Assembly (NCBI GenBank): GCA_030625885.1 | Contig: DAOUPZ010000001.1 | Span: 124,001 to 188,000 of the forward strand | Origin: Clostridia bacterium | GTDB taxonomy: Bacteria; Bacillota; DAOUPZ01 | DNA length: 64,000 nucleotides | Reading direction: 5' to 3' | Shown: positions 1-64,000 of the stretch, piece by piece | How positions within the stretch are numbered: position 1 is the stretch's first letter | How the letters are laid out: each line of letters opens with the position of its first letter | The notes under the pieces: model-generated | What the model was told of the DNA's origin: nothing | The model's database searches: none | The model's input: the letters and a program-made list of their open reading frames with translations, nothing else | Program-made: the position numbers and the translations under genes

Positions 1-4
1 ATCA

Positions 5-745
5 TTACTTTGCATATAAAATAATATTGTCTATAAAGTAAGTAGATGAATGCGTACAAAATTTATACCCTGTATCAATTTGTAGTTTGGTTTGGGTAGT
101 GGAGCCAGAGTTAAAGAGAATTCGATAGAACGTGTAATGGGGTTGGCAGTGAAGTTTGAAGTGTAAATTGCAAATATATACGTATAGGGTAGGGGCGAGT
201 GTTTGCGGTGTTGTTCTGGCATTAATTTCTATGAAATAATAGGTATCAGGTGCTAAAGTAACTTCCTGATTTATTCCTCCTAAAGCGCTGTAAGCGTGCT
301 TGGGTAGAAATAATTTTAAAGCTTTTTCTCCAATTAAAACACATTCTGGTGTATCAATGATCTCTACTTCACCTTTATTTTTTTCAATTTTACTCCAGTT
401 AGACAAGTCTTCATTAAAGAGGTTATTATGAATTAAGTTACCCGGTGAAAGTATTTTTTTCTCATTGGGTATATAGGGCTTAATTTCAGTAGGCGCATTT
501 TGTTGTGGTAACTGTGGTTGCTTCGTTACTTCTGAGGATTTTGATAGTTGTGATTGTGGTACTTTTGGAGGGTCTGGTATTTGTTGTGATTCTTGATTTT
601 TTGGCAATTTTGGAGAGGTTTTAGTTTTTGATTGCTTAAGTTGTTCAAATTCCTCGGGTGTTAAATAATCATTCCAATTTCTAGGATCTAATTGTTTGTG
701 AACCATATGAAAAGATATCGTTTTATAACCTGCATTGTTGTTCAT
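5..745 (-). CDS. Hypothetical protein with Pro/Gln/Lys-rich linker and C-terminal beta-rich domain
   Basis: This 246-residue protein has a short N-terminal segment, a low-complexity region rich in K, P, Q and S (about residues 35-100), and a C-terminal half (about 100-246) that looks like an all-beta, carbohydrate-binding-like module: it opens LIHNNLFNEDLSNWSKIE and runs on through alternating hydrophobic strands. This resembles the NTTRR-F1 type domains found on exosporium or coat proteins of spore formers, but the match is by eye only. There is no signal peptide or membrane segment. The start is supported by AAAGGAGGG upstream. It is divergent from the flavoprotein gene and near a collagen-like gene, which is consistent with a spore-surface role. 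Function is inferred, not shown. Confidence 0.6.
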   Translation of the reverse strand: MNNNAGYKTISFHMVHKQLDPRNWNDYLTPEEFEQLKQSKTKTSPKLPKNQESQQIPDPPKVPQSQLSKSSEVTKQPQLPQQNAPTEIKPYIPNEKKILSPGNLIHNNLFNEDLSNWSKIEKNKGEVEIIDTPECVLIGEKALKLFLPKHAYSALGGINQEVTLAPDTYYFIEINARTTPQTLAPTLYVYICNLHFKLHCQPHYTFYRILFNSGSTTQTKLQIDTGYKFCTHSSTYFIDNIILYAK

Positions 746-1033
746 AATTAACCCTCCTTTCGCTATTTTACTTTTAATTCATTTTATGTATTTTTTTTTA
801 TTTAGTTACAAGTTTTTGTTTAAATGAAAGTATTTTGTTATAATGTTTTAATTTTACACGAGTTCAAAAATCCTTGAATTTTCATTATGAGAAAATTGGA
901 TAATGGAATAGAAAACAAAGCAAAGATGTAGTAAAATGATTAAGAGAAAGCAATAGAGTAAAGTATAATGAAAAGAGCATAAAAAAGTTGTTTAATTATA
1001 AAATATAAAAGTGTAAAAGAAGGGGGAAAATAT

Positions 1034-1600
1034 ATGGAGAAAGTTGTTTTATTGTCGGGAAGTCCTAAAATGGATGGTAACACCATGCAGGTATTAGGAG
1101 AATGCAAGAACGTAATAGAAAAACAAGGGTTGGAAGCTAATGTGATTTCATTATCAGGTAAGACAATTGAGGGTTGTAAAGCGTGTGGTGCTTGTAAAAA
1201 AACGGGTAAATGCAGCTTAAACGATGGTTTAAATGAGATTATTGACGCGGTAAGAGAGGCTAAAGGATTTATTGTCGGGGCGCCTGTGTATTTTGGCACG
1301 GCGAGGGGAGACTTAATGAATGCCATTCAACGTATTGGGATGGTTTCTTATGGTACGGATCGTTTTTTGTCATGGAAAGTTGGAGGCCCCATTGTAGTGG
1401 GAAGAAGAGGCGGTCACACATCTTCTTACCAGGAAATGTTAATGTTTTATTTTATTAATGATATGATTGTCCCGGGATCTAATTATTGGAATATTGTTTT
1501 TGGTAAAAAGCCCGGTGAAGCCATGAAGGATGAAGAAGGTTTAGAAACCGTCAAACGTTTTTCAGAGAATGTAGCTAATTTGATAAAGAAGATTTATTAA
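1034..1600 (+). CDS. Flavodoxin-fold iron-sulfur flavoprotein / NADPH-dependent FMN reductase family
   Basis: The 188-residue product begins with a flavodoxin-like FMN phosphate loop (GSPKMDGNT, residues 9-17). It carries a compact cysteine motif C48-x2-C51-x2-C54-x5-C60. That spacing is the one known for iron-sulfur flavoproteins of the Isf family, which bind FMN and a [4Fe-4S] cluster and move electrons to quinones, oxygen or peroxide in anaerobes. The conserved GAPVYFGTARGDL segment follows. The gene appears monocistronic: RBS AGAAGGGGG precedes the ATG and two terminators follow. The redox partner and substrate cannot be told from sequence; a simple FMN reductase with structural cysteines is the alternative. 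Confidence 0.82.
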   Translation: MEKVVLLSGSPKMDGNTMQVLGECKNVIEKQGLEANVISLSGKTIEGCKACGACKKTGKCSLNDGLNEIIDAVREAKGFIVGAPVYFGTARGDLMNAIQRIGMVSYGTDRFLSWKVGGPIVVGRRGGHTSSYQEMLMFYFINDMIVPGSNYWNIVFGKKPGEAMKDEEGLETVKRFSENVANLIKKIY

Positions 1601-1604
1601 AGAA

Positions 1605-1633
1605 AAGGGCCGAATTAATTTTCGGCCTTTCTT
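1605..1633 (+). terminator. Intrinsic terminator after flavoprotein gene
   Basis: The stem AAGGGCCGAA / TTCGGCCTTT (one G-U pair) closes a six-base loop and is followed by CTT. It lies five bases after the stop codon of the flavoprotein gene. Confidence 0.8.
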
Positions 1634-1685
1634 AATGAGTTCGAAAGCATAGCTTTTTATTTCTTTAGCTTTTAGCCTTAAGCTT

Positions 1686-1712
1686 AAAAACCCTAAAGGG
1701 GTTTTTCTTATT
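1686..1712 (+). terminator. Second terminator-like hairpin
   Basis: The stem AAAAACCC / GGGGTTTTT with a four-base loop is followed by a T-rich tract. It follows a degenerate AGCTTTTAGCCTTAAGC stretch that recurs elsewhere in the window. It may be a backup terminator for the flavoprotein gene. Confidence 0.65.
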
Positions 1713-1851
1713 TTACCCATAGTTTATATGAGAATGAAGTAACCAATATATCAATAAATGCATATTATGTTAATATATGGATTAATATCTAAAATTTTGT
1801 TTTACTAATGGTAAACCGTGATAAAAATTAAATTAAAAGGATGTGAGGGCT

Positions 1852-2571
1852 ATGAGTAACGGTGGGTGTTGTAGTAGAGGAACACCAGGACCGCGTGGAC
1901 CACAAGGGCCACCAGGACCCCAGGGGCCGCCGGGATCACAAGGACCGCCTGGGCCGCCGGGAACGTCTGGATTACGAGGCGCTGTTTGTTGTTGCTCTGG
2001 TAAACGAGGACCACGGGGTCCCCAGGGTCCACCAGGACCTCCAGGAGATAGTGAATATGAATGGTGTCTTGAGCCGATGAGAGTATTTTTAAATCTTTTA
2101 AAAGATAAATTAGATACAGCAGGCTCAAATGAAAAAGATTTCAAAGTATGTACTACAACTCAACAGCAAATAAATGGGGATGAGATTGTAAGCGTTAATG
2201 ATTTTTTTGTTACAGTTAAAAGAAGTGTCCAAAATGAAAATGAATTTCTTATTCCAATTCGCTATATTGTAGGCATAATTTTTAAGGTGAATCCAGTTCC
2301 GCTGTTACTGCCTCAAGCTTCAGGCATAGATAGAACTATGCGCTATGAACAATTACTTGGGCAAAAGTTAACACAAATACAAAAAGCAGGCTCTATCATA
2401 GATGTTAATACTTTAGACGGGGGGGACTTTAATAATATTCCAAATGTTAAAGTATTTGATGTTGGAGAAGGATTGGTCATATTGGAACCGATAGAGGAAA
2501 CTGTTACCTTGAAATATGCTGTATCAATTTGTAAGATCGTATGTGTTAAAACAAGGAGAAATGATGGATAA
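1852..2571 (+). CDS. Collagen-like Gly-X-Y repeat protein, probable exosporium/spore surface component
   Basis: The 239-residue protein has two blocks of Gly-Pro-rich Gly-X-Y triplets (about residues 10-42 and 50-65). They are separated and preceded by cysteine clusters (GGCCS near the N terminus and AVCCCSGK between the blocks). A non-repetitive C-terminal domain of about 170 residues follows. In spore-forming Firmicutes such short collagen-like proteins form exosporium filaments, and the cysteines could cross-link trimers. The ATG at 1852 is preferred over an upstream in-frame GTG because AAAGGATG lies at a proper distance. The GC-rich repeat stands out from the AT-rich neighbourhood. The C-terminal domain is not recognised. 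Confidence 0.75.
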
Positions 2572-2602
2572 AAAAGCAGTTATTCTTTACTGCTTTTTTT
2601 AT
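2571..2602 (+). terminator. Intrinsic terminator after collagen-like gene
   Basis: AAAAAAGCAGT and ACTGCTTTTTTT form a strong stem around a seven-base loop, ending in a T tract directly after the stop codon. Confidence 0.85.
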
Positions 2603-2690
2603 TGTATAGGATTAAAAAGTAAAGAGGAAAACATTAGATTGATAGTGAATATATAGATAGAACATTTTAAATTAAAATAAACATATGCTT

Positions 2691-2753
2691 TGTAATAAAG
2701 ATTTTGCATTTACAATGGCTTTTGCAAACCTGCAATGTAAATTTTTTATTACA
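2691..2753. other. Nested inverted repeats upstream of degV-family gene
   Basis: Three nested complementary pairs sit on one axis: TGTAATAAA (2691-2699) with TTTATTACA (2745-2753), ATTTACA (2708-2714) with TGTAAAT (2736-2742), and TTGCA (2722-2726) with TGCAA (2731-2735). It lies in a 278-base gap between the terminator and degV, with no ORF. It may be a structured leader, a small RNA or a compound operator; no known riboswitch class matches. Confidence 0.45.
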
Positions 2754-2880
2754 TATATACTTGGAAAAAGGATGTGTATCCAACAAAACATTGGGGGAAA
2801 AAAGAAATAAACTAGCTAACTTTGAAATATGTTATGATAAATAGGTGTTTTAATTTGATTGAATTGTAAAGGAGAATATT

Positions 2881-3753
2881 ATGGGAGATATAAAAATAGT
2901 AACTGATTCTAGTGCTGATTTACCTTATGAATGGGTAACTGAGGCAAACATTGATTTTTTATCTTTAAAGCTTTTATTTAAGGATGAAGAACATATAGAC
3001 GATTTTGGGCAAACATTGCAGTACAAGTTATTTTACGATGGTATAAGAAATGGGGCTATGTCTAAAACTTCACAAGCAACAGTGCAGGAATTTGTGGATT
3101 TATTTTCCGCATTAATTAAAGAAGAAAAGAAGATTATTTATATTGGCTTTTCATCAGGGCTTAGCGGTACGATTAATAGTGCTTATATCGCTAAAGATAT
3201 TGTTCTAAATGATTTCCCTGAGGCAGATATTAGTATTATTGATACTAAATGTGCTTCTCTTGGGCAAGGTCTTTTGGTTTATAAAGCTGTAGAAATGTTA
3301 AAAAAGGGATGTTCCAAAGAGGAGATTGTCAATTGGATTGAAACGCATAAACTCAAAATGAATCACTGGTTTACAGTAGATGATTTGCAGTATTTAAAAA
3401 GAGGTGGAAGAATAACAGCTGTTACAGCTAATGTGGGGACATTGTTAAATATTAAGCCCGTTTTAATGGTAGATGATGAGGGGAAGCTCATTCCATATTC
3501 CAAAGTTAAAGGACGTAAAAAAGCGATTAAGGTACTGGCAGAAAAATTACTTGAAAGAATGACTCATCCCGAACAACAAACGATCGCTATCAGTCATGGA
3601 GATTGTCTTGAGGATGCATTGCGTTTGAAAGCGCTTATTTGTGAGAAAATAAATGTGAAAGAAGTAATCATTAATATGGTTGGACCTGTAATTGGATCAC
3701 ATTCAGGACCGGGAACAATTGCTGTATTTTTTTTGAGTGAGAGTAGAAATTAA
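2881..3753 (+). CDS. DegV family fatty-acid-binding protein
   Basis: The 290-residue protein has the hallmarks of the DegV family: DSSADLP near residue 9, SSGLSGT near residue 97, and the KRGGRI and KPVL segments in the second half. Family members bind a long-chain fatty acid between two domains, and one class (FakB) presents it to the FakA kinase for phospholipid synthesis. No FakA (Dak2 domain) gene is in this window, so the partner is unknown. The length is normal for the family, and the RBS AAAGGAG supports the ATG. Confidence 0.9.
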   Translation: MGDIKIVTDSSADLPYEWVTEANIDFLSLKLLFKDEEHIDDFGQTLQYKLFYDGIRNGAMSKTSQATVQEFVDLFSALIKEEKKIIYIGFSSGLSGTINSAYIAKDIVLNDFPEADISIIDTKCASLGQGLLVYKAVEMLKKGCSKEEIVNWIETHKLKMNHWFTVDDLQYLKRGGRITAVTANVGTLLNIKPVLMVDDEGKLIPYSKVKGRKKAIKVLAEKLLERMTHPEQQTIAISHGDCLEDALRLKALICEKINVKEVIINMVGPVIGSHSGPGTIAVFFLSESRN

Positions 3754-3847
3754 CAAATAGTTATGCATAGTATATCGAAATTTCACCTCATATATGATAA
3801 AATACAAAAGTATTCAGAAAATTTATTCAATTTTGTGAGGTGGAAAG

Positions 3848-4978
3848 ATGAGTATCGAATCTTTATTAAGAAATGGATTATTGGCGGTAGACGGATATGA
3901 GGCTGAACTTGCTGATAAAACACATAAACAGCTTAGTGAAATGTTAAAGCAGAATGAAATAATAAAGTTATCGTTTAATGAAAATCCCTATGGTCCTTCT
4001 CCGAAGGCCATTGCAGCGATGCAGGAAACCGTACCGCAATTACATATCTATACAGATCATGAAGGGGTTGATCTTAAGAATGCCATTGCAAATAAATTTT
4101 GCTTAAAACCGCAAAATGTTATTTATAGTAATGGGGCAGATGAAATGATAACAATGGTTTGTAATACTTTCCTTAATGAAGGAGAAGAAGCAATTATTCC
4201 TATTCCCACATTTGGACAATATGAAGTCAATGTTTTACTAATGAATGCACAACCGATTTTAGTAAAATGTTGTGATAATTTTGAGATTGACTTGGAAAGA
4301 ATAAAAGAGAAGATTAATGATAGAACTAAATTAATCTTTTTATGCAATCCTAATAATCCAACGGGATTAGTTGTTACTAAAGAACAACTGGATGAATTTG
4401 TGAGTTCACTGCCGGATCATGTTATTTTAGTGATCGATGAAGCGTATATTGAATATGCAGATCATTCGCAAATTGCAAATGGAATCGATTATGTACGAAA
4501 TAATGATCGTGTTATTGTTATTCGTACTTTTTCTAAGATTTATGGTATGGCTGGGGCACGAATAGGGTATGCCTTTGCGTCTGAAGAAATTATTTTTCAT
4601 ATCAATCGTGTTCGGATGCCTGTTAATATCAATTGGGTAGGAATGGAAGGTGCTATAGCTAGTTTAGATGATGATGAGCACGTTGCAAAAATTAGAAAAT
4701 ATACGATCCGTGAAAAACAATACCTATGTAACAAGTTTGATGAAATGGGGCTTGCGTACATTCCTTCCCAAACTTGCTTTATACTTGTTAATGTAGGACG
4801 TGATTCTAAGGAAGTTATGTTGGATGTAGCACAACATGGTATTATTATCCGTCCTGCCCATGGTTGGGGTTATCCTAATTATGCGAGAATTTCTTTAGGG
4901 AATCATGAACAGAATGAAAAATTAGTTTCAGCAATAGGTAAAGCTTTGGGCAAAAATATTATTTCTAAAGCTATTTAA
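3848..4978 (+). CDS. hisC: Histidinol-phosphate aminotransferase family (PLP, class I/II)
   Basis: The 376-residue fold-type I aminotransferase contains the HisC-like N-terminal NENPYGPSP segment. It also has NPNNPTG (substrate and PLP contact), DEAYIEY, and the PLP-binding TFSKIYGMAGARIGY with Lys230. Closest by eye is HisC, which converts imidazole-acetol phosphate to L-histidinol phosphate with glutamate. It is alone, not in a his operon, so it could also act on aromatic amino acids, as several HisC homologues do. The GTGAGGTGG RBS fits the ATG, and a 15-bp stem terminator follows. Confidence 0.85.
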   Translation: MSIESLLRNGLLAVDGYEAELADKTHKQLSEMLKQNEIIKLSFNENPYGPSPKAIAAMQETVPQLHIYTDHEGVDLKNAIANKFCLKPQNVIYSNGADEMITMVCNTFLNEGEEAIIPIPTFGQYEVNVLLMNAQPILVKCCDNFEIDLERIKEKINDRTKLIFLCNPNNPTGLVVTKEQLDEFVSSLPDHVILVIDEAYIEYADHSQIANGIDYVRNNDRVIVIRTFSKIYGMAGARIGYAFASEEIIFHINRVRMPVNINWVGMEGAIASLDDDEHVAKIRKYTIREKQYLCNKFDEMGLAYIPSQTCFILVNVGRDSKEVMLDVAQHGIIIRPAHGWGYPNYARISLGNHEQNEKLVSAIGKALGKNIISKAI

Positions 4979-4999
4979 GTTTTTAAAGGTATATAATGC

Positions 5000-5033
5000 G
5001 ATAAAAGTCGATCCATTTGGATCGACTTTTATC
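5000..5033. terminator. Perfect 15-bp stem, likely bidirectional terminator
   Basis: A perfect inverted repeat (5000-5014 with 5019-5033, loop ATTT) lies between the converging hisC and the small gene at 5064-5228. Its ends are A- and T-rich (TAAAAG/CTTTTA), so it may serve both genes. Confidence 0.7.
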
Positions 5034-5063
5034 ATGTTTGTTTCTAAGAGAACTCTAAGCCAA

Positions 5064-5228
5064 CTATTTGTGCTGTACAAGATCAATAGCACCTAACACG
5101 ATATGGGCTAAACCAAACCCTGCAACACCCCAAGCAAATTTGGAAGCAGTATAACGACGCAAAGCAATACCTGTAGTAGTAACAGCTGTACCAAGAACTG
5201 TAGGGATCATCCCTTCACGTACTTTCAT
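5064..5228 (-). CDS. Small conserved-type hydrophobic protein (54 aa)
   Basis: Translating the minus strand gives a 54-residue protein, MKVREGMIPTVLGTAVTT at the start, then a basic patch (LRRYTASK) and a second glycine-rich hydrophobic helix ending AIDLVQHK. It looks like a small two-helix membrane-associated protein. The upstream AGGGGGCAAAAAT gives a good RBS. I do not know a function; similar short proteins occur in spore-forming Firmicutes with unreliable names. Confidence 0.65.
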   Translation of the reverse strand: MKVREGMIPTVLGTAVTTTGIALRRYTASKFAWGVAGFGLAHIVLGAIDLVQHK

Positions 5229-5383
5229 ATTTTTGCCCCCTATTCTTTTTGAGTTCTTGATTATTTTTTCAAATAATGTCGCATATTAATCAGGTAAATT
5301 ATCATTATTACAGGAAAAAATTGAAAATGTTTTACAACAAGATTGTCCTTATGATAAAATAGGTTAAAAAGGGAGGGCTATTT

Positions 5384-5554
5384 ATGTTTGATTCGAAAAT
5401 GTTTATTATTATAACAGCAATTCTAAATCTTGTTTTTTTAGCAATGCCTACTGTTGTTTTAAACAAATATCCCATTTTTACTTATGTAAGTGGCCTATTG
5501 TTTCCAGTTGTCATTGTGTCAAATATTATTCTGCTATTTTCTGCCATATTTTAG
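5384..5554 (+). CDS. Small membrane protein (56 aa), two predicted transmembrane helices
   Basis: A 56-codon ORF begins MFDSKMFIIITAILNLVFLA and continues through a short loop (NKYPIF) to a second hydrophobic helix that ends at the C terminus. AAAGGGAGGG lies at RBS distance. The frame is closed by TAG and a terminator hairpin follows at 5582. The composition, two helices and almost nothing else, suggests an integral membrane peptide. No family is recognised. Confidence 0.6.
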   Translation: MFDSKMFIIITAILNLVFLAMPTVVLNKYPIFTYVSGLLFPVVIVSNIILLFSAIF

Positions 5555-5581
5555 GAAAAACAAAATTTCTATGTAATTAAA

Positions 5582-5611
5582 AGTCACCTGTAAAAACAGG
5601 TGATTTTTTGG
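5582..5611 (+). terminator. Intrinsic terminator
   Basis: GTCACCTG / CAGGTGAT form the stem around a TAAAAA loop, followed by TTTTTT. It ends the small membrane protein gene. Confidence 0.8.
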
Positions 5612-5654
5612 TAGAAGGGGAAAAGATAAAGTGCAGAGAAAGAAGGATATCATC

Positions 5655-5906
5655 ATGTATTATGTCTATATTATTCGCTGTTATGATCATTCACTTTATA
5701 CGGGTTATACGACGAATGTGGAAAGAAGATTTTTACAACATACCCAGGGTACAGGTGCGAAGTATACTAGAAGCCATCCTCCCAAGGAAATTGTTTATTA
5801 CCGAAAATTTCAAACTAAAAGTGAAGCTTGTAAAGAGGAAGCGCGTATTAAAAAATTAAGTAAACAGCAAAAAGAGATGCTTATTTTAGATTTTAAAAAT
5901 GAATAA
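5655..5906 (+). CDS. GIY-YIG nuclease domain protein, UPF0213 family
   Basis: The product (83 residues from the ATG at 5655) is a single GIY-YIG domain: YYVYIIRC, then SLYTGYTTNVERR, and KYTRSHPP. These are the typical signatures of the small UPF0213/YhbQ family, which has the homing-endonuclease-type nuclease core and unknown physiological role. A GTG at 5631 with GAAGGGG upstream would add eight residues. I prefer 5655 because family members normally start right before YYVYI and GAAGGATA lies upstream. Confidence 0.85.
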   Translation: MYYVYIIRCYDHSLYTGYTTNVERRFLQHTQGTGAKYTRSHPPKEIVYYRKFQTKSEACKEEARIKKLSKQQKEMLILDFKNE

Positions 5907-5974
5907 GAAAATCAGCTTAAGGTCAAAGCCCTCTAAAGAATAAAAACAAATTTAATGAAAATAATAAGAAAAAG

Positions 5975-6003
5975 TTGACATATGGGTTATAACATCGTAT
6001 TAT
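5975..6003 (+). promoter_or_regulatory. Sigma-A type promoter for arsR-family gene
   Basis: TTGACA (5975-5980), a 17-base spacer and TATTAT (5998-6003) match the vegetative promoter consensus closely. Transcription would start near 6010. This rules out an in-frame start at 5982 for the regulator gene and supports the GTG at 6039. Confidence 0.8.
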
Positions 6004-6038
6004 ATAGATATAAGAAATTACTGGAAAGGATGAGGGAT

Positions 6039-6323
6039 GTGTCAGAATTTGGAAGTGACCAAAAACTATTAGAATATAAAGCAGAAATATTGAAAGCATT
6101 AGCTCATCCCGTGAGGTTATGTATTGTCAAAGGTCTCATTCAATCTAAGGGGTGTAATGTGACTCATATTCAATGTTGTTTGGGTATTCCTCAGTCTACT
6201 ATTTCTCAACATATTGCTAAGCTCAAAGCAGCTGGTATTATTGAAGGGCAGCGTAGTGGCGTGGAGATTAATTATTGTGTCGTCAGTGAAGAGGCCAAAA
6301 AAGTGGTGCAAGCATTATTCTAA
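6039..6323 (+). CDS. ArsR family repressor, cysteine-rich, probable sulfur/redox sensor
   Basis: From the GTG at 6039 (RBS GGAAAGGA) the product has 94 residues with one winged helix: EILKALAHPVRLCIVKGL, then IPQSTISQHIAKLKAAGII as the recognition region. Cysteines lie at about 28, 39, 46, 47 and near the C terminus. The gene is 117 bases upstream of a persulfide/CoA-disulfide reductase and a 32-bp dyad lies between them. ArsR-type repressors with paired cysteines are known to sense polysulfides or metals. Sensing of reactive sulfur species here is inferred from neighbours. A start at ATG 6030 is possible but crowds the RBS. Confidence 0.85.
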   Translation: MSEFGSDQKLLEYKAEILKALAHPVRLCIVKGLIQSKGCNVTHIQCCLGIPQSTISQHIAKLKAAGIIEGQRSGVEINYCVVSEEAKKVVQALF

Positions 6324-6337
6324 TTTTTTTTTGTATA

Positions 6338-6369
6338 ATTTATCTTAATATTAATATATTAAGATAAAT
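6338..6369. promoter_or_regulatory. Perfect 13-bp inverted repeat, probable ArsR operator
   Basis: ATTTATCTTAATA (6338-6350) and TATTAAGATAAAT (6357-6369) are exact reverse complements separated by TTAATA. The dyad overlaps a TATAAT at 6334-6339 and lies between the ArsR gene and the reductase gene. AT-rich dyads of this size are typical ArsR-family operators. Confidence 0.65.
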
Positions 6370-6440
6370 ATATTAATATGAATATATCGCAAAATACAAG
6401 GGGAAAATAACAGAAGGCTATTAAAAGGAGGAAAATATCA

Positions 6441-8939
6441 ATGGGTAAAAAAGTGTTGATTGTCGGTGGTGTAGCAGGGGGGGCAAGTACGGCAGCGCGA
6501 TTAAGACGAGTTGATGAAGAAGCAGAAATTATTATGTTTGAACGGGGAGAATATATTTCTTTTGCCAACTGTGGTCTGCCTTATTATATTGGCGAAGTGA
6601 TTAAAGAAAGGGATAAGTTATTAGTACAAACGCCTGAGGCGATGAAGCAACGGTTCAATATTGATGTTCGGGTCAAAAATGAAGTATTAAAGATTATGCC
6701 GAAAGAAAAACAGGTAGAGGTAAAAGATTGTGGTACGGGTAAAACTTACAAAGAAAGTTATGATTATCTAGTGCTTTCTCCAGGGGCAGATCCTATTAAG
6801 CCCTCTATGCCAGGGGTAGATGCTGATAATATTTTCACATTAAGAAATATTCCTGATACGGATGCAATCAAAAAATATGTGGATGAAATTAAACCTCAGT
6901 GTGCTGTTGTTGTTGGCGGTGGGTTTATCGGCTTGGAAATGGCAGAGAATTTGCATGAACGAGGGGTTAAAGTCTCTTTAGTTGAAATGGGTGAACAGGT
7001 TATGGCACCTCTTGACTATGAAATGGCGCAAGTGGTTCATAAGGAACTTAAAAGTAATAACGTTGATTTATATTTAAAGGATGGTGTTACTTCCTTTGAA
7101 GGCGGTAATAAGATTAATAAGGTAACGCTTCAAAGTGGGAGATCCATAGATGCAGATATGGTTGTGTTAGCCATTGGGGTTAGACCAGAAGTAACTTTGG
7201 CCAAAGACGCGGGACTTGAATTAGGGAAAAGGGGTATTAAAGTAAATGAATATTTACAAACTTCTGATCCAAATATTTATGCCGCTGGAGATGCAATTGA
7301 AGTAAAAGATTTTGTAAATGGAAAACCAACATGGGTTCCTTTAGCCTGGCCTGCAAATCGACAAGGTCGGATTATAGCAAACAATATGACGGGTAGAAAA
7401 GAAAAATATAACGGAACACAGGGAACTTCCATAGCGAAAGTGTTCGATTTAAATGTTGCTTCTACAGGTAGTAATGAAAAAACACTAAAAGAATTGGGTA
7501 TCGATTATTTAGTTTCTTATAATATTACAGGCTCTCATGCTGGTTATTACCCAGGTGCATTTCCTGTGACAATCAAATTAATTTTTACGCCTAAGGAAGG
7601 AAAAATATTGGGTGCTCAGGTTGTAGGGTATGATGGCGTTGCTAAGCGGATAGATGTACTTGCTACTGCTATTCGTGGGAACATGACTGTTTTTGACTTG
7701 CAAGACTTAGAAATTGCTTATGCGCCGCCATTTGCTTCTGCGAAAGATCCAGTTAATATTGCTGGTTATGTAGGAGAAAATATTATTTTAGGCAAAATGG
7801 TTCCTGCTTACTGGCATGAAATTGAAAAATTAGATGCAAATAAAACAATATTCTTAGATGTACGTACAGAAATGGAAAATCAATTAGGTGCTTTATCAGG
7901 TGCTATTAATATTCCTGTTGATGAGTTAAGAGATCGATTAGATGAGATCCCCAAGGACAAGGAAATCATTGTTTTCTGTCAGGTAGGTCTCAGAGGTTAT
8001 ATTGCATCTAGAATATTAATGCAACATGGGTTCAAAAACGTGCGAAATTTAGCAGGTGGTTATAAGGTTTATAAAGTAGCTGTAGATACACATTTTGACA
8101 ATATAGAAAATAAGGGTGAAAAAACAACCCCAAATGATGATGTTGCTAGAATGCAAAGTCATGCAACAAGTATTAATGAAGGTGAAACGATTAAAATTGA
8201 TTGTTGTGGTTTACAATGTCCGGGACCTATCATGCAAGTTTATCAAAGAATCCAAACCATAGAAACCGGACAAGTTTTAGAAGTTTCAGCTACTGATCCC
8301 GGTTTTGTAAGTGATATTAAATCATGGTGTCAAAGTACTGGCAATACGATGCTTAAATCAGGAAAAGGAGATCATTGCTTTAAAGCCTATGTTCAAAAAG
8401 GAAAGGGTAACATTGACAGCATAGCTAACTCAGATCAAAATGGTTCTTCAATGGTTCAGGCAAGTGGCGGTGATAATAAAACGCTGGTGGTTTTTAGCGG
8501 GGATTTGGATAAAGCCATTGCTTCATTTATTATCGCTAATGGCGCGGCTGCGATGGGGAAAAAAGTTACCATGTTCTTTACTTTCTGGGGATTAAATATC
8601 TTGCGCAAACCGTACCATGTACCCGTACAAAAAGGATTTATGGATAAAATGTTTAGCGGGATGATGCCTAGAGGAAGTAAAGCACTAGGGCTCTCAAAAA
8701 TGAATATGATGGGTATGGGACCAAAAATGATTCGTAATGTCATGAAAAATAAAAATGTTTCGCCTTTAGAAGAATTGATTGAACAAGCTAAAGGGCAAGG
8801 CATTAAAATGATTGCATGTAATATGTCGATGGACTTAATGGGAATTAAAAGAGAGGAATTAATTGAGGGGATAGATATTGGTGGTGTAGCAACATATTTA
8901 ACGGATGCTGAACAATCTAATGTGAATCTATTTATTTAA
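6441..8939 (+). CDS. Four-domain CoA-disulfide/persulfide reductase (Pyr_redox + rhodanese + TusA + DsrE-like)
   Basis: The 832-residue protein joins four sulfur-handling units. Residues 1 to about 450 form a CoA-disulfide reductase with FAD motif VGGVAGGAS, active Cys44 in NCGLPYY, NADH motif VVVGGGFIGLEMAE and a dimerisation domain. About 455-555 is a rhodanese with loop CQVGLRG. About 580-655 is TusA-like with CCGLQCPGPIM. About 680-832 is DsrE/DsrF-like, with FSGDLDKAIASFIIANGAAA. Such proteins reduce CoA-persulfides, polysulfide or sulfur with NADH in the cytoplasm. Fusion suggests relay of a persulfide between domains. It is likely controlled by the adjacent ArsR protein, and a perfect hairpin terminator follows. 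Confidence 0.9.
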   Translation: MGKKVLIVGGVAGGASTAARLRRVDEEAEIIMFERGEYISFANCGLPYYIGEVIKERDKLLVQTPEAMKQRFNIDVRVKNEVLKIMPKEKQVEVKDCGTGKTYKESYDYLVLSPGADPIKPSMPGVDADNIFTLRNIPDTDAIKKYVDEIKPQCAVVVGGGFIGLEMAENLHERGVKVSLVEMGEQVMAPLDYEMAQVVHKELKSNNVDLYLKDGVTSFEGGNKINKVTLQSGRSIDADMVVLAIGVRPEVTLAKDAGLELGKRGIKVNEYLQTSDPNIYAAGDAIEVKDFVNGKPTWVPLAWPANRQGRIIANNMTGRKEKYNGTQGTSIAKVFDLNVASTGSNEKTLKELGIDYLVSYNITGSHAGYYPGAFPVTIKLIFTPKEGKILGAQVVGYDGVAKRIDVLATAIRGNMTVFDLQDLEIAYAPPFASAKDPVNIAGYVGENIILGKMVPAYWHEIEKLDANKTIFLDVRTEMENQLGALSGAINIPVDELRDRLDEIPKDKEIIVFCQVGLRGYIASRILMQHGFKNVRNLAGGYKVYKVAVDTHFDNIENKGEKTTPNDDVARMQSHATSINEGETIKIDCCGLQCPGPIMQVYQRIQTIETGQVLEVSATDPGFVSDIKSWCQSTGNTMLKSGKGDHCFKAYVQKGKGNIDSIANSDQNGSSMVQASGGDNKTLVVFSGDLDKAIASFIIANGAAAMGKKVTMFFTFWGLNILRKPYHVPVQKGFMDKMFSGMMPRGSKALGLSKMNMMGMGPKMIRNVMKNKNVSPLEELIEQAKGQGIKMIACNMSMDLMGIKREELIEGIDIGGVATYLTDAEQSNVNLFI

Positions 8940-8940
8940 A

Positions 8941-8991
8941 TGTACATAAAAAAGGCAAGGTTATAAAATAACCTTGCCTTTTTTATGTACA
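8941..8991 (+). terminator. Perfect 24-bp stem terminator
   Basis: The two 24-base arms (8941-8964 and 8968-8991) are exact complements around AAA, and the inner part GGCAAGGTTAT / ATAACCTTGCC is followed by TTTTTT within the 3' arm. It closes the reductase transcript. Confidence 0.9.
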
Positions 8992-9199
8992 AAGTTATTT
9001 TTTCGTTGGTAAAAAGAGGAATGCAAGAATGGGTATAGAATTAATGATAATAATACTGTACACTAAATGTTAAAAATTGAAAATATATAGTGGTTTTTAG
9101 CAAATAAAATAATGAATTGATTAAGTGGTTTTCTTTTAGATTTATAAAATACATATAATTGTTAATTGTTGGTGGTTGGTTTTTTATAAGGAGAAGAAT

Positions 9200-10789
9200 A
9201 TGCGACTCCAAAATAAGCAGGATATTCATGGTGTGTTTTTTCACTGGCATAGTTTTAAGTTAAAACTAATTGCGGAAGGATTTTTAGTTGGTATTATATC
9301 TGGATTATTAGTCGTTTTTTATCGTTTTTTATTAGAAAAGGCGACTATTTTTTTGCGACAAATTTATGTTTTTCAGAGTCAAAACTTATGGTTTGTTCGT
9401 GTTTGGATACCTATATTAATAATAGTTGGTTATATATTGGGCGTTTTAATAAAAAAAGAGAAAATGATTAGGGGAAGTGGGATTCCTCAGGTAGAAGGTG
9501 TGTTACTCAGACGGTTGAGTATGGATTGGTATAGAGTCATTATTGGAAAATTTATTGGCGGGGTACTAGCCATTGGTGCTGGATTGTCTTTAGGAAGAGA
9601 GGGCCCTTCGGTACAGATTGGGTCTGCTGTTGGACAAGGTATTAGTCGAATATTTAAGAGAATAAAGATAGAAGAAAAATATCTTATTACCAGTGGGGCT
9701 AGCGCAGGATTGGCAGCGGCATTTAATGCACCTTTAGCAGGCGTTATGTTTGCATTAGAGGAGGTGCACAAACATTTTTCTCCTTTGATTTTAACTTCTG
9801 CTATGGCAGCGTCACTTGCCGCAGATTATGTATCAAGGAACTTTTTTGGACTGAGACCTCTTTTTGATTTTCATCATGTTGCTATTTTACCTCTTCGGTA
9901 TTATTTACATTTAATTATTTTAGGTGCTTTTTTAGGAATACTAGGATTGGCTTTTAACCAAGCACTTCTTAAAACGACGAAACTCTATACCAAACAGAAG
10001 TTGTTTTCCATTCAATTTAGGCCTATTATACCTTTGCTTGTTGCAGGGTGTCTAGGCTTAGTTTTACCGGAAGTACTTGGAGGGGGACATCATTTGATTG
10101 TTTCTTTAACTAAGGACAACTTTGCATTAGGTGTATTGGTAATTTTATTGGTTGTTAAGTTTATGTTTACTATGTTGAGTTATGGATGTGGTGCGCCTGG
10201 GGGTATATTTTTACCTTTGCTCACAATAGGGGCTTTAATTGGAAGTATATATGGGAGTCTAATGATCAAGTTATTTAATATGAATCCGGAATATATTAAT
10301 ATTTTAATTATTTTAGCTATGGCAGGGTATTTTACGGCGATTGTCAAAGCACCGATTACAGGTATTATTTTAATTACAGAATTGACAGGTTCTTTTAGTG
10401 GGTTATTACCAGTGTCTATTGTTTGTATTACAGCGTATATTATTTCGGATGTTTTGGGAGGAAAACCTATCTATGAATCGCTACTGGAAATGATTTTAGA
10501 TAATAATGAAGATAATAAATTTGTTGGCGATCATGAAAAAAAATTGCTTTTGGAGATACCTGTACGTCTTGGTACAGTATTAGATGGTAAAAAGATAAGG
10601 GAGGTAGATTGGCCAAAAAATTGTCTGGTAGTGAGTATTAACCGTGGGGAAAGTGAAATTATTCCTCAGGGAAGCACGTCTATTTGTCCAGGTGATTACT
10701 TGATTATTTTGTCTGATGAAGATAAAGCGCCCATGGTCAAGAAAATATTATTGAAGATGGCAGAAGAAAGTATTTTTGAAGAACAATGA
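9200..10789 (+). CDS. ClC family chloride channel/transporter with C-terminal TrkA-C domain
   Basis: The 529-residue membrane protein has the ClC selectivity motifs in order: GSGIPQVEG, GREGPSVQIG with the gating glutamate, and GAPGGIFLPLL. About ten or more hydrophobic helices surround these. A soluble C-terminal tail (about the last 80 residues, PVRLGTVLDGKKIREVDWPK onward) resembles an RCK-C/TrkA-C ligand-binding domain. It would move chloride or fluoride-like anions, either as a channel or as an anion/proton exchanger. The ATG at 9200 is chosen because AAGGAGAAGAAT precedes it; an in-frame TTG further up lacks an RBS. Confidence 0.92.
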   Translation: MRLQNKQDIHGVFFHWHSFKLKLIAEGFLVGIISGLLVVFYRFLLEKATIFLRQIYVFQSQNLWFVRVWIPILIIVGYILGVLIKKEKMIRGSGIPQVEGVLLRRLSMDWYRVIIGKFIGGVLAIGAGLSLGREGPSVQIGSAVGQGISRIFKRIKIEEKYLITSGASAGLAAAFNAPLAGVMFALEEVHKHFSPLILTSAMAASLAADYVSRNFFGLRPLFDFHHVAILPLRYYLHLIILGAFLGILGLAFNQALLKTTKLYTKQKLFSIQFRPIIPLLVAGCLGLVLPEVLGGGHHLIVSLTKDNFALGVLVILLVVKFMFTMLSYGCGAPGGIFLPLLTIGALIGSIYGSLMIKLFNMNPEYINILIILAMAGYFTAIVKAPITGIILITELTGSFSGLLPVSIVCITAYIISDVLGGKPIYESLLEMILDNNEDNKFVGDHEKKLLLEIPVRLGTVLDGKKIREVDWPKNCLVVSINRGESEIIPQGSTSICPGDYLIILSDEDKAPMVKKILLKMAEESIFEEQ

Positions 10790-10802
10790 GAAGCGTAATT
10801 AC

Positions 10803-10831
10803 TTGACAAAGGCGTAATAATATATGATAAT
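10803..10831 (+). promoter_or_regulatory. Promoter of FMN-riboswitch transcript
   Basis: TTGACA (10803-10808) and GATAAT (10826-10831) are separated by 17 bases, placing the transcript start about 15 bases before the riboswitch. Confidence 0.75.
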
Positions 10832-10855
10832 GAAGTTGAGACAAAAATATATTTT

Positions 10856-10962
10856 ATCTTCAGGGCAGGGTGTAATTCCCGACCGGCGGTAAAGCCCGCG
10901 AACGTAAGTTGATCTGGTGAAATTCCGGAGCCGACAGTAAAGTCTGGATGAAAGAAGATGAA
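10856..10962 (+). ncRNA. FMN riboswitch (RFN element)
   Basis: The conserved RFN blocks are readable in order: CAGGGCAGGGTG, AATTCCCGACCGGCGGTAAAG, GCCCGCGA, GATCTGGTGAAATTCCGGA and GCCGACAGTAAAGTCTGGATG, closed by ATCTTC/GAAGAT at the ends. It precedes a riboflavin transporter gene, the usual target. The 5' segment CTTCAGGGC (10858-10866) can also pair with GCCCTGAAG (10985-10993), giving an antiterminator. Confidence 0.95.
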
Positions 10963-10984
10963 GCGTTTTTTTGAACGATTATTT

Positions 10985-11016
10985 GCCCTGAAGGTATGTA
11001 CTTCAGGGTTTTATTT
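10985..11016 (+). terminator. Riboswitch-controlled terminator
   Basis: CCCTGAAG (10986-10993) pairs with CTTCAGGG (11001-11008) and is followed by TTTTATTTTT. It shares its 5' arm with the antiterminator, so FMN binding should free it to form and stop transcription before ribU. Confidence 0.85.
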
Positions 11017-11044
11017 TTGGAAAATTTTAATGGGAGGTTGTGGA

Positions 11045-11689
11045 ATGAATAGTAAAACAGAAGTAAACCAAAAAATTGAACAGCGGCAACTGGTAAGTGA
11101 TAAGCCATTAATGACGACAAAGTTTCTTGTCAAGGTAGCTATATTATCAGTATTAGGGTTTATAATTATGTTCGCTGAAATGGCTATTCCTTTATTTCCT
11201 AGTTTTTTAGAAATGGACTTAAGTGATATTCCGGCATTGATTGGGGCTTTTTCTTTAGGTCCGATTGCGGGTATTACAATTGAGTTTATTAAAAATATCC
11301 TTCACTTTATTTTTAAAAGTCAAACCGGAGGGGTGGGGGAAGCAGCGAACTTTCTTGTGGGTTCAGTATTTGTGGTCGTGAGTTCGATCATTTATAATAT
11401 AAAGAAAGATAAGGCACATGCGCTTATGGGTATAATACTCGGAACGATCGTTATGGCAGTTGTAGCAGGGGTCATGAATTACTATATACTGATTCCTCTA
11501 TTTGCGAAAATCTTTGGTGCACCTATAGAAGTCTTTGTAAATATAGGGGCTAAAGTTACGCCTTTAATAAAAGACTTAAAAACGCTTATTATTTTTTCGA
11601 TTGTACCATTTAACTTGCTTAAAGGGATCATAGTAGGGCTTGTAACAATGATTATTTATAAAAAAATATCACCTATTTTGCATCGATAA
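11045..11689 (+). CDS. ribU: ECF riboflavin transporter substrate-binding component RibU
   Basis: The product has 214 residues and about five to six hydrophobic segments. After a polar N terminus comes LVKVAILSVLGFIIMFAE, then the typical RibU/ECF-S stretch LEMDLSDIPALIGAF and GPIAGITIEFIKN. It captures riboflavin and works with a shared ECF energising module (EcfA/A'/T) that is not in this window. The ATG at 11045 follows GGGAGGTTGTGGA; the ORF could extend upstream into the terminator, which would be untranslatable in the repressed state. Control by the FMN riboswitch supports the substrate assignment. Confidence 0.93.
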   Translation: MNSKTEVNQKIEQRQLVSDKPLMTTKFLVKVAILSVLGFIIMFAEMAIPLFPSFLEMDLSDIPALIGAFSLGPIAGITIEFIKNILHFIFKSQTGGVGEAANFLVGSVFVVVSSIIYNIKKDKAHALMGIILGTIVMAVVAGVMNYYILIPLFAKIFGAPIEVFVNIGAKVTPLIKDLKTLIIFSIVPFNLLKGIIVGLVTMIIYKKISPILHR

Positions 11690-11690
11690 G

Positions 11691-11717
11691 CCGGGCAATT
11701 GCCTGGTTTATTTTTTT
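11691..11717 (+). terminator. Intrinsic terminator after ribU
   Basis: CCGGGC / GCCTGG (one G-U pair) with loop AATT is followed by TTTATTTTTTT. Confidence 0.8.
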
Positions 11718-11735
11718 ATCCATTTCTTGCATGAT
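11711..11735 (+). repeat. 25-bp direct repeat, left copy
   Basis: These 25 bases recur exactly at 15510-15534. The motif starts with seven Ts, continues ATCCATTTCTTGCATGAT, and follows a terminator in both places. The two copies bound a 3.8-kb segment with regulator, pseudogenes and enoate reductase. Confidence 0.85.
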
Positions 11736-11736
11736 G

Positions 11737-11933
11737 AGATCATGCATCTTTATCTGTTTATTTCTATACTGCAAATTGTTTCTAAAAGTATACCTCCAAT
11801 TGTGATCAAGGATTATGATATTCCTTGATCGACGCTTGTTGTTGACGAAATGACAAGTGAAGTCAATTATTAGACGAGATTAGAAGCTTTTACGGATTTA
11901 TTAAAAATGAAAGGTAGAAAGGGAAATTGGTAA
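11737..11933 (+). pseudogene. Decayed 3' fragment of a CoA-protein-activase-like gene
   Basis: The fragment reads IMHLYLFISILQIVSKSIPP, then VIKDYDIP, a stop, STLVVDEMTSEVNY, a second stop, and TRLEAFTDLLKMK. This lines up with the C terminus of the intact gene at 16506-17597 (VIHLYPFTCMPQIVAKSILP and TLVVDEMTSEVNYQTRLEAF). Two in-frame stops and the missing 5' two thirds show it is dead. It begins immediately after the left 25-bp repeat, whose other copy lies in the leader of the intact operon. It is therefore a remnant of a third copy of the operon, with the middle deleted, or the product of a recombination. Confidence 0.85.
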
Positions 11934-11953
11934 AATAAGTAACACAAGAAATT

Positions 11954-12003
11954 ACAAAGACCTAGATATGGATATCTATAGATATCCATATCTAGGTCTT
12001 TGT
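11954..12003. repeat. Perfect 50-bp palindrome
   Basis: Positions 11954-11978 are the exact reverse complement of 11979-12003; the centre is GATATCTATAGATATC. It is not followed by a T tract on either strand. It could extrude as a cruciform or be a MITE-like or protein-binding element. Confidence 0.8.
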
Positions 12004-12034
12004 CTACAGGTTTCAATGCTGATGCGTTCAGTAG

Positions 12035-12084
12035 AATGCTATTATTATCAAAAACAAATAAGTGTTTTTGATAATAATAGCATT
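12035..12084. repeat. Perfect 22-bp inverted repeat with 6-base spacer
   Basis: Arms 12035-12056 and 12063-12084 are exact complements around AATAAG. It lies 43 bases beyond the stop of the Crp-family gene and could be its transcript end, although it lacks a clear U tract on that strand. Confidence 0.8.
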
Positions 12085-12127
12085 TGGGTGACTTGAACAA
12101 ATAACTAAATAACAAACTTAATGAACA

Positions 12128-12781
12128 TCAAAAACAGCATAATTCAAACAAGCGATCTTCATCAAAGATTGTAATAATATGTCTGCTTGTTGAGATGATA
12201 TCTTTCTGTCTTAATTCTTTTAGAATTCTTGCTACATGTACTCTCGATATTCCTGCCAAATCAGCTAATTCTTGTTCTGTGACGTAGATGTTTTTTTGAG
12301 ATCCATTGTCATTTCCCATTTGTGAATAAAGGTAAAGAATATCAATTACACGAGTTTTTGCGTCAAGGAATATATGACTGTGTGCGTGGAAAACCATTAG
12401 GCGCATAATGTCAGATACATATGAAACTAACGGTATACCAAGCTTGGGGTTCTCTTCAATAAGCTTTTTCATTTTATCATGCGCAATAGGACACAGTTCA
12501 ACATCAGTATATGCAGTAGCTGTTACAACAGCAATGCTGTTTTTATACCATAAGTCCATTCCAAACAGTGAATTTTTGTGAAAACCAAGTATTTTTTCAT
12601 TTCCATCTTCGCTAAATATAGAGATTTTTACTGTTCCTTGAGTTAACCAGAAGAAGTAGTCACAACGAGATCCTGAACTAAATATTACTTCCGTTGTCTT
12701 ATATTTTCTTTTTTCCGATCCTTTAGTCAAATTAGCAATTGAAATAAATTCTTTCTCTAAAACAAATGAAGGTATTGGCAT
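12128..12781 (-). CDS. Crp/Fnr family transcriptional regulator
   Basis: The 217-residue protein has an N-terminal cyclic-nucleotide-like beta-barrel (about 25-110, with SGSRCDYFFWLTQGTVKISI and GFHKNSLFGMDLW). A long dimerisation helix follows, then a C-terminal HTH (TEQELADLAGISRVHVARIL, about 170-190). I choose the ATG at 12781 because GGGGTGAT lies upstream and the longer frame runs into a pseudogene. Ligand is unknown; it lacks the N-terminal cysteine set of FNR. It is divergent from the 2-enoate reductase gene 645 bases away, so control of that gene, perhaps in response to an organic substrate as in CprK, is a reasonable inference. Confidence 0.88.
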   Translation of the reverse strand: MPIPSFVLEKEFISIANLTKGSEKRKYKTTEVIFSSGSRCDYFFWLTQGTVKISIFSEDGNEKILGFHKNSLFGMDLWYKNSIAVVTATAYTDVELCPIAHDKMKKLIEENPKLGIPLVSYVSDIMRLMVFHAHSHIFLDAKTRVIDILYLYSQMGNDNGSQKNIYVTEQELADLAGISRVHVARILKELRQKDIISTSRHIITIFDEDRLFELCCF

Positions 12782-12836
12782 GGTTATAATCACCCCATAA
12801 AATTTATTTGGGAAACATTTTTGCTTTGAATTTTTC

Positions 12837-13097
12837 TCAATAAATACTATGTATGGGTATTTTGTCATTTAGATATTTCTCGATTTCAAGATGATCATTG
12901 GCAGAGTGTCCTAATAGCTTAATTTTTTCTTTGTAACTCGTTACTTGGTCAGTTTGTACTAATGCTCAAGCTTCTTTTAATGCATCCCTTAATTTCTCTT
13001 TAGGGATTACTTTAAGTCATTTGATTAAGAAATCAAATGCTAATAATATACGCATTGCTTTTTTGATGTTAGGTGTGATAAAAGTAGAATCTACTTT
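12837..13097 (-). pseudogene. Degraded coding remnant with in-frame stops
   Basis: One minus-strand frame reads KVDSTFITPNIKKAMRILLA, FDFLIK, stop, LKVIPKEKLRDALKEA, stop, ALVQTDQVTSYKEKIKLLGH, SANDHLEIEKYLNDKIPIHS and IY, then a stop inside the 5' region of the Crp gene. The coding-like composition and single consistent frame suggest the end of a former gene that lost its 5' part. I cannot name the family. Confidence 0.5.
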
Positions 13098-13223
13098 TTA
13101 TTCATAAATTAAAATTCGACATGATATAGGCGATTCCTTGTTTGTAATAGGTTTTTAGTAAAAATATTGTTAATATTGTAACATAGGTAACAGACATAAA
13201 AAGAATTTATGGGTATAATGATA

Positions 13224-13243
13224 CTTGTTAAGCGCTTAATAAG
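13224..13243. promoter_or_regulatory. 20-bp near-perfect dyad, candidate Crp/Fnr box
   Basis: CTTGTTAAGCGCTTAATAAG has one mismatched pair and a perfect core TTAAGCGCTTAA. It lies five bases after a TATAAT (13213-13218) in the intergenic region shared by the Crp-family gene and the 2-enoate reductase gene, so binding would affect initiation there. Confidence 0.5.
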
Positions 13244-13340
13244 AAACTATCATTCATAATAAGAAACAACAAGTAACTATAAGTAACAATAAGTAAATAT
13301 AAATAACAATAAGTAACTATAAGTAACAATAAGAAACCGT
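13241..13340 (+). repeat. 10-bp-phased tandem repeat (AAGTAACWAT family)
   Basis: From 13241 each 10-base block reads aagaaactat, cattcataat, aagaaacaac, aagtaactat, aagtaacaat, aagtaaatat, aaataacaat, aagtaactat, aagtaacaat, aagaaaccgt. Nine of ten begin with a variant of AAGTAAC. The period equals a helical turn, so all copies face the same side of DNA. It sits about 85 bases before the 2-enoate reductase gene and does not encode protein. Confidence 0.85.
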
Positions 13341-13425
13341 CGGCCGTTAGTGCATTGAAAACTATGCATGTTATAACAAGAACATCATAATTACCCAAAC
13401 TACTATCATTTAAGGAGGAGTTTAC

Positions 13426-15432
13426 ATGTCAAAGCTGTTTCCAAATCTTTTTTCACCTGCAAAGATAGGTAATCTTACAATTAAAAACAGAGTAGTTAAA
13501 GCACCTCAATCAACGGGTATGAGTAATATGGATGGTACTGTTAGTGAAAGATTACTCAGACATTATGAGGAAATTGCTAAAGGTGGAACAGGCTTAACTA
13601 TTGTCGAATATGCATTTGTTGATAAAATTGCAAGTAAATCTGCTCATTGTCAATTAGGAATTTGCGATAAGGAAATGATTCCTGGTTTATCTTGGCTAGC
13701 AGATGTAATTAGAGATAATGGTTCAACACCTGGTATTCAAATAGAGCATTGCGGCAGACAAAGGTTTTTAGGTACTCAACCCATGAAATCTTCTTCGAGA
13801 GTTGCATGGCCATCTCTTTATAGCCAATATGGGTTAGAAGCAATACCACAAGAGTTAACGATTGAAGAGATTCATGAAATTGTAGAGGCGTTTGGCGATT
13901 CAGCAGCACGTGCTGTAACGGCTGGATTTGAATTAATTGAAATACACGGGGCTCATGGATATTTACTTACTAATTTCCTTTCACCTCATGTAAACCATCG
14001 TACAGATATGTATGGCGGAACTTTAGAAAATAGAATGAGAATTGTAGTTGAAATTGTACGTAATATACGTAAAAAAATAGGCTCTGATTTTCCATTAATA
14101 ATAAGACTAAGTGGTACAGATTATGAGCCTGATGGATTTGGCATCGAAGAAACTATCGAAGTTGCAAAAACATTAGAGAAAGAAGGAATAGATGCTATCC
14201 ACGTATCAGGTGGGGATCACCATCAAATGATTCACCAAGTAACGCCTATGTGTTTGTCTGTATGCCATAATACATGGGCTGCAGAAGCCATTAAAAAAGA
14301 AATTAATATACCGGTAATTGCTTCAGGGTCTATAACTCTTCCTGAATATGCTGAGGATATTATCGCAAGTGGAAAAGGAGATTTCGTTGGACTTGGAAGA
14401 CCATTATGGGCAGACCAATATTGGGCCAAAAAGGCAATGGAAGACAGGCCAGAAGATATCAGCCCTTGTATTCGTTGTAACGAAGGCTGCTTGGAAAGAA
14501 CATTCTTTAAATATAGAGCTGTAAGTTGTGCTGTTAATCCCACAATTGGTCGAGAAGGTCAGTTAGTTATTACTCCGGCAAAGGAAAAGAAAAATATAGC
14601 AGTTATCGGCGGCGGTCCTGCTGGAATGGAACTTGCCAGAGTATGTACGCTTAAAGGACATAATGTAACAATTTTTGAAAAACGTAAGCTAGGCGGTTAC
14701 TTACATGAAGCTTCGGCAGCTGATTTTAAAGCTGACATTAGACCTTTAAGAGATTATCTTATTACTCAAATTAAGAAGCTTAATGTAAAAGTTATTAATG
14801 AGAATGCAACAGTAGATACAATCAAGAAGGGGAAATATGATGTAGTAGTTGTAGCAACTGGTGCGACTCCAATTAAGTTAAATGTACCTGGGGCTGACAA
14901 AGAAAATGTTATTGGTGCATTGGATGTTATAAATAAATTACAAGATGTAGAACAAATCATGGATGAGTGTGCTGCTGCGTTAGAAGATGTAGAACAAAAA
15001 GCAGTAGTTATGGGTGAAGTAGTAGTTATCGGTGGTGGACTAATTGGTACAGAGCTTGCTATTGAATTGAAAGAAAAGGGCAAGAACGTAACTCTTGTTG
15101 AAATGTCAGATCAGATCATGAGTGATTGTGCTACTACTGATAAAATAGCTTATGGAGAAAGAATTGCGAAAGATAATATTGAAGTTCTTACTGGGTTAAA
15201 GGTTGAAGAAATTAAAGATGGTTCTATCGTAGTAGTTGACAAGAAGGGTGTAAAAAAAGATATTGTAGCAGACACAGTAATTGTAGCAGTTGGGATGAAA
15301 ACAAACAATAAATTATGTGAAGATATTAAGACGGGATGCGATGCTGAAGTTCATGTTATCGGCGACTGTATAAAACCTGGAAAAATATTTGATGCAATAC
15401 ATACAGGATATAAAACCGCAATTAGAATTTAA
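13426..15432 (+). CDS. 2-Enoate reductase / 2,4-dienoyl-CoA reductase family (FMN, [4Fe-4S], FAD)
   Basis: The 668-residue protein has an Old-Yellow-Enzyme TIM barrel (1 to about 335; IEIHGAHGYLLTNFLSPHVN, GSGxGD-type FMN site near LASGSITLP). The iron-sulfur ligands are C348-x2-C351-x3-C355-x12-C368. Two dinucleotide sites follow, IAVIGGGPAGMELARV (near 387) and VVVIGGGLIGTELAIEL (near 526). The architecture is that of FadH, BaiCD/BaiH and clostridial enoate reductases, which reduce an activated C=C bond with NAD(P)H. In amino-acid fermenters these reduce cinnamate- or crotonate-type acids formed by 2-hydroxyacyl-CoA dehydratases, whose activase relatives lie next door. Substrate is not determined. 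RBS AAGGAGGAG; terminator follows. Confidence 0.92.
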   Translation: MSKLFPNLFSPAKIGNLTIKNRVVKAPQSTGMSNMDGTVSERLLRHYEEIAKGGTGLTIVEYAFVDKIASKSAHCQLGICDKEMIPGLSWLADVIRDNGSTPGIQIEHCGRQRFLGTQPMKSSSRVAWPSLYSQYGLEAIPQELTIEEIHEIVEAFGDSAARAVTAGFELIEIHGAHGYLLTNFLSPHVNHRTDMYGGTLENRMRIVVEIVRNIRKKIGSDFPLIIRLSGTDYEPDGFGIEETIEVAKTLEKEGIDAIHVSGGDHHQMIHQVTPMCLSVCHNTWAAEAIKKEINIPVIASGSITLPEYAEDIIASGKGDFVGLGRPLWADQYWAKKAMEDRPEDISPCIRCNEGCLERTFFKYRAVSCAVNPTIGREGQLVITPAKEKKNIAVIGGGPAGMELARVCTLKGHNVTIFEKRKLGGYLHEASAADFKADIRPLRDYLITQIKKLNVKVINENATVDTIKKGKYDVVVVATGATPIKLNVPGADKENVIGALDVINKLQDVEQIMDECAAALEDVEQKAVVMGEVVVIGGGLIGTELAIELKEKGKNVTLVEMSDQIMSDCATTDKIAYGERIAKDNIEVLTGLKVEEIKDGSIVVVDKKGVKKDIVADTVIVAVGMKTNNKLCEDIKTGCDAEVHVIGDCIKPGKIFDAIHTGYKTAIRI

Positions 15433-15475
15433 TACTTAAGTTTCGTACCCAAGATAGTGTATAATTTTTTGTATG

Positions 15476-15516
15476 AATCATAACCACCCCTCTTAGGGGT
15501 GGTTATGATTTTTTTT
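15476..15516 (+). terminator. Strong terminator after enoate reductase
   Basis: A 16-bp perfect stem (15476-15491 with 15495-15510, loop CTT) containing CCACCCCT/AGGGGTGG is followed by TTTTTT. Confidence 0.92.
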
Positions 15517-15534
15517 ATCCATTTCTTGCATGAT
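15510..15534 (+). repeat. 25-bp direct repeat, right copy
   Basis: Identical to 11711-11735. It follows the terminator of the enoate reductase gene and lies in the leader of the activase-related operon. Confidence 0.85.
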
Positions 15535-15586
15535 ACTTTTCTAAGTAGTAAATAATACAATAAAGCTTTATATAGGGGGCAGTATA

Positions 15587-16552
15587 ATGACAGTACGTGT
15601 GGGAATACCCAAAGGATTATTATTTTACGAGTATGAAAGTTTTTGGCGAGTTTTTTTTGAAAGCTTAGGAGTGGAAGTGATTTTTTCTCCAGATACAAAC
15701 AAAGATATTATGAAAAATGGGTTAAAGCTGTGCGAAGAAGAGGCCTGTTTACCGGTTAAGATCTTTCATGGGCATGTTTTGGAACTAGCAGATAAAGTAG
15801 ATATGTTATTTATCCCTAGAATTAGAAGCCTACATTATCGTGAATATTATTGTCCTATGATTTGTGGCCTTCCTGAAATGGTTAAAAATAGTGTGTCTCT
15901 TCTCCCTTCTGTTATTGATGACACCATTGATTATTATAAGCACCGTTATTATAAAGGGGGGGTGGTGCGTATGGGTTTAAAAATTTCTAGTGATCAATCA
16001 AAGATAAAAAAGGCATATTGTAAAGCATGTAAGGGATTGCAGAATAAAAATGATTATCAAAAAATCCCAACTGACAAAAATGAAAAAAGCTATACCATTG
16101 CTATTATTGGACATACATATAATCTAACGGATCACTATATGAATATGAATCTAATAAAAAAGATAAAAGGTGAAGGTTTCCAGGTGCTAACATCTTGTAT
16201 GGTTTCATGTGGAAAAACTCAACCTTATCTTTCTAAAGTGCCCAAACGAATTTTTTGGAGTTGTGGGAGGGAAATACTAGGGGCTGGATTATATTATATG
16301 CATCAGCAAAATATTGATGGGATTATTTATGTTTCATGTTTTGGTTGCGGCGTAGATTCTTTGATTGAACCTTATTTATCACAACAATTGAAAAAAGTTC
16401 GACCAATACCTTACTTGGTGATCTCTCTAGACGAGCATACGGGAGAAGCAGGATTAAATACCAGGTTAGAGGCTTTTTTAGATATGATAAGATGGAGGCG
16501 ATCTTGTGCGAATCACATTTCCTCATATGGGGGAAACCTATATAGCTGCTAA
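15587..16552 (+). CDS. Acyl-CoA dehydratase activase-related protein (DUF2229-like), pair 1 member A
   Basis: The 321-residue protein starts VRVGIPKGLLFYEYESFW, the DUF2229 signature. It carries conserved-looking cysteines in EEACLPVKIFHGHV, YYCPMICGLP and VSCFGCGVDS, followed by LDEHTGEAGLNTRLEAF. These proteins resemble pieces of the large 2-hydroxyglutaryl-CoA dehydratase activase fusions and the dehydratase D-component fold, and are thought to hold iron-sulfur clusters. No reaction is established. The gene is first of a two-gene unit with the next gene overlapping by 47 bases. The homologue at 17825 has the same layout. RBS AGGGGGC. Confidence 0.82.
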   Translation: MTVRVGIPKGLLFYEYESFWRVFFESLGVEVIFSPDTNKDIMKNGLKLCEEEACLPVKIFHGHVLELADKVDMLFIPRIRSLHYREYYCPMICGLPEMVKNSVSLLPSVIDDTIDYYKHRYYKGGVVRMGLKISSDQSKIKKAYCKACKGLQNKNDYQKIPTDKNEKSYTIAIIGHTYNLTDHYMNMNLIKKIKGEGFQVLTSCMVSCGKTQPYLSKVPKRIFWSCGREILGAGLYYMHQQNIDGIIYVSCFGCGVDSLIEPYLSQQLKKVRPIPYLVISLDEHTGEAGLNTRLEAFLDMIRWRRSCANHISSYGGNLYSC

Positions 16553-17597
16553 AGGATTTTTAGAAGATTTAGGACTAGAGGTTGTAGTACCGCCGCCTTG
16601 TGATAAAGAAACATTAAATATAGGAACGCGTTATTCACCAGCGGAGATTTGCCTACCATTTAAAATTAATATAGGAAATTATATTCAGAGTATTGAAAAT
16701 GGTGCGGATACGATCTTAATTACAGGAAGTTGTGGGCCATGTCGCTTTGGACTTTTTTGGATGGCGCAGCAAGAGATATTAAATAATCTAGGCTATGATG
16801 TTGAAATTATTGCTTTTGATCCTCCACAGGAGAATGTGAGAGACTTTTTGCAAAAAAGCAAAAAGATTTTAGGTTATCATACGCCCTATCAGATTGCTAA
16901 AGCAGCGAAAAATACTTATCGAATTGTGCGGGAAATGGAAGCGATATCTAACAGACTTTATAAAATAAGACCTCGTGAGATAGAAGTAGGAAGTGCAGAT
17001 CGATATTATAAAAATTTTGAAAGTGAAATATATCATGTTAGGGGTTCGAAAGCTATTTTGGGGTTAATTGATACCCTTAACAATGATTTAGATCATGTAG
17101 ATATGGATTTATCTATAAAACCCATTAAAATAGGAATCGTTGGAGAAATTTATACGATGATTGAGCCATTTATCAATCTAAACTTAGAAAGAAAGCTAGG
17201 ACAGTTAGGGGTAGAAGTTCATCGCTCCATGACTGTAGGTCATTGGGTTGAAACGACTGTTATGGAAAAATTGTTTAAAATGAATAAAGAGAAAAATATT
17301 CAAGAAGCTGCTGAGCCCTATCTAAAAACATTTATTGGAGGGCATGGGCAGGAATGTATTGGGCATGCTGTACAGTACGCAGAAAAATTATATGATGGCG
17401 TCATACATCTTTATCCATTTACCTGTATGCCGCAAATTGTTGCTAAAAGCATACTCCCAACTGTTATCAAGGATTATGACATGCCTTTATTGACGCTTGT
17501 TGTTGATGAAATGACAAGTGAAGTCAATTATCAGACGAGATTGGAAGCGTTTACGGATTTATTAAAAATGAAAGATACAAAGATGAGGATCGGTTAA
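16506..17597 (+). CDS. CoA-protein-activase-like iron-sulfur protein, pair 1 member B
   Basis: From a GTG with GGAGGCGA upstream the product has 363 residues and begins RITFPHMGETYIAAKGFLED. Potential cluster ligands are C49 (PAEICLPFK), C76 and C79 (GSCGPCRFG), the cysteine of GGHGQECIGHA and that of YPFTCMPQIVAKS. This is the pattern of the 2-hydroxyacyl-CoA dehydratase D-component superfamily. The 47-base overlap with the preceding gene argues for translational coupling and a complex of A and B. A decayed copy of its 3' end is at 11737-11933. Its electron acceptor is unknown; a reductase or double-cubane-type role is a hypothesis. Confidence 0.82.
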   Translation: MRITFPHMGETYIAAKGFLEDLGLEVVVPPPCDKETLNIGTRYSPAEICLPFKINIGNYIQSIENGADTILITGSCGPCRFGLFWMAQQEILNNLGYDVEIIAFDPPQENVRDFLQKSKKILGYHTPYQIAKAAKNTYRIVREMEAISNRLYKIRPREIEVGSADRYYKNFESEIYHVRGSKAILGLIDTLNNDLDHVDMDLSIKPIKIGIVGEIYTMIEPFINLNLERKLGQLGVEVHRSMTVGHWVETTVMEKLFKMNKEKNIQEAAEPYLKTFIGGHGQECIGHAVQYAEKLYDGVIHLYPFTCMPQIVAKSILPTVIKDYDMPLLTLVVDEMTSEVNYQTRLEAFTDLLKMKDTKMRIG

Positions 17598-17633
17598 TAC
17601 TAGATATTTTGAGTGTTTACTTTCTATCATACC

Positions 17634-17662
17634 AAAACAGCCGCAGGCTGTTTTCTTTTTTT
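17634..17662 (+). terminator. Intrinsic terminator between the two pairs
   Basis: AAAACAGCC gca GGCTGTTTT followed by CTTTTTTT. The same AAACAGCC/GGCTGTTT stem recurs at other gene ends in the window. Confidence 0.88.
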
Positions 17663-17824
17663 AAGGTCTAAGAGAAGCTTTTTAAGCGTATGATGGTAGT
17701 AAATATTATTTAAAAAAATGTTTTCGATTGGATGAAAATGTGGTATATAAAGATTATGATAAATTATAAGAAGATATAAATAACGAATTTAGTATTTATA
17801 ATTTGATAAGGGGAAGGATGAAAC

Positions 17825-18838
17825 ATGAGAATTGGGTTACCCAAGGCGCTGCTTTACTATTATTATTTTCCTTTATGGAAAACTTTTTTTGAAGCATTAG
17901 GATGTGAAGTGGTTGTTTCTAATGAGACAACGAAGCAAACACTTGACAATGGGACAAAATTTATGGCTCCAGAACTATGTGTCCCTATGAAAATTTGTAG
18001 TGGGCATGTTGCTGAGTTGTTGGAAGAAAAGGTGGATTATATATTTTTGCCACGGATGGTTTCTATACATAAGCAAGAAACGTTTTGCCCTAAGTTTTTA
18101 GGATTACCAGATATGATGCGATACACCATTCCAGGTCTTGAAGAAAAAATGCTTGCTCCGCAAATTCATTCTCATACGGAGCGCGTTTCCCATCCTAAAG
18201 ATTATCTTATTCTCAGAGAACCACTGGAGGTCAGCTTACAAGATATTAAAAAAGCTTTAAAACAAGCGGAAAAAGTGTGGTGTGATTTTCGAGCGTATTC
18301 AAAACGAGGATATGATATAAAGAATGCTACGGATTTAGCTTTGGGACAAGTAACAGAAATGGAGTTAGCAGAAAAAAACAAAAACCCGTTTGATATATCC
18401 ATTGGGGTTATAGGGTATGTTTATAATATTTATGACAAGTTTGTAAGTATGGATCTTTTAAATCATTTAGAAAATTTGAATGTAAATGTTTTTACTTTTG
18501 AAATGTTGGATGAGATGGAGATGGAGATGGAACTAAATGATATGAAGAAAGCCATGTTCTGGACTTTCTCCAATAAATTGCTTGGTACAGGGCGTCGCTT
18601 TTATCATGATACTCATATTGATGGCATTATTCATGTGACTGCTTTTGGCTGTGGCCCGGATTCTTTTGTTGGAAAGTTAATGGAATTAGAATCAAATGAA
18701 TGCCACAAGCCATTTATGACTGTGCGTGTTGATGAGCATTCAGGTCAAAACCATTTACAAACACGTATAGAAGCATTTGTTGATATGATTAAGAAAAAGA
18801 AAAATGCGTTAAAAACGCAGAAGCAGAGGAGAGCATAA
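17825..18838 (+). CDS. Acyl-CoA dehydratase activase-related protein (DUF2229-like), pair 2 member A
   Basis: The 337-residue protein, starting RIGLPKALLYYYYFPLW, parallels the gene at 15587. It has APELCVPMKICSGHV, ETFCPKFLGLPDM, HVTAFGCGPDSFVG and VDEHSGQNHLQTRIEAFVD. It has its own 227-base upstream region with a terminator before it and GGGGAAGGATG as RBS, so pair 2 is likely a separate transcript or attenuated from pair 1. A repeated EMEMEMELND stretch is found near residue 235. Cysteine spacing supports an iron-sulfur protein; function is not established. Confidence 0.82.
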   Translation: MRIGLPKALLYYYYFPLWKTFFEALGCEVVVSNETTKQTLDNGTKFMAPELCVPMKICSGHVAELLEEKVDYIFLPRMVSIHKQETFCPKFLGLPDMMRYTIPGLEEKMLAPQIHSHTERVSHPKDYLILREPLEVSLQDIKKALKQAEKVWCDFRAYSKRGYDIKNATDLALGQVTEMELAEKNKNPFDISIGVIGYVYNIYDKFVSMDLLNHLENLNVNVFTFEMLDEMEMEMELNDMKKAMFWTFSNKLLGTGRRFYHDTHIDGIIHVTAFGCGPDSFVGKLMELESNECHKPFMTVRVDEHSGQNHLQTRIEAFVDMIKKKKNALKTQKQRRA

Positions 18839-18843
18839 AACAA

Positions 18844-19962
18844 ATGATAGTATCTTTTCCTCATATGGGATCTCCTGTTCCATACAAAAAAATATTTGAA
18901 TGTTTGGGCCATGACGTTATTGTGCCCCCTGTGCCTTCGCAACGAACGATTGATATGGGGGTTAAGTATAGTCCTGAATTTGCTTGTTTTCCTTTTAAAG
19001 TTCTCTTGGGTACCTATATGGAAGCAATTGAATTGGGGGCGAAAGTCATTATTTCATCTGGAGGCCATGGGCCTTGCCGGGCAGGTTTTTATAGTGAAGT
19101 TCAACAACGTATTTTACAGCAACTTAATATGTCGGTTGAATTTATTATTTTTGATTCACCAAACCATGGAGGGTATCAGGATTTCTGGCATAATTTAATT
19201 AGGCTTAAAGGGAAAAGTTCCTGGTTTCACTTTATGCGTTCAGTGAATCTCGTATATCATATGATACATATATTAGATCAATTAGAACGACAACTTGAAA
19301 TAAAACGAGCATATGAAGTGGTTCCTGGTACCTGTTCTAAAACATGGGAAAAAATTCAAGAAGACTTTTCAAACTTAGTGAATGTTTCTAAGGATCTTAA
19401 GGCTATTGAGAACTTAAGCAAGGAACGCATTGAAAAAATTAATGTAGAAGTTCCTGGGGAAGATGAAAAGATTCGAATAGGAATCGTAGGAGAGATTTAT
19501 GTTGTGATGGAGAAAAATGTGAACATGAAGCTAGAAGAAAAACTAGGTGCATTAGGTGTAGAAGTTGAACGGTCGCAGTATCTTTCACATTGGGTAGATT
19601 ATAATATGATTCCTAAATGGATTAAACATTCTCATGAAGAGGCTATATTAAAAAAAGGCGAAAAATATATTGAAATTAATATTGGGGGACATGCTAAACA
19701 AACCGTTGGACACATTGTGGATTATAAGGAACGCGGGTTTGATGGTATCATCCATTTAATGCCTTTTGCGTGTTTGCCGGAATTGGTATCACAAAGTATT
19801 ATTCCAAGAATATCACAGGAGTTAGACATTCCCGTCATATCATTTTCTATTGATGAACAAACGGGTTTAGCTAATAATTTGACCCGGATTGAAGCGTTTG
19901 TGGATTTGATTCGGAATAAGAAGAGACGCCTTATTTATAACAAATGCGTAGCTGGTTTATAA
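18844..19962 (+). CDS. CoA-protein-activase-like protein, pair 2 member B
   Basis: The 372-residue protein begins IVSFPHMGSPVPYKKIFE, parallel to the 16506 gene. C48 (PEFACFPFK), C78 (GGHGPCRAG) and the cysteine in MPFACLPELVSQS are kept. However, the positions equal to C76 and to the cysteine of GQEC are His75 and Thr (GGHAKQTVGHI). Thus it lacks two candidate ligands of its paralogue. The gene follows its A partner by five bases (RBS GAGGAGAGC), so the pair is co-translated. Either a different cluster type or a structural partner role is plausible. Confidence 0.8.
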   Translation: MIVSFPHMGSPVPYKKIFECLGHDVIVPPVPSQRTIDMGVKYSPEFACFPFKVLLGTYMEAIELGAKVIISSGGHGPCRAGFYSEVQQRILQQLNMSVEFIIFDSPNHGGYQDFWHNLIRLKGKSSWFHFMRSVNLVYHMIHILDQLERQLEIKRAYEVVPGTCSKTWEKIQEDFSNLVNVSKDLKAIENLSKERIEKINVEVPGEDEKIRIGIVGEIYVVMEKNVNMKLEEKLGALGVEVERSQYLSHWVDYNMIPKWIKHSHEEAILKKGEKYIEINIGGHAKQTVGHIVDYKERGFDGIIHLMPFACLPELVSQSIIPRISQELDIPVISFSIDEQTGLANNLTRIEAFVDLIRNKKRRLIYNKCVAGL

Positions 19963-19986
19963 GTGCTGTTTATTAAAAGAAAAGGG

Positions 19987-20021
19987 AGCAGGTAGCAACC
20001 AGAGGGAGCGAACTATCTGCT
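19987..20021 (+). other. Hairpin in the leader of the activase gene
   Basis: AGCAGGTAG (19987-19995) pairs with CTATCTGCT (20013-20021) with one G-U pair. It encloses GCAACCAGAGGGAGCGAA. The 13-base AGGTAGCAACCAG also occurs at 55950-55962. Role unknown; it is too weak in T residues to be a standard terminator. Confidence 0.4.
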
Positions 20022-20058
20022 ATTGCTCTATAATTTTAAAATTATTGGGAGGCGGCCA

Positions 20059-21030
20059 ATGATGGAAGAAATTTATATTGGTATTGATGTGGGATCTGTT
20101 AGCACTAATATTGTTGCGATAAATGAAACAAAAGAGGTTGTATTTAGTCAATATATTCGAACAGGTGGTCAGCCGTTAGAATCTGTAAAATATGGGATTA
20201 AGCAGCTTGAGCAAGCGATTGGCGATAAAATGGTTGTGAAAGGCGTAGGTACGACAGGGAGTGGGCGTCAGTTATCTGGAATATTGGTGGGAGCGGATGT
20301 TATTAAAAATGAAATCACAGCACATGCCACGGCAACATTGTCCACTGTGCCTGATGTTTGTACGATATTCGAAATTGGTGGGCAGGATTCCAAGTTGATT
20401 TTACTTAAAGATCAAATTGTAATTGATTTTGCGATGAATACAGTATGTGCGGCTGGTACAGGTTCATTTCTTGATCATCAGGCTGAACGTCTCGGAATAC
20501 CGATTGAAAAGTTTGGTGAAATGGCACTTCAGGCGAAAAAGGATGTGCGTATTGCAGGGCGGTGTACCGTTTTTGCCGAATCAGATATGATTGCTAAACA
20601 ACAATTTGGTTTTTCAAAGGCTGATATTATTAAAGGCCTATGCGAAGCACTTGTGCGTAATTTTATTAATAATTTGGGGAGAGGGAAAAAATTAGAACCA
20701 CCATTTGTTTTTCAGGGAGGGGTTGCAGCTAATCGCGGTATCAAAGCAGCCTTCGAAAAAGAAATTGGGCACCCCATCATTATTTTACCCCACTTTAATG
20801 TAATGGGTGCTATTGGTGCGGCAATCTTAGCATTGGAATATATAATGGATACAGGTAAAACCACCAAATTTAGAGGATTTAATATGATGGAACATAATTT
20901 TTCGCCTTCTACATTTAACTGTACAGGTTGTTCAAATTGTTGTGAAATTATCCAAGTTGAATTAGATGATAAAGTGATTGCCATGTGGGGCGATCGTTGC
21001 GGTAAATGGACGAATTCCATAAGTTCGTAA
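20059..21030 (+). CDS. Acyl-CoA dehydratase activase (BcrAD/BadFG/HgdC-type ASKHA ATPase) with extra C-terminal Cys motif
   Basis: The ATPase is 323 residues from the ATG at 20059, preceded by GGGAGGCGG; an in-frame TTG upstream lacks support. It shows the ASKHA phosphate loops IGIDVGSVSTN and GGQDSK, and the [4Fe-4S] cysteines of NTVCAAGTGSF and GRCTVFAESD that bridge the HgdC dimer. HgdC-type activases use ATP to drive an electron to a dehydratase. A C-terminal tail holds CTGCSNCCEI and a final DRCGKW cysteine, a motif otherwise found in the long fused activases. It is the obvious energiser of the four preceding proteins. No dehydratase alpha/beta genes are nearby. Confidence 0.9.
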   Translation: MMEEIYIGIDVGSVSTNIVAINETKEVVFSQYIRTGGQPLESVKYGIKQLEQAIGDKMVVKGVGTTGSGRQLSGILVGADVIKNEITAHATATLSTVPDVCTIFEIGGQDSKLILLKDQIVIDFAMNTVCAAGTGSFLDHQAERLGIPIEKFGEMALQAKKDVRIAGRCTVFAESDMIAKQQFGFSKADIIKGLCEALVRNFINNLGRGKKLEPPFVFQGGVAANRGIKAAFEKEIGHPIIILPHFNVMGAIGAAILALEYIMDTGKTTKFRGFNMMEHNFSPSTFNCTGCSNCCEIIQVELDDKVIAMWGDRCGKWTNSISS

Positions 21031-21031
21031 G

Positions 21032-21060
21032 AAAAACGGCTTTTAGCCGTTTTTTATTTT
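21032..21060 (+). terminator. Intrinsic terminator
   Basis: AAAACGGC tttta GCCGTTTT followed by a T-rich run. It ends the activase operon. Confidence 0.85.
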
Positions 21061-21192
21061 GGCTTAATTTACTAATATATTCACTAAAAAGAAGGAATAA
21101 AAAAGCACTTACACGAAAAACATGATAGAAGAAGATATAAAAATCTGAAGGAAATGTAAAAAAAGAATGTGGATTAGAATCAGGAGGAGATT

Positions 21193-21915
21193 ATGAAAAA
21201 TACGCAACGGTTAGATAAAACTTTAGCTAATTTGGGCTATGGTTCTCGAAAAGAAATAAAACTGATGATAAAGAATGGTTTAATTACTGTTGATGGGGTA
21301 AGAGCAAAGGACAGCGGTATGCAAATAGACCCTGGCAAGCAAGATATCTGTATTAAAGGGGAAAAGATAGCATATCGTGGATTGGTTTATTTAATGTTAA
21401 ATAAACCGGCCGGTGTTATATCAGCTACAGAAGATAAGAAGATGGGCACAGTCATTGATTTAATACCAAAAGCGTATCAATCCTTTAATATTTTTCCTGT
21501 GGGACGTTTGGATAAGGATACAGAAGGGCTATTACTTATAACCAATGATGGGCAATTGGCACATGACTTACTTTCGCCACGAAAACATGTATCCAAAAAA
21601 TACTATGCAATAGTAGACGGAATAGTAACTGAAGATGATGTAAAAAAATTTTCTCAGGGCATTATATTAGAGGATGGATATGTTGCACTTCCTGCTGAAC
21701 TAAACATATTAAAATGTAATGAACTATCAGAGATTGAATTGGTTATCTATGAGGGAAAATTTCATCAGGTTAAAAGAATGTTTGGCGCAGTAGGTAAAAA
21801 AGTCATTTATTTAAAACGCATTTCTATGGGAAATTTGACATTAGATCTAGAGTTAGAAAAGGGAAAATGTCGGGAATTAACAAATGATGAAATATGCAGC
21901 TTAATGAGGAATTGA
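21193..21915 (+). CDS. rsuA: 16S rRNA pseudouridine synthase, RsuA family
   Basis: The 240-residue protein has an S4-like N-terminal RNA-binding domain (RLDKTLANLGYGSRKEIKLM, about 5-60). The RsuA/RluB/E/F catalytic motif GRLDKDTEGLLLITND contains the catalytic Asp. A C-terminal EGKFHQVKRMFGAVGKKV segment is typical of the family. It would isomerise a uridine in 16S rRNA during small-subunit assembly; the exact site (U516 in E. coli) is inferred from family. RluB-type activity on 23S rRNA is less likely given the length. RBS AGGAGGAG. Confidence 0.88.
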   Translation: MKNTQRLDKTLANLGYGSRKEIKLMIKNGLITVDGVRAKDSGMQIDPGKQDICIKGEKIAYRGLVYLMLNKPAGVISATEDKKMGTVIDLIPKAYQSFNIFPVGRLDKDTEGLLLITNDGQLAHDLLSPRKHVSKKYYAIVDGIVTEDDVKKFSQGIILEDGYVALPAELNILKCNELSEIELVIYEGKFHQVKRMFGAVGKKVIYLKRISMGNLTLDLELEKGKCRELTNDEICSLMRN

Positions 21916-21956
21916 TTCATAATCACATTATATAATATTGAAAGGAGAACGGTTTA

Positions 21957-22649
21957 ATGAATGTGCGATTAACTATCCTCGCAATAGCACCAACAGTGGC
22001 TATTGGTTTAGCTATTTATTTAAATGATCGCTATGATCGGGAACCCATATCATTGCTTTTAAAAACGTTTGTTTATGGTATGCTGTCCATTTTTCCAGTC
22101 TTTATATTTGAAAAGTTGCTCCTTTATTTTAATTTTTTTAGTGGGTATGGAGCAGCATTTTATACTTCATTCATTGTTGCCGGATTAGTAGAAGAATATT
22201 TTAAAAGGGAAGTGGTTTTAAGAACAGCATTTAATAGTCCCTCTTTTAATGAGAAGTTGGATGGAATTGTTTACAGTGTTTTTGCGGCTTTAGGGTTTGC
22301 AACTGTGGAAAATATCGGCTATGTTCTATTTCACTATAGTTCTAATTATTATGTGGCGATCTATCGGGGCATCTTTTCTGTTCCAGCCCATGCATTATTA
22401 GCGGTTACAATGGGTTATTATTTGTCTTTATCAAAATATGCGCCACACCCCAAGGAAAAAGCACAATTTTTACGTAAAGCTTTAATGGTTCCTATGTTGT
22501 TACATGGTATTTTTGATTTTATTTTATTGTCACGTATTCCTATTCTGATGATGCTTTTCGTACCGTATGTTATTTATCTATGGATTGTAAACCTTAAGAA
22601 ACTAAATAAATATACCAAAGCATCCCGGGAAGGTAAAAAATTGCTTTAA
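21957..22649 (+). CDS. prsW: PrsW family intramembrane metalloprotease
   Basis: The 230-residue integral membrane protein has about seven to eight hydrophobic segments. It has the PrsW/CPBP-like catalytic pieces: Glu79-Glu80 in GLVEEYFKR, FATVENIGY, and histidines in VPAHALLAV and LLHGIFDF. In Bacillus, PrsW performs site-1 cleavage of an anti-sigma factor in response to envelope stress; here no anti-sigma gene is adjacent. The preceding gene ends 42 bases upstream, and AAAGGAGAA is the RBS. Target is unknown. Confidence 0.85.
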   Translation: MNVRLTILAIAPTVAIGLAIYLNDRYDREPISLLLKTFVYGMLSIFPVFIFEKLLLYFNFFSGYGAAFYTSFIVAGLVEEYFKREVVLRTAFNSPSFNEKLDGIVYSVFAALGFATVENIGYVLFHYSSNYYVAIYRGIFSVPAHALLAVTMGYYLSLSKYAPHPKEKAQFLRKALMVPMLLHGIFDFILLSRIPILMMLFVPYVIYLWIVNLKKLNKYTKASREGKKLL

Positions 22650-22693
22650 CTGAATAAAGAATAATAGTAGGAGAGTAGAGTGGAGTGTGAGAA

Positions 22694-23656
22694 ATGAAAT
22701 ATAAAAAACCTCATGAATATTTGATAGAGGCCAATACGGCAAATCAGAAAAAATGGATTGAATGGCAACAACACCGGGAAAAAATTCAACAGGAAACTCA
22801 AAGTATGATTGATCGAGGAATTGAATTGAAAAAAGCATTAATTATAGGCGCTGGAAATTGTAACGACATCCCTTTGTTATTTTTGACTGAGCATTTTGAA
22901 GAAGTTGTTTTGACAGATATTGATTTAAATAGTATCCATTTTGCTAGGACACGTTTACCTAATGATTTGCAGAAAAAAGTAAAATGTTATCAATGGGATA
23001 TAACAGGTTTGCATGAAACGTTGATGAAAGAAATTGATGGGTGTGTGAAAGCCGGCGGGGGATACGTATCAATTATCAATGAGATTATTAATAAAATAGA
23101 CAGTTATATGAATCATTCAAATAATACGAATAGAATGTTAAAGCCTGAATGGCTGCTTTCGTGGCATCATTATGATTGTGTGATATCAGCTGGTGTTACA
23201 TCTCAATTGTTTGCAGCCATATTCGGTTACTATATTACAGAATATTTTGGAAATCCTTTTTGGGGAAAGCGACGGAAAAAACATATGCAACTTAAGCAAC
23301 TAACCCAATACTTTAGTGATCGATTTTTGACACAACATCATATTAACCTCTTACGCCGCCTAATTAAGCCAAATGGCTATGTCTTTCTAGTTTCAGATGT
23401 TTTAGAATATCGACGCAAAAACCAGTTAGGGCAAAAAGTGATGGATGTTGTGGATTTGCTTAGTCCTAAATTACAACAATTTTATTTGGAGAAGGGATTT
23501 AAAGTAACAGGTGCTATAGCCAGCACGGTTATTGATGAGTATATTCACAATAAGTTTTCTATTGAAGATCAGGATACATGGATTTGGCCATTTGGAAGCG
23601 GGAAACATTATGTGGTACAGGGGTTTGTATTAAAGCCTATAGTGTATAATAATTAA
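22694..23656 (+). CDS. Probable class I SAM-dependent methyltransferase-like protein
   Basis: The 320-residue protein shows a Rossmann methyltransferase core: motif I LIIGAGNCNDIPLLFL (about residues 48-63) is followed by an acidic strand end VVLTDIDLNSIHFA. The central part contains a conserved-looking SWHHYDCVISAGVTSQLFAA, and the late LIKPNGYVFLVSDVL resembles motif VI. Substrate is not apparent. It lies 44 bases after prsW in the same direction and may be co-transcribed. The C-terminal 60 residues are aromatic-rich. Confidence 0.65.
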   Translation: MKYKKPHEYLIEANTANQKKWIEWQQHREKIQQETQSMIDRGIELKKALIIGAGNCNDIPLLFLTEHFEEVVLTDIDLNSIHFARTRLPNDLQKKVKCYQWDITGLHETLMKEIDGCVKAGGGYVSIINEIINKIDSYMNHSNNTNRMLKPEWLLSWHHYDCVISAGVTSQLFAAIFGYYITEYFGNPFWGKRRKKHMQLKQLTQYFSDRFLTQHHINLLRRLIKPNGYVFLVSDVLEYRRKNQLGQKVMDVVDLLSPKLQQFYLEKGFKVTGAIASTVIDEYIHNKFSIEDQDTWIWPFGSGKHYVVQGFVLKPIVYNN

Positions 23657-23705
23657 CAGATAGTTTGTAATAAATATTTTGTATTTAGAATTGCTTTGGC
23701 AACAT

Positions 23706-23740
23706 GGGGACATACCACTCGTACCTCGTAGAATGTCCCC
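23706..23740 (+). repeat. REP-like palindromic element, copy 1
   Basis: GGGGACAT and ATGTCCCC bracket a 19-base inner part that is nearly self-complementary (CCAC ... GTAG). Related 35-base copies lie at 46821-46855 and, inverted, at 56104-56138. The GGGGACA/TGTCCCC ends are those of REP sequences mobilised by RAYT (IS200-like) transposases. Confidence 0.7.
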
Positions 23741-23850
23741 GACCTCGTATATGGTTCTAAATTATAGGCTGTATGAAATACCTCATATCATTTATAAAGT
23801 GTATTTTGTCAAGAATTGAGAGCTTATTAAGAAAGGAAGGGATATACATA

Positions 23851-25158
23851 ATGAAAATTTTACTGCGTGGAATGACAATTTTACCAATGAAAGGGGAGAC
23901 GGTGATTGAAAAAGGCGAAATAGCCGTACAGGATGGAAAAATTATGACTGTCGGATCAATGGGAACAGCACCTGTAGACTTTGAGCCTGATGAAATTATA
24001 GAAGCTGCAGGAATGGTGGCTACGCCTGGACTTGTCAACACCCATACGCATGCGGCAATGGTTTTGTTGCGTGGTTATGCGGATGATATGATGCTTATGC
24101 CCTGGCTGACAGAAAAAATATGGCCCATTGAAGGGCGATTAACCAAAGACGATGTATACTGGGGGAGTCTTTTGGCCTGTGCAGAAATGATTCACTCAGG
24201 AACAACAACATTTGCAGATATGTACTTTTTTATGAATGAGACAGCACAGGCTGTAAAGGAAAGTGGTATGCGTGCATGTTTATCACGAGGGTTAATTGGT
24301 GCTGCACCAAACGGTGAAGATTCATTAAATGAAAACATCCAGTTTATACGTGATTGGAACAATCAAGCGGAAGGGCGGATTACCTGTATGCTTGGTCCAC
24401 ATGCGCCTTATACCTGTCCACCTGAGTATTTAAAAAAAGTGATGCAGGCAGCCGATGAGTTAGGGGTTGGACTACATATTCACGTTGCAGAATCACGTAC
24501 TGAGGATCATGATATCAAGAAGCAATATGGTGCATCTCCGGTTGCTCATCTGGAAACAATAGGGCTTTTTGAGCGTCCTGTTCTGGCGGCCCATTGCGTT
24601 CACTTGGATGAAGAGGACATTAACATACTTGTGAAGCGGAATGTAGGAATAGCGCATTGTCCTCAAAGCAATATGAAATTAGCCAGTGGAATTGCGCCAG
24701 TAGCAAAGCTTTTGAACGCAGGTGCACGGGTGAGTATTGGAACCGATGGTGCTTCTAGTAACAACGATTTGGATATGATAGAGGAAACCCGTACGGCCTC
24801 TTTGTTACAGAAAGTAGTAGAAGAAGACCCGACTGTACTTCCTGCGCATCGGGCGGCGATGATGACTACGATTGGTGGGGCGCGTGCTTTAAGATTAGAA
24901 GATCAAATTGGCACGTTAGAACCAGAAAAGCAGGCGGATATTGTACTTTGGGATTGGCAGGCAGCTCATCTTAATCCGCCGCATGATCCTTTTGCGCATC
25001 TAGTTTATGCTGCGAAGGGGAGTGATGCCCATACGGTCATCATTAATGGTCAAATTGTGATGCGTGATCGTAAAGTATTGACTTTAGATGAAAATGAAGT
25101 GATTAAACAAGCAAAGCGTTGTGCCCATAGGTTAGTTGAGGGAACTAATAACAATTAG
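23851..25158 (+). CDS. mtaD: 5-methylthioadenosine/S-adenosylhomocysteine deaminase (amidohydrolase)
   Basis: The 435-residue amidohydrolase has metal ligands in NTHTHAAM, IHVAES, AAHCVHLD and the Asp of GTDGASSNNDLDM. MTA/SAH deaminases convert these adenosyl products to the inosyl forms, feeding methionine salvage. The ATG at 23851 is chosen for AAAGGAAGGG upstream and because family members start at this beta-strand; the in-frame extension to 23773 would be unrelated residues. A chlorohydrolase-like or guanine deaminase-type substrate cannot be fully excluded. A symmetrical terminator separates it from the converging gene. Confidence 0.88.
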   Translation: MKILLRGMTILPMKGETVIEKGEIAVQDGKIMTVGSMGTAPVDFEPDEIIEAAGMVATPGLVNTHTHAAMVLLRGYADDMMLMPWLTEKIWPIEGRLTKDDVYWGSLLACAEMIHSGTTTFADMYFFMNETAQAVKESGMRACLSRGLIGAAPNGEDSLNENIQFIRDWNNQAEGRITCMLGPHAPYTCPPEYLKKVMQAADELGVGLHIHVAESRTEDHDIKKQYGASPVAHLETIGLFERPVLAAHCVHLDEEDINILVKRNVGIAHCPQSNMKLASGIAPVAKLLNAGARVSIGTDGASSNNDLDMIEETRTASLLQKVVEEDPTVLPAHRAAMMTTIGGARALRLEDQIGTLEPEKQADIVLWDWQAAHLNPPHDPFAHLVYAAKGSDAHTVIINGQIVMRDRKVLTLDENEVIKQAKRCAHRLVEGTNNN

Positions 25159-25200
25159 AAATTATAAATGAAAAACTTAAAGAAAAAGGACAAATTTTTA

Positions 25201-25234
25201 TGGGCATGAAATTGTTATAACAATTTCATGCCCA
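25201..25234. terminator. Bidirectional terminator between mtaD and carboxypeptidase gene
   Basis: Fourteen-base perfect arms (25201-25214, 25221-25234) around TTATAA lie between two converging stop codons. Confidence 0.8.
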
Positions 25235-25242
25235 TGGTTTGT

Positions 25243-26640
25243 TTATAATGCAATGCCTAGTAACATTAATCCAATAACATCATTCCAAATTTCTGGAAAT
25301 TGAGATATTGGAAGCGGATTTGTGCCCTCACCCAGTTCAGGAGCAAACGCAGGTCTGCGGAATTTATCCATATACCATTCTTTAAATCCCCCATAATAAG
25401 CACCTTCTTCATAGGGGATGGGCCTATAGCCACTTGCTTCGCTGAAACGATTTACAAGGTAACGTGATTCTTTTTCGGCAATATCTTTATATCCCCAGAA
25501 AATGACTTTACCCTGGGTATGAAAAGCAAGCGCCCGGTCAAATTTATTTTCGCCGCTGAATTTAATGATAGCTTGTGTTTCTGGTTCGGATGCCGGAGCG
25601 GGGCCAGCGTAATAGCCGGGAGAAGGACTTTTGGGGCCAACCTCTCTCGCTTTTTCCCAATCAATTGGATAATTTCGATTGATATCCACGCCTCTAATAT
25701 TTGCCCTCCAGTTGTTGAAATTAGTATTCCCTCGATTGATACGCAATAACTCTTTATAATATGGATGCTGCGGTGTCACTCCGTTTACAACAATATCCAC
25801 CCCATCCGGATTTACCATAGGAACAATCCATAAGGTAATATCGTTGAATAATTTACGAATATCAAATCCGCCGAGCGGTTTTCCAGTTTGATAACTGCGT
25901 GCATACTCTTCTATAAATTTCATCACGACGGGTGTGGTGATCCACTCATTGGCATGATGGGCAGCATTATATTGTATCGTTTTTGCCCCTTCGCCCAAAC
26001 GAAGCGCAATAATATCCCGCCCCATAACGGATTTGCCAATGACTTTTTTCTCTATAAAAGGAAATTGTCTTAATAAAGCATCAATATCTGCTACCATTGT
26101 ATTATAGCCATAGGGGCGGTCGGTTTGCACGATTTCTTCATAATTTTTTGGTATCTGAATGATTTGTCCCGGTTGAATAAAATTGATATTACGAATATCT
26201 AAATTAGCATCAATTAAAGCTTGGAGTGGAACACTGAATTTTCGGGCAATTCCTGCAAATGTATCCTCAGCCTGAACAACGTATTCCGTATACTCTGGTG
26301 GACGAATGCTTCCAGGGCCGACAGGAATGTAAATCACTTGACCAGGAAAAAGTAAATCAGGATTTTTTACTTGAGGATTTGTATTTAACAATTTGTTGTA
26401 AGAAATATTAAAGCGCTCAGCAATACGGCCAAAGCTGTCACCCGCTTTAACAATATATTGACGCGTACCACTTACATTAGGGGCAGATTGTCCTTTAGGT
26501 GGGATTTCAATGATTTGACCTGTGTAAATTTTTCCTGGGTCTTTGATTTGAGGATTAGCCTTAAGGAGTTTTCCTATAGGCACATTAAATCGGAGAGCAA
26601 TTTGTGTCAGCGTATCACTTTGTTGGATAACATATTGCAT
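25243..26640 (-). CDS. M14 zinc carboxypeptidase with three LysM domains
   Basis: The 465-residue protein begins with three LysM repeats (about 2-47, 61-107 and 118-165; YVIQQSDTLTQIALRFNVPI, YIVKAGDSFGRIAERF, YVVQAEDTFAGIARKF). The M14 domain follows: AAHHANEW (zinc His and Glu), NPDGVD, NWRANIRGVDINRNY, ALAFHTQG (third zinc ligand) and PELGEGTNP near the catalytic Glu. Gamma-D-glutamyl-diaminopimelate peptidases of spore formers have this design and cut peptide stems of peptidoglycan. There is no signal peptide, so action in the mother cell or on the cortex during sporulation or germination is likely, as for the Lysinibacillus enzyme. Confidence 0.9.
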   Translation of the reverse strand: MQYVIQQSDTLTQIALRFNVPIGKLLKANPQIKDPGKIYTGQIIEIPPKGQSAPNVSGTRQYIVKAGDSFGRIAERFNISYNKLLNTNPQVKNPDLLFPGQVIYIPVGPGSIRPPEYTEYVVQAEDTFAGIARKFSVPLQALIDANLDIRNINFIQPGQIIQIPKNYEEIVQTDRPYGYNTMVADIDALLRQFPFIEKKVIGKSVMGRDIIALRLGEGAKTIQYNAAHHANEWITTPVVMKFIEEYARSYQTGKPLGGFDIRKLFNDITLWIVPMVNPDGVDIVVNGVTPQHPYYKELLRINRGNTNFNNWRANIRGVDINRNYPIDWEKAREVGPKSPSPGYYAGPAPASEPETQAIIKFSGENKFDRALAFHTQGKVIFWGYKDIAEKESRYLVNRFSEASGYRPIPYEEGAYYGGFKEWYMDKFRRPAFAPELGEGTNPLPISQFPEIWNDVIGLMLLGIAL

Positions 26641-26838
26641 TTATTTTCCCTCCTTTTTAGCTTTATATTGCATCCGCTCTTTAAACTCTTTTGGATTGGG
26701 AATAAAGATAATTTGACTAGAAATAAAGTCCTTGGGCGTCTTTAAATTGTTAAATTCAATGAGAACTTGTGGTGGAATTTCATAATATTCTGCAACCTGC
26801 TTAATATTTTGATTTTCACTAATAATATGTCTAATCAT
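26641..26838 (-). CDS. Small LysM-like protein
   Basis: The 65-residue product (ATG 26838, RBS AAGGAGGTG) is essentially one LysM-type module: IRHIISENQNIKQVAEYYEI, PPQVLIEFNNL and QIIFIPNP. A basic tail follows. Its stop codon abuts the ATG of the M14 peptidase gene, so the two are coupled. It may help localise the peptidase. An upstream GTG in the same frame falls within the RBS and is rejected. Confidence 0.75.
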   Translation of the reverse strand: MIRHIISENQNIKQVAEYYEIPPQVLIEFNNLKTPKDFISSQIIFIPNPKEFKERMQYKAKKEGK

Positions 26839-26897
26839 CCCCCAATACACCTCCTTTTTATTGAAAATATAGGATGATTCCGGACTACCGTTTGGTT

Positions 26898-26947
26898 TTC
26901 TTACATTCAGTAGGAGAGAAACAAAAAACTTCTTCTGAATGTAAGAA
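26898..26947. other. 13-bp inverted repeat with 24-base spacer
   Basis: TTCTTACATTCAG (26898-26910) and CTGAATGTAAGAA (26935-26947) are exact complements. The element lies about 60 bases upstream of the LysM/peptidase operon start, in its promoter region, and could be an operator or a transcript hairpin. From there to 27200 the DNA is very AT-rich with no ORF. Confidence 0.5.
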
Positions 26948-27206
26948 GCCGATTCATAAAAAACACTCAGTTGTTTAAAAGCAAGAAAATAAGCTGGTAA
27001 TCTATTTTATGTGATAAAATTTAAAATAGGTATACATTTAATATAGAAGGATTTGCATATAATGGATATTGTTATTTTAAAAATCATAAAATGTATAAAT
27101 ATAATATTGTTGTTTAGGGAGTTAATAAGTAATCTAATATTAAGTGAGATAAATAATAATTATTCAAATTTTCCATAAAAATGGTTAATATATAAAACGA
27201 CATATA

Positions 27207-27235
27207 TTGACATAGATAAAAATGTGTAGTATAAA
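27207..27235 (+). promoter_or_regulatory. Promoter of lysine-riboswitch transcript
   Basis: TTGACA (27207-27212), 17 bases, TATAAA (27230-27235). Confidence 0.78.
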
Positions 27236-27303
27236 TGGACATAGGCGTAGTTTGTGAACTAAATATATAGCCTCATCTTTCCAAAAAAAATGTTTATAAT
27301 GTG

Positions 27304-27486
27304 AGATGAGGTAGAGGCGCAGTTGTTATAAGTATTTGTGGAGAGGACGGGTAACGATGATCCATGAAGAAAGGAACAATTGCCGAAGTGTGGCAATGAA
27401 CCCGTCATAGTCATGCTGGGCTTGTACCGAAGAGGTGCAGGACTGTCACCAAAAATTCTCTGTTTTTGGTGGAGTGCTATCTTATT
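27304..27486 (+). ncRNA. Lysine riboswitch (L box)
   Basis: The L-box hallmarks appear in order: GAGGTAGAGGCGC at the 5' side, ATAAGTAT, GGAGAGGACGGG, GATGAAGAAAGGAAC, TTGCCGAAGTG with its paired arm, a central P4 (GCTGGGCTTGTACCGAAGAGG), CTGTCACC with the P5 stem CACCAAAAA/TTTTTGGTG, and the closing GGAGTGCTATCTT. The order and spacing parallel the Bacillus lysC leader. An upstream CCTCATCT (27271-27278) can pair with AGATGAGG (27304-27311) and compete with P1. Confidence 0.93.
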
Positions 27487-27518
27487 GATGGAAGGAGGAG
27501 AGTAAAGTATCTAAAATT

Positions 27519-27550
27519 AAGCTATTATGGGTACATAGTAGCTTTTTGTT
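27519..27550 (+). terminator. Riboswitch expression-platform terminator
   Basis: AAGCTATTATG pairs with CATAGTAGCTT (one G-U) around GGTA, followed by TTTG TT. It lies between the L box and the transporter ORF, so lysine likely causes premature termination. Confidence 0.7.
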
Positions 27551-27594
27551 ATTTGTTTAATCTTTTTTATTTTGAGAAATAAGCGAGGAGGAGA

Positions 27595-29352
27595 ATGATG
27601 AAAAAGAGAAGTATTATTTTGCTGATGACGTTAATGTTCGTTCTGTTATTATCAACGACTGCTTTTGCTGTAGATCCTGAAGTTGCAGCAGCAAATGCAG
27701 AAAAATTCGGTTTGTGGACAATTATACCACCAGTTTTGGCCATTGTTTTAGCTTTTATAACTAAAAATGTGGTATTATCTTTGTTTTTAGGTGTATTATC
27801 AGGAACTTTTTTATTAAACTTGCAAGGTGCTAATGTTTTTAGTGCTTTGTTCCATGGATTTTTGTCGCTTGTAGATAATGTATTAGGTTCTTTAGCCGAT
27901 TCCTGGGATGCAGGTATTATTCTACAGGTTTTAGCAATTGGTGGTTTGATTGCTTTAATATCCAAAATGGGTGGTGCGAAAGCAGTAGCGGAAAGTTTAT
28001 CTAAAAAAGCAAAATCGCCCGTCAGCGCACAAATTATTACTTGGCTTTTAGGGTTATTCGTATTTTTTGATGATTATGCTAATGCCTTAATTGTTGGACC
28101 CATTATGCGTCCTGTAACTGATAAAATGAGAATTTCAAGAGAAAAACTGTCTTTCATTATTGATGCGACTGCAGCGCCAATAGCAGGTATTGCATTGATT
28201 TCTACGTGGGTTGGTTATGAGATTAGTTTGATTAAGGATGCTTATTCAAGTATCGGCGTAGATATAAACGCCTATAGCGTTTTTGTTTCTACTATACCTT
28301 ATCGTTTTTATAACATTTTAATGCTCATGTTTATTGTTTTTACAGCTGTTTTCTTAAAAGAGTTTGGTCCGATGCTTAAAGCTGAAAGAAGAGCTAGAAC
28401 AACAGGGAAGGTTCTTCCTGATGGTGCTAAACCTATGGCAGCATCGGAAGGATCAGAATTAGATCCGAAAGAAGATACCAAGTTAAATGTATGGAATGCT
28501 ATTATACCTATTATGACATTGATTATTGGTGCTTTTGTGGGCTTCTATTATAATGGATATATTTGTATTATGGGTGGGGAAGATCAAGCGTTAATTGAAT
28601 TATTGAAAACGTCACCTTATTCATTTGAAGGAATCCGAGAAGCTTTTGGGGCGTCAGATGCTAGTATCGTTTTATTTCAGGCTGCTGTATTTGCGGGTAT
28701 CGTAGCCATTATTATGGGAATCTCTCAAAAAATATTTACATTAAACGAAGCAATTGATACGTGGATTAATGGCATGAAATCGTTAATCATAACAGGTGTT
28801 ATCTTGTTGTTAGCATGGTCTATTAGTTCTGTTATCAAAGAATTAGGAACTGCGGTATTTTTAGTATCTGTTTTGTCAGAGGCTATTCCGCCATTTTTAC
28901 TGCCGTCTATTATATTTATACTGGGTTCTGTCATATCTTTTGCTACTGGGACATCGTATGGAACGATGGGAATTTTAATGCCCCTTGCGATTCCTCTGGC
29001 ATATGCCATATCGCCAGATAACAGTTATATCATTATGAGTGCTGGAGCGGTATTGACAGGCGCAATTTTGGGTGATCATATTTCACCTATTTCTGATACG
29101 ACTATTTTATCTTCTATGGGATCAGCGTGTGACCATCTAGATCACGTTAAAACTCAAATACTTTATGCTGTAACAGTTGGGTTAGCCAGTATATTATTTG
29201 GTTACATTCCGGTAGGTCTAGGCATGCCTATTGTCATTGTTCTTCCGGTTGCCATTGTATTAACGGGTGTTATTGTGTATTTCGTTGGTAAACCAGTAGG
29301 AAATTCAGTAGATGATGATCAAACAAGTATTAAAGAAGGCATTTCTATTTAG
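27595..29352 (+). CDS. NhaC-family Na+/H+ antiporter-type protein, predicted lysine transporter (LysW-like)
   Basis: The 585-residue membrane protein starts with a cleavable-looking signal (KKRSIILLMTLMFVLLLSTT, AFA) and has about eleven to twelve further helices with NhaC-family motifs (FFDDYANALIVGPIMRPVTD, GDHISPISDTTILSS). Family members exchange Na+ or H+ with an organic ion. Control by a lysine riboswitch indicates lysine transport, as proposed in comparative genomics for lysW. Uptake or export direction is not visible. Adjacent ATGs occur at 27595 and 27598; RBS GAGGAGGAG is nearer the second distance-wise. A symmetric terminator follows. Confidence 0.88.
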   Translation: MMKKRSIILLMTLMFVLLLSTTAFAVDPEVAAANAEKFGLWTIIPPVLAIVLAFITKNVVLSLFLGVLSGTFLLNLQGANVFSALFHGFLSLVDNVLGSLADSWDAGIILQVLAIGGLIALISKMGGAKAVAESLSKKAKSPVSAQIITWLLGLFVFFDDYANALIVGPIMRPVTDKMRISREKLSFIIDATAAPIAGIALISTWVGYEISLIKDAYSSIGVDINAYSVFVSTIPYRFYNILMLMFIVFTAVFLKEFGPMLKAERRARTTGKVLPDGAKPMAASEGSELDPKEDTKLNVWNAIIPIMTLIIGAFVGFYYNGYICIMGGEDQALIELLKTSPYSFEGIREAFGASDASIVLFQAAVFAGIVAIIMGISQKIFTLNEAIDTWINGMKSLIITGVILLLAWSISSVIKELGTAVFLVSVLSEAIPPFLLPSIIFILGSVISFATGTSYGTMGILMPLAIPLAYAISPDNSYIIMSAGAVLTGAILGDHISPISDTTILSSMGSACDHLDHVKTQILYAVTVGLASILFGYIPVGLGMPIVIVLPVAIVLTGVIVYFVGKPVGNSVDDDQTSIKEGISI

Positions 29353-29354
29353 AT

Positions 29355-29406
29355 AAAAAAGAACAATAAAAAAACGGCATAGCCGTTTTTTTATTGTTCT
29401 TTTTTA
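29355..29406. terminator. Bidirectional terminator between transporter and sdpI-like gene
   Basis: A long perfect stem with core AAAACGGC / GCCGTTTT and outer AAAAAGAACAATA arms lies between the stop of the transporter and contains the stop of the converging gene. Confidence 0.88.
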
Positions 29407-30053
29407 TACAACACATAAGAATAAACTAAGGGAATAAATGCAGCTGCTATCATGGCTGCAAAACCAATATAAGCACTGATTGAGCCTGGAATAAAAGCTG
29501 TAATAATCATAATCATTCCACCGACTACAAAAAGGATACCACCAAGGCGATGTGTTTTTTGCCATACTTTTTCACTGGCCAGTGTCCACGGTGTTTTTAT
29601 GCCTACAAAATAGTTGTGGCGTACCCGTCCCATGTAATTACCCAAGATAATGAAAAGGATTCCTACACCGATGCGTACGATAAGTCCCGTGTTTACAGCA
29701 TAACCTAAAGCAGCAAGGAGAGTAACAACATATAGTGCCATGAAGAAAAGATGAAGTGTCAATCGAATAACATAATATGTTTGTGAGAACAAGGCATAAT
29801 TTTTTTTCTTGGGATCTACGTTAGGTAATAATAGCATGCCTAGGTAGATGGCTAAATTTAGCAAAGGCATACCATATGCACCCCAAAAACGGGAAGCATA
29901 TCCATCGATTTCTCCTCTGATATTCCAATGACTGGGTACTTGATCTGGAAGTTGGGGATATAGGAGTATACCTACAAAAAAACTGCCGATAAGCAAGATT
30001 AGCAATAAAGCCTCGCGTTTAAAAAAATCTTTTTTATTCAGTTTATAGATCAT
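29391..30053 (-). CDS. sdpI: SdpI family (DUF1648) membrane protein
   Basis: The 220-residue protein has about six transmembrane helices. It opens with KKDFFKREALLLILLIGSFF, and has the DUF1648 motif LPDQVPSHWNIRGEIDGYAS. The SdpI C-terminal part VGIKTPWTLASEKVWQKTHR lies near residue 170. SdpI in Bacillus gives immunity to the SdpC toxin and signals by tethering its repressor SdpR. The ATG at 30053 follows AAAGGAGGAG and overlaps the repressor gene by 11 bases, so the two are coupled. No sdpC toxin gene is near, so a general membrane-stress sensing role is possible. Confidence 0.88.
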   Translation of the reverse strand: MIYKLNKKDFFKREALLLILLIGSFFVGILLYPQLPDQVPSHWNIRGEIDGYASRFWGAYGMPLLNLAIYLGMLLLPNVDPKKKNYALFSQTYYVIRLTLHLFFMALYVVTLLAALGYAVNTGLIVRIGVGILFIILGNYMGRVRHNYFVGIKTPWTLASEKVWQKTHRLGGILFVVGGMIMIITAFIPGSISAYIGFAAMIAAAFIPLVYSYVLYKKEQ

Positions 30054-30345
30054 TTTTTTCTCCTCCTTTTGGGGTTGTTTTTTCTTCACCAAACTCGATA
30101 AACCAGCCGATAAGTTCTTGTAAAACGGTAGTATTAAGGGAATAGTATATATTTTGCCCTTCACGACGATTAATAACTAAATCAGCTTGCTTAAGTGTAT
30201 TGAGATGATGGGAAAGGCTGGGTTTGGATATAGGAAAATTTGTGGCAATCTCGCCTGCTGAAAGATCTCCTTCTTTTAATAGTTGTAAAATTTCCCGACG
30301 CGTTTTGTCTGAGAGTGCCTTAAAAGTAAGGTTAAGTGGTGACAA
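30043..30345 (-). CDS. sdpR: SdpR-type ArsR family autorepressor
   Basis: The 100-residue winged-helix protein begins LNLTFKALSDKTRREILQLL, followed by GDLSAGEIATNFPISKPSLS as the HTH and RREGQNIYYSLN as the wing. It lacks metal-binding cysteines, matching the SdpR autorepressor subgroup. A 50-bp perfect palindrome sits just upstream, between its start and the divergent gene, and is the likely operator. It is coupled to the SdpI gene. Confidence 0.9.
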   Translation of the reverse strand: MSPLNLTFKALSDKTRREILQLLKEGDLSAGEIATNFPISKPSLSHHLNTLKQADLVINRREGQNIYYSLNTTVLQELIGWFIEFGEEKTTPKGGEKNDL

Positions 30346-30362
30346 AGTAGTAACCTCCTTTC

Positions 30363-30412
30363 ATAATGTTATTAGATATTTAGATAATTATCTAAATATC
30401 TAATAACATTAT
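30363..30412. promoter_or_regulatory. Perfect 50-bp palindrome, probable SdpR operator
   Basis: Positions 30363-30387 are the exact reverse complement of 30388-30412; repeats of TTAGATA occur within each arm (AGATATTTAGATAATTATCT at the centre). It begins 18 bases upstream of the repressor gene start. Its position and internal repeats suggest two stacked repressor sites. Confidence 0.7.
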
Positions 30413-30537
30413 AGTTCATTTTTTAATATAAGTAAAGAGATGTATTATAGAGAAGTTTCTTTATTAGAAGGAATTTTTTCCATTTTCAGCGAAAATAATA
30501 AAATGAACAGTAAACGATAAAAAGAAAGGTGATTGAG

Positions 30538-31971
30538 ATGAAAGAGCAGGCACCTCAATTTCAAGAATTTGATAATATTTATAGGCAAGGTTGCTATTAT
30601 TATGAAAGAGGCAATGTACAAGAAGCAATTAAGTTTTTTGAAGAAGCTAAAACATTTATGATGGAATTAGTATCTTTAAATGATGATGTCAGGTATTATA
30701 TTTTAGACATGTATCGTAAGATGTTGCATGTTTATTTTATCATGCTCGACTATGATAATTGTATTAAAGTAGGCCAAGATTTGATAAATATACAAGAAAT
30801 TGAAGGTGATGATTTATATAATTGTTCAATATGTAAATGGATGATCGCCAATGCATATATGTATAAAGCGCAGCAGACAGATGATCAAAACAGGGTGGGT
30901 ATTGCTAAGAAATTATTTAATGAGGCGATGCAAACAGAGTCCAATAATGAATTAGATGATATTTGCAAGGAAGTTCATACAGATATGGTGATTCTCGATG
31001 GAATAGAACGAGGGTTACTCAAATCATATATTTGTTTTAACCTTTCTGAAGCGCTGCCCATTTCATGTAAGAGGCCTTTCAAAATAATTTATGATGGGAT
31101 GCATTATTCATTGATATTTTATCAGAATAAAAATTTGGAAGCATCTAATCAATTGCGTCAAACGGGAAATAACAGATGTTATTGTTCCAGTGTCCATATT
31201 GAGATGAAGCATTTTATATTTCCGTGTACGGAGGTTAAAATGAGTTTCCGAAAGCAGGGAGTAAGGATATTCAATCAGTTTTTAAAACTGTACCGTTTTA
31301 ATTCTGGTAATTATGAAGTAAAGGATTTGGAATGTAAGGATATTGAAGAAATGAAATTTGGATTAAATATGGGTTCTAAAAGAATACGGTTTGGGCCATG
31401 GTCTGATAAAGTCTTAGGAATACTTCAAGCACAACCTAAATATTTGTTTACCACTGATAAAAAGCAAGAAGTTACTAAAGAAGAGATTTCAGCAAATTCA
31501 GACTCATTATATTTTAAATTATTAACCAGTAGTAAAAATGCTCTTTTTGTTCGGGATTATACACAGGCTGTTTTAGATGTAAATGTGGCTTTGGAGAATT
31601 TTATCTATCAACACTTTTATGAACGTTTAACGGGCGTAAGAACTAAGGCACAATTAGATGCGTTCTTAAAAGGAAACTGCCCATGTGATGAATGCGAATT
31701 TTATCTTTCTAATGGTAACGAGAGAAAAGATTCATCTTTAAATATGATCCCCAATATGTATCAAATGATTAAATATATGAATCGCTGGGTTTCTTTTGAA
31801 ACCAGTAACCGCCAGTTAGTAAAAATATTGCGAAAAATTATTGTTAAGCGTAATGAATTTGTAAGAGGGAATATCAAGGAAATTAAACGAAAGGATGCAT
31901 TACAAGCCGTTTATTCCTTTGAGAAAATTATTGATATCTCTTTAAAAATATCTGAAGATAAAATGAACTAA
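30538..31971 (+). CDS. Hypothetical protein with TPR-like N terminus
   Basis: The 477-residue protein is not recognised. Residues about 10-40 (YRQGCYYYERGNVQEAIKFFEEAK) and the following pairs of helices resemble tetratricopeptide repeats. The middle (about 160-290) seems beta-rich. The C-terminal third is helical and has CPCDECEFYLSNG and a basic stretch near residue 435. The ATG at 30538 is preferred to GTG 30529 because AAAGGTG lies at RBS distance. No signal or membrane segment is visible. It stands alone between the SdpR operator and the nucleoside kinase gene. Confidence 0.6.
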   Translation: MKEQAPQFQEFDNIYRQGCYYYERGNVQEAIKFFEEAKTFMMELVSLNDDVRYYILDMYRKMLHVYFIMLDYDNCIKVGQDLINIQEIEGDDLYNCSICKWMIANAYMYKAQQTDDQNRVGIAKKLFNEAMQTESNNELDDICKEVHTDMVILDGIERGLLKSYICFNLSEALPISCKRPFKIIYDGMHYSLIFYQNKNLEASNQLRQTGNNRCYCSSVHIEMKHFIFPCTEVKMSFRKQGVRIFNQFLKLYRFNSGNYEVKDLECKDIEEMKFGLNMGSKRIRFGPWSDKVLGILQAQPKYLFTTDKKQEVTKEEISANSDSLYFKLLTSSKNALFVRDYTQAVLDVNVALENFIYQHFYERLTGVRTKAQLDAFLKGNCPCDECEFYLSNGNERKDSSLNMIPNMYQMIKYMNRWVSFETSNRQLVKILRKIIVKRNEFVRGNIKEIKRKDALQAVYSFEKIIDISLKISEDKMN

Positions 31972-32115
31972 GTTTTAACATAGAGACATGGATTATAGGT
32001 AATGCCTTCCATAAATCATAAATTGATTTTTAATATGGCATACTATTTCTGGATATACAATATGATTTACAAATGACATTTGTTATTTGTCATGCACATG
32101 TTAAGGAGGGGTTTA

Positions 32116-33798
32116 ATGGGAGATATTGATAAAAATACGAAAGATTTGATAGAAGTGACTTTTCCTAATGGGAAGAAGATTACTTATCCTAAAAACACGA
32201 CATTATTAGAGATGAGCAAAAAAAATAAACAGAAATATAATTCGCCTATTGTTGGAGCGCGAATTAATAATAATATTAAAGAGCTAAATTATCGTTTGGA
32301 TGATAGTGCCCAGATAGAATTTATTGACCTAACAGATTCAGATGGCCTGCTTATTTATCAAAGAAGTCTTTCTTTTGTTTTAATTCGATCTGCAAAAGAA
32401 CTATTTCCTGGTTGTAAAGTTACGATTGAACATTCTCTCAGCAAAGGATTATATGGAGAGATCCATTGGCTTAGACCGATAAATCATCATGATGTTCAAG
32501 CAATAAAGCAACGGATGAAGGATATTATTGCAGCGGATATCCCTTTTGAGCGTAAGGCACTTAACCGAGAAGAAGCCATTGCCTTATTTGAAAAAGAAGA
32601 ACAATATGATAAGGTGCGTTTATTTCAGTATCGTCAAAAATCAATCGTGCATATTTATAGCTGTGGATGGTTGAAAGACTACTTTTATGGATATATGGTT
32701 CCTAGTACAGGGTATCTCAAAACTTTTGATATTAGGTTCTATCTCCCTGGCGTTATATTATATACCCCTTCCAAAGAAGAACCTGACAAAATCCCGCTTT
32801 TTGTGGAGCAGACTAAATTATTTCGTATTTTTCGTGAGTCTGAAAAATGGGGTGAAATTTTAGAAATCAATGATATTGCATCAGTTAATGAAGCCATTGT
32901 TTCTGGAGATATGCCAGATTTGATTCGAGTGGCAGAGGGGTTACAAGAAAAGAAAATTGCTCATATAGCAGATCAAATTTCAGATAATCTTGATCGAATT
33001 CGGTTAGCTTTAATTGCTGGACCCTCATCGTCGGGTAAAACAACTTTTACACAACGGTTATCCATTCAATTACGTGTTAATGGCATAAAACCCATTGCTA
33101 TATCTTTGGATGATTATTTCTTAGATCGACAATTTACACCCATAGATGAGGAGGGTAACCTTGATTTTGAAGCGTTAGAGGCAGTAGATATTGATTTGTT
33201 TAATGAGCATTTGATGCATCTTATTCAGGGACAGGAGATTGAGGTTCCCCATTTTAATTTTCTAAAAGGAAAGCGGGAGTATATAGGAAGAAAAATTGCT
33301 ATGAGAGAAAATCAATTATTATTGATTGAAGGTATTCATGGTTTAAATGAGCGATTAACTGAAGCTATTCCAAAAATACAGAAGTATAAAATTTATGTGA
33401 GTGCCTTAACCCAATTAAATATAGACAATCACAATCGAATTCCAACGACTGATAATCGCTTACTTCGTCGTATTGTACGTGATAACCTGTATCGCAATCA
33501 TGATGCTTTAAGTACCATTCGTTTATGGTCTTCTGTTAGGAGGGGAGAACAGAAAAACATTTTTCCTTTTCAAGAAGAAGCAGATATTATGTTCAATTCG
33601 GCATCGTCATATGAGCTGTCAGTACTAAAAATGCATGCAGAACCATTGCTACAAAAGATATTGAATACAGAGCGGGAATATTCTGAAGCTAATCGGCTGT
33701 TGAAATTATTGGGTTATTGTTTACCTTTCCCATCCGATGATGTACCGGCTAACTCTATTTTGCGCGAATTTATTGGAAACAGTTGTTTTCGGAAATAA
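32116..33798 (+). CDS. Nucleoside kinase with TGS and threonyl-tRNA-synthetase-like N terminus plus uridine kinase domain
   Basis: The 560-residue protein starts with a TGS domain (VTFPNGKKITYPKNTTLLEM, about 12-75). A second ThrRS-additional-domain-like region follows (about 80-220). The C-terminal half is a uridine-kinase-like P-loop kinase with GPSSSGKTT at 302-310 and LDDYFLDRQFTP. This fused architecture is common in Firmicutes and annotated as nucleoside kinase; its exact substrate and the reason for the tRNA-synthetase-like part are unknown. RBS AAGGAGGGG fixes the ATG at 32116; a longer frame exists upstream but is not needed. Confidence 0.87.
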   Translation: MGDIDKNTKDLIEVTFPNGKKITYPKNTTLLEMSKKNKQKYNSPIVGARINNNIKELNYRLDDSAQIEFIDLTDSDGLLIYQRSLSFVLIRSAKELFPGCKVTIEHSLSKGLYGEIHWLRPINHHDVQAIKQRMKDIIAADIPFERKALNREEAIALFEKEEQYDKVRLFQYRQKSIVHIYSCGWLKDYFYGYMVPSTGYLKTFDIRFYLPGVILYTPSKEEPDKIPLFVEQTKLFRIFRESEKWGEILEINDIASVNEAIVSGDMPDLIRVAEGLQEKKIAHIADQISDNLDRIRLALIAGPSSSGKTTFTQRLSIQLRVNGIKPIAISLDDYFLDRQFTPIDEEGNLDFEALEAVDIDLFNEHLMHLIQGQEIEVPHFNFLKGKREYIGRKIAMRENQLLLIEGIHGLNERLTEAIPKIQKYKIYVSALTQLNIDNHNRIPTTDNRLLRRIVRDNLYRNHDALSTIRLWSSVRRGEQKNIFPFQEEADIMFNSASSYELSVLKMHAEPLLQKILNTEREYSEANRLLKLLGYCLPFPSDDVPANSILREFIGNSCFRK

Positions 33799-33810
33799 AA
33801 AGGGGGAATT

Positions 33811-34323
33811 ATGATTCAGTCTTTGGTACCAGATATTATTGATTATGGTCTGGAAATTCTCTTTGTTGGTTTTAATCCCGGGTTACGTTCTGGGGAAATG
33901 GGTCACCATTTTGCGGGGAAAAATAATCGCTTCTGGAAGCTGTTATATACCAGTGAATTGACACCTTGTTTACTTCAACCTGAGGAAGAATCTCGTTTAT
34001 TAGAATGGCGATTAGGAATTACTAATATTGTTTCGCGACCTACACGTCAGGCAGCAGAATTGACAAAAGAGGATTACAGTGTTGGCAGGGAAATTCTGAA
34101 ACAAAAGGTTGAAATTTATAAGCCCAAAATAATATGTTATGTAGGCAAAGGCGTTTATGAGAAATTTTCCTTAAGAAGAAATATTCCATGGGGTATGCAG
34201 CAAGAGAATGTGGTTAAAGGTGTTTTAGATTATGTGGCACCTTCATCCAGTGGTTTAGTAAGAATGAAATTTGAAGAACAACTTAGATATTATAAAGAAG
34301 CAAGAGCTATATCCACAAATTAA
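33811..34323 (+). CDS. mug: G/T(U)-mismatch-specific DNA glycosylase, Mug/TDG family
   Basis: The 170-residue protein has GFNPGLRSGEMGHHFAGKNN then RFWKLL, the Mug/TDG active-site loop (NPGxxS with the catalytic Asn), and PSSSGLVRMKFEEQL near the C terminus, which is the DNA-intercalation loop region. It removes uracil or thymine from mispairs with G. The gene starts 12 bases after the nucleoside kinase stop (RBS AAGGGGGAATT), so the two may be co-transcribed. Confidence 0.9.
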   Translation: MIQSLVPDIIDYGLEILFVGFNPGLRSGEMGHHFAGKNNRFWKLLYTSELTPCLLQPEEESRLLEWRLGITNIVSRPTRQAAELTKEDYSVGREILKQKVEIYKPKIICYVGKGVYEKFSLRRNIPWGMQQENVVKGVLDYVAPSSSGLVRMKFEEQLRYYKEARAISTN

Positions 34324-34346
34324 CATAAAATACAAAAAATATTTTA

Positions 34347-34375
34347 TTGACAACGATGGATTTAAGCATTATTAT
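34347..34375 (+). promoter_or_regulatory. Promoter of SAM-riboswitch/metNIQ transcript
   Basis: TTGACA (34347-34352), 17 bases, TATTAT (34370-34375), about 28 bases before the riboswitch. Confidence 0.8.
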
Positions 34376-34403
34376 ATATCTAAAATTAAATTACTTTTTA
34401 GTA

Positions 34404-34510
34404 CTCTTATCAAGAGACGGCGGAGGGACTGGCCCAATGAAGCCCGGCAACCGGTTTTTAAAGACACGGTGCCAATTCCAGCGGAATGAATTGATTCTGA
34501 TAGATAAGAG
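34404..34510 (+). ncRNA. SAM-I riboswitch (S box)
   Basis: P1 is CTCTTATC (34404-34411) with GATAAGAG (34503-34510). The conserved AGAGACGGCGGAGGGACTGG, CCCAATGAAGCCCGGCAACC and the GGTGCCAATTCCAGCGGAATG region are all present in order. It precedes metNIQ, its classic target. Confidence 0.96.
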
Positions 34511-34532
34511 GAGGCGTTTTTTATATGTTGAT

Positions 34533-34570
34533 AAAACCTCTTCTTAAATACGGAAGAGGTTTTAATTTTT
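34533..34570 (+). terminator. S-box terminator
   Basis: AAAACCTCTTC pairs with GAAGAGGTTTT and is followed by AATTTTT. Its 5' arm can compete with the GATAAGAGGAGG region of P1, giving SAM-dependent termination. Confidence 0.85.
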
Positions 34571-34610
34571 CAAGAAGAAAAAGGACGAGAAGGAGAAGTG
34601 AAGGAAGCTT

Positions 34611-35639
34611 ATGATAGAAATTAATAATTTGAAAAAAGTTTATCCAGGACATAAGGGACCGATGATCGCCTTGCAAGATGTCAATCTTAAAATTCCAAAA
34701 GGAAAAATTTTTGGGATTATTGGCCCTAGTGGCGCAGGAAAAAGCACTTTGATTCGTACGATTAATATGCTTGAGAGACCCACGGAGGGCAATATTTTCA
34801 TTGAAGGAGAAGACATTACTCAATATAACGAAAAGAAATTGCGAGTCCTTCGTAAACAGATGGGTATGATTTTTCAGCATTTTAACCTTTTGACATCCCG
34901 TACTGTAGCAGAAAATATTGCATTTCCTATGGAAATTGCAGGTGTATCCAAGGATAACATTAAAGCAAAAATAAAAGAATTACTTCCTTTGGTGGGATTA
35001 GAGGATAAAGCGAATACATATGTATCGAATTTGAGCGGGGGACAAAAACAGCGGGTCGGCATTGCACGGGCTTTGGCAAATAACCCTAAGATTCTGCTTT
35101 GTGATGAAGCAACATCTGCTTTGGATCCTCAAACAACAGAAGCGATTCTTCGTTTGCTCAATGATATTAATAAAAGGTTTGGATTAACTATTATTTTGAT
35201 CACTCATGAGATGCATGTCATTAAAGAAATATGTGATGACGTGGCATTCATTGATAGCAGCCGTATTATTGAGTCCAATTCGGTTACAGAAGTCTTTACG
35301 AATCCTCAATCTTCTATCGTGAAGGATTTTGTTCATAGTGTGCTTAACGGAGATAAGCAAGAACGTTTGATTGAAGAAGGGATTATTAAAGTTCCTAAGC
35401 GAGGCATGCTGGTCAGAGTTTCTTTTGTAGGCCAATCTGCAGGGGAACCGCTTGTTTCAGAGGTTGTACGTCGCTATAATGTAGATGCTAATATTCTTTT
35501 TGGAAATATTGATACCATTAAAGAAACGCCTTTTGGAACGCTTATTATTGAGCTGACGGGAGAAAAAGGAAATATTGAAAAAGCCATAGAATATATTCAA
35601 TCCAAGAATGTGGGAATTGAGGTGTTGCACAGTGCTTGA
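34611..35639 (+). CDS. metN: Methionine ABC transporter ATP-binding protein
   Basis: The 342-residue ATPase has Walker A GPSGAGKST (near 36), signature LSGGQKQRVGIARAL, Walker B ILLCDEATSALD and an H-loop ITHEMHVI. The extra C-terminal ACT-like domain (about 265-342) is the MetN regulatory part that senses methionine. It is first of three overlapping genes under the SAM riboswitch. The stop codon overlaps the start of metI. Confidence 0.96.
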   Translation: MIEINNLKKVYPGHKGPMIALQDVNLKIPKGKIFGIIGPSGAGKSTLIRTINMLERPTEGNIFIEGEDITQYNEKKLRVLRKQMGMIFQHFNLLTSRTVAENIAFPMEIAGVSKDNIKAKIKELLPLVGLEDKANTYVSNLSGGQKQRVGIARALANNPKILLCDEATSALDPQTTEAILRLLNDINKRFGLTIILITHEMHVIKEICDDVAFIDSSRIIESNSVTEVFTNPQSSIVKDFVHSVLNGDKQERLIEEGIIKVPKRGMLVRVSFVGQSAGEPLVSEVVRRYNVDANILFGNIDTIKETPFGTLIIELTGEKGNIEKAIEYIQSKNVGIEVLHSA

Positions 35640-36285
35640 TATTTATTTGCAAACGACTTGGGAGACATTTTACATGGTTTTGGTAGCGACTGGTTTGGCT
35701 ACGATTGTGGGCATTCCTTTAGGCGTTATCTTGATTATTACGGAAAAAGAACATATTTACCCTAATGCTTTTATCAACAAAATGATTGGCGCATTGGTTA
35801 ATATTTTTCGTTCTATTCCATTTATTATTCTTTTAGTCGCATTATTACCTTTTACCAAATTGTTAATCGGAACGCGAATTGGTACAGAAGCAGCCATGGT
35901 TCCTTTAACGGTAGCGGCGATTCCATTTTTAGCAAGGGTGATTGAAACCGCATTAAAGGAAATTGATAAGGGAATTATCGAAGCTTCTCGTGCGATGGGA
36001 GCCAGTCCTTGGCAGATTATTCGCAGGGTATTATTACCCGAAGCATTGCCAGGTATTCTTTTAGGAATTATTATTACGTTTGTCAGTTTGATAGGGTATT
36101 CAGCTATGGCAGGTGCGGTTGGAGGAGGTGGATTAGGCGATCTAGCCATACGGGAGGGTTATCAACGAAACCATCAAGATGTTACATGGATTGTTGTAAC
36201 TATTCTAGTAGTGATGGTTCAAGTTTTCCAAAGTTTTGGTGATTGGACGGTAAGAAAAATTAGAGAAAAGAGGGGATTAATCTAA
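35632..36285 (+). CDS. metI: Methionine ABC transporter permease
   Basis: The 217-residue protein has about five helices and the EAA loop IEASRAMGASPWQIIRRVLL. It starts at GTG 35632, eight bases inside metN, with GAGGTG upstream; the longer frame from 35608 is rejected. It pairs with MetN and the lipoprotein MetQ for D/L-methionine uptake. Confidence 0.95.
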   Translation: MLDIYLQTTWETFYMVLVATGLATIVGIPLGVILIITEKEHIYPNAFINKMIGALVNIFRSIPFIILLVALLPFTKLLIGTRIGTEAAMVPLTVAAIPFLARVIETALKEIDKGIIEASRAMGASPWQIIRRVLLPEALPGILLGIIITFVSLIGYSAMAGAVGGGGLGDLAIREGYQRNHQDVTWIVVTILVVMVQVFQSFGDWTVRKIREKRGLI

Positions 36286-37109
36286 TGAAAAAAATAAGGG
36301 TAATTAGTATTTTACTGGTTATGAGTTTAGCGTTATTTGCATTAGCAGGTTGTGGAAGTGATACAAAAACCGATCAAGCTGGAGAAAGTCAGGTATTAAA
36401 AGTGGGTGCTACACCCGTACCTCATGCTGAAATTTTACAGGTTGCAAAAGGCATTTTAGAAAAAGAAGGCGTAACACTGGATATTATTGAGTATCAAGAT
36501 TATGTGCAACCTAATCTGGCATTAGATGATGGTGAATTAGATGCGAATTATTTTCAACATCAACCTTATTTAGATAGTTTTAATAAAGAGCATCATTTGG
36601 ATTTAGTTTCTGGGGTGGGTGTTCATATAGAACCTATGGGAATTTATTCAAATACCATTACGAAAATGGAAGAATTAAAAGATAACGCTAAAGTAGCCAT
36701 TCCAAATGACCCCACTAACGGAGGCAGAGCATTATTATTATTACAATCTGCAGGTTTAGTAAAGCTTGCTCCTGATGCAGGGCTTGAAGCAACTGAGCAT
36801 GATATTATTGACAATCCTAAAAACATTGAAGTAGAAGCATTAGAAGCACCGATGTTACCTAAAGTTCTTGATGATGTGGATATTGCTGTTATCAATACCA
36901 ACTATGCATTAGATGCAGGATTTAATCCAATAAATGATGCGATTGTTATTGAAGGTAGTGATTCTCCATACGTTAATATTCTAGCGTTAAAAAGTGGCAG
37001 AGAAAATGAAGAAAAAATTGAAAAATTGATCAAAGCATTAAATAACCCTGAGGTTAAGAAATTTATTGAAGAAAAATATCAAGGCGCAGTTATTCCGGCA
37101 TTTGAATAG
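36285..37109 (+). CDS. metQ: Methionine-binding lipoprotein
   Basis: The 274-residue protein has a lipoprotein signal (LALFALAGCGSD, acylated Cys near residue 23) and NlpA-family motifs KVGATPVPHAEIL, NYFQHQPYLD and IPNDPTNGGRALLLLQ. Its start overlaps the metI stop by one base. A terminator follows. Confidence 0.95.
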   Translation: MKKIRVISILLVMSLALFALAGCGSDTKTDQAGESQVLKVGATPVPHAEILQVAKGILEKEGVTLDIIEYQDYVQPNLALDDGELDANYFQHQPYLDSFNKEHHLDLVSGVGVHIEPMGIYSNTITKMEELKDNAKVAIPNDPTNGGRALLLLQSAGLVKLAPDAGLEATEHDIIDNPKNIEVEALEAPMLPKVLDDVDIAVINTNYALDAGFNPINDAIVIEGSDSPYVNILALKSGRENEEKIEKLIKALNNPEVKKFIEEKYQGAVIPAFE

Positions 37110-37149
37110 AAAAAAAGATGAGTGGTTCATAATCACTCATCTTTTTTCA
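37110..37149 (+). terminator. Terminator of metNIQ operon
   Basis: AAAAAGATGAGTG pairs with CACTCATCTTTTT, ending in a T tract. Confidence 0.9.
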
Positions 37150-37192
37150 ATAAAAGAGAAGATATAATTTTGCTGTAAGGAGGTCCTATTAT

Positions 37193-37858
37193 ATGAAAAA
37201 CACACGGCTTGGGATTATTGCGGGAACATTAGTGGATACCCAAATGGGCGTAGACTTTTTTAGTAAAAAAGGAATTAAATCAATCGGTTTTCCAGTTTCC
37301 AATTCACCAGAAGAACAATCATTATTACAAATATTATCCCCAGTACAATTATTTGAAATGATGCGGCAGAAATTAAAAGAGATTAAAGATAATAAAATAA
37401 ATCATGTGTGTGTATATTGTAATTCTCTTAGTGCCGCTGTTGACTTGGATAAATTAGCACGAGAAGAAAAAATAAATATCATAACACCCTTACATATTTA
37501 TAAAGAGATGGCGGCTCACTATCATTATTTGGGTGTGATCGCTGCTAATAATCAAAGTGCAGCTGGAATTGAACGGATCATCCAGGCACAAAATAACAAT
37601 TGTATGGTCGTGGGGATCGGATTACTGCCTTTGGTACTGGAGATTGAGAGAAAATGCTCCCCTCGAGAAATTGTTTTAGAACTTGGATTAGATAGGATGG
37701 TTGATTTTTTCAACCATCTAAATGTAGAAGCTATTGTCGTAGGTTGTACACACTTTCCCTATGTTATTCCACAATTAGAGTGCATGACTAACATACCTTT
37801 TATTGACCCTGCTGAAATAATGGTTTCAAAAATAAAACAGTTGGATAATTTTGATTAA
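37193..37858 (+). CDS. Aspartate/glutamate racemase family protein
   Basis: The 221-residue protein has the paired catalytic cysteines of the family: VYCNSLSAAVDL near residue 82 and VGCTHFPYVIPQ near residue 183. Family members racemise aspartate, glutamate or hydantoins without cofactor. The first motif differs from the usual ACNTA, so substrate is open. Its end overlaps the converging permease gene by four bases, hinting that it may supply or use an amino acid moved by that permease. RBS AAGGAGG. Confidence 0.82.
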   Translation: MKNTRLGIIAGTLVDTQMGVDFFSKKGIKSIGFPVSNSPEEQSLLQILSPVQLFEMMRQKLKEIKDNKINHVCVYCNSLSAAVDLDKLAREEKINIITPLHIYKEMAAHYHYLGVIAANNQSAAGIERIIQAQNNNCMVVGIGLLPLVLEIERKCSPREIVLELGLDRMVDFFNHLNVEAIVVGCTHFPYVIPQLECMTNIPFIDPAEIMVSKIKQLDNFD

Positions 37859-39297
37859 TCTTCATTATCTGGATCATTCCAAATATTTAAATAGCTGGCA
37901 AATTCAATTCCTTTTTGTATATCTTTTGAATTCCAATCTATATGGGTCACTTTTGTAAAAATAAAGTAGGCAATACTGGTAATGATTAGCCCAACCACCC
38001 CTGAAATGATGCCAATCCGCTGCTCAGGAATAAACCAGAGCGTAATAATGACACCAACTAGTGAGATGATGGCGATCCATGATGTCCAAGGATAACCAGG
38101 TGCTTTATACTTCAGTCTTTCAAAGGATATTTTTTTTCTGAAATATATTTGTGTAATACAAATTATAATCCACGTAAACATGGAGCCAAAAATAGAAATA
38201 CCAGTAATATAAAGAAAAGCTTGTTCGGGAGACAAATAATAAATAATAACACCAATGTAAAGGAAGAATGTGCTGGCAAGAACACAATAGGTCGGAATAT
38301 TATTTTTTCTATTGATGTAAGTCAATATTTTAGGTGCTTGGTTGCTTTTTGCTAATGAATAAAGCATACGAGAACTGGTGTATAAACCACAGTTCATTCC
38401 GGATAAAGCCGCAGTAATGACGACAAAATTCATGATATGTGCTGAACCAGGGATACCTAACATTTGATAAACCAGTACAAAAGGGCTTTTTTCCAACCCG
38501 ACGCTATTCCAGGACATGACGCCTACCAGTATGGTAATAGATCCTATATAGAATACCAGTGTTCGGAATACAATGCCTTTTATGGCCTTAGGAACACTGG
38601 TTTCGGGATTTTGTGTTTCTCCTGCTGCAACACCGATGACTTCCGTTCCTGCGTAAGATACCATAACCATCGCCATGGCCAACACGATTCCACGGGGGCC
38701 ATGGGGGAAAAATCCACCCTGTCCAAAATAATGCGTTAATCCCGTTGGATTTTTAACGCCTATTCCCAAAATAACACCCGCGCCAATGATAATAAATACA
38801 ATAATAGCAATTACTTTAATCATCGACAGCCAAAATTCAAACAGTCCAAAAGATTCCACATTTCGTAGATTGACAAGTGTCATAGCCAGAGCGAAAATGA
38901 TACCAAAAACCCATGTGTATTGTGATGGTAACCAGAAATTCATATAAGTAGAAGCAGCTACGATTTCAGCTGCCATGATTGTAACCCAAGAGAACCAGTA
39001 TAACCACCCAACAACAAAACCAAAGTACGGGTGTAGATAATTAGAGGCATGAGTACGGAATGATCCGGGAACAGGATCAGCAACGGTCATTTCTGCAAGT
39101 GCAAACATCACAAGCATCATAATCACGCCACCAAGCGCATATGAAATAATAACCCCAGGCCCTCCCAATTTTACAGTAGCTCCGCTCCCTAAAAACATGC
39201 CAACACCAATAACCCCGCCAATAGAAATCATGGAAAGTTGATAAGGTTTTAAGCCACGTTTTAATTTAGTGTTTGTGTTGGATTTTTTTTTCTGCAA
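37855..39297 (-). CDS. Amino acid permease (APC superfamily)
   Basis: The 480-residue protein has about twelve helices with the APC opening SMISIGGVIGVGMFLGSGA, VVGWLYWFSW and GTEVIGVAAGETQNP. The substrate is an amino acid, type unknown. It starts at TTG 39297 with AAGGAGC upstream. Its promoter region contains an inverted repeat of 15 bp. Confidence 0.9.
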   Translation of the reverse strand: MQKKKSNTNTKLKRGLKPYQLSMISIGGVIGVGMFLGSGATVKLGGPGVIISYALGGVIMMLVMFALAEMTVADPVPGSFRTHASNYLHPYFGFVVGWLYWFSWVTIMAAEIVAASTYMNFWLPSQYTWVFGIIFALAMTLVNLRNVESFGLFEFWLSMIKVIAIIVFIIIGAGVILGIGVKNPTGLTHYFGQGGFFPHGPRGIVLAMAMVMVSYAGTEVIGVAAGETQNPETSVPKAIKGIVFRTLVFYIGSITILVGVMSWNSVGLEKSPFVLVYQMLGIPGSAHIMNFVVITAALSGMNCGLYTSSRMLYSLAKSNQAPKILTYINRKNNIPTYCVLASTFFLYIGVIIYYLSPEQAFLYITGISIFGSMFTWIIICITQIYFRKKISFERLKYKAPGYPWTSWIAIISLVGVIITLWFIPEQRIGIISGVVGLIITSIAYFIFTKVTHIDWNSKDIQKGIEFASYLNIWNDPDNED

Positions 39298-39321
39298 TGT
39301 TCAAAGCTCCTTCGATAATTA

Positions 39322-39358
39322 TTAATATGATTATATTATTTCATAATATAATCATATT
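39322..39358. promoter_or_regulatory. Inverted repeat upstream of permease gene
   Basis: AATATGATTATATTA (39323-39337) and TAATATAATCATATT (39343-39357) are exact complements around TTTCA, 25 bases upstream of the permease start. Likely an operator or leader hairpin. Confidence 0.5.
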
Positions 39359-39364
39359 ATTCGA

Positions 39365-39399
39365 CATACTAAAAACAGCCTTAGGCTGTTTTTAGTATG
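39365..39399. terminator. Terminator-like perfect 16-bp stem
   Basis: CATACTAAAAACAGCC, TTA, GGCTGTTTTTAGTATG. It lies between the divergently placed ends of the desulfurase-like transcript and the permease leader; on the minus strand it closes the gene at 39505-40914. Confidence 0.8.
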
Positions 39400-39504
39400 A
39401 AGTAAAATTTTAAAGAAAAAGATATGAAATTAAGATTTATGAAAAAATATCAAATTCAATATGCGAAATAGTCTAGTATATTGGCTTATTATTTTTTGAA
39501 TATT

Positions 39505-40914
39505 CTAAATAGTAAAATATGAGTCGTAATCATAAGATAGTCCTTTAGGATGGTAAAGACCTTCTTCTTGAGAAAAAACATAGTTTTTCCTCAATGGCGC
39601 TATATTATCATTAATATAGCGTAAGGATTTGATAAGTTGATTAATATCCTTTTTATTGTTATACATACCAAAGCTAATTCGTACTAAACCAGGCATTTTT
39701 TCGAGTTGGTGGTTGGTTTTATAATAAGCCAGTTGCTGTATTTCTTGAGGTGTCAGCTTCAATAATCGATGTAAATAGGGCTGAGCGCAAAAGCAGCCAT
39801 TTCTTACACCGATACCGGCTTCATAGGATAAAAAGGCGGCAAGAAGACTATCGGATATATTTTTAAGACTGAAGGCGATAACGCCGACACGATTTTTTTC
39901 TTTTGAATTGGTAGAGCCATAAAGGGTTGATCCCTTTATTTTTTTTAATTCTGAAATGGCGTAAGTGGTTAGTTCTTGTTCATGGTTAGCAATGTTTTTC
40001 ATATCCAAGTGCTTTAAAACTTTTAAAGCACTACTTAAAGCGACAGCGCCTATAACATTGGGGGAACCGGCTTCTTCACGGTCAGGTAATCCCGCCCATA
40101 TGACATGATTAGTTGTGACCACATCAATGGTTCCGCCCCCAACATATTCCGGGGGGGTCTTTAAAAAAGTTTCTTTGGGTCCGATTAATACCCCTGTACC
40201 AAAAGGCGCATACATTTTATGAGCAGAAAAAGCAAGATAATCAATATGGGCAGGATCGTCATTCGGGAGCATGGTAACTTTGCGGTGGGGGATTAATTGT
40301 GCCACATCGACAAGTAGTTGAGCCTGATATTCATGAACGATTTGTGCAATTCTATGAATATCATTTATCCAGCCGGTTACATTAGAAGCGCCAGTTAGCG
40401 TGACAAGTTTAACATGAGGATAATACTTTAGAAGTTTCTTCTCTAAATCTTGATGATCAAGTTTGCCTTGCTCATCAATGTCAATATGGATAGTGCGTGA
40501 TTTTTGACGCCAGGGAAGATCGTTAGAATGATGCTCCATTAAAGAGGTTAAAACAACATCGCTTTTTTGGAGATTAAGACGATATGAAAGTTTATTGATT
40601 GCTTCCGTTGCGTTTTTTCCCAAAATAACAACATTTTTGTCTGGATCCGCACCAACGAATGCGGTTATAAGTTGATGCGCATCATCATAAACTTTTGTTG
40701 AAAGCTGGGATTTGAATCCCGTTCCGCGATGAATACTGGAATACCACGGCATAAATTCATTAACAATATCCATAACATGTTGCAGGGGAGGCGTACTGGC
40801 AGCATTATCCAGGTTGATATAACGTGCTTTTTTTCCATTAGCTAGTGGAACTTTTTGGTCGATGCCTACGATATGCTTACGAATATTTTTTAATGTGAGC
40901 TTTTTGGACAGCAT
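39505..40914 (-). CDS. Class V aminotransferase, cysteine-desulfurase family
   Basis: The 469-residue PLP enzyme has NLDNAASTPPL, the PLP-lysine in AFSAHKMYAPFGTGVL and a Cys loop GIGVRNGCFCAQPY like SufS-type desulfurases. It is longer than SufS (about 410 residues), with an extended N terminus and C-terminal tail. No iron-sulfur assembly genes adjoin it, so the sulfur acceptor is unknown; selenocysteine lyase or another alpha,beta-eliminating activity is possible. RBS GGAGGTG. Confidence 0.85.
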   Translation of the reverse strand: MLSKKLTLKNIRKHIVGIDQKVPLANGKKARYINLDNAASTPPLQHVMDIVNEFMPWYSSIHRGTGFKSQLSTKVYDDAHQLITAFVGADPDKNVVILGKNATEAINKLSYRLNLQKSDVVLTSLMEHHSNDLPWRQKSRTIHIDIDEQGKLDHQDLEKKLLKYYPHVKLVTLTGASNVTGWINDIHRIAQIVHEYQAQLLVDVAQLIPHRKVTMLPNDDPAHIDYLAFSAHKMYAPFGTGVLIGPKETFLKTPPEYVGGGTIDVVTTNHVIWAGLPDREEAGSPNVIGAVALSSALKVLKHLDMKNIANHEQELTTYAISELKKIKGSTLYGSTNSKEKNRVGVIAFSLKNISDSLLAAFLSYEAGIGVRNGCFCAQPYLHRLLKLTPQEIQQLAYYKTNHQLEKMPGLVRISFGMYNNKKDINQLIKSLRYINDNIAPLRKNYVFSQEEGLYHPKGLSYDYDSYFTI

Positions 40915-41105
40915 ATTTTCACCTCCAAATGAACACGATTGATTTTATATTTTACGTTAAGGAATATAAAAAGTGAGAGAAAAAAGAAGGTGAAAGAGGA
41001 AAATAATATTATATAATGGAATTTAACGGAAATCATGATATAATTTACTTTTTTGTGGGATACTTAATATAGGAATTAATCTAAATATGAGGAGGTAAAT
41101 AATAT

Positions 41106-41609
41106 ATGCGACGCTTGACATGTTATTCAGTATCAGGGGGGAAAAATTCATTGCGTTATCTGTACAAGACGGTTAGTTTGTGGCGTACAATTATTAATTT
41201 TATAATTATTTCCTTGGGGCGGGTTTCTCCATCATTTGAATTTAAGAATTGGCTATATCGTCTGATGGGAATGAAGATCGGAAAAAATGTGTCATTAGGT
41301 CTTATGGTTATGATTGATGTCTTTTTTCCAGAAGAAATCGAAGTGGGTGATAATACGATTGTCGGTTATAATACGACTCTTTTAGCTCATGAATATTTAG
41401 TTCCCGAGTGGCGCAAAGGTAAAGTGAAAATTGGGAAAAATGTTTTGATTGGCGCGAATAGCACCATTTTGGCAGGTATAGAAATTGGAGATAATGCTGT
41501 AATTTCTGCGTGTTCACTTGTAAATAAAGATGTTTCGCCGGGTTCTTTTGTCGGTGGCGTACCTGTGAGGCCTATCATCAAGGAGGAAGTTCATGAAATT
41601 AATGGATAA
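41106..41609 (+). CDS. Left-handed beta-helix acyltransferase
   Basis: The 167-residue protein has hexapeptide repeats (IGKNVSLGLMVMIDV, VGDNTIVGYNTTLLAHEY, IGKNVLIGANSTILAGIEIG, IGDNAVISACSLVNKDV) and ends with the usual GVPVRPI loop. It acetylates or acylates a small molecule or sugar. The N-terminal 40 residues contain a hydrophobic helix. The next gene overlaps by 17 bases. Confidence 0.85.
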   Translation: MRRLTCYSVSGGKNSLRYLYKTVSLWRTIINFIIISLGRVSPSFEFKNWLYRLMGMKIGKNVSLGLMVMIDVFFPEEIEVGDNTIVGYNTTLLAHEYLVPEWRKGKVKIGKNVLIGANSTILAGIEIGDNAVISACSLVNKDVSPGSFVGGVPVRPIIKEEVHEING

Positions 41610-42186
41610 AAAGGTTTTAATGAGCTTAATGATTATAAACCTATTGGGCAGTATTTATGGCTTTTACTGGTACCAAGAACAGTTAGCTGTAACACCATGG
41701 TATTTATGGATTTTTACTCCGGATTGTCCGTTATTTGCATTGTTTTTTGTTTTTGTCTTAATGGGCTTTTTGTTAAACAAAAGAAGTAATATTTTGGAAA
41801 CTCTAACGTGGATGGGGCTCATTAAATATGGGATATGGACTATTTTTGTAATTAGCCTATTTTTCTATGCGGTTTTTAAGCAAAGTTTGCAAGTTTCTGG
41901 TCAATTTTTAGTAGAGGAAACGGCTCTGTTAATTTCACATATTGGCATGTTTATTGAAGGCTGTATTCTAACTAGATACCTGAAACTGACTCGAATTAAT
42001 GTGTTGATTACCGGAATATGGTTTCTGCTTTCGGATGTATTAGATTATGGCGTAGAGGTTTACCCGTGGCTGCCATATCAACCTCATTATCATATAATAA
42101 AAGGAGAGGCAATCATTTCCACTATTTTATTGTGGGTCATTCTATTTATTATGTTTGAGTATAGGCGGGATCGGGTTAGAAATTAA
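41593..42186 (+). CDS. DUF1405 family membrane protein
   Basis: The 197-residue protein has about six helices with the family-typical NLLGSIYGFYWY, TPWYLWIFTPDCP and LLSDVLDYGVEVYPWLP. Function is unknown. The RBS AGGAGGAAG lies inside the end of the acyltransferase gene, indicating translational coupling. Confidence 0.85.
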   Translation: MKLMDKKVLMSLMIINLLGSIYGFYWYQEQLAVTPWYLWIFTPDCPLFALFFVFVLMGFLLNKRSNILETLTWMGLIKYGIWTIFVISLFFYAVFKQSLQVSGQFLVEETALLISHIGMFIEGCILTRYLKLTRINVLITGIWFLLSDVLDYGVEVYPWLPYQPHYHIIKGEAIISTILLWVILFIMFEYRRDRVRN

Positions 42187-42207
42187 AAAGCAAAAGGAGA
42201 AGAGAAG

Positions 42208-42714
42208 ATGAAAATTGGAGTGATTTCTGATACGCATATTCCCATGCGGGTAAAATCATTGCCTCCAGCGATATTTGAAGTTTTGGAGGGGGTAGAACTT
42301 ATTCTTCATGCGGGAGATATCGTGTCTGAAAATGTATTAATAGATTTGAAGGCGATAGCGCCTTTGGAGGCGGTATCAGGCAATGTAGATCCTTTTGAGC
42401 TGCAAGCAAAATTACCTCGTAAAAAAATACTAAACCTAAATGGTTTTCGTATAGGTCTTATTCACGGGGATGGAAGAAGCGGAAAAACGTCTCAAAAAAC
42501 ATCTGAACGGGTACTCAATGCCTTTGAAGGTGAAAATGTTGATGTGATTGTTTTTGGCCACAGCCATAAGCCATTTAATGAACGGCGAGATGGTATTTTG
42601 CTTTTTAATCCTGGATCTCTGACAGATCCTCGTAGACAACCTAAACCTTCATATGGTATTATTCATTTGGACGAAACAATTAGGGGAGAAATTTTCTATA
42701 TGGAGCGGGATTGA
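42208..42714 (+). CDS. Metallophosphoesterase, MJ0936/YfcE family
   Basis: The 168-residue enzyme has the full set of dimetal motifs: ISDTHIP, LHAGDIV, SGNVDP, LIHGDG and VFGHSHKP, followed by NPGSLTDPR. It hydrolyses phosphodiesters of unknown identity. Tight spacing after DUF1405 and RBS AAGGAGAAGAG suggest one operon from 41106 to 43222. Confidence 0.9.
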   Translation: MKIGVISDTHIPMRVKSLPPAIFEVLEGVELILHAGDIVSENVLIDLKAIAPLEAVSGNVDPFELQAKLPRKKILNLNGFRIGLIHGDGRSGKTSQKTSERVLNAFEGENVDVIVFGHSHKPFNERRDGILLFNPGSLTDPRRQPKPSYGIIHLDETIRGEIFYMERD

Positions 42715-42763
42715 GAGAGAAGGAGAACTGAGAACTAAAACAAAGATAGGAGAGATATACAAG

Positions 42764-43222
42764 ATGATATTAATCAGTGCATGCTTAGTAGGGATTGACT
42801 GTCGATATAATGGTGAAGGTAATTTAGTACCAGAGCTTAAAAAGTTAGTCGAAAAAGGGATGGCTATTCCCGTATGCCCGGAACAATTGGGTGGATTGAC
42901 CACGCCTCGAGAGCCTTGTGAAATTACTGTTGAAGCTGATAATCAAAAAGAGCAAAAAGTAATAACCCAAGATGGACAGGATGTTACTTTTAACTTTAAA
43001 AAAGGGGCAGAAGAAACCTTGAAAATTGCTCAAATGGCAGATGTAACGTGTGCTTTATTTAAGGAACGCAGCCCTTCATGTGGCAGCAATAAAATTTACA
43101 ATGGAAAATTTGAGGGAAAATTAATTCCGGGGCAAGGATTAGCGACACAAATATTGAAAAAAAGTGGGATAAGTGTTTTTTCTGAGGAAGATATGAATGC
43201 ATTTTATGAGTATATTAGATAA
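42764..43222 (+). CDS. DUF523 domain protein
   Basis: The 152-residue protein begins ILISACLVGIDCRYNGEGN and has PVCPEQLGGLTTPREP and LFKERSPSCGSNKIY, the three cysteine-bearing motifs of DUF523. The arrangement suggests metal or iron-sulfur binding, and relatives are linked to tRNA thio-modification enzymes, but no reaction is proven. The ATG at 42764 follows TAGGAGAGA; an upstream frame overlapping the phosphoesterase is rejected. Confidence 0.87.
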   Translation: MILISACLVGIDCRYNGEGNLVPELKKLVEKGMAIPVCPEQLGGLTTPREPCEITVEADNQKEQKVITQDGQDVTFNFKKGAEETLKIAQMADVTCALFKERSPSCGSNKIYNGKFEGKLIPGQGLATQILKKSGISVFSEEDMNAFYEYIR

Positions 43223-43255
43223 AAAATTCCCTGTTTGGCAGGGACTTTTTTATTT
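43220..43255 (+). terminator. Intrinsic terminator
   Basis: TCCCTG tttgg CAGGGA followed by CTTTTTTATTTT. Confidence 0.82.
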
Positions 43256-43346
43256 TAGGGGAATTTAATATATTTATGCGTTATAGGTAATCTAAAATTA
43301 TTATAGCAATTATCATTACAGTTTTCGTAAATTGGAGGAAGATTTC

Positions 43347-44951
43347 ATGGTGAAGAAACAATCATTTTTAAAAGGTGTATTGATATTAGGGATTGCTGGT
43401 ATAGTAATTAAAATACTAGGGGCATTTTATCGTATTCCTCTCATTCGTATGATTGGAGATACGGGTATTGGTTACTATCAAACAGCGTACCCGATATATG
43501 TTTTGTTATTGGTAGCGGCAACTGCAGGACTGCCTACTGCAATTTCTAAAATGGTTTCAGAGAGAACGGCTTTAGGGGATCATCGTGGTGCACATCGAAT
43601 ATTTCAGGTTTCATTGATAACACTTTTGGGGATTGGTATTTTTACTTGTACAATCTTATTATTGACCGCTCGTCCGTTGGTTAATAGGCTCGGTAATCCA
43701 TTGGCTTATTATTCCATGATCAGTTTAGCACCTGCATTATTTTTTGGCTCTACGATGGCGGCTTTTCGTGGTTATTTTCAAGGGTTACAATCTATGGTGC
43801 CTACTGCTGTTTCCCAAGTTGTGGAACAACTTGGGCGTACGATTGGTGGTTTAATTTTAGCCTACATCTTATTAGCAAGAGGGCTGGAATGGGCCGCTGC
43901 AGGCGCTACTTTTGCAGCAACTATTGGGGCGATTTGTGGGACGATTATTATTGTTTTGATTTATCTAAAGCGCCGCAAAGGAATTTTAGAAGATGTAGCT
44001 CAATCAACCTCTGAAACAACCCTTGGTTCAACTAAAAATATTATATATCGTTTGATGACGATCGCAATTCCTATTACTTTAGGGGCATCTGTAATGCCGA
44101 TTATGAATAATATAGATGTAGCCATTGTTATGCGTCGGCTTCAAGTAGCGGGCTTTTCCGTTGCAGAATCTAACGCATTATATGGGCAGCTTACGGGTAT
44201 GGCTCAAACACTAATTAATTTACCGCAAGTGATTACAATGGCCTTAGCAACAAGTCTGGTACCTGCTATTTCTGAGGCTATGGCAAAAAATAATTTACTT
44301 TCTGTTCAAAAAAATACATTATCCGGATTGCGTATTAATATTCTTTTAGGTCTTCCAGCAGCAGTAGGATTGATTATTCTTGCAGACCCAATTATTTTGA
44401 TGCTTTATAATTCTTCTGAAGCCAGTGCGGGAATTGCTTTACAAACATTAGCTATGGGTGTTATATTTCTGATGTTAATCCAAACGTTAACAGGTATTTT
44501 ACAGGGAATCGGTAAGCCTGGTGTACCAGTAAAAAACTTGATGATTGGAGCATTATGTAAAGTTGTTGTTACCTATACATTAACCGGTATAGCGGTATTT
44601 AATATTAAAGGAGCAGCGTTAGGAACTGTAATGGGATATGTTGTAGCGGCAACATTAAATTATTTCGCAGTAAAGAAGTATACAAAAATAAAAATAAAAT
44701 GGCTGGATATGATTGTAAAACCATTGCTTGGTGTTAGTCTAATGGCCATTGTTGTTTTACTTGTTTATCATCAATTAATTACTATAGGTGGTAATACAGT
44801 TGCAACAGCTATAGCTATTGTAGGAGGAGGAATGGTTTATGGTTTAGTTCTTTTATATAGCGGTAGCATAACATCACAAGATTTTGATATGTTGCCTAAA
44901 GGTAAATGGATGGTAGATGTTCTAAAAAAGGCTAAGCTTTTAAAAGATTAA
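43347..44951 (+). CDS. spoVB: SpoVB-like polysaccharide/lipid flippase (MOP superfamily)
   Basis: The 534-residue membrane protein has about fourteen helices and MviN/MATE-like features: GVLILGIAGIVIKILGAFYR, GDTGIGYYQTAYPIY and AFRGYFQGLQSMVPTAVSQV. Sporulating Firmicutes carry several such paralogues; SpoVB takes part in cortex peptidoglycan precursor translocation. It could equally be a general Amj/MurJ-class lipid II flippase. The ATG at 43347 is preceded by GGAGG; an in-frame TTG upstream is part of the RBS region. Confidence 0.85.
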   Translation: MVKKQSFLKGVLILGIAGIVIKILGAFYRIPLIRMIGDTGIGYYQTAYPIYVLLLVAATAGLPTAISKMVSERTALGDHRGAHRIFQVSLITLLGIGIFTCTILLLTARPLVNRLGNPLAYYSMISLAPALFFGSTMAAFRGYFQGLQSMVPTAVSQVVEQLGRTIGGLILAYILLARGLEWAAAGATFAATIGAICGTIIIVLIYLKRRKGILEDVAQSTSETTLGSTKNIIYRLMTIAIPITLGASVMPIMNNIDVAIVMRRLQVAGFSVAESNALYGQLTGMAQTLINLPQVITMALATSLVPAISEAMAKNNLLSVQKNTLSGLRINILLGLPAAVGLIILADPIILMLYNSSEASAGIALQTLAMGVIFLMLIQTLTGILQGIGKPGVPVKNLMIGALCKVVVTYTLTGIAVFNIKGAALGTVMGYVVAATLNYFAVKKYTKIKIKWLDMIVKPLLGVSLMAIVVLLVYHQLITIGGNTVATAIAIVGGGMVYGLVLLYSGSITSQDFDMLPKGKWMVDVLKKAKLLKD

Positions 44952-45132
44952 ATATATTAGAAAAACAGCTTTACTTTTTTTAGAGGGAAGAGTGAAGATG
45001 GAAGAAAAAGATTATAATACGGGGCATGATTTGCCTTATTTGATATAAAGCTTATATTTTTGTTACTATAATAAAAACCATTTGCATATATTTGATAATA
45101 AAACCATTTTTATGTTCTTAGAGAGAGGGTAA

Positions 45133-45636
45133 ATGCAAATGGTCGATCAAAATGAAAACGTTAATACGGATTCTAATCCTTCCTATTGCAACAAGAAAGT
45201 AGTAATCAACCCTAAAGCACTCTTAATAGAAGAGTTTATTTTTAATGATGTTAATAACTTAAATACATTATTGACACAAATGGTTAATTCATATCGTTTG
45301 TTGGTCGGAGCAGCTGAAGAATTTAATCGAATTTCGTTTGCTAGTAAAGATGATGTGGATGATGCAGTTGCTAGAGCTGATGAATTGGGAGATTTGCTTG
45401 ATGATGTGGTTCAGGTATTAGGCATAAAAACCAGACGTTTTTTGCGGTTGGTTAGTAGAAAAGATATTCTGCGAATTTTGCTAAATGAAGAAGTCGATGC
45501 TTTAGAGCGAATAAAACAAAAGCAAAAGTCAAACCCAAACCCAAATCCTGTAAACAATTCTAGTGAGGGAGATATTGAATTTGAATTTACCCAGAAAATA
45601 CAGGAAGAATCTGATGATGAGTTAAATGAAGATTAA
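45133..45636 (+). CDS. Hypothetical acidic protein
   Basis: The 167-residue soluble protein is not recognised. A central helical segment (about 33-120) includes LNTLLTQMVNSYRLLVGAAE and an acidic pair DDVDDAVARADELGDLLDDV. The tail has an NPNPNP spacer and a strongly acidic end (EESDDELNED). GAGAGAGGG lies upstream. It is followed 30 bases later by a small membrane protein, perhaps co-transcribed. The design resembles spore-coat or adaptor proteins, but this is only an impression. Confidence 0.55.
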   Translation: MQMVDQNENVNTDSNPSYCNKKVVINPKALLIEEFIFNDVNNLNTLLTQMVNSYRLLVGAAEEFNRISFASKDDVDDAVARADELGDLLDDVVQVLGIKTRRFLRLVSRKDILRILLNEEVDALERIKQKQKSNPNPNPVNNSSEGDIEFEFTQKIQEESDDELNED

Positions 45637-45666
45637 TAAAACAATATAAAATGAGGTGAGAAAATA

Positions 45667-45879
45667 ATGGGGAAAATGTCTAAAGATGAAAAAAGAATAT
45701 GGATTAGAGAAATGCTTGCAACCTTTATAGCTGTGTTTATATGTAGTGTATTTGTAAAAAAAGTTTTTCATGGAAGCTTTATGTGGATTGATTCTTTACA
45801 ATTAGCAGGTACACTAGGTATTGGTATTCCTCTTGCCACAATTGGCATGCGTAAATTGTTTCATCGGAATAGGAAATAA
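45667..45879 (+). CDS. Small membrane protein (70 aa)
   Basis: The protein has a charged N terminus (KMSKDEKRIWIREML) and two hydrophobic helices (TFIAVFICSVFV and LAGTLGIGIPLATIGM), ending in a basic tail. ATGAGGTGAGAA supplies the RBS. Function unknown. Confidence 0.6.
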   Translation: MGKMSKDEKRIWIREMLATFIAVFICSVFVKKVFHGSFMWIDSLQLAGTLGIGIPLATIGMRKLFHRNRK

Positions 45880-46040
45880 TAGCTAAAAGCTTAAGGTTGA
45901 AAACTCCAGATAAAAACTGCAGTAGGTAGGTACTTCCCCTGTCTGCCCAAAACAGCCATAGGCTGTTTTTTAATAATATCAGCAATTATAAAAATTCTTT
46001 GAGGTATTTCTTTGAGCCTTTAGCCTTAAGTTTTTAGCTG
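45880..46040. repeat. Degenerate inverted repeat pair flanking a terminator
   Basis: TAGCTAAAAGCTTAAGG (45880-45896) and CCTTAAGTTTTTAGCTG (46024-46040) are near complements. Between them is AAAACAGCC ata GGCTGTTTTTT (45949-45971), a terminator for the small membrane protein gene. Related AGCTAAAGGCTGAAAGCTT text recurs near 1664 and 56034. Confidence 0.6.
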
Positions 46041-46063
46041 AAAGACGGGGATCGCCGCTTTTT

Positions 46064-46798
46064 TTAATCATTACGTTGTTTCCAGATATTATTATAATCA
46101 ATATTTTGTAAAGCCGTTAGCATTTTCGGATGGACATCAGGAAATTTCTTTTCTAAACATTTGATTAAATCTTTCATCTCTTCTCTTTTGGTGTGTTGAT
46201 CAAGGGGACAAGGGTTGGTGATGACAGGTAAATGTTCCTTGTTGATTACCGTGGTAATTGTTTTTTCCTTAACATATACGAGTGGCCGCATAATTGAAAG
46301 ATTTTTTTCTGTAAAATGGATATACGGATGAAAGGTACCCATTTTGCCTACGTAGAGGACGTTAAGGAGAAGGGTTTCAATGACATCGTCTGCATGATGA
46401 CCTAAAGCAACTTTATTGCAACCCATTTTTTGTGCTACTGTATTTAATGCACCACGACGTAATTTAGCACAGAGAGAGCAGGGGTTTTTGGCTTTTTTAT
46501 GATGAAAAACAATATCATAAATCTCTGTTTTTTCAGAATGAAAAGAAATATTATGTTGTTCGCAGAATGCAGCCAGCGGTTTTATATCTATTCCTAAACC
46601 CAGATCGATATGAATACCATGTAATTCATACGGAAATTGAGCATATTTGAGTAGATAGGAGAGCGTATATAAAAGGAAAATACTATCTTTACCCCCAGAA
46701 AGACCTAAAGCAATTTTATCACTAGGCTTAATCATTTCATAGTCTGAAATAGCACGACGTATATCATTTAGGAACCATTTGTTGTATGTTTTTTTCAA
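46064..46798 (-). CDS. ttcA: TtcA-like tRNA 2-thiocytidine synthetase (PP-loop ATPase)
   Basis: The 244-residue protein has the PP-loop LGLSGGKDSIF, two Cys-x2-Cys-type sites (NPCSLCAKLRRG and the cysteine of TNPCPLDQHTKRE), and GHHADDVIETLLLN. TtcA adds sulfur to C32 of tRNA using a [4Fe-4S] cluster held by the CxxC pair and a third cysteine. It starts at TTG with AAAGGAGGG upstream. Other PP-loop sulfur transferases are possible but the motif set fits TtcA best. Confidence 0.85.
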   Translation of the reverse strand: MKKTYNKWFLNDIRRAISDYEMIKPSDKIALGLSGGKDSIFLLYTLSYLLKYAQFPYELHGIHIDLGLGIDIKPLAAFCEQHNISFHSEKTEIYDIVFHHKKAKNPCSLCAKLRRGALNTVAQKMGCNKVALGHHADDVIETLLLNVLYVGKMGTFHPYIHFTEKNLSIMRPLVYVKEKTITTVINKEHLPVITNPCPLDQHTKREEMKDLIKCLEKKFPDVHPKMLTALQNIDYNNIWKQRND

Positions 46799-46820
46799 AA
46801 AAACCCTCCTTTAGATAAAT

Positions 46821-46855
46821 GGGGACACACCACACGTACTCCGTGGAATGTCCCG
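46821..46855 (+). repeat. REP-like palindromic element, copy 2
   Basis: GGGGACACACCAC ... GTGGAATGTCCC: outer GGGACA/TGTCCC and inner CCAC/GTGG both pair. It is 35 bases long like copy 1 (23706) and lies in the gap between ttcA and telA. Confidence 0.75.
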
Positions 46856-46869
46856 CTGTCTGAGAGATA

Positions 46870-47982
46870 TTATTTTTTTTCATAAGTCTTATTTTGAAAC
46901 TCAGACTGAATCTCATGTAATTTTTTGGTACCCTCTAAGCGTTTTTGCCGCATATCTTCCTGAATTTGTTTGGTCTCATCAATACCCTGCATGATTGTTT
47001 GCCATGTTTTTTCTAATGTTTCTATTTTGATTGAACTGCCGGAAGAAAGCTCTGCTGTTAGTTTGGATTGCATCGCTGTATTCTCGGCATTTCTGAGTAA
47101 CAGCTCATTAGTTTTTTCGTCAAGTGCGGCCATAGCCTTTGCCTGAACCGATTGCCTTTTTAAAGTAATGGATTGAATCAGGCATTGTTTGAATATAGGG
47201 AGTGTAATAATAAATGCCGAATTGATTTTGCGCACTAAATTATAATTTCCTTTTTGAATCAATTTAATCTGGGGCATCGTTTGCAGAGCAACATTTTTAG
47301 CGAGTTCCAAATCGTAGACGCGTTGCTCAATCATTTCAACCAATTGATAAGCATTGGATAAATTAACTTGATGGATTTGATCTGTAGACGTTTGTGCCTG
47401 GCGTTCAAATTCAGGGAGTAGGTTAGCTTTCAGATCATTAACAACCAGGTTACCAGCATAGATATACTTTTCCAGTAATTCGTAATAATCCATATTTTTG
47501 TGGAACATTTCCTCCAGTATTGCATTTGATTGTTTAATTTCCCCCTCATACTCTTTAAGATGAACATATACTTTATCTACTTCGCCGCCCATTGTATGAT
47601 ATTTTTTAAGTAATTCATCTACAGAATTTTTCGTTTTTTTCAAAAGTTTTTGCATAAGGCTTGGTTTCTTATCTTCAAAATCCTTGATGTCGAATTTATC
47701 CATTATTTTATTAAGCTGAGTTAAAAGCTTCCCAGAATCTTCTACAGAAGCGGTTTCCATGGAATGCAATATTTGATCAGCAAACTTCGATATTTCCTGT
47801 GCCGTATCTTGACCGTAATTGGTGATTGTCTCTACATTGTTTATATCTATTTGTTGTGCTAAGGCAGTTACTTCAGATGAAGTCTGTACCTTTAAAGCAA
47901 TGTCATTCTTCGTTTTTTCCAAACTAAAAGTTTCTTCCTGTTGATCAGTAGATCTGTTTGTTTCAGTTGAATTGTTTAACAT
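46870..47982 (-). CDS. telA: TelA/toxic anion resistance family protein
   Basis: The 370-residue, strongly helical protein has the family core: INNVETITNYGQDTAQEISK, LLKKTKNSVDELLKKYHTMG, SAFIITLPIFKQCLIQSITL and the final TWQTIMQGIDETKQIQED. TelA proteins go with TerD-type proteins and give tellurite and other stress resistance; the mechanism is unknown, and a role in remodelling complexes at the membrane was proposed. It lies just after the YceG gene on the same strand, divergent from the TerD operon. RBS AAAAGGGGGA. Confidence 0.9.
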   Translation of the reverse strand: MLNNSTETNRSTDQQEETFSLEKTKNDIALKVQTSSEVTALAQQIDINNVETITNYGQDTAQEISKFADQILHSMETASVEDSGKLLTQLNKIMDKFDIKDFEDKKPSLMQKLLKKTKNSVDELLKKYHTMGGEVDKVYVHLKEYEGEIKQSNAILEEMFHKNMDYYELLEKYIYAGNLVVNDLKANLLPEFERQAQTSTDQIHQVNLSNAYQLVEMIEQRVYDLELAKNVALQTMPQIKLIQKGNYNLVRKINSAFIITLPIFKQCLIQSITLKRQSVQAKAMAALDEKTNELLLRNAENTAMQSKLTAELSSGSSIKIETLEKTWQTIMQGIDETKQIQEDMRQKRLEGTKKLHEIQSEFQNKTYEKK

Positions 47983-48002
47983 GAGAATCCCCCTTTTTTA
48001 AT

Positions 48003-49664
48003 TTATAGCTTAAAAAAATTAGTAAAAAATGACTTTGACTTTTCTTTGTTATTTTTGTGGCTATGTTTGAAATCTGGCAATGGTAAGTCAAATTTTACGT
48101 CTTCTAATTTATGAATATCGTAATATTTTTCATGAATTATTTGCTCAATATTATTGTAGCCTGTTGGGGTAAAAAGTAATATATCCAAACCCATTAAATA
48201 TAAAAATGCGAGCAAGATGGCACCTTCATCGCTAAATATATTTTCACTGTTATCATAAATAACTATTTTGGGAATTTGGAATGGATAATCAAATGTTTGG
48301 ATTAAATTTAAGAATTGTTTATCCATGGTTAATAGCGTCATTAATATTTTTTGTTTAAATACGCTGTCAACAGGTTTCTTAAAGATAGACAGCTTCATTA
48401 AATAATTTATCTTACAAAAAATAGTTTCCTGCAGCGCGGTTTTTAAATAAGAGAATTTATATAAGGGACTGTTTAACAGGCGTTCTTTATCTAATAACTC
48501 ATGTTGACCCAAAAGAGCGTTTGCTTTATTTAATTCATAACTTGAAAAATCAACCTTAATAAAGGGTAGTTCAGGAATAAACAGCATGTTTTCGGAAGAT
48601 TTAAAAGCTATAAATTCTTGCCAGTATTTATTTAAATCATGATGTACGCCGCTGATTTTGGCAAATAAATTTGGAATGTAAACCGTGTTGTTTTCTATTT
48701 TAAATCCAGTCCTCATTCTAGCTTCTTCAGTCCATAGTATTTTTAATTCATCATAAGTTGTTTTTAGCGTAAGCGGTTGTGTTTTATAACTTTCAAATTG
48801 CCAGGGTTTGTACAAACCATCTTCATCATTATAGATTACATTTGCTATTTCACTAGATGCCTGGAAGGCTACTGTTTCTCTTCTTTGGAGTATTTCTTGC
48901 TGCGGAAATTCTTTTAAAGGTGCTTTTTGACTTAACTGAAAAAGCTTTGAATATCGTTCTGCTTTATCAATTGTCAAGAACGCTTCATCTTCGTATGAAT
49001 TTATAAATAAAATGTCGCAGCCTAACTTTGATAAAAAAATTAAGAAATAGGCTTCATGCTTTTTTATATTGCCATAGTAGATTACCTTAGGATTGAATAT
49101 TTCAGTGAGGGTGCTATCGCGAAAATTAACATTTTTAAATAGAGATGGAATAAATTCATGACTCCATTCTAGTAATTTTAAACTAAAGTTCTTAATCTTA
49201 GTTAAGTTAATATTTTGCTCATTTTTTATGTATAATTCTAACATACACTGAAAAGATTCTTCAATAGAGGTATTTATCAATGAATTGCTCAATTCTGGAA
49301 AAGATTTCGTCAGTTTCAGGGAAGTAAGTAGAAATTCTTTTTTAGTATCATTAAATATTTTTATATTTTTCCAAATGTTCTGGGTTTTGGCAACTATCTC
49401 CGTATTATTTATGATTGGTATTCCTTCTGTGAATTTCAGGTATAAATTTTCAAAACTTGATAGTTTTTTATCTAATCTATAAAGCTCATCATAGTAGGTT
49501 TCCGGGGTTTTCTTGATACCAATATATCTATAGAAATAAACAGGGATGATAGGTGATTTACTTCTTATAAACCCGGTTCTTTGGGTTAATGGTAGTAGTA
49601 AATCATCTAAAATTTGGTTTGATGTTTTGAGAGAAATATTTATCGTTTTTTTTGTATTAATCAT
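48003..49664 (-). CDS. yceG: YceG-like protein of the Ter 'biosynthetic module' association
   Basis: The 553-residue protein matches what is known as the YceG_bac family of Ter gene neighbourhoods: repeated lobes with GDAILFxxFL-like hydrophobic strands (VIYYGNIKKHEAYFLIFLSK and DEGAILLAFLYLMGLDILLF), FTPTGYNNIEQII, and a middle PFIKVDFSSYELNKA. The symmetry suggests two Rossmann-like or glycosyltransferase-B-like halves. Its biochemical role is unknown. It is upstream of telA on the same transcript (20-base gap), and its start (RBS AAAGGAGG) faces the AIM24-TerD operon. Confidence 0.8.
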   Translation of the reverse strand: MINTKKTINISLKTSNQILDDLLLPLTQRTGFIRSKSPIIPVYFYRYIGIKKTPETYYDELYRLDKKLSSFENLYLKFTEGIPIINNTEIVAKTQNIWKNIKIFNDTKKEFLLTSLKLTKSFPELSNSLINTSIEESFQCMLELYIKNEQNINLTKIKNFSLKLLEWSHEFIPSLFKNVNFRDSTLTEIFNPKVIYYGNIKKHEAYFLIFLSKLGCDILFINSYEDEAFLTIDKAERYSKLFQLSQKAPLKEFPQQEILQRRETVAFQASSEIANVIYNDEDGLYKPWQFESYKTQPLTLKTTYDELKILWTEEARMRTGFKIENNTVYIPNLFAKISGVHHDLNKYWQEFIAFKSSENMLFIPELPFIKVDFSSYELNKANALLGQHELLDKERLLNSPLYKFSYLKTALQETIFCKINYLMKLSIFKKPVDSVFKQKILMTLLTMDKQFLNLIQTFDYPFQIPKIVIYDNSENIFSDEGAILLAFLYLMGLDILLFTPTGYNNIEQIIHEKYYDIHKLEDVKFDLPLPDFKHSHKNNKEKSKSFFTNFFKL

Positions 49665-50172
49665 TATGCGCTGCCTCCTTTCTCGTAATAATTGTAATAA
49701 ATTATTTTTAGGGTATCAATAAGAAATTCCTAGTGAATGAAAAAATACCTATAAATTAGATGTGCTTCGCGTTTATAGAATATACAAGTGACTTCATTTT
49801 TTTAGGATAAATTATTTAATTACTTGATAATTCGAAATTTTAGGGGTGAAATCCTTTTTTATGCCCTAAAATGTATTGGTATTACTTGTTTTAGAAACAG
49901 GGAATTTACTTGAGTGTATTAAAGGGTGTTATTTACTTAGAAAATAAGACGTGAACTTTATCCTTTTGGGTAGAGAGATTGAGATATTAGAATTAGTGGC
50001 TGACGTGATGGTACTTACTCAATTAAATAAAAAACAAAGGATTTTTTAATTAATTGTATAATTAAGTTTTAAGTGTAATTTTTGTGGCATAATTATTATA
50101 GTTATATCTTTATGCAATGTGAATTAAACGGTATTTTTTACATTAAATACTTAAAGGAAGGAGAATATAAAA
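49665..50172. promoter_or_regulatory. Divergent promoter region of the Ter system (508 bases, no gene)
   Basis: No ORF with coding character is visible. ATTTTAGGG (49837-49845) and CCCTAAAAT (49864-49872) form a 9-bp dyad. Two further AT-rich stretches (around 50040-50075 and 50090-50120) contain TATAAT-like sequences, but no clean -35/-10 pair. It must hold promoters for both yceG-telA and the AIM24-TerD operon. Confidence 0.55.
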
Positions 50173-50832
50173 ATGTTTGATTTTAGAATACAACAGGAAT
50201 TAACTTGTGTTGCGGAGGGAGAAGGACACTTTTTTGCAAGAGTAGGGGCGATGATTGCATATAAAGGAAATTTTAAATCGGAGAAAGTGTTATTAGATAC
50301 CAATCAAAATCAGAGTGTTTTAAAATCTGTGATGAATTTAGCGGCTAGAAAACTTACGGGTGAGAATATCCCTTTGATGAAAGTAAGCGGCAGCGGGGTA
50401 TATTACATGGCCAATCATGCCCAGCATGTCAGCGTCATTACTCTGGAACCAGGGCAAAGTGTAGGTGTTGAAGGAGAAAATTTGCTTGCTTATACCCAGG
50501 ATTGTAAATATGGGGTACGCTTTATTGGCGTGGGTGTGGCCTCACAAAAAGGGCTATTTACGTCAAAACTGACTGCCAACGGGAAAAACCCGAAAGTTAT
50601 TATTACTTCTGATGGCAATCCCATTGTCTTGGAAACACCTTGTGTGGTTGATCCAGATGCTGTCATATGCTGGACTGGGCCAGATCCTAATTTTAAAGCG
50701 GATGTGAATTGGAAGACGTTTATCGGACAAACATCAGGAGAATCATATTTTATGGAATTTAATCATCCGGGTGAAGTCGTTATCGTACAGCCGTCTGAAA
50801 GAGCTTCTGGTGTACATATCGGTATTGATTAA
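50173..50832 (+). CDS. AIM24 / TIGR00266 family protein
   Basis: The 219-residue protein is a beta-barrel-like AIM24 protein: GEGHFFARVGAMIAYKGNFK, LEPGQSVGVEGENLLAYT, FTSKLTANGKNPKVII and PDAVICWTG. Family members are linked to membrane organisation (mitochondrial AIM24) and appear in bacterial stress operons next to TerD-type genes. Here it is first in the operon with a strong RBS AAAGGAAGGAG. Confidence 0.88.
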   Translation: MFDFRIQQELTCVAEGEGHFFARVGAMIAYKGNFKSEKVLLDTNQNQSVLKSVMNLAARKLTGENIPLMKVSGSGVYYMANHAQHVSVITLEPGQSVGVEGENLLAYTQDCKYGVRFIGVGVASQKGLFTSKLTANGKNPKVIITSDGNPIVLETPCVVDPDAVICWTGPDPNFKADVNWKTFIGQTSGESYFMEFNHPGEVVIVQPSERASGVHIGID

Positions 50833-50882
50833 AATGAGTGTCCGAAGTGGATCAAGCTGCATATTAGGAAGGAGTAAAGCAC

Positions 50883-51653
50883 ATGGTGTTGAGGGTGGAT
50901 ACCGGGAAAAAAGAAACACGTCCAGTGTTTAGAAATACTAAAATATCGATTGATACAGGAGACAAAACAGTACATACTGGAAATATAGGTTTAAGTGCGT
51001 CAGCAGTAAACCAACCGCGAAATCAGGAAAGGGTGGATGATGGAAGTAATAAACCTAGGATCTTGATTAATAAGAATGATTCACTACAAATGAAAAGAGG
51101 ACAGAAGATCAGCTTAAATCAAATAAGTTCTGATTTATCGAAACTAATGGCTGGCTTAGAATGGAAAATTAATAATAAGAGTCAAGAGGTTTTTGACCTG
51201 GATGTATCGATATTTATGGTGGATCAATCTAATAAAACGGCAGAAGAGAATTTTATTTTCTATAATAATTTAAAAAGCAAGTGTGGCAGCATTACACTTG
51301 CAGGGGATCATCATACCGGGTTGAATGCAGGATATAAAGCAGCGATTGCTTTTAATTTAGATTTAGTACCGTTATCAATTGAAAAATTAGCGGTAACGGT
51401 AACCATTGACGAAGCAGAGGACCATGGTTGGAATTTTGGTCAAGTTGCCAGTGGTTATTTTACAATGATTGATACGATCAACAAAAAAGAAATCTTGCGC
51501 TATCATTTCAATGAGGCTTTAACCAATGAAACAGCTATCGTCGTGGCAGAACTATATCGCTACAAGAATGAATGGAAAATAAATACCATAGGTAGTGGAT
51601 TTAATGGTGGATTGGAAGCTTTGTGTCATAATTATGGGATTGAAACGGAGTGA
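50883..51653 (+). CDS. TerD-domain protein with N-terminal extension and degenerate calcium loop
   Basis: The 256-residue protein has about 75 polar residues of low complexity, then a TerD domain (MKRGQKISLNQISSDLSKLM onward to the C terminus). The FDLDVSIFMVDQSNK and NFIFYNNL strands are kept. However, the acidic loop found in its neighbours as [13 protein letters not shown] reads GDHHTGLNAGYKA here, so most calcium ligands are missing. The extension may replace the regulatory role or bind partners. RBS AAGGAGTAAAG. It is followed by 341 bases that contain a long hairpin. Confidence 0.85.
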   Translation: MVLRVDTGKKETRPVFRNTKISIDTGDKTVHTGNIGLSASAVNQPRNQERVDDGSNKPRILINKNDSLQMKRGQKISLNQISSDLSKLMAGLEWKINNKSQEVFDLDVSIFMVDQSNKTAEENFIFYNNLKSKCGSITLAGDHHTGLNAGYKAAIAFNLDLVPLSIEKLAVTVTIDEAEDHGWNFGQVASGYFTMIDTINKKEILRYHFNEALTNETAIVVAELYRYKNEWKINTIGSGFNGGLEALCHNYGIETE

Positions 51654-51845
51654 GCGAGATGGGATTTGGTAGATACAGTTTCTAGTTTGGGCGTAAAAAG
51701 AAAGAGCGGCCTGAATACGAGGATATGGCATATGAATTAGGATTATAGCAACAAAAATGTCATTGAATTGTAACAAAATTGTATTAATTATATGCTATAC
51801 TCTAGTTTGGGGATAAGAAAAAAATAGTTTATTGATATTGCGAAG

Positions 51846-51932
51846 GTATTTTGATCCTTTTCGAGGTGTTTGATCGTGAGCATACTGGTTGTATGTAAGT
51901 GATTAAACAACGAAGAAAATGGTTAAAATAAC
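51846..51932. repeat. Long imperfect inverted repeat (about 87 bases)
   Basis: The left half GTATTTTGATCCTTTTCGAG, GTGTTTGATC and CATAC mirrors the right half GTATG, GATTAAACAACG and AAAATGG ... AAAATAAC. Paired blocks are separated by short mismatched bulges. It sits 62 bases before the ATPase gene in a 341-base gap that has no other recognisable feature. It may be a transcript hairpin, a MITE-like element or a processing site. Confidence 0.6.
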
Positions 51933-51994
51933 AAGCAAGATTAGTGAAATTATTTTTTGATTATCCCTTAAGAAAATTATTTGGAGGGTAATCA

Positions 51995-54682
51995 ATGTTA
52001 AAGGCAAATTATGGTGGATTGAATGCTTCACAGGTTGAAGAATCAAAAATGAAACACGGAACCAATCAACTTATGGAATTTGAAATGGAAACTTTTTGGG
52101 ATAAGTTTAAAGGGAATTTTGAAGATCCCGTCATTAAAATTTTAGTTGTGGCACTTGCAATTGATTTGATATTTTACTTTATGAAATATGTTGAGTGGTT
52201 TGAACCAATGGGTATAGCCATTGCTGTTGCTATAGCGACTTTAGTTAGTACTTATTCCGAGTTTACCAATGAACAATCATTTCAAAAATTACAGGCTGAT
52301 GCTTCACGAATATTTTGCAAGGTTTATCGTGATGGCAAGATTGAAGAGATTCTAATTGGGGATATTGTAGCTGGAGATTTAATATTGGTTCAAACCGGTG
52401 ATAAAATTCCAGTTGACGGTATTCTAATTGATGGTCATTTATGTGTTAATCAAGCCGTTTTAAATGGAGAAAGTAAAGAAGCTGATAAGTATGTTGCACC
52501 TGTTGAATATCAATGCAGCGACAAAAATGCTGATTTTTTAGATGAATTCAAGGTATTTAGAGAAACTGTGGTTGTAGAAGGAGAAGCAGTCATAGAAGCG
52601 GTCACAATAGGTGATCAAACATTTTATGGACAGCTTTCAAAGGAATTGCAAACAGAAGAGAGGGATTCTCCTTTAAAAGTAAAATTAGGGAAGCTCGCAG
52701 ATGGGATCAGTATGTTTGGGTATATAGGGGGTTCATTAATTGCGGCATCATTTATGTTTAAGAAAATTGTTCTGGATAGTTTAGCTCAAGGGGTTGCAAT
52801 TTCTAGCTACTTTTCAAATTGGGCCGTTGTTGTTAGTGATCTGGTAACAGCAATAATTTTAGCAATCATTATTATAGTTGTTGCCGTTCCAGAAGGTCTG
52901 CCGATGATGATAGCCATGGTTTTATCACTCAATATGAGAAAGCTTTTAAAAGATAATATCCTGGTGAGAAAATTGATTGGTATCGAAACGGCAGGTTCAT
53001 TGAATATATTGTTTAGCGATAAAACAGGTACGATTACCAAAGGTCAATTGGAAGTAGTTTCTTTTGTAGGTGGAGATAATAGAGCATATAAGAAGCATGA
53101 TGATATTCCTCAAGAATTAAGCTCTATGTTGGATTTATCGATATCACAAAATACCAATGCGATATGTAACATTGAAGCAGACGGTGAATTAAAGGTTATC
53201 GGTGGTAATGCAACGGAAAGATCACTGCTGAAGTTTGTTCATTCAAAAGTATTGGATTATGATGTTGAGTTAGTTAATAATATTCCATTTAACAGTAAAG
53301 ATAAGTTTTCCGCATCTCAAATTAAAGGGAAATATAATTCAACCTTGATTAAAGGTGCACCGGAAATTATTCTAGGCCAGTGTACTACATATTATGATTC
53401 AGAAGGTAATAAACAGAGTTTCACAGAAAATGAACTGAGTACGATTAATAACAGAATAAATGAATTGGCAGAGCGTTCTATAAGAATTATTGCCCTGGCA
53501 ACATCAGAAAAAAATATTGGAGAAGATATTTTTGAATCACTTACCTTGGTGGGGATTGTTGGTATTCGAGATGATTTAAGAACGGAATCTGTTCAGGCCA
53601 TTAAAGAAGCAATGGATGCAGGTATACAGGTGGTTATGATCACGGGGGATAGAAAAGAGACGGCGATGGCGATAGCCAAAGAAGCAGGTTTATTGCAGAA
53701 TAAGGATGACCTAGTGTTAACGTCTGATGAAATTAGAAGCTTATCCAATGAAACGTTAAAGGAAAAACTGCCTAATATTAAAGTGATTGCCAGAGCCTTA
53801 CCAACAGATAAAAGCCGTTTGGTACAAATCGCACAGGAACTAGATCTTGTCGTAGGTATGACAGGTGATGGTGTGAATGATTCCCCGGCCCTGAAAAAAG
53901 CAGATGTTGGTTTTGCTATGGGTTCTGGAACAGAAGTAGCAAAAGAAGCAGGCGATATTGTTATATTAGATGATAATTTTAATTCAATTGCTAAAACCGT
54001 ATTGTATGGACGTACGATTTATAATTCTATTAGGAAGTTTATTGTTTATCAGCTAACAGTGAATGTAGGTGCGATATTAATTGCTTTCATAGGGCCCTTT
54101 ATCGGGGTGGATCTGCCACTATCAATGACACAAATGCTTTGGGTTAATCTCGTAATGGACACCTTGGCAGCCATGGCTTTTGGCGGTGAAGTAGCCCTTC
54201 GCAAATATATGAATGAATTGCCCAAGAAGCGGACAGAGGCAATTATAAATAAAGATATGTGGAGTTCAATACTGATAAATGGAGGGCTAATAGCAGGATT
54301 AAGTGTATTCTTTCTGAAGTACGATGCATTTAAGGAAATGTTTAGATATAATGAAGCTGGTCCGACGAGTACAGAGCATATTTATTTTTATACTGCTTTC
54401 TTTGGATTTTTCATATTTTTAAATGCATTTAACATGTTTAATGCACGAACGGTAGAACTCAATTTATTTAAACATATCACCGAAAATAAAGGTTTCTTAA
54501 AAGTTGTTATAGGCATATTCGCTGTTCAAATTATAATGACCTATTTCGGTGGGGAAATATTAAGAACAGCTGGACTGAGAATCAATGAGTGGCTTATTAT
54601 TACAGGTTTAGCCGTTATTATCATTCCTATCGATCTAATTCGGAAAGGATTAAGAAATAAGATTTTTGGAAAAGAAGTTTAA
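51995..54682 (+). CDS. P-type calcium-transporting ATPase (type IIB-like)
   Basis: The 895-residue pump has the phosphorylation site SDKTGTITKG (Asp342), actuator TGE-type loop LNGESKEADK, hinge MTGDGVNDSPALKKADVGFA and PEGLPMMIAMVLS in helix 4 (calcium-site glutamate). Ten helices are predicted, and the C-terminal tail is short. It exports Ca2+ from the cytoplasm with ATP. It sits between TerD genes, which bind calcium, so it could set the calcium level these proteins respond to. RBS TGGAGGG. Confidence 0.9.
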   Translation: MLKANYGGLNASQVEESKMKHGTNQLMEFEMETFWDKFKGNFEDPVIKILVVALAIDLIFYFMKYVEWFEPMGIAIAVAIATLVSTYSEFTNEQSFQKLQADASRIFCKVYRDGKIEEILIGDIVAGDLILVQTGDKIPVDGILIDGHLCVNQAVLNGESKEADKYVAPVEYQCSDKNADFLDEFKVFRETVVVEGEAVIEAVTIGDQTFYGQLSKELQTEERDSPLKVKLGKLADGISMFGYIGGSLIAASFMFKKIVLDSLAQGVAISSYFSNWAVVVSDLVTAIILAIIIIVVAVPEGLPMMIAMVLSLNMRKLLKDNILVRKLIGIETAGSLNILFSDKTGTITKGQLEVVSFVGGDNRAYKKHDDIPQELSSMLDLSISQNTNAICNIEADGELKVIGGNATERSLLKFVHSKVLDYDVELVNNIPFNSKDKFSASQIKGKYNSTLIKGAPEIILGQCTTYYDSEGNKQSFTENELSTINNRINELAERSIRIIALATSEKNIGEDIFESLTLVGIVGIRDDLRTESVQAIKEAMDAGIQVVMITGDRKETAMAIAKEAGLLQNKDDLVLTSDEIRSLSNETLKEKLPNIKVIARALPTDKSRLVQIAQELDLVVGMTGDGVNDSPALKKADVGFAMGSGTEVAKEAGDIVILDDNFNSIAKTVLYGRTIYNSIRKFIVYQLTVNVGAILIAFIGPFIGVDLPLSMTQMLWVNLVMDTLAAMAFGGEVALRKYMNELPKKRTEAIINKDMWSSILINGGLIAGLSVFFLKYDAFKEMFRYNEAGPTSTEHIYFYTAFFGFFIFLNAFNMFNARTVELNLFKHITENKGFLKVVIGIFAVQIIMTYFGGEILRTAGLRINEWLIITGLAVIIIPIDLIRKGLRNKIFGKEV

Positions 54683-54717
54683 GTATACTTAAAAATAAAA
54701 AATAAGGAGGATTTAAA

Positions 54718-55296
54718 ATGGCAATTAGCTTAAAAAAAGGACAAAAGGTAGATTTAACAAAAACAAATCCAGGTATGACTAAAGTTTTGGTGGGACTAGG
54801 CTGGGACACGAATAAATATGATGGTGGAAATGACTTTGATTTGGATGCGGCTGCATTTTTGGTAGGGGAAGATGGGAAGGTAACATCTGATAATGATTTC
54901 GTTTTTTACAATAATCCCAAAGATCCTTCAGGAGCGGTAAATCATTTAGGTGATAACTTAACGGGTGAAGGTGAAGGCGATGATGAACAAATTAAGATCG
55001 AATTAGCAAATGTGCCTGCTGCTATTCAAAAAATTGCTTTTACCGTCACCATTCATGAGGCAGTGGAAAGAGGACAGAATTTTGGTCAAGTATCCAATGC
55101 TTTTATTAGAGTTTTAAATGAAGGTACAAATGAAGAATTAATAAGATATGATTTAAGTGAGGATTATAGTATTGAAACGGCTGTTGTTGTTGCGGAACTT
55201 TATCGCCATGGAAGCGAATGGAAATTCAATGCGATTGGTAGCGGCTTTGAAGGTGGACTGGCGGCGTTATGTAGAAATTTTGGAATTAACATCTAG
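54718..55296 (+). CDS. terD: TerD family calcium-binding stress protein
   Basis: The 192-residue protein is a single TerD domain: [47 protein letters not shown] and the acidic loop [14 protein letters not shown], ending [14 protein letters not shown]. Calcium-binding Asp and Glu residues are intact. TerD-type proteins assemble at the inner membrane in tellurite, phage and other stress responses; the mechanism is unknown. Closely related to the next gene, so a tandem duplication. Confidence 0.94.
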
Positions 55297-55339
55297 GAAT
55301 ATTAGCAGATAGAAAAATATTAAAGGGGGATGTAGAGAG

Positions 55340-55918
55340 ATGTCAATTGTTTTAAAAAAAGGGCAAAAGATTAATTTGACTAAAGATAATCCAGGCTTAA
55401 AAAAAGCAATTATAGGATTGGGCTGGGATACGAATCAATATGACGGTGGTTATGATTTTGATTTAGATGCATCTGCATTTCTTGTTGGTGAAAATGGTAG
55501 AGTGAACAATGATTTGGATTTCATATTTTATAACAATTTAGAGCATGCAAGTGGTGGTGTTATTCATACAGGCGATAATAGAACAGGGGAAGGTGAAGGA
55601 GATGATGAAGCAATTATCATCGATTTTACTAAAGTTCCTGCAGATATTCATAAGATTGCCATAACAGTTACCATTCATGAGGCTGTTGAGCGCAGCCAAA
55701 ATTTCGGTCAGGTTTCTAATGCTTTTTCACGCTTAGTAAATGAAGATTCAGGTGTAGAAATTTTGCGTTATGATTTATCAGAAGATTTTTCAGTTGAAAC
55801 GGCTCTTGTATTTTGTGAGTTATATCGTCATGATGGTGAATGGAAGTTTAGTGCGGTTGGTAGTGGATTTCAGGGTGGTTTAGCTGCCCTTTGTAAAAAC
55901 TATGGGTTGCAAGTATAA
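55340..55918 (+). CDS. terD: TerD family calcium-binding stress protein, tandem paralogue
   Basis: The 192-residue paralogue of the preceding gene carries [29 protein letters not shown] and [15 protein letters not shown]. The calcium loops are intact. AAAGGGGGATG precedes the ATG. Differences to its neighbour are spread over the whole length, indicating an old duplication. Confidence 0.94.
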
Positions 55919-56103
55919 TGAGAAAAACAGCCTGCAACTATTTTTCAGTAGGTAGCAACCAGCAGGTAGGAAAAGATTAAATTACGCTGAACGTTGAACG
56001 AGGAACGAAGAAGGAAGAGAAAGATTAAAGATTAGCTAAAGGCTGAAAGCTTAAAGCTAGAAAGTAAAAATCTAAAAATATATTGTGAGTAATACAATAA
56101 GTT

Positions 56104-56138
56104 GGGGGCATTCTACTACATGTGAGTGGCATGTCCCC
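56104..56138 (-). repeat. REP-like palindromic element, copy 3 (inverted)
   Basis: On the minus strand it reads GGGGACATGCCAC ... GTAGAATGCCCCC, aligned over 35 bases with copies at 23706 and 46821. It lies upstream of the fourth TerD gene and within an ORF extension that I reject. The preceding 55920-56100 stretch is a purine-rich low-complexity region. Confidence 0.7.
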
Positions 56139-56174
56139 ATACATAAAATTTTTTTGCAAAAGGAGAGAAAAGCT

Positions 56175-56789
56175 GTGGGAATTAATTTGCAAAAAGGACA
56201 GAGAATTGATCTGACAAAAGGGAATGCAGGGTTGTCTAAAATTATGGTGGGATTAGGCTGGGATCCCATAAAACATGGTTTGGGTGGTAAAGGATTATTA
56301 GGTGGTTTGTTTGGCGGTGGAAGAGAAGCGGAAATAGATTGTGATGCTTCTGTTATGATGCTCAACGAAAATGATAAATTAAGTAGAAAACAGGATATTA
56401 TTTACTTTGGAAATTTGAAAAGTAAAGATGGTAGTTTGACACACATGGGGGATAACCTTACTGGAGAGGGTGCAGGAGACGATGAGCAAATTATGATTGA
56501 GCTTTCTCGTATCTCTGCTAATATCCATAAACTAGTTTTTGTTGTAAATATTTACGACTGTGTTAAACGGAAGCAAGATTTTGGCATGATTGAAAATGCG
56601 TTTATCCGTATTGTTAATTTAGCTGATAACAAAGAATTATTGCGATTTAATTTAACTGAACAATATGGTGGTAAAACGGGATTAATTGTTGGTGAAGTAT
56701 ATCGACGTGGTAATGAATGGAAGTTTGCTGCCATTGGGGAAGGAACGAATGATACTTCTATAAGCAAAATGGCGCAAAATTATATGTAA
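56175..56789 (+). CDS. TerD family protein with glycine-rich insertion
   Basis: From the GTG at 56175 (RBS AAAGGAGAGA) the product has 204 residues. Compared with its neighbours it has a Gly-rich insert (GLGGKGLLGGLFGGGREAE, about residues 37-55) before IDCDASVMML. The acidic loop [14 protein letters not shown] is kept, and the late GFxGGL segment is replaced by EGTNDTSISKMAQ. The GTG start places the upstream REP element outside the coding region; the ORF otherwise extends through it. Confidence 0.85.
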   Translation: MGINLQKGQRIDLTKGNAGLSKIMVGLGWDPIKHGLGGKGLLGGLFGGGREAEIDCDASVMMLNENDKLSRKQDIIYFGNLKSKDGSLTHMGDNLTGEGAGDDEQIMIELSRISANIHKLVFVVNIYDCVKRKQDFGMIENAFIRIVNLADNKELLRFNLTEQYGGKTGLIVGEVYRRGNEWKFAAIGEGTNDTSISKMAQNYM

Positions 56790-56845
56790 TTAATTAGAGA
56801 TAGTACTTTGATTTTAATGAAATTTATATTTATCAGAATAATGGT

Positions 56846-56886
56846 ATAATTCAGGAGATGAATGTCATTCATCTCCTGAATTATAT
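56846..56886. promoter_or_regulatory. Perfect 20-bp-arm palindrome overlapping TATAAT
   Basis: Positions 56846-56865 and 56867-56886 are exact complements around a single T. The left end TATAAT is a good -10 element and no U tract follows. It lies between the last TerD gene and the C-C lyase gene, so it may be an operator or attenuator separating the two halves of the Ter locus. Confidence 0.6.
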
Positions 56887-56909
56887 ATATTAAAGAAGAG
56901 GTTGAAAAT

Positions 56910-58082
56910 ATGAGACACTTCAATTACTTAACAGGTGAAGAAAAAAAGAAGATCTTTTTAGTTGAGCCTGCTTTTTTTGAGCGGGATAGCGTTCAAGAAC
57001 TGATGGCCTGTGCTCTGGGGGCGATGCTTTATATGCCGGCTACCCGGGAAAAAATTGCTGAAGATATTATTTCTCAGAAACATAAAGGGTTAATGTCAAT
57101 GGCGATTTGTTTGGAAGATGCTATTGGTGATCGCGAAGTCAAACAAGCTGAGGAATTATTGACAGCGCATTTACAAATACTGTATGAGGCCTTGCAAAAT
57201 GAAGAAATGCAATATGAGATGCTCCCTTTAATTTTTGTTAGGGTGCGAAATCCAGAACAAATTACTCGAATTGCAGCTTTGGCGGGACAAACGCTTTCTT
57301 TATTAACAGGTTTTATATTTCCTAAATTTTCTTATGATAATGGCCGTTACTATTTCAGGGCGTTAGAGAAAATTAATCAATCTCTTGGAACAAAATTATA
57401 TGGCATGCCAATTCTTGAAACACAGGATATCATTTACTGGGAAACGCGTCAGGAAACACTTGGAAAAATTAATGAAATATTAGGGGAATATCATGATTTG
57501 GTGTTGAATGTCAGGATTGGGGCCACAGATTTTTCTGGGTTATTTGGGATTCGAAGAGGCTCTGATCAGACTATATATGATATACAAGTGATTCGTGACT
57601 GTATGACGGACATTATTAATAATTTTTGCCGGGTAGAGCGGCAATATGTGGTCTCAGGCCCTGTGTGGGAATATTTTATGAGTAGTGATCGTGTTTTAAA
57701 ACCTCAGTTGCGAAGAACACCTTTTAAACAACAGTATGGTGAAAATGGGCTAACCATTCGTTCTAAATTATTAGATGAGTGCTTGGATGGATTGATTTAT
57801 GAGGTGTTATTGGATCGGGCCAATGGTTTGATTGGCAAGACAATTATTCATCCCAGCCACATTATCCCAGTGCAATCCTTGTATGTTGTTAATCACGAGG
57901 AATATGAGGATGCTTGTAGTATTTTGGAAAATAGTAATGGGAAAAAAGGCGTTATTAAAAGTATATATGCTAATAAGATGAATGAGATTAAGCCGCATAC
58001 AAATTGGGCAAAAAGAATTATTATGCGCTCAAAATTATATGGTGTGTTTAATCCAGGGCAAGAATTTATTAGTTTACTGTAA
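56910..58082 (+). CDS. HpcH/HpaI-like C-C bond lyase of the Ter biosynthetic module
   Basis: The 390-residue TIM-barrel protein shows MSMAICLEDAIGDREVKQAE, VRVRNPEQ, GFIFPKFS, LVLNVRIGATDFSGLFGIRR and KTIIHPSHI, the citrate-lyase/malyl-CoA-lyase-like metal and substrate motifs. In Ter systems this family (C-C_Bond_Lyase) is predicted to act with a phosphoribosyltransferase to make a nucleotide-like metabolite; the product is unknown. The ATG follows AAGAAGAGG. It is the first gene of a four-gene set with 21, -8 and 5 base spacings. Confidence 0.88.
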   Translation: MRHFNYLTGEEKKKIFLVEPAFFERDSVQELMACALGAMLYMPATREKIAEDIISQKHKGLMSMAICLEDAIGDREVKQAEELLTAHLQILYEALQNEEMQYEMLPLIFVRVRNPEQITRIAALAGQTLSLLTGFIFPKFSYDNGRYYFRALEKINQSLGTKLYGMPILETQDIIYWETRQETLGKINEILGEYHDLVLNVRIGATDFSGLFGIRRGSDQTIYDIQVIRDCMTDIINNFCRVERQYVVSGPVWEYFMSSDRVLKPQLRRTPFKQQYGENGLTIRSKLLDECLDGLIYEVLLDRANGLIGKTIIHPSHIIPVQSLYVVNHEEYEDACSILENSNGKKGVIKSIYANKMNEIKPHTNWAKRIIMRSKLYGVFNPGQEFISLL

Positions 58083-58103
58083 GAGTGTTAAGGAGGCGGT
58101 TGT

Positions 58104-59489
58104 TTGAATTATCACATCCTGGATCAATTATCAATAGATATACAGATAGAAAGCAATGATTATAAGATTCCACCAGAAAAATTATTTGCAATGGCCGCAC
58201 GAAAAAATCGCAAAAGGAATTTTTTGTTCGTCAGTAAGGTTCTAGGAAAACATATTCCGGTTATTCCTGCTATTGCCTTGTTAACAGGTCGTGCACTAGC
58301 AATGAAGTATCTTGAAGAAATAGATCATGGTCACTTTCCTCAAACGACAGAAATGATTTCTGTTTTAAGAACCCGGCAAAATGCACTAAAAACATATAAT
58401 GCTTTAAAGCAAAAACCGCTTCAACTATCAGGAACGACTTTGTTTATTGGATTTGCAGAAACAGCAACCGCATTGGGGCATGCTATGTTTGAAAATTTTG
58501 CTGGTGAAGGGTTTTATATTCATACGACGCGAGAAATGATTCCGGAAATGAAGCGCATTATTACTTTTGAAGAAGAACATTCTCATGCTACTTCTCATCG
58601 TTTATATCCGATAGATCATACCATGCTGCAATCATCGTGTCCGCTGGTATTAGTAGATGACGAAATAACAACGGGAAAGACGGTGTTGAATATCATTGAT
58701 GCACTTCATTCTCTTTATCCGCGCCAGAAATATACGGTTGTTTCAATTCTCGATTGGCGTTCTGCGTCAGATAAGGCATTATTTAAAGCTAAGGAACGAG
58801 AGTTAGGCATACAAATTAAAACGCTTTCCCTTATTTCCGGAAACATAGAAGTTAAAGGGAAAATTTCAGAAGAGAATGGGGATATTTTAAGTATACCCAA
58901 AATAACAGAAGAGAAATCTTTGTCTCAATCCGATATTTCTGTGGAATATTTATATTTAGATTCTTATTTTCCTGAAATTCTGTACTATTCTTCTGTTGAT
59001 TGTAATGGTAGGGAAAATAACTGCCCTTATTTGGTCGGTACAGGTCGTTTTGGGATTTCTAAGGATAAACAATCTATAATTGTTCACCAAGTAGAGAAGG
59101 TTGCCGCATTCTTGAATCAATTCCGTAAAGAGTCGAAAACATTGTGTATGGGAACTGGTGAATTTATGTATATTCCAATGTTGATTGCAGCACATATGGG
59201 AGAAGATGTTTATTATCAATCAACAACGCGAAGTCCGATTTATCCTTATCACAGAGCAGAATATGGTGCCAGAAATGCCTTTTCTTTTGTTAGTCCTGAT
59301 GATGAGCAAACAATGAATTATTTCTACAATATTCCAAATCATCATTATGATCATCTTTTCGTGTTTTTGGAACGCGAGGTAGAAAGTGATCGATTAGAAC
59401 CGTTATTGCGACAATTAAAGAAATTAGGTATAAAAAATATATTTATTGTTATATGTACGAGGAAAAAAGGTGGCATGATAAATGTTTGA
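58104..59489 (+). CDS. Phosphoribosyltransferase-TRSP domain protein of the Ter biosynthetic module
   Basis: The 461-residue protein starts at TTG (RBS AAGGAGGCGG). Residues about 30-235 are a PRTase domain with the PRPP loop LVLVDDEITTGKTVLNII and the early GFAETATALGHA. A C-terminal TRSP domain (about 290-450) has CPYLVGTGRFGIS, CMGTGEFMYIPMLIA and YQSTTRSPIYPY, which holds the name-giving TRSP residues. It would transfer ribose-phosphate from PRPP to an unknown base-like acceptor. The next gene overlaps by eight bases. Confidence 0.88.
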   Translation: MNYHILDQLSIDIQIESNDYKIPPEKLFAMAARKNRKRNFLFVSKVLGKHIPVIPAIALLTGRALAMKYLEEIDHGHFPQTTEMISVLRTRQNALKTYNALKQKPLQLSGTTLFIGFAETATALGHAMFENFAGEGFYIHTTREMIPEMKRIITFEEEHSHATSHRLYPIDHTMLQSSCPLVLVDDEITTGKTVLNIIDALHSLYPRQKYTVVSILDWRSASDKALFKAKERELGIQIKTLSLISGNIEVKGKISEENGDILSIPKITEEKSLSQSDISVEYLYLDSYFPEILYYSSVDCNGRENNCPYLVGTGRFGISKDKQSIIVHQVEKVAAFLNQFRKESKTLCMGTGEFMYIPMLIAAHMGEDVYYQSTTRSPIYPYHRAEYGARNAFSFVSPDDEQTMNYFYNIPNHHYDHLFVFLEREVESDRLEPLLRQLKKLGIKNIFIVICTRKKGGMINV

Positions 59490-60609
59490 GAAATTAAATG
59501 AGAAAGCAATTCCTAAACCCCAACCGCTGGGAAGTTATTCACAGCAGGATGTCATTTTCCTCCTAAAAGATATTGCACATTTAATTAAAGAAAAAGGGAA
59601 TGAAGAACGGGAGGCGGCCATTCAGTCGGGAATTCATTACTCGGAAATGTTGCCAATTGAATATGAGCCTTCTAAGCAATATATGCAAATTTTCTATGAT
59701 TCCTTAGAGAAATATGATAGAAGAGTGGCTATTGCAACGGGTGTTGTTGCGGAAATGATTATTAATAAGAGGGGACGAAATATTATTTTAGTTTCTTTAG
59801 CAAGAGCAGGTACGCCGGTAGGTATTTTAATTAAGCGATACCTAGCATATAAATATGATATTGATATCCCACATTATAGCATTTCAATTATTAGAGGGAA
59901 AGGGATCGATGAAAATGCGATTCGGTACATTTTATTACATCATCCTGATGCGCAGATTCAATTTGTTGATGGATGGACGGGTAAGGGTGCGATTACGAAT
60001 GAGCTTCAACAAGCATGTAGAAAATTTGAATTAAAATGGGACGTTTGTTTGAATGATGATTTAGCGGTTCTTGCAGATCCGGGACATTGTGTTCATACGT
60101 TTGGGACAAGAGAAGATTTTTTGATTCCCAGTGCGTGTTTAAATGCCACTGTATCTGGTTTGGTGAGCAGGACCGTTCATCGCAAGGATTTAATAAAAGA
60201 AAATGATTTTCATGGTGTTAAATTTTATAAGGAATTAGTAGATGTAGATGTATCCAGGTTATTTATTGAGACTATTTCTGCACAATTTCCCTTTGTCATA
60301 AATGCAATAAATGAACAGGTTTCCCATTTACTAATCTCCTCTAATGAACCGTTGTGGTTAGGTATGAAAGATGTTCGGCGTCTTCAAAAAACATTTCAAA
60401 TTTCGAACATTCATTTTATAAAACCGGGTATTGGCGAGACGACAAGAGTTCTGTTAAGAAGAATTCCCTGGAAAATCATTATTAATGGTAATGAGGAACA
60501 TTTACAACATATTATCCAGCTTGCAAAGGAACGTGCTGTCCCCGTTGAAACGCATCCTCTTTTGGCCTATCATTGTTGTGGACTGGTAAAATCTTTAAAA
60601 GGAGAATAG
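59482..60609 (+). CDS. StiP-type protein with C-terminal PELOTA RNA-binding domain
   Basis: The 375-residue protein matches the family formerly called PRTase-like and annotated 'cysteine protease StiP': SDMLPxEYxPSxxYMxIF-like segment EMLPIEYEPSKQYMQIFYDS, VSLARAGTPVGILIKRYL, HYSISIIRGKGIDENAIRYI and FVDGWTGKGAITNEL. The last 85 residues (LWLGMKDVRRLQKTFQ onward) resemble a PELOTA RNA-binding domain. PRPP-type loop VDGWTGKG suggests a phosphoribosyltransferase fold rather than a protease. Overlap with the preceding gene implies a complex. Confidence 0.87.
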   Translation: MFEKLNEKAIPKPQPLGSYSQQDVIFLLKDIAHLIKEKGNEEREAAIQSGIHYSEMLPIEYEPSKQYMQIFYDSLEKYDRRVAIATGVVAEMIINKRGRNIILVSLARAGTPVGILIKRYLAYKYDIDIPHYSISIIRGKGIDENAIRYILLHHPDAQIQFVDGWTGKGAITNELQQACRKFELKWDVCLNDDLAVLADPGHCVHTFGTREDFLIPSACLNATVSGLVSRTVHRKDLIKENDFHGVKFYKELVDVDVSRLFIETISAQFPFVINAINEQVSHLLISSNEPLWLGMKDVRRLQKTFQISNIHFIKPGIGETTRVLLRRIPWKIIINGNEEHLQHIIQLAKERAVPVETHPLLAYHCCGLVKSLKGE

Positions 60610-60614
60610 ACACT

Positions 60615-61424
60615 ATGCTATTTGCAAGCGATTTGGATCGGACATTGATTTATTCGGAAAAATTAATCGATGATTCCTTGAAAAAAGGATCGAATATTCG
60701 TCTAGTTGAGACTAAGAATGGTGAAGCAATTACCTTCATGACAGAAAAAGTGATTGAACAATTAAAGATAATCTCCAAGAAGGGGATGTTTATTCCCGTT
60801 ACAACACGTACCATTGAACAGTACAAACGTATTTCTGTTTTTTATAAAGAAATGATTCCAGCGTATTCTGTTGTGAGCAATGGGGGGAATATTTTAATCA
60901 ACGGTAGGTTAAACCGACAATGGAATGAAATTGTGAAACGTAAAATGGGACAAATGTGTTTAGCGTTAGAAGATGTGTTGGATCAGTTTAAAGAAATTCA
61001 TTCCCCACAATGGGTGTATAAATTAAGGGTTGCAGATGAATTGTTTTTTTATTGTATTGTTGATGAATCGTGTATACCCATTGGAGCGCTTTCCTCCTTT
61101 TCGAAGATACTGGAAAAAAATAACTGGAGAACGGTACTGCACGGAAGGAAATTGTATTTTTTACCTAATTGTGTTAATAAAAGAGATGCAATTATATATA
61201 TTGCCGAACGCGAAAAAATTGAGCATATTGTAGCAGCTGGAGATTCTTTCATAGATTTGGATATGGCCGATATTGCTAATCATTTCATTTCCCCTTGTCA
61301 TGGTGAAATATTTAACTCAATTAAAGATGAGAAAAGTAAAAGAATGATACAATTTACGGCTTGTTCAGGTATTATGGCCGGAGATGAAATATTAGAAAAT
61401 GCTATCAAGTTGCTTTTTAATTAG
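60615..61424 (+). CDS. HAD superfamily hydrolase of the Ter biosynthetic module
   Basis: From ATG 60615 the product has 269 residues, with HAD motif I FASDLDRTLIYS, motif II VTTRTIEQY, and motif IV AAGDSFIDLDMADIANH. It resembles Cof-type or sucrose-phosphatase-like hydrolases. In this gene set it probably dephosphorylates the product of the preceding enzymes. The start lies five bases after the StiP stop, with AAAGGAGAATA as RBS; a longer frame overlapping StiP is rejected. Confidence 0.88.
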   Translation: MLFASDLDRTLIYSEKLIDDSLKKGSNIRLVETKNGEAITFMTEKVIEQLKIISKKGMFIPVTTRTIEQYKRISVFYKEMIPAYSVVSNGGNILINGRLNRQWNEIVKRKMGQMCLALEDVLDQFKEIHSPQWVYKLRVADELFFYCIVDESCIPIGALSSFSKILEKNNWRTVLHGRKLYFLPNCVNKRDAIIYIAEREKIEHIVAAGDSFIDLDMADIANHFISPCHGEIFNSIKDEKSKRMIQFTACSGIMAGDEILENAIKLLFN

Positions 61425-61475
61425 AGTATTGAAAATGACTTAGACATTCAGAAAATGTTAGAGAATTTATCAGTA

Positions 61476-61502
61476 GGATGGAGATTTCTCCATCCATTTT
61501 TG
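61476..61502 (+). terminator. Terminator of the Ter operon
   Basis: GGATGGAGA tt TCTCCATCC followed by ATTTTTG. It lies about 50 bases after the HAD stop codon. Confidence 0.9.
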
Positions 61503-61549
61503 TACATACAACCGCTAACCTGTAAAGGAAGAATAAGTTGAACTAAGGA

Positions 61550-62233
61550 ATGAATATAATTTCAAAGAAAGGAATGAATAGGTTGAAAAATAGTACTTCC
61601 AATGATAAAAGGGTTGAATCTATTTTAAATATTCTAGAACAAAAATATCCTGATCCTAAGCCAGCGTTGAATTTTTCTAGTGCTTTTGAATTATTAATTG
61701 CTACTATTTTATCAGCGCAGTCAACAGATCGGCAAGTTAATATAGTAACGGCTCAATTATTTAAAAAATATCACATTCCAGAAGATTTTGCACAGGTAGA
61801 ACTTGGAATACTACAAGAAGAGATTAAGAGCTGTGGATTATTTAAGAATAAAAGTAAAAATATTATTGAAGCATCTAAGGTGTTAATTGAAAAATATGAA
61901 GGGGAAGTACCTGCTAACCGTGAAGCATTAATGATGCTGCCAGGTGTTGGGAGAAAAACGGCTAATGTTGTTTTGAGTAATGCTTTTAATCAAGATGCAA
62001 TAGCTGTTGATACACATGTGTTTCGAGTAGCAAACCGTCTAGGCTTGGCAAGTAGCAAAAATGTGTTAGAAACGGAAAAGCAATTAATGGCTGTTATCCC
62101 TCAAAAAAAATGGTCAGATGCGCATCACTGGCTCATTTTTCATGGCCGACATACTTGTGCATCACGAAATCCAAAATGTTATCAATGTTTATTAAAGGAT
62201 TTTTGTCCTTTTGAGGCGAAAAATTTAGAGTAA
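61550..62233 (+). CDS. nth: Endonuclease III
   Basis: The 227-residue protein has the helix-hairpin-helix LPGVGRKTANVVLSNAF with catalytic Lys, VDTHVFRVANRLGL with catalytic Asp, and the iron-sulfur ligands C-x6-C-x2-C-x5-C in CASRNPKCYQCLLKDFC. It removes oxidised pyrimidines from DNA. Start choice is uncertain: ATG 61550 has AAGGA too close, and TTG 61583 with AAAGGA upstream would remove eleven residues. The core is unaffected. Confidence 0.95.
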   Translation: MNIISKKGMNRLKNSTSNDKRVESILNILEQKYPDPKPALNFSSAFELLIATILSAQSTDRQVNIVTAQLFKKYHIPEDFAQVELGILQEEIKSCGLFKNKSKNIIEASKVLIEKYEGEVPANREALMMLPGVGRKTANVVLSNAFNQDAIAVDTHVFRVANRLGLASSKNVLETEKQLMAVIPQKKWSDAHHWLIFHGRHTCASRNPKCYQCLLKDFCPFEAKNLE

Positions 62234-62349
62234 TAAAGAGTTTATCCAAAACGTTTTAAAGGGAGAGTTTTAGATAAATGTATCATTAAAATATCCCGAA
62301 TGATGGATTCGTTTACCTAAACTTTCAGGAAACTACTTATTTGTTAATC

Positions 62350-62389
62350 TGTGGAAAAAACTGTGGAAAAATGCGTTTATTGTGGATAA
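62350..62389 (+). promoter_or_regulatory. Cluster of DnaA-box-like sites
   Basis: TGTGGAAAA at 62350-62358 and 62362-62370 and a consensus-perfect TGTGGATAA at 62381-62389 occur in one orientation within 40 bases, with 12- and 19-base start-to-start spacing. They lie in the intergenic region 82 bases before the DUF4062 gene. Confidence 0.55.
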
Positions 62390-62471
62390 AATAGTAATAT
62401 GTGGTAATAATAAATAGAATGTCTATTTTTACGAAGTAGTAGAATATTTAAAGGTTAGGTGATTTAATTCG

Positions 62472-63317
62472 ATGTTAGATACTGTATTTGTCAGCTCCAC
62501 AGTTATAGATTTAAAATTAGAGCGAAGATGTTTATCTCAGGTGATTAAAGATTTAGGATATAAAGCTATACTTTCCGAGGATTTGGAAACTCAGTCGCTA
62601 TCCTCAGAGGAAGTTTGTACGAAATGGGCTCGAAATTGTGATGTTTATATCCTTGTTTTAGGGGAAAGATACGGTTGTATTATTCCCGAGTATGATATTT
62701 CTCCAACTGAACTAGAGTTTCAGGTGGCTAAAGAAAGTGATTCGGAAAAAATATTGGTTTATGTTAAAGATATTGAGCAAAGGGAACCTAGACAACAAGC
62801 GTTTGTCAGTCGTGTTGAAGATTTTACAGGGGGGTATTTTCGGGGTAATTCATTTCATGGTATAGATGAATTAGAACAGCGAGTAAGAATGGATTTAATG
62901 CGATTAATGGCTCGAAAGAGAGCCAAACAAGGGTACCCTCTTTTTCTCTCTAAAATGATTATTGACACGTCATTACAACAACAATTATTAACCTATTACA
63001 ATAGGCTTGACCAACAAGGTAGACAACTACTCCATTTGCTTTATCATAACCCAGGTATTACAGAAAGAGAGATCATGAGGATTCAAAAAATAAACCAAAA
63101 GTATGTATTTCATGTTGTTTATCCCTTGGTACAAATGGATATGCTTTTTGCTGAAGGTCAGGAGAATATTTTTTTCTGTATTCCTGCTGATCGTAAGGCT
63201 TATTGGGATGCATTATATGATACGATTAATCGCATTCATTCTGCAGGTGAGAAAATTTGTTTTTTAACATTAGAAGATATATTTTATACCTATGAACATT
63301 ATTTAGAGAATGATTAG
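62472..63317 (+). CDS. DUF4062 domain protein with C-terminal helical/winged-helix region
   Basis: The 281-residue protein has an N-terminal DUF4062 domain: VFVSSTVIDLKLERRCLSQV, CDVYILVLGERYGCI and SPTELEFQVAKESD. This is a TIR/SLOG-like Rossmann fold often linked to NTPase effectors in signalling or defence. The C-terminal 120 residues (LDQQGRQLLHLLYHNPGITE and REIMRIQKINQKYVFHVVYP) look like a winged helix. There is no NTPase partner in the window. Upstream are three DnaA-box-like sites. Confidence 0.78.
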   Translation: MLDTVFVSSTVIDLKLERRCLSQVIKDLGYKAILSEDLETQSLSSEEVCTKWARNCDVYILVLGERYGCIIPEYDISPTELEFQVAKESDSEKILVYVKDIEQREPRQQAFVSRVEDFTGGYFRGNSFHGIDELEQRVRMDLMRLMARKRAKQGYPLFLSKMIIDTSLQQQLLTYYNRLDQQGRQLLHLLYHNPGITEREIMRIQKINQKYVFHVVYPLVQMDMLFAEGQENIFFCIPADRKAYWDALYDTINRIHSAGEKICFLTLEDIFYTYEHYLEND

Positions 63318-63318
63318 T

Positions 63319-63340
63319 AAGACAGCCATGGGCTGTCTTT
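63319..63340 (+). terminator. Intrinsic terminator
   Basis: AAGACAGCC atg GGCTGTCTTT, a variant of the recurrent AAACAGCC stem, directly after the DUF4062 gene. Confidence 0.8.
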
Positions 63341-63750
63341 CATATGTAAACATATACATTGCAATAAATATGACATGAACTTTATAGTAAAAAATGAGAC
63401 GGATAAACTTTCTCCCTATTTTGGATTTTAGGTTAAAGTGGAAAGTAGAAAGTGGAAAGATCGCTCACTACGTTCGCTGAAAGTTAAAAGACTAAAGACT
63501 AAAAACTAGAAATAAGAAATAGTGAAACATTCTATAATTTAATTCCTTTATCTTTTACTTCCAACTAACCAACTTTCCAACTAACCAACTGCCCTGTGAA
63601 ATTAAACTCTAAGAAAAATATTTAATGCGTTCTATATATATCAGTTATTAGCGATCAGCTTAAAGGAAAGACAAAAAGATTAGATTAAAGGTGAAAAAAG
63701 AAAAACATTTATTGAAAGTTAAATATTAAATAATTAGGAGGAGCATAACT
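63341..63750. repeat. 410-base non-coding region with low-complexity repeats
   Basis: No ORF is convincing. From about 63430 there are short purine repeats (GGAAAGTAGAAAGTGGAAAG, AAAGACTAAAGACTAAAAAC). At about 63562-63593 the phrase CAACTAACCAACT occurs twice in tandem. Similar slippery sequence is found at 55980-56080. No promoter pair is clear. Confidence 0.6.
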
Positions 63751-64000
63751 TTGTTAACACAACAAGATTTTGAAAAAAAAGTGTATGGGATTGACGGCAA
63801 AAGCTATAAAGCTTATAAGGATATGGCAGGTGTATATCAATTTGGTGTATTTGAGGTTTATTGTGATTATATACAAGGTGATCCCTTTGCTTCTCCCTCA
63901 CGTATACGTGTGCGTTTGCCTCAAAAAACCGCAAAATTTCCATTCCTACTTTTTGAAAATAAGGTGGGTAAAATTGCAGTTGAAGACTTTTTGACACGGC
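63751..64000 (+). CDS. ABC-class ATPase (P-loop, predicted), 5' end only
   Basis: A TTG start at 63751 with TAGGAGGAG upstream opens a frame that runs off the window after 83 codons. The protein begins LLTQQDFEKKVYGIDGKSYK, then KDMAGVYQFGVFEVYCDYIQ and GDPFASPSRIRVRLPQK. This is the N terminus of the 'predicted ATPase of the ABC class' family, whose P-loop lies further downstream. Cellular role unknown. Confidence 0.78.
   Translation, partial: MLTQQDFEKKVYGIDGKSYKAYKDMAGVYQFGVFEVYCDYIQGDPFASPSRIRVRLPQKTAKFPFLLFENKVGKIAVEDFLTR

Follow-up and report, generated by a model that had tools for sequence, protein, structure and literature searches.

A split iron-sulfur system of predicted dehydratase-fold subunits and an ASKHA ATPase in a Clostridia bacterium, and its spoVA-linked relatives

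The window, a 64,000-nt stretch of a draft genome (G000:C12:124001-188000), carries two A-B pairs of cysteine-rich proteins and one ASKHA ATPase of the HgdC/BadF type. By their predicted structure, A and B are remote members of the dehydratase/benzoyl-CoA reductase/double-cubane (HAD/BCR/DCCP) catalytic fold, and we consider that A and B probably form a heterodimeric acceptor/reductase with a three-cysteine [4Fe-4S] cluster in each subunit, for which the ATPase serves as electron pump. We know of no activity established for any member of this family. The five genes had already been described in a sequence-only reading of this DNA; their open reading frames were confirmed and lie where that reading placed them. 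They are given below with their neighbours, in coordinates of the window.

12128-12868, minus strand: regulator of the CRP/FNR family, in divergent orientation to the enoate reductase; outside the system on present evidence
13426-15432, plus strand: 2-enoate reductase, OYE/BaiCD-like; upstream neighbour, judged outside the system
15475-15511, plus strand: terminator-like hairpin of 17 pairs, between the enoate reductase and A1
15587-16552, plus strand: A1, DUF2229 and C-terminal HGD-D match (Pfam); cysteines C54, C89 and C254, invariant in the A alignment
16506-17597, plus strand: B1, partner subunit of A1, partial DUF2229 and HGD-D match (Pfam); cysteines C49, C79 and C307, invariant in the B alignment
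17634-17654, plus strand: intrinsic-terminator-like hairpin with T run, at the end of the A1-B1 unit
17825-18838, plus strand: A2, DUF2229 and C-terminal HGD-D match (Pfam); cysteines C52, C88 and C276
18844-19962, plus strand: B2, partial DUF2229 and HGD-D match (Pfam); cysteines C48, C78 and C310
20023-21030, plus strand: ATPase, HgdC/BadF-type ASKHA (Pfam BcrAD_BadFG / CoA_E_activ)
20920-21000, plus strand: C-terminal CxxCxxxC...C motif of the ATPase (C300, C303, C307 and C326)
21031-21055, plus strand: terminator-like hairpin directly 3' of the ATPase gene

The GTG start of B1 overlaps A1 by 47 nt and agrees with the family consensus, while alignment suggests that the true start of the ATPase is the ATG near 20059. 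The region contains eight terminator-like sites, compared with 4.1 +/- 2.2 in shuffles, and the case for terminators is built on the exact placement of three hairpins between genes, together with the stem of 17 pairs in the first of them. From these positions, three separate transcripts are probable, one each for the enoate reductase, A1-B1 and A2-B2-ATPase. Promoter matches in the locus were no more frequent than expected by chance, and terminators alone were therefore used to set the boundaries of the units.

To assess cysteine conservation, we aligned 60 A proteins, 62 B proteins and 52 ATPases. Exactly three cysteines are invariant in A (60/60) and exactly three in B (62/62), so that the cysteines of A and B are kept across orthologues, one of the points on which the sequence-only reading had staked its interpretation; the C-terminal cysteine motif that it had noticed in the ATPase is likewise genuine and near-invariant. 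In the ATPase, C142, C181, C300, C303, C307 and C326 are each retained in 51-52 of the 52 proteins. We take C142 and C181 to be the expected bridging-cluster positions of HgdC, and the four-cysteine tail, which falls outside the region aligned to HgdC, is a probable additional Fe-S site. The first and second cysteines are 35 residues apart in A and 30 apart in B, compared with 33 in BzdO, whose [4Fe-4S]-OH2 cluster is ligated by Cys95, Cys128 and Cys380 (PMC11971306). Judged from spacing and motif, the first two cysteines of A and B may be the counterparts of this BzdO-type site.

Assignment of A and B to the fold required profiles and predicted structures, as a search of the PDB with the single sequence of A1 or B1 returned no match. 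AlphaFold2 (AF2) models were obtained with pLDDT values of 91.6 for A1 and 93.4 for B2. For the B2 model, every one of the 18 PDB matches at E < 1e-3 is a HAD, DCCP, BzdNO or MbdON chain, and past these the E value worsens from 4e-5 to 4e-2. For A1, the same proteins occupy ranks 1-12, 15, 16 and 19 among the 19 matches at E < 1e-3, and TM-scores are 0.20-0.27 for the remaining four, which are a UPF0261 protein and glutamate racemases. HAD/BCR/DCCP are the sole PDB families with a good TM-score to the two models. Because full-length TM-scores are moderate (0.44-0.60) and rmsd values large, the two-domain arrangement of A and B may differ from that of HAD, and structural alignments with known fold members show about 12-15% identity.

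Profile comparisons point to the same families. The A profile matched the DCCP structures 7yyl (E 2e-7) and 6eno and the HAD beta subunit 3o3m, with the third cysteine of A aligned to the C-terminal conserved cysteine of all three, and the B profile matched the same families marginally (E 0.0045). A and B also share homology along most of their length (hhalign E 1.7e-42); in alignments with the DCCPs of the same genome, the C-terminal half alone was aligned. The ATPase matched HgdC, the HAD activator, MbdQ and DCCP-R in hmmsearch. It follows from the predicted fold and the three-cysteine site of A and B that the earlier description of the set as being without dehydratase subunits was wrong in kind, since A and B themselves carry both. 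As regards dehydratases elsewhere, no HadB/HadC-type pair was seen in the draft genome, in keeping with that description. Of the four other full-length HGD-D proteins found there, three belong to the double-cubane proteins (NF040772, 500-545 bits); the remaining one is a short relative that has an ATPase of its own. The resemblance of A and B to the reductase half, not to the activator, suggests that the database name 'activase-related' is misleading.

When compared with 2-hydroxyacyl-CoA dehydratases (HadBC/HadI, HgdAB/HgdC), the system shares an ASKHA ATPase that carries two cluster cysteines, a pair of related subunits with a three-cysteine site each, and the overall predicted fold. It differs in that the HadB/HadC equivalog models match neither A nor B, in the four-cysteine tail of the ATPase, and in the modelled structures of A and B, where the middle and N-terminal elements of the CoA channel appear reduced. 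In BzdNO, this channel is formed in part by an N-terminal helix and by a middle domain of three helices (PMC11971306), whereas the A1 and B2 models begin straight at the first strand, with the N-terminal helix absent from the predicted secondary structure, and have two (A1) or three (B2) predicted middle helices. With class I benzoyl-CoA reductases (BzdNOPQ, MbdONPQ), the fold, the BzdO-like cysteine spacing and an ATP-driven electron-activation module are held in common; however, the set described here has a single kind of ATPase subunit and no counterpart of the double-cubane subunit BzdN, which has six cysteine ligands (PMC11971306). DCCP/DCCP-R (NF040772) likewise shares the fold, a C-terminal invariant cysteine and an ATPase of its own, but each A or B subunit has three ligands, not six, A1 scored 18.5 bits and A2 19 bits against NF040772 (cut-off 350) with no score for B, and the genome holds separate true DCCPs.

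The system also shares its domains with the large fused 'acyl-CoA dehydratase activase' proteins, a form that is, to our knowledge, uncharacterised. In related genomes these proteins of ~1,420 residues have the order ASKHA-ASKHA-Cys4-A-B, with A and B as DUF2229-HGD-D-like parts. The five genes of the window correspond to these same parts, as had been proposed from the sequence, and full fusions keep the domain order and all twelve cysteines; here, by contrast, the genes are separate, with one ASKHA domain instead of two and a usual gene order of A-B-ATPase. A-B fusions beside a separate ATPase also occur (L226-L228), and in one of them, L227, the position of the last B cysteine falls in an alignment gap. 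Among 118 B genes with enough flanking sequence, 98 adjoin both A and an ATPase, which supports the A-B-ATPase triad as a real unit, and a further 13 adjoin A without an ATPase; orphan pairs such as A1-B1 thus occur in other genomes too. Of 399 genomes sampled from the phylum, 276 gave B2-like matches.

The two pairs had been regarded as duplicated, and the trees of A and of B, which are concordant in placing both pairs, instead separate them into two ancient clades. A recent tandem duplication of the A-B pair is ruled out by this concordance. A2-B2 belongs to a free-standing clade, c2 (~29 loci), and the ATPase is of the c2 type by its own tree, so that A2-B2-ATPase is a complete free-standing triad in the window. 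A1-B1 falls in a small non-spoVA subclade (support 1.00 for B and 0.98 for A) nested in a spoVA-linked clade whose other members mostly have this linkage. All six sampled relatives of the A1-B1 subclade have their own ATPase, which A1-B1 lacks here. No neighbouring genes are conserved beside the members of clades c2 and c3, and c2 is present in Halanaerobium, a non-sporulating genus.

By homology to the known systems, the ATPase would act as a dimer holding a bridging [4Fe-4S] cluster at C142 and C181. Electrons may enter through the four-cysteine tail, a plausible entry point, and ATP binding and hydrolysis would then drive an electron of very low potential into the clusters of A and B, which would in turn reduce a substrate, perhaps a non-CoA compound. 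It is by this homology that both the cluster content and the coupling of reduction to ATP are assigned. The ATP-driven low-potential electron machine proposed earlier is accordingly a reading that homology favours, the parts being those of the large fused proteins. As A1-B1 has no ATPase of its own, it would need to borrow one, either that of the window or that belonging to a spoVA-linked triad found on contig C5 of this genome. The two pairs may, as had been suggested from the sequence, be alternative acceptors of electrons from a single ATPase. The apparently reduced CoA-channel elements in the A1 and B2 models hint that the target is a protein or a substrate other than a CoA ester.

A protein target also figures in the strongest alternative, which we regard as unlikely, namely that A and B belong to an ATP-dependent system for activation or repair, in which a protein-bound cofactor, such as that of a corrinoid, flavin or Fe-S enzyme, would be reduced and not a small molecule. 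It is consistent with the lack of any conserved dedicated substrate enzyme adjoining the triads of clades c1, c2 or c3, and with the apparent reduction in the models of the parts that form the CoA channel of BzdNO, A1 having two middle helices. On the other hand, A and B keep the HAD-like three-cysteine site, and in BzdO such a site leaves one iron free to bind water at the substrate, while four ligands are more usual for a pure electron relay. Alternatively, A and B may serve in maturation or in the activation of another protein.

It is improbable that A2-B2 and A1-B1 are very diverged 2-hydroxyacyl-CoA dehydratases: the ATPase type, the fold and the three-cysteine sites are the same and the HGD-D Pfam matches exceed the cut-off for A1, A2 and B2, but the HadB/HadC equivalogs are not matched, the channel elements appear reduced in the models, and the profile similarity lies mainly in the C-terminal half. 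Least probable is a single pathway on an enoate that unites the enoate reductase, both pairs and the ATPase: these genes are adjacent and on the same strand in this single genome, but the strong 17-pair terminator-like hairpin stands between the reductase and A1, and the only similar reductases beside the related sets are a partial match of 37% close to the end of a contig (L065) and a distant one on the opposite strand (L178). The reductase was therefore rejected as a partner, and the functional link once drawn to it is not supported.

The genomic context of the relatives gave an unexpected result. On contig C5 of the same genome (L015), a third set, A3-B3-ATPase2, lies directly after a spoVA operon, and at this locus the identities of SpoVAC, SpoVAD, SpoVAE, SpoVAEA and a SigF/SigG-family protein were confirmed by NCBIfam; at representative loci, SigF, SpoIIAB and LysA were confirmed in the same way and SpoIIAA scored just below the cut-off. 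We surveyed this linkage in 81 genomes from about 63 families. A strong SpoVAD match with coordinates was present in 67, and 53 of these 67 also have a split A. In 37 genomes A lies within 12 kb downstream of SpoVAD on the same strand, mostly at under 3.5 kb, and in 7 others the triad stands beside spoVAF or spoVAEa, giving spoVA linkage in 44 of the 81. The median gap from the last spoVA gene to the triad is 48 nt, and the linked triad often sits between spoVAF and lysA. Examples come from Desulfofundulus, Pelotomaculum, Orenia, Natroniella, Syntrophomonas and Fervidicola. A rough chance model for the proximity of A and SpoVAD gives a tail near 1e-69, which, the genomes being related by descent, shows a non-random arrangement and no more. 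Two genomes with a split A and no SpoVAD match (G024 and G080), and one with a negligible match (G026), carry members of other clades only.

The window genes A1-B1 and A2-B2-ATPase are neither in nor directly after a spoVA operon, and the sporulation link is therefore evidence about their relatives. We found no report of the spoVA-triad link in the open-licence papers searched, and the main text of the sporulation gene survey of Galperin 2012 names no activase, dehydratase or matching COGs. Co-occurrence of the triad with dipicolinate synthase (DpaA) showed no clear correlation: DpaA is present in most sampled spore-formers and absent from several triad genomes. We tentatively suggest, as a possibility short of an even chance, that in anaerobic Bacillota the endospore programme includes a dedicated ATP-driven, low-potential Fe-S reductase with the HAD/DCCP fold, encoded just downstream of spoVA, from which free-standing versions such as A1-B1 would have arisen outside this operon.

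ATP-driven Fe-S electron pumps are rare, comprising nitrogenase-like systems and the HAD/BCR/DCCP group, and a split and widespread branch of such pumps for which no substrate is known represents a large blank. The linkage of one clade to spoVA makes its function a direct genetic question. If the proposed role in the endospore programme is true, this ASKHA electron pump would be the first to be linked with the formation or germination of spores.

The genome of the window encodes a third set of A and B (DUF2229/HGD-D-like) subunits with an HgdC/BadF-type ATPase, as well as four other HGD-D superfamily proteins (coordinates are those of each locus):

L015:1266-4293 (contig C5), minus strand, third A-B-ATPase set
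L016:8179-9507 (contig C15), double-cubane protein, NF040772 match
L017:1089-2285 (contig C24), double-cubane protein, NF040772 match
L018:5439-6578 (contig C6), double-cubane protein, NF040772 match
L019:5277-7032 (contig C28), short HGD-D protein of 327 aa and ATPase of 255 aa

At L015, spoVAC/AD/AE/AEA/AF lie directly upstream of the set and a SigF-type gene is close by; placement downstream of spoVA genes is a widespread layout in related families. All three double-cubane proteins score 500-545 bits with NF040772 (cut-off 350); as read from sequence, the C6 gene adjoins a UroD/methyltransferase-like gene and the C24 gene an ABC transporter set. The 327-aa protein, which reaches only 32 bits with this model, is a further diverged superfamily member.

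Within the window, the gap between the enoate reductase gene and the divergent CRP/FNR gene contains a possible regulatory array:

13259-13337, roughly eight repeats of 10 bp in tandem (AATAAGTAAC), 5' of the enoate reductase gene

Elsewhere in the window, 6441-8939 encodes a protein of 832 aa in which domains of the pyridine nucleotide-disulphide reductase, rhodanese, TusA and DsrE-like types are fused; an ArsR-type regulator adjoins this gene, and the protein of 1843-2571 carries GPxGPP collagen-like repeats, a type known from spore surfaces.

Split genes also occur on contigs titled Calditrichales bacterium (L145, full triad) and uncultured actinobacterium (L212, A-B only), which may reflect transfer or mislabelled bins. 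Among relatives, A-ATPase-B replaces the usual A-B-ATPase order at L178 and L186. L065 and L066 carry an additional B-like gene 3' of the ATPase in the triad; this A-B-ATPase-B' layout is an alternative route to an extra acceptor subunit.
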